From Magnetococcales bacterium (GTDB lineage Bacteria > Pseudomonadota > Magnetococcia > Magnetococcales > JADFWU01), in the NCBI GenBank assembly GCA_015234045.1, contig JADFWU010000094.1:1-5865 (forward strand): DNA of 5,865 nt. The letters run 5' to 3'. The position numbers and the translations under genes were made by a program. Shown here in pieces: positions 1 to 5,865 of this stretch (position 1 is its first letter; the number at the start of each line of letters is the position of its first letter). The notes under the pieces were generated by a model, which was given only the letters and a program-made list of their open reading frames with translations, did no database searches and had not been told where the DNA came from.

Positions 1-65
1 CTGGCACAGGGTCTGCATTTCACCTGATCACAATCCAATCTGTTCCAGAACTAAGGAGTGAGTGC

Positions 66-296
66 ATGGTTGACTATGGCCGATTGTTTATCATCAATTT
101 GCAGGTTAATGATGAGTCTGAACAGATGAACATTCGGCACGGTTTACTGGGGCGTAGAGGTGGTTTAGAACGATTAATTCGTTCACACAATGCTCCTGTT
201 CTCTATAACCAGGGATGGCGAATGGAGTCCCAATGGGGCTTCTCCTGGTTTCAGGATGTTAACACCTCTGCGAGTAGTGTCACGCGTTATCGATAA
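66..296 (+). CDS. Possible small hypothetical protein, or 3' part of a gene entering from the left
   Basis: This is an uncertain gene. The ATG at 66 is preceded by AAGGAG at 53-58 with a 7-base spacer, a good Shine-Dalgarno arrangement, and would give a 76-residue basic protein. I do not recognise it: no signal peptide, membrane segment or known motif is visible. It is rich in Arg, Trp and Asn, and its Arg codons are mixed (CGA, CGG, CGT, AGA), which is weak evidence for a real gene. The same frame is open to the left edge, so it could instead be the tail of a longer gene starting outside the window. The stop TAA (294-296) lies 7 bp past the stop of the convergent - strand gene, giving a 10-bp tail-to-tail overlap. 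Another frame ends at 25-27 and could be the true end of the upstream gene, with this ORF spurious. Confidence 0.3.
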   Translation: MVDYGRLFIINLQVNDESEQMNIRHGLLGRRGGLERLIRSHNAPVLYNQGWRMESQWGFSWFQDVNTSASSVTRYR

Positions 297-297
297 C
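286..297. repeat. 12-bp perfect palindrome holding two convergent stop codons
   Basis: GTTATCGATAAC is fully self-complementary. It contains the TAA of the - strand gene (287-289 read in reverse) and the TAA of the possible + strand frame (294-296). There is no loop and no T-run on either side, so it does not look like an intrinsic terminator. It may be a protein-binding site or chance. Confidence 0.6.
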
Positions 298-1138
298 CTT
301 GATAAGGAGATCCGCCACCAGTTTTGCACCGTTCTGAACCATACTGTTGCATGAGCATTTGATAGTGTTTTTGGCATAACGACTCTTGGACATTGCCGCC
401 AGAACAGGCCTCACGCCGTCTTTCAAGTTGGGCACGAATCGTCTCATGTCGGGCAATGCAGCGGTTTTGCCAAACACATGTCAGGTGACGATGCATGGCA
501 GGCCCGGTTTGAGTTGGTTGTGGGCCACAGTCGGTCGTGTCCGTTGAGGCCTTTTTGGTGGGGGTTGCGGTCGTCCTTTTCTCGACTTGGGGTTGCTCGA
601 CTTGGGGCTGCTCGACTTGGGGGTTCTCAGGTTGAGTAGCGCCAGGGCGGTTTTGTGGACGCCAAGGCCAACCTTGATTGGCCATGCGATTGTGTTCACG
701 TCCGTGTTGAAAAACCGGTTCAGCGCGTTTTTTTGGCGCGGGTGGCTGGACGGTTTTTGCGTAATCCTGTATGGATGACTGTGTTTTGTTCACCAAGGTC
801 TGTACAGGCGTTGGTGCTGTATCAACCGGTGCGGCTTCGACATTTATGGCAATCGGCGGCTGAGTAGGGCAGCCAGACAGTTTATCCAGTGAAAAAGTGG
901 TTTCCGTTTCAGAGTTGGGGGGAGTCTGAGCAGAGTCGCTGTCTGTTGCTTCGTTTACTGCAAGATGATCTGTCACACTGTTTTGGGCAGTTGTTTCGTG
1001 CTTGGGCTGCGTTGTTTCTACCACTGCCTTGGGAATGGGAGCCCATCTGATGATGATGACCGCAAAGACAAGCCCGATGGAAATGCCTACAATATAGGGG
1101 CCGATTCCCTTAAAAAGCCAGTTCAGAAGCATATTCAT
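287..1138 (-). CDS. Hypothetical single-pass membrane protein with Pro/Thr/Gln-rich stalk and cysteine-rich C-terminal domain
   Basis: I do not recognise this 283-residue protein. From the ATG at 1138, residues about 13-32 form one hydrophobic segment followed by Arg-Trp. A short N-terminus and a long polar remainder suggest an anchor with most of the protein in the periplasm (inference). Residues about 35-200 are low complexity, rich in Pro, Thr, Gln, Glu and Ala, including three PQVEQ/K units at 173-187. The last 80 residues form a compact basic domain with six cysteines (about 204, 221, 227, 245, 255, 271), spaced as if for disulfides, and a Gly/Tyr-rich tail. A longer form begins at a GTG at 1174, but that start has no ribosome binding site and sits about 15 bases from the predicted transcript start. 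The ATG at 1138 has AAGG nine bases upstream and keeps the whole membrane segment. The gene stands alone, divergent from the RelA/SpoT homologue. The stalk resembles those of TonB-like or envelope-spanning proteins in composition only. Confidence 0.75.
   Translation of the reverse strand: MNMLLNWLFKGIGPYIVGISIGLVFAVIIIRWAPIPKAVVETTQPKHETTAQNSVTDHLAVNEATDSDSAQTPPNSETETTFSLDKLSGCPTQPPIAINVEAAPVDTAPTPVQTLVNKTQSSIQDYAKTVQPPAPKKRAEPVFQHGREHNRMANQGWPWRPQNRPGATQPENPQVEQPQVEQPQVEKRTTATPTKKASTDTTDCGPQPTQTGPAMHRHLTCVWQNRCIARHETIRAQLERRREACSGGNVQESLCQKHYQMLMQQYGSERCKTGGGSPYQGYR
581..625. repeat. Three tandem 15-bp repeats encoding PQVEQ/K
   Basis: Three near-identical copies of a CTCGACTTGGGGTTG-type unit start at 581, 596 and 611 and differ at only a few bases near their right ends. 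On the - strand they encode PQVEQ, PQVEQ and PQVEK in the stalk of the membrane protein. The unit is a multiple of three, so copy-number changes by slippage would lengthen or shorten the stalk without breaking the frame. Confidence 0.85.
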
Positions 1139-1147
1139 AAGACGGTA

Positions 1148-1151
1148 CCTT
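1148..1151 (-). promoter_or_regulatory. Ribosome binding site deciding the start at 1138
   Basis: Read on the - strand this is CACAAGG, with AAGG nine bases before the ATG at 1138. The in-frame GTG at 1174 has no purine-rich site before it. The site is short, so the choice is likely but not certain. Confidence 0.45.
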
Positions 1152-1169
1152 GTGCTTTTGCGCTTGATG

Positions 1170-1182
1170 GTCACTCAGTGAC
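1170..1182. promoter_or_regulatory. 13-bp inverted repeat, possible operator
   Basis: GTCACT-C-AGTGAC is a perfect palindrome with 6-bp arms around one central base. It lies just downstream of the predicted transcription start of the - strand membrane protein gene, where a bound repressor could block elongation. Function is inferred from position only. Confidence 0.35.
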
Positions 1183-1185
1183 AGT

Positions 1186-1215
1186 AATTTCGCACATCAT
1201 ATCAGGAATTTCGCA
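1186..1215. repeat. Two direct repeats AATTTCGCA with 21-bp period
   Basis: AATTTCGCA occurs exactly at 1186-1194 and 1207-1215. The 21-bp spacing is two turns of the helix, so two bound proteins would lie on the same face. One copy lies between the predicted -35 and -10 of the - strand gene and the other at its predicted start point. The region is AT-rich, so chance cannot be excluded. Confidence 0.45.
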
Positions 1216-1223
1216 TTCATCAA
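1196..1223 (-). promoter_or_regulatory. Predicted sigma70-type promoter of the cysteine-rich membrane protein gene
   Basis: On the - strand, TTGATG (1223-1218) is followed after 16 bases by TATGAT (1201-1196), matching the -35 and -10 consensus at 4/6 and 5/6 positions. Transcription would start near 1189, giving a leader of about 50 bases to the ATG at 1138. This fits the shorter start and leaves too little room for a ribosome site before the GTG at 1174. Confidence 0.5.
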
Positions 1224-1233
1224 AATATTCCTG
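1203..1233. repeat. Inverted repeat CAGGAAT/ATTCCTG with 17-base spacer
   Basis: Arms at 1203-1209 and 1227-1233 are exact reverse complements. There is no T-run after it on either strand, so it is not a terminator. It spans the -35 and spacer of the predicted - strand promoter and may be a regulator site or chance. Confidence 0.3.
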
Positions 1234-1558
1234 GTCCGAATTTTATTTGAATCTCCATTGTGTTGTCTTATCATGTTGATTCACAATGTTTTTATGCTTT
1301 ATGTTCTGTTTTTTTATGCGCCTGAAAGAGAAAAATATATGTCGAATCAATGGACAGGTAATAGCGATGGAGACGTAGCAATATCCAGGCGTATAGCCCT
1401 GAGAAAAAGGGGTATTATAATTCTGATCGATATACCAAAGAATCCTGCGGGAATGGCTTGTAAACTGCTCTCATTGGAGACATACTGAGATCGGGAATTT
1501 ATGGCGAGAAGGTGGGGCTCGCTTTGTCTTTGCAGGCATATGGGTGAGGTAACGCTCC
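1234..1558. other. Gene-poor region upstream of the RelA/SpoT homologue
   Basis: No convincing gene is seen here. The left part (about 1240-1320) is AT-rich with T-runs, as expected of a promoter region, but I cannot pair a -35 with a -10 with confidence. A perfect TATAAT lies at 1416-1421 but has no recognisable -35 at 16-18 bases. A 49-codon frame (1339-1488) is open but uses many ATA, AGG and AGA codons and has only a weak ribosome site. No riboswitch, attenuator hairpin or tRNA was recognised. Confidence 0.5.
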
Positions 1559-3433
1559 ATGGATCTGACCGCACGTATTTCAGCACTTGTTGAGACAACG
1601 CGGGAAAAGCTCGGAGATGAGGCCGCTACACGGGTAGCACGTTCTGCTCAGTGGGCTATCCGTTTCCATGAAGGGCAAACGCGCAAATCCGACAAAGCGC
1701 CCTATGTTGTTCATCCTATTGATGTGGCTGAATCCTGTGTAAGGTGGGGATTGATTGACTCTGGGGCGATCTCCGCTGCACTGCTTCATGATGTCATAGA
1801 AGATGCGCCTGCTGAGATGGGTGCTGAAGCATTGCTGGATAAAGAAGATCCAGAGGTGGCCGAGATGGTTCGGGCGCTGTCTAAAATTCGAAATCTTCAA
1901 ACCGGTGCAGGTGACCTGCCTGCCACGTATCGACGCATTATTGCCGCTTCGGCTCGGGATATCCGTGTGTTGCTCATCAAAACATTTGATGTGCTGGATA
2001 ACTCACAAACCTTTCATGTGCATAATGATGCCAAAGCCAAAGCCAAGGCGAGTCTTGGTCTGGTCTATGTAGGCGTGGCGCGCCGATTGGGTGTTATTGT
2101 TCTCGCTGATCAGCTGATCAATCAACTTTTGCCTTATCTGATGCCAGTCCAAAGCAAGCGGGCTGGACAATCACTGAAAAATCTCCATGAAGCTGGCCAA
2201 CCCTCCATGGTTAATTTGGAGAAAAAGTTAGCAAATCTGATCAATCCGTCCCTGGTTTCTGAGCTGGAAATCGTTAAGCGTGAACTACCTGATTTCTTTC
2301 ATTTGGCAGAAAAACCGGGAACCGGTCGTCTGATGCGTGTGGGTTGGCCAGCCTTCAGGTTGCGCTTGATCGTGCCGGATCATCCGGCGGCTTGGCAGGT
2401 GCTTGGCATGATCCATCAGGAGTTCGATCCGCTTCCACGACATGTACGAGATTATATGAATGCGCCTAGAATCAATGGGTTCAGGGCGTTGACAACACGG
2501 ATTCTGTGGGAAGGTCATCCTATAACCGTGCAGGTGGTCCGAGAAATGGACCGTCGTCCCAATCAATATGGCATTCTGGCAAAATGGGGAGTGAGTAGTC
2601 CTTCTCTGGAAGCTTATCGTGGTCTTTTGGCGACATTGGGCGATTCAGATTTACGTATGTCTGAAGTGCATGCCCATGTTTTGCCTGATTTGTTGGATAT
2701 ATACTCACCGCGTGGTGATCGTTTTCCATTTCCCATTGGATCTGTCGTTTTAGATTTTGCCTATCGTGTGCATACCGAGGTGGGCGAACAGTGTGTTGGT
2801 GCCTTGGTGAATGGTATTCAGCGGTCGGCTGAATATCAACTGTGTGATGGTGATGTCGTTGAAGTTATTACAAAAAAAGGTGCTATGCCTCAACGTGCCT
2901 GGCTGGATCTTGTCAAAACAGCACGTGCGCGGACTTTGATTAAATATGCGTTAAATAGCAGGCAGATGTCGGTTGCTGGGGTTCAGAATAATCCTGATGG
3001 TTCGTTTGTTATTACTGATATCACCAGTAGAGAGGTGTTTTGGGCAACGTGTTGCCGTCCCATTCCTGGTGAATCCGTTGTGGGTCGTTTGGCAGGTGAT
3101 GGTCGATGGCTTGTACATGCGAGCGACTGTGAGAAAGTAAAAGGAAACCGATGGCAATCGGGCGTGTTGGATGTCAGTCAGAAAGGGATTCAGGCACTTG
3201 TTGTTACTTTTGCATTGAATCATCGAAGTGGTGCCTTGGTGAAGGTGCTTGAATATCTGGCAAAACATAATATTAATGGCCATTCAGTTCAGGGAAAAGG
3301 ACATTCACCCGATAAATATATCGTTGAGATTACCATGGGTGATGTGCCGTGCAATGTGTTACGTAATGTAATTAAAGAGATTGTTGAGATTGAGCCCGTT
3401 CAGGAAGTTATTGAATATTATTGGCTGGGTTAG
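1559..3433 (+). CDS. RelA/SpoT-family protein: (p)ppGpp hydrolase domain kept, synthetase domain degenerate
   Basis: This 624-residue protein has the long RelA/SpoT (RSH) layout. An HD hydrolase domain (about 25-195) carries H52, the pair H77-D78, E81-D82 in HDVIED, and D144 and N148, so the Mn-dependent residues that remove the 3'-pyrophosphate from (p)ppGpp are present. The usual ADRxHNMRT around D144 has become FDVLDNSQT. The synthetase region (about 255-350) is recognisable by RDYMNAPRINGF, but the GRxKxxYSI stretch is missing, the catalytic Asp before AFR is Pro264, the catalytic Glu of EVQIR is Thr323, and the guanine-stacking Tyr is Phe308. A TGS domain (380-440), a Cys-rich segment with CCRPIPGE (498-505) and C524, and a C-terminal ACT domain (about 545-624) follow. 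The helical region between TGS and CC motif is about 65 residues shorter than in E. coli SpoT. The start has GGTGAGG nine bases upstream. xth follows 48 bp later. I infer a hydrolase-only or regulatory RSH, and give no symbol because it is neither a typical relA nor spoT. Confidence 0.88.
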   Translation: MDLTARISALVETTREKLGDEAATRVARSAQWAIRFHEGQTRKSDKAPYVVHPIDVAESCVRWGLIDSGAISAALLHDVIEDAPAEMGAEALLDKEDPEVAEMVRALSKIRNLQTGAGDLPATYRRIIAASARDIRVLLIKTFDVLDNSQTFHVHNDAKAKAKASLGLVYVGVARRLGVIVLADQLINQLLPYLMPVQSKRAGQSLKNLHEAGQPSMVNLEKKLANLINPSLVSELEIVKRELPDFFHLAEKPGTGRLMRVGWPAFRLRLIVPDHPAAWQVLGMIHQEFDPLPRHVRDYMNAPRINGFRALTTRILWEGHPITVQVVREMDRRPNQYGILAKWGVSSPSLEAYRGLLATLGDSDLRMSEVHAHVLPDLLDIYSPRGDRFPFPIGSVVLDFAYRVHTEVGEQCVGALVNGIQRSAEYQLCDGDVVEVITKKGAMPQRAWLDLVKTARARTLIKYALNSRQMSVAGVQNNPDGSFVITDITSREVFWATCCRPIPGESVVGRLAGDGRWLVHASDCEKVKGNRWQSGVLDVSQKGIQALVVTFALNHRSGALVKVLEYLAKHNINGHSVQGKGHSPDKYIVEITMGDVPCNVLRNVIKEIVEIEPVQEVIEYYWLG

Positions 3434-3481
3434 TGTCTGGATTTTATATCTATCCTATTGATTTATAATAGAGAAGAAAAA

Positions 3482-4261
3482 ATGAAAATCGCCACCTGGA
3501 ACGTCAATTCTATTAATGTGCGCCTGCCACATGTGCTGGACTGGTTGTCCGAAAATTCCGTGGATGTGCTTTGTTTGCAAGAGACCAAAATGGTGGATGA
3601 GCGCTTCCCTAAGGAAGAGATCAATAAAGCGGGATACCAAGTTGAATTTGCTGGTCAAAAAACTTATAACGGTGTCGCTGTTCTGACAAAAAATCCTGTT
3701 CAATCCGTAGTAAAGCAGTTGCCAGGCATGGAAGAAGATCCTCAAAAACGCTTTTTGGCACTCACTGTAAATGATGTGCGTGTGGTGAATGTGTATGTGC
3801 CCAATGGAGCGGCATTGGATTCGGATAAATATCCCTATAAATTGAATTGGTTGTCCGCATTATATGCGTTTCTTGATCAAACGGTACAATCGCATCAATA
3901 CACGGTGGTTGTCGGCGATTTTAATATCGCACCGGATGACCGGGATGTGTATGATCCGCAAATTTGGCAAGGAGATCGGATTCTGGTCTCTCCACCGGAG
4001 CGCAAAGCGTTTACTGATTTTATCGCTTTGCCTATGGTTGATTGCTTCCGCAAAGTAGAACCCGAAGGCGGTCATTTTTCCTGGTGGGACTACCGGGCAG
4101 CGGCATTTCGTCGTAAGCGTGGATTACGTATTGACCATATTTTGGCTTCTGTGCCGTTGTCAGATCGTCTGAAGGATTGCAGAATTGATCCAGAACCAAG
4201 AAGTTGGGAACGTCCGTCCGATCATACGCCGGTTGTTGCTACTTTTGGGATGACTGATTAA
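3482..4261 (+). CDS. xth: Exodeoxyribonuclease III (AP endonuclease, ExoIII/Xth family)
   Basis: The 259-residue product belongs to the Mg-dependent endonuclease/exonuclease/phosphatase fold. In this family the enzyme cuts the backbone 5' to abasic sites in base-excision repair and has 3'-5' exonuclease and 3'-phosphatase activity. All key motifs are in order: N7 in WNVNS, E34 in LQETK, Y105 in NVYVPNG, D146 and N148 in GDFNIAP, D218-H219 in RIDHI, and the catalytic D247-H248 in SDHTP. Length is normal for bacterial ExoIII, and the protein is complete with no signal peptide. An upstream in-frame ATG at 3458 would add eight residues (MIYNREEK) not expected in the family. The start at 3482 begins with the standard MKIATWN and has a weak GAGAAG site five bases before it. 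The 48-bp gap after the RelA/SpoT homologue, with no terminator, suggests co-transcription. Confidence 0.97.
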   Translation: MKIATWNVNSINVRLPHVLDWLSENSVDVLCLQETKMVDERFPKEEINKAGYQVEFAGQKTYNGVAVLTKNPVQSVVKQLPGMEEDPQKRFLALTVNDVRVVNVYVPNGAALDSDKYPYKLNWLSALYAFLDQTVQSHQYTVVVGDFNIAPDDRDVYDPQIWQGDRILVSPPERKAFTDFIALPMVDCFRKVEPEGGHFSWWDYRAAAFRRKRGLRIDHILASVPLSDRLKDCRIDPEPRSWERPSDHTPVVATFGMTD

Positions 4262-4422
4262 CGGGGGCAATGCCTTATCACCAGGGCATCCACTCAGATT
4301 GTGCATTGTTGTCTGATAAAGATCATTCATAGGTCGGCTTAATTGTTGCATTAACACCAGTAAATACAGATTACTACCGATGGATTGGCAGTGCTCTCTG
4401 GACTGAAAAGATTAAATAAATC

Positions 4423-4428
4423 AGGAGG
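4423..4428 (+). promoter_or_regulatory. Consensus ribosome binding site AGGAGG
   Basis: AGGAGG lies six bases before the ATG at 4435, the best Shine-Dalgarno sequence in the window. It fixes the start of a small gene that would otherwise be overlooked. The adjacent in-frame GTG at 4432 is only three bases away and too close. Confidence 0.8.
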
Positions 4429-4434
4429 CTGGTG

Positions 4435-4581
4435 ATGGTAAATGGGAAGATAGCTGGTTTGACACCCTCTGTCAAAGCAGCGACTACGCGCTTATTGATG
4501 GCGCTCTATGTCGGCGTCGGATACGGTTTGGTCTTGGTCTCAATGGCGCAGATCCTACAATTATTCACAAATCTGTCCTGA
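4435..4581 (+). CDS. 48-residue single-pass membrane protein, unrecognised
   Basis: I do not recognise this small protein. It begins MVNGKIAGLTPSVKAATTR, a basic, polar head. One hydrophobic segment follows at about residues 20-44, with a glycine-rich GVGYG at 27-31 that could allow tight helix packing, and the protein ends in TNLS. The positive head predicts a cytoplasmic N-terminus. It has no cleavage motif and so looks like a membrane-inserted small protein, not a secreted one. Support for a real gene is good for its size: a consensus ribosome site six bases upstream and an intrinsic terminator starting 18 bases after the stop. It is preceded by a 173-bp gap after xth in which I could not identify a clear promoter, so read-through from xth is possible. 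Possible roles are an accessory subunit of a membrane complex or a toxin-like small protein, but nothing in the sequence decides this. Confidence 0.65.
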   Translation: MVNGKIAGLTPSVKAATTRLLMALYVGVGYGLVLVSMAQILQLFTNLS

Positions 4582-4598
4582 TGGTCCAAAGAAGATGG

Positions 4599-4637
4599 CA
4601 GGGTTTGATGGTATGAATCAAACTCTGCTGTTTTTCT
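4599..4637 (+). terminator. Intrinsic terminator of the small membrane protein gene
   Basis: CAGGGTTTGAT (4599-4609) pairs with ATCAAACTCTG (4617-4627), an 11-bp stem with one G-U pair around a 7-base loop, and G4598 can add a pair with C4628. A T-rich tract follows at 4629-4637. The right arm overlaps the stop codon and last codons of panE on the other strand. On the - strand the hairpin is followed by CCATCTTCTTT, a poorer tract, so it may only partly terminate panE. Confidence 0.75.
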
Positions 4638-5565
4638 CGTTGGTTAGCTTCAATAAGCTATAAATCGTCGTCATGTGTGGTGCTGAAATACCTACACGCC
4701 GTGCAGCGCGAATGGCGTTGCCAAGAATCGCTTCCACTTCCAACGGGCGTTCTGCCTGATAATCTAGTAACATGCTGGTTTTATAGGGTTTCATTTTAAA
4801 TGTGTCGCGTAGATTGGTCTCTACAATAGTATCCGGTAGCGGATGGCCACAGGCAGCCGCTATTTGAAATACCTCTTCCATGACACAGCGTGATAGCTCC
4901 AACGTTTCTGGATTCTGCATAATTTCCAACGTGTCCGATTGGGTCAATACACTGATGCCATTGAACGGCGCATTCCAAATAAGTTTCCGCCAACGGGCTT
5001 GAGTAACCTGCTCTGTCACAAGACAAGGGACGTTGACCGATTCAAAAAGCTTTGCCAGTTGTTGAACCATTTCAGAAGGTCCATTGGGATAGCGTCCTAA
5101 TGCCAGTCGGCCATAATCCAGATGGGTAATCTCTCCAGGTGCTGTGCGATTCAAGCACACGAATGCCAATCCGCTGATCAGTGGATTATTTGGAAACGCA
5201 TCCTGAATGGGCTTCTCAATCTCAACCCCATTTTGTACCATGACAATGGTCGTGTTCTCTCCAACAGCCGGTGCGATCATGGTTGGTAGATCGATTTCAG
5301 GCAGCACTTTCAAGGTGATAAATAGGATATCTGCCGCTGGTTGACCATAGTGAGCGATGTCGTTGATTACCCTGTCCGGGCTAAAATGGAAATCACCATC
5401 AATAGAATGAATGGCGATACCCTTTTTTACAACTGTGCTATAATCAGACCGACACGCCAGGGTCACATGACACCCGGCTTGTTGAAGTTTGGCAGAGTAA
5501 TATCCGCCCACCGCACCAGCGCCGATGTTGAGAATGTGTAGTGGGTTTGTTTTAGTCTGTTTCAT
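4618..5565 (-). CDS. panE: 2-dehydropantoate 2-reductase (ketopantoate reductase, ApbA/PanE family)
   Basis: Enzymes of this family reduce 2-dehydropantoate to D-pantoate with NADPH in the cytoplasmic pathway to pantothenate and coenzyme A. The 315-residue protein has an N-terminal Rossmann domain with ILNIGAGAVGG (GxGxxG at 15-20) and QNG at 111-113, whose Asn corresponds to the conserved nucleotide/substrate-site Asn. The C-terminal helical domain has WRKLIWNAPFN, where K194 matches catalytic Lys176 of E. coli PanE and N198 and N202 match its substrate-binding Asn residues. SMLLD (264-268) and E276 in LEVE match the conserved Ser and catalytic Glu. Length is about 12 residues above E. coli PanE, mainly the MKQTKTNPL head. 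The ribosome site is poor, but no later start would keep the Rossmann motif. It is divergent from the cytochrome gene with a 27-bp gap. ApbA-family paralogues of unproven substrate are common, so the exact substrate is likely but not certain. Confidence 0.9.
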   Translation of the reverse strand: MKQTKTNPLHILNIGAGAVGGYYSAKLQQAGCHVTLACRSDYSTVVKKGIAIHSIDGDFHFSPDRVINDIAHYGQPAADILFITLKVLPEIDLPTMIAPAVGENTTIVMVQNGVEIEKPIQDAFPNNPLISGLAFVCLNRTAPGEITHLDYGRLALGRYPNGPSEMVQQLAKLFESVNVPCLVTEQVTQARWRKLIWNAPFNGISVLTQSDTLEIMQNPETLELSRCVMEEVFQIAAACGHPLPDTIVETNLRDTFKMKPYKTSMLLDYQAERPLEVEAILGNAIRAARRVGISAPHMTTIYSLLKLTNEKNSRV

Positions 5566-5592
5566 AATCTATCAATGAATGGAGCCGGTTAG
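5566..5592. promoter_or_regulatory. 27-bp divergent gap between panE and the cytochrome gene
   Basis: The gap holds GGAG at 5581-5584, eight bases before the cytochrome ATG at 5593. It is too short for two promoters, so each gene's promoter must lie inside the other gene's 5' coding region. CATAAT at 5563-5568 resembles a -10 for the + strand but has no good -35. Confidence 0.5.
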
Positions 5593-5865
5593 ATGAGTCG
5601 TCAATTCTTCACACTGTTGATTCTGTTTTCTGCTCTGGTATCTTTCTCGCCTGTTACTGGTCAGGCAGAAGAGAATCCTGGTAAATCACTCCATGACGAG
5701 AGCTGCAATAGTTGTCACGCATCCCGGTTTGGCGGTAATCCTGATGAAATTTACACGCGCTCAAACCGAAAGAAAAAGGATTTTGATCAACTTCACAGTA
5801 TGGTGGCCTTTTGCAACCAGCAGACTGGTACAGGATGGTTTGATGATGAAGTGGATCAAGTGACA
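5593..5865 (+). CDS. Periplasmic c-type cytochrome, cut by the right edge
   Basis: The first 91 residues are visible and the frame is still open at the window end. Residues 1-25 are a Sec signal peptide with a short polar start, a hydrophobic core (FFTLLILFSALVSF) and a likely cut after GQA. The mature part has one haem-binding CNSCH at 38-42, so haem would be attached covalently in the periplasm by the cytochrome c maturation system. After it come RFGG, IYTRSNRKKK, a third cysteine at 74 in the stretch AFCNQQTGTGWFDDEV, and Asp/Val-rich residues. This resembles small monohaem cytochromes of beta- and gammaproteobacteria that usually end soon afterwards in a YLN...YY-type tail, so I expect about 20-25 more residues outside the window. 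M70 is the only methionine after the haem motif and the only candidate sixth ligand seen so far. The start has GGAG eight bases upstream. The redox partner is unknown. Confidence 0.88.
   Translation, partial: MSRQFFTLLILFSALVSFSPVTGQAEENPGKSLHDESCNSCHASRFGGNPDEIYTRSNRKKKDFDQLHSMVAFCNQQTGTGWFDDEVDQVT

Follow-up and report, generated by a model that had tools for sequence, protein, structure and literature searches.

The DNA analysed here (the window) is a Magnetococcales contig of 5,865 nt from a genome of 3.65 Mb in 117 contigs, and it carries a gene for a long RelA/SpoT homologue (RSH) that was noted earlier for combining an apparently intact hydrolase site with a dismantled synthetase site. 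This raises the question of whether the protein is a dedicated alarmone hydrolase and, if so, which enzyme makes the alarmone that it would degrade.

A long RSH protein without a helical domain

The gene encodes a protein of 624 amino acids in which Pfam recognised HD_4 at residues 31-179 (E 2.5e-21), TGS at 381-438 and, weakly (1.3e-6), RelA_SpoT at 268-343, with the first 28 positions of the last profile unmatched. The order of domains is that of the long RSH superfamily (HD, SYNTH-fold, TGS and zinc finger/ACT), but the helical (AH/HEL) domain of that superfamily is missing. The features are listed below with the evidence for each.

1559..3433, + strand: long RSH protein of 624 aa, predicted to act only as a (p)ppGpp hydrolase (type H); ATG start, Pfam, residue alignment
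1616..2143, + strand: HD hydrolase domain, about residues 20-195, with R42, Y49, K109, K141 and the seven ligands intact; Pfam, alignment
2156..2593, + strand: pseudo-synthetase domain, about residues 200-345, with P264, T323 and F308 and the ATP-side motif replaced; alignment
2609..2692, + strand: short Core segment, residues 351-378; conservation, linker lengths
2693..2884, + strand: TGS domain, residues 379-442, with the tRNA-CCA-contacting His (H405) kept; Pfam, alignment
2885..3022, + strand: shortened TGS-to-zinc-finger region, residues 443-488, helical (HEL/AH) domain missing; landmark spacing, domain scan
3023..3163, + strand: zinc-finger domain, residues 489-535, with C498, C499, H520 and C524 kept; alignment
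3191..3424, + strand: C-terminal ACT/RRM-like domain, residues 545-622; predicted structure, fold matches
3482..4261, + strand: xthA (exodeoxyribonuclease III), 48 bases downstream of the hydrolase gene; a conserved neighbour in several Magnetococcales families

The xthA gene is possibly co-transcribed with the hydrolase gene. On the other side, 287-1174 (- strand) encodes a proline/glutamine-rich protein of 295 aa with an N-terminal membrane segment and no Pfam match; its gene contains a 15-base tandem repeat at 581-622 (VEQPQ units), and many order-mates have distant relatives, with little conservation, next to the hydrolase gene and divergent from it. Between xthA and panE there is an open reading frame for a possible small membrane protein of 48 aa (4435-4581, + strand; MVNGKIAGLTPSVK...), and the start of a secreted c-type-cytochrome-like protein with a CNSCH motif (5593-5865, + strand) is cut by the contig end. 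Synteny of panE, xthA and the cytochrome-like gene was also seen at a second locus, L039.

The hydrolase site is intact and the synthetase site is dead

Residues were compared using a reference alignment of E. coli SpoT and RelA, A. baumannii SpoT (AbSpoT) and RelA and several Rel proteins, together with an orthologue set of 39 sequences from 38 Magnetococcales genomes (the numbers differ because two entries, L010 and L039, represent one gene). Seven ligands were counted for the hydrolase site and six residues for the synthetase site. All of the hydrolase ligands originally picked out by eye (H52, H77, D78, E81, D82, D144 and N148) aligned with the ligands of Rel and SpoT, and all seven were present in 39/39 orthologue sequences. 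Alignment with AbSpoT showed that the stacking Arg R42, Tyr49, K141, N148 and T/S151 are also retained in the family. There are, however, departures around the substrate. R144 of AbSpoT grips the 3'-pyrophosphate, and replacing it with Ala carries a 5-10 fold cost (PMC9974481); at its position 31 of the 39 orthologues have Val (V145 in the window protein), and a further basic residue, R161, is lost. The window protein alone has D147, where 35/39 orthologues have His. The guanine-contact loop carries a one-residue insertion (R-K-x-D-x-x-P-Y, with the Asp invariant), and His takes the place of Leu in the guanine packing site. The changes at V145, R161, D147 and the loop mean that hydrolysis may differ in its rate and its base specificity.

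The substitutions that had been read at the catalytic Asp, the catalytic Glu and the guanine-stacking Tyr (P264, T323 and F308) were all confirmed by the alignment. Position 264 is Pro in every one of the 39 sequences, position 323 varies between N, S, T and K, R241 is Glu in 38/39, and K251 and R327 have become L and V, while K243 is conserved as K or R. The GRxKxxYSI motif is absent, as proposed, but the segment has not been deleted: the stretch is occupied by a conserved clade-specific motif, E-x-[KR]-x-x-x-D-[FY]-F-x-L-x-E-[KNR]-PGTG. On the guanine side, R297, D298, Y299, P303, R304, N306 and G307 are kept in 39/39, with F or Y at 308. Overall the orthologues retained none of the six synthetase residues (13 rows) or one (26 rows), compared with 6/6 in bifunctional controls (5/6 in one case). 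The family-wide combination of seven hydrolase ligands, Pro at 264 and no more than one synthetase residue goes beyond chance. The window protein, with 7/7 hydrolase and 0/6 synthetase residues, has the residue pattern of SpoT[Hs]. Its loss on the ATP side had been thought more extreme than in gammaproteobacteria; this did not hold, as A. baumannii SpoT also scores 0/6 for those residues. Nor is the case singular, the dead synthetase site being a fixed trait of the order Magnetococcales.

A reciprocal paralogue has an intact synthetase site

The earlier note had reasoned that such a protein would need a second synthetase elsewhere in the genome. When the window's genome was searched for other RSH genes, one was found with a dead hydrolase site: a long RSH of 706 aa, encoded after yicC, gmk and an rpoZ-like ORF (genome G000, contig C116), that has 6/6 synthetase residues and 2/7 hydrolase ligands. 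Partners sampled from 30 Magnetococcales genomes were alike in this respect (30/30 with 6/6 synthetase residues and 0-2/7 hydrolase ligands). The yicC-gmk-rpoZ locus is the spoT locus in E. coli, and two Rsh genes from alphaproteobacteria likewise come after rpoZ. It is thus the partner that sits at the spoT locus (gmk-rpoZ-spoT), whereas the hydrolase gene lies beside xthA; the gene at the ancestral locus has therefore become the synthetase, the reverse of what is seen in beta/gamma-proteobacteria. Two further RelA_SpoT-domain proteins are encoded in the same genome, one of 385 aa (L006, contig C95, 5255-6412) with matches of similar length in many order-mates and one of 636 aa (L007, contig C69, 5357-7267); these are possible small synthetases or toxin-like proteins.

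HD_4 matches in the window's genome were confined to the window protein and the partner with its dead hydrolase site, which leaves the window protein as the one HD_4-type hydrolase found there with an intact site. The order has 27 high-quality genomes (at least 90% complete and at most 5% contaminated), and in nine of them HD_4 appears to be restricted to these two proteins in the same way.

Both genes are maintained throughout the Magnetococcales

Hydrolase and partner genes were both present in 27/27 high-quality genomes, although in G041 only a fragment of the hydrolase gene was recovered, where a contig ends. When 398 Pseudomonadota genomes were scanned with a profile of the dead synthetase domain, 40 Magnetococcales scored 209 bits or more and scores elsewhere did not exceed 71.4 bits, so that the domain was not found in any other lineage among those genomes; the Magnetococcales genomes without a full match were incomplete or contained fragments. 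Scanning genome contigs with 8-residue patterns, which gives a weak negative, returned a single Magnetococcales, all other matches being generic Rel. For close orthologue pairs, dN/dS was about 0.10 for the hydrolase domain, 0.07 for the dead synthetase domain and 0 for the Core, values which are rough since the pairs are non-independent and dS is near 1. The dead synthetase domain is subject to purifying selection. A decaying pseudogene or local oddity was ruled out by the open frames, the order-wide orthologues and the low dN/dS, and a phage or plasmid gene by the finding of only generic matches (24-33%) in phage and plasmid collections.

Some additional relatives were encountered. Contig C290 of genome G022 carries two truncated relatives of the hydrolase close together (L083, 4432-5574, 380 aa; L084, 2198-3613, 471 aa), of which one retains HD motifs (LHDVLED, FDVLHN) and the other is degenerate; both are without the zinc finger or ACT end. 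A 4 kb contig of the G041 assembly (C185) encodes an ordinary bifunctional Rel with 7/7 and 6/6 residues (L085, 341-2353) that groups with Gram-positive Rel, and is contamination or a transfer.

Short linkers, a conserved Core and the predicted structure

The alpha6-alpha7 and Core linkers are known to shorten along with hydrolase specialisation (PMC9974481), and their lengths in the orthologues fit this published trend for hydrolase-only SpoT. The alpha6-alpha7 linker is 15 aa in 39/39 orthologues, compared to 15 in AbSpoT, a median of 17 in bifunctional enzymes and 23 in RelA; the Core linker is 39, compared to 45, a median of 52 and 52, respectively. In the same comparison the stretch that would contain the helical domain measures 53 aa, as against 117-134. 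Spacing between two landmarks for the TGS-to-zinc-finger region is 52-54 aa in all 39 sequences and 85-152 in other long RSHs, and PF19296 was absent from the window protein and one orthologue but present in both partner proteins scanned. The helical domain between the TGS and the zinc finger is deleted in the hydrolase family. No segment of the protein is more strongly conserved than the Core (89% mean pairwise identity, against 64% for the hydrolase and 62% for the dead synthetase domain).

A predicted model of the window protein had a mean pLDDT of 85.8, and its top Foldseek match by E-value was full-length SpoT (7qpr). The superposition suggested in the earlier note succeeded in part: the predicted fold matched the catalytic domains of RelSeq (1vj7_B; Z 28.7, rmsd 2.2 over 302 residues), but the whole chain superposed poorly on SpoT (rmsd 15-28 A), and the compact tau-like state considered below is therefore proposed by analogy. 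For the Core, pLDDT was 63-80 in the window protein, whereas most values for the partner were 36-46, a contrast that appears to be in line with the published one, bearing in mind that the alignment depths of the two predictions differ. Residues of the Core that have been probed in AbSpoT could not be aligned one-to-one with the hydrolase family because the Core segment of this family is shorter.

Function of the window protein and alternative explanations

The reading that best accommodates these observations is that of a dedicated alarmone hydrolase needing another synthetase, as first suggested, with the predicted partner now found across the order. We consider it very likely that the 1559-3433 gene product, a long RSH in architecture, acts solely as a (p)ppGpp 3'-pyrophosphohydrolase. 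Its HD domain, which by homology binds one Mn2+, would remove the 3'-pyrophosphate of (p)ppGpp, while the former synthetase domain, without its catalytic Asp and Glu and its ATP-side motif, would act as a regulatory scaffold. The short, near-invariant Core and the TGS are expected to keep the protein compact and competent for hydrolysis, in a form resembling the tau-state of Acinetobacter SpoT. Without a helical domain, activation on the ribosome would be unlikely, and hydrolysis is predicted to be ribosome-independent. The reciprocal paralogue encoded after gmk and rpoZ would take over (p)ppGpp synthesis.

The departures around the substrate could instead mean that the HD domain acts mainly on some other 3'-phosphorylated or pyrophosphorylated nucleotide, such as (p)ppApp or NADPH. 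The insertion with its invariant Asp in the base-contact loop, the Val in place of the Arg for the 3'-pyrophosphate and the His in place of Leu would all suit such a substrate, and HD relatives with other substrates, the (p)ppApp hydrolase 7smg and Mesh1-NADPH, were among the fold matches. However, R42, Tyr49, K141, N148 and T/S151 are retained, and the partner has every residue of a GTP/GDP pyrophosphokinase in a genome with no other HD_4-like enzyme found to remove its product, and we regard this explanation as unlikely. It is somewhat less likely still that the protein is a regulatory pseudoenzyme or an enzyme of low activity, which mainly senses and titrates alarmone or controls the partner while an unrecognised enzyme carries out hydrolysis. 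The loss of some catalytic-side Arg residues, and the better conservation of Core and TGS than of the hydrolase domain as a whole, could be read in this way, but in the absence of catalysis one would not expect every metal and catalytic ligand to be conserved in all 39 sequences. Least credible of all is a synthetase domain that remains active through an alternative set of residues: the guanine side is largely kept and K243 persists as K/R, but with Asp replaced by Pro in 39/39, Glu323 by N/S/T/K, R241 by E in 38/39, K251 by L and R327 by V, synthesis by this domain is highly improbable. A monofunctional (p)ppGpp hydrolase is the preferred explanation.

Origin of the two genes

The partner carries the motif RxKD or, in one case, CxKD (30/30), whereas beta/gamma RelA has E/QFDD (9/9); in the 2011 RSH survey RxKD goes with bifunctional enzymes and ExDD with beta/gamma RelA (PMC3153485). 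In trees the partner stood apart from RelA, with a weak affinity to alphaproteobacterial Rsh, and a clade of RelA and partner was weakly rejected (AU p 0.045 for all domains, 0.014 for synthetase+TGS). Neither of the marks of RelA[hS], ExDD and descent within beta/gamma RelA, was therefore found in the partner, and the split looks independent of that in beta/gamma-proteobacteria. The hydrolase family has a very long stem (2.4 changes) and no stable sister; joining it to SpoT (AU p 0.24) or to the partner (0.52) was not rejected in either case. On these trees the hydrolase copy may be a sister of the partner, a sister of SpoT or a transfer. As a tentative scheme, which we hold to be possible rather than probable, a bifunctional Rel would have undergone an independent, mirror-image split in which the gmk-rpoZ copy became the synthetase and a divergent, relocated copy, without its helical domain, a ribosome-independent hydrolase whose dead domain, with its retained half-site, still binds guanine nucleotide as an allosteric sensor.

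Comparison with known systems

The closest known counterpart is the SpoT[Hs] of Moraxellaceae, exemplified by A. baumannii SpoT (7qpr; PMC9974481, PMC3153485), which is likewise a long RSH with intact hydrolase ligands and a dead synthetase. The alpha6-alpha7 and Core linkers are short in both (as short or shorter in the Magnetococcales) and both genomes encode a synthetase-only partner. In AbSpoT the TGS, together with a Core that is short and structured, keeps the hydrolase-only enzyme compact and active (PMC9974481). Unlike the Moraxellaceae gene, the Magnetococcales hydrolase gene lies away from gmk-rpoZ and its product is missing the helical domain; its partner has RxKD and not ExDD, and the trait spans a whole order. 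The guanine side of the dead site, lost in AbSpoT, is kept. The partner resembles beta/gamma RelA[hS] in its intact synthetase and lost hydrolase ligands, but differs in its ancestral gmk-rpoZ locus, its RxKD motif and the weak rejection of a RelA clade.

For Magnetococcus, the 2011 survey gives Rel[HS], rshD[HS], divRel[HS] and pbcSpo[H], both long forms being two-domain (PMC3153485). Its RshD/second-copy Rel of strain MC-1 is also a second, divergent long RSH, and that entry probably includes the hydrolase gene; it differs in being labelled [HS], and in the survey text that was searched neither the synthetase loss nor the reciprocal loss in the partner is mentioned. No other treatment of ppGpp in Magnetococcus or of the stringent response in Magnetococcales was found in the open literature. 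The survey's labels of both activities ([HS]) for the Magnetococcus long RSHs are corrected here.

Division of labour between a hydrolase and a synthetase, both long RSHs, has until now been characterised closely only in Acinetobacter and its relatives. The Magnetococcales offer a second, apparently independent, case in which making and degrading (p)ppGpp are completely divided between two long RSHs, fixed throughout an order. They can be used to ask if hydrolase specialisation generally proceeds through short linkers and a rigid Core, as has been proposed on the basis of Acinetobacter SpoT alone, and whether the ribosome-coupling domain becomes dispensable once synthesis has been delegated.
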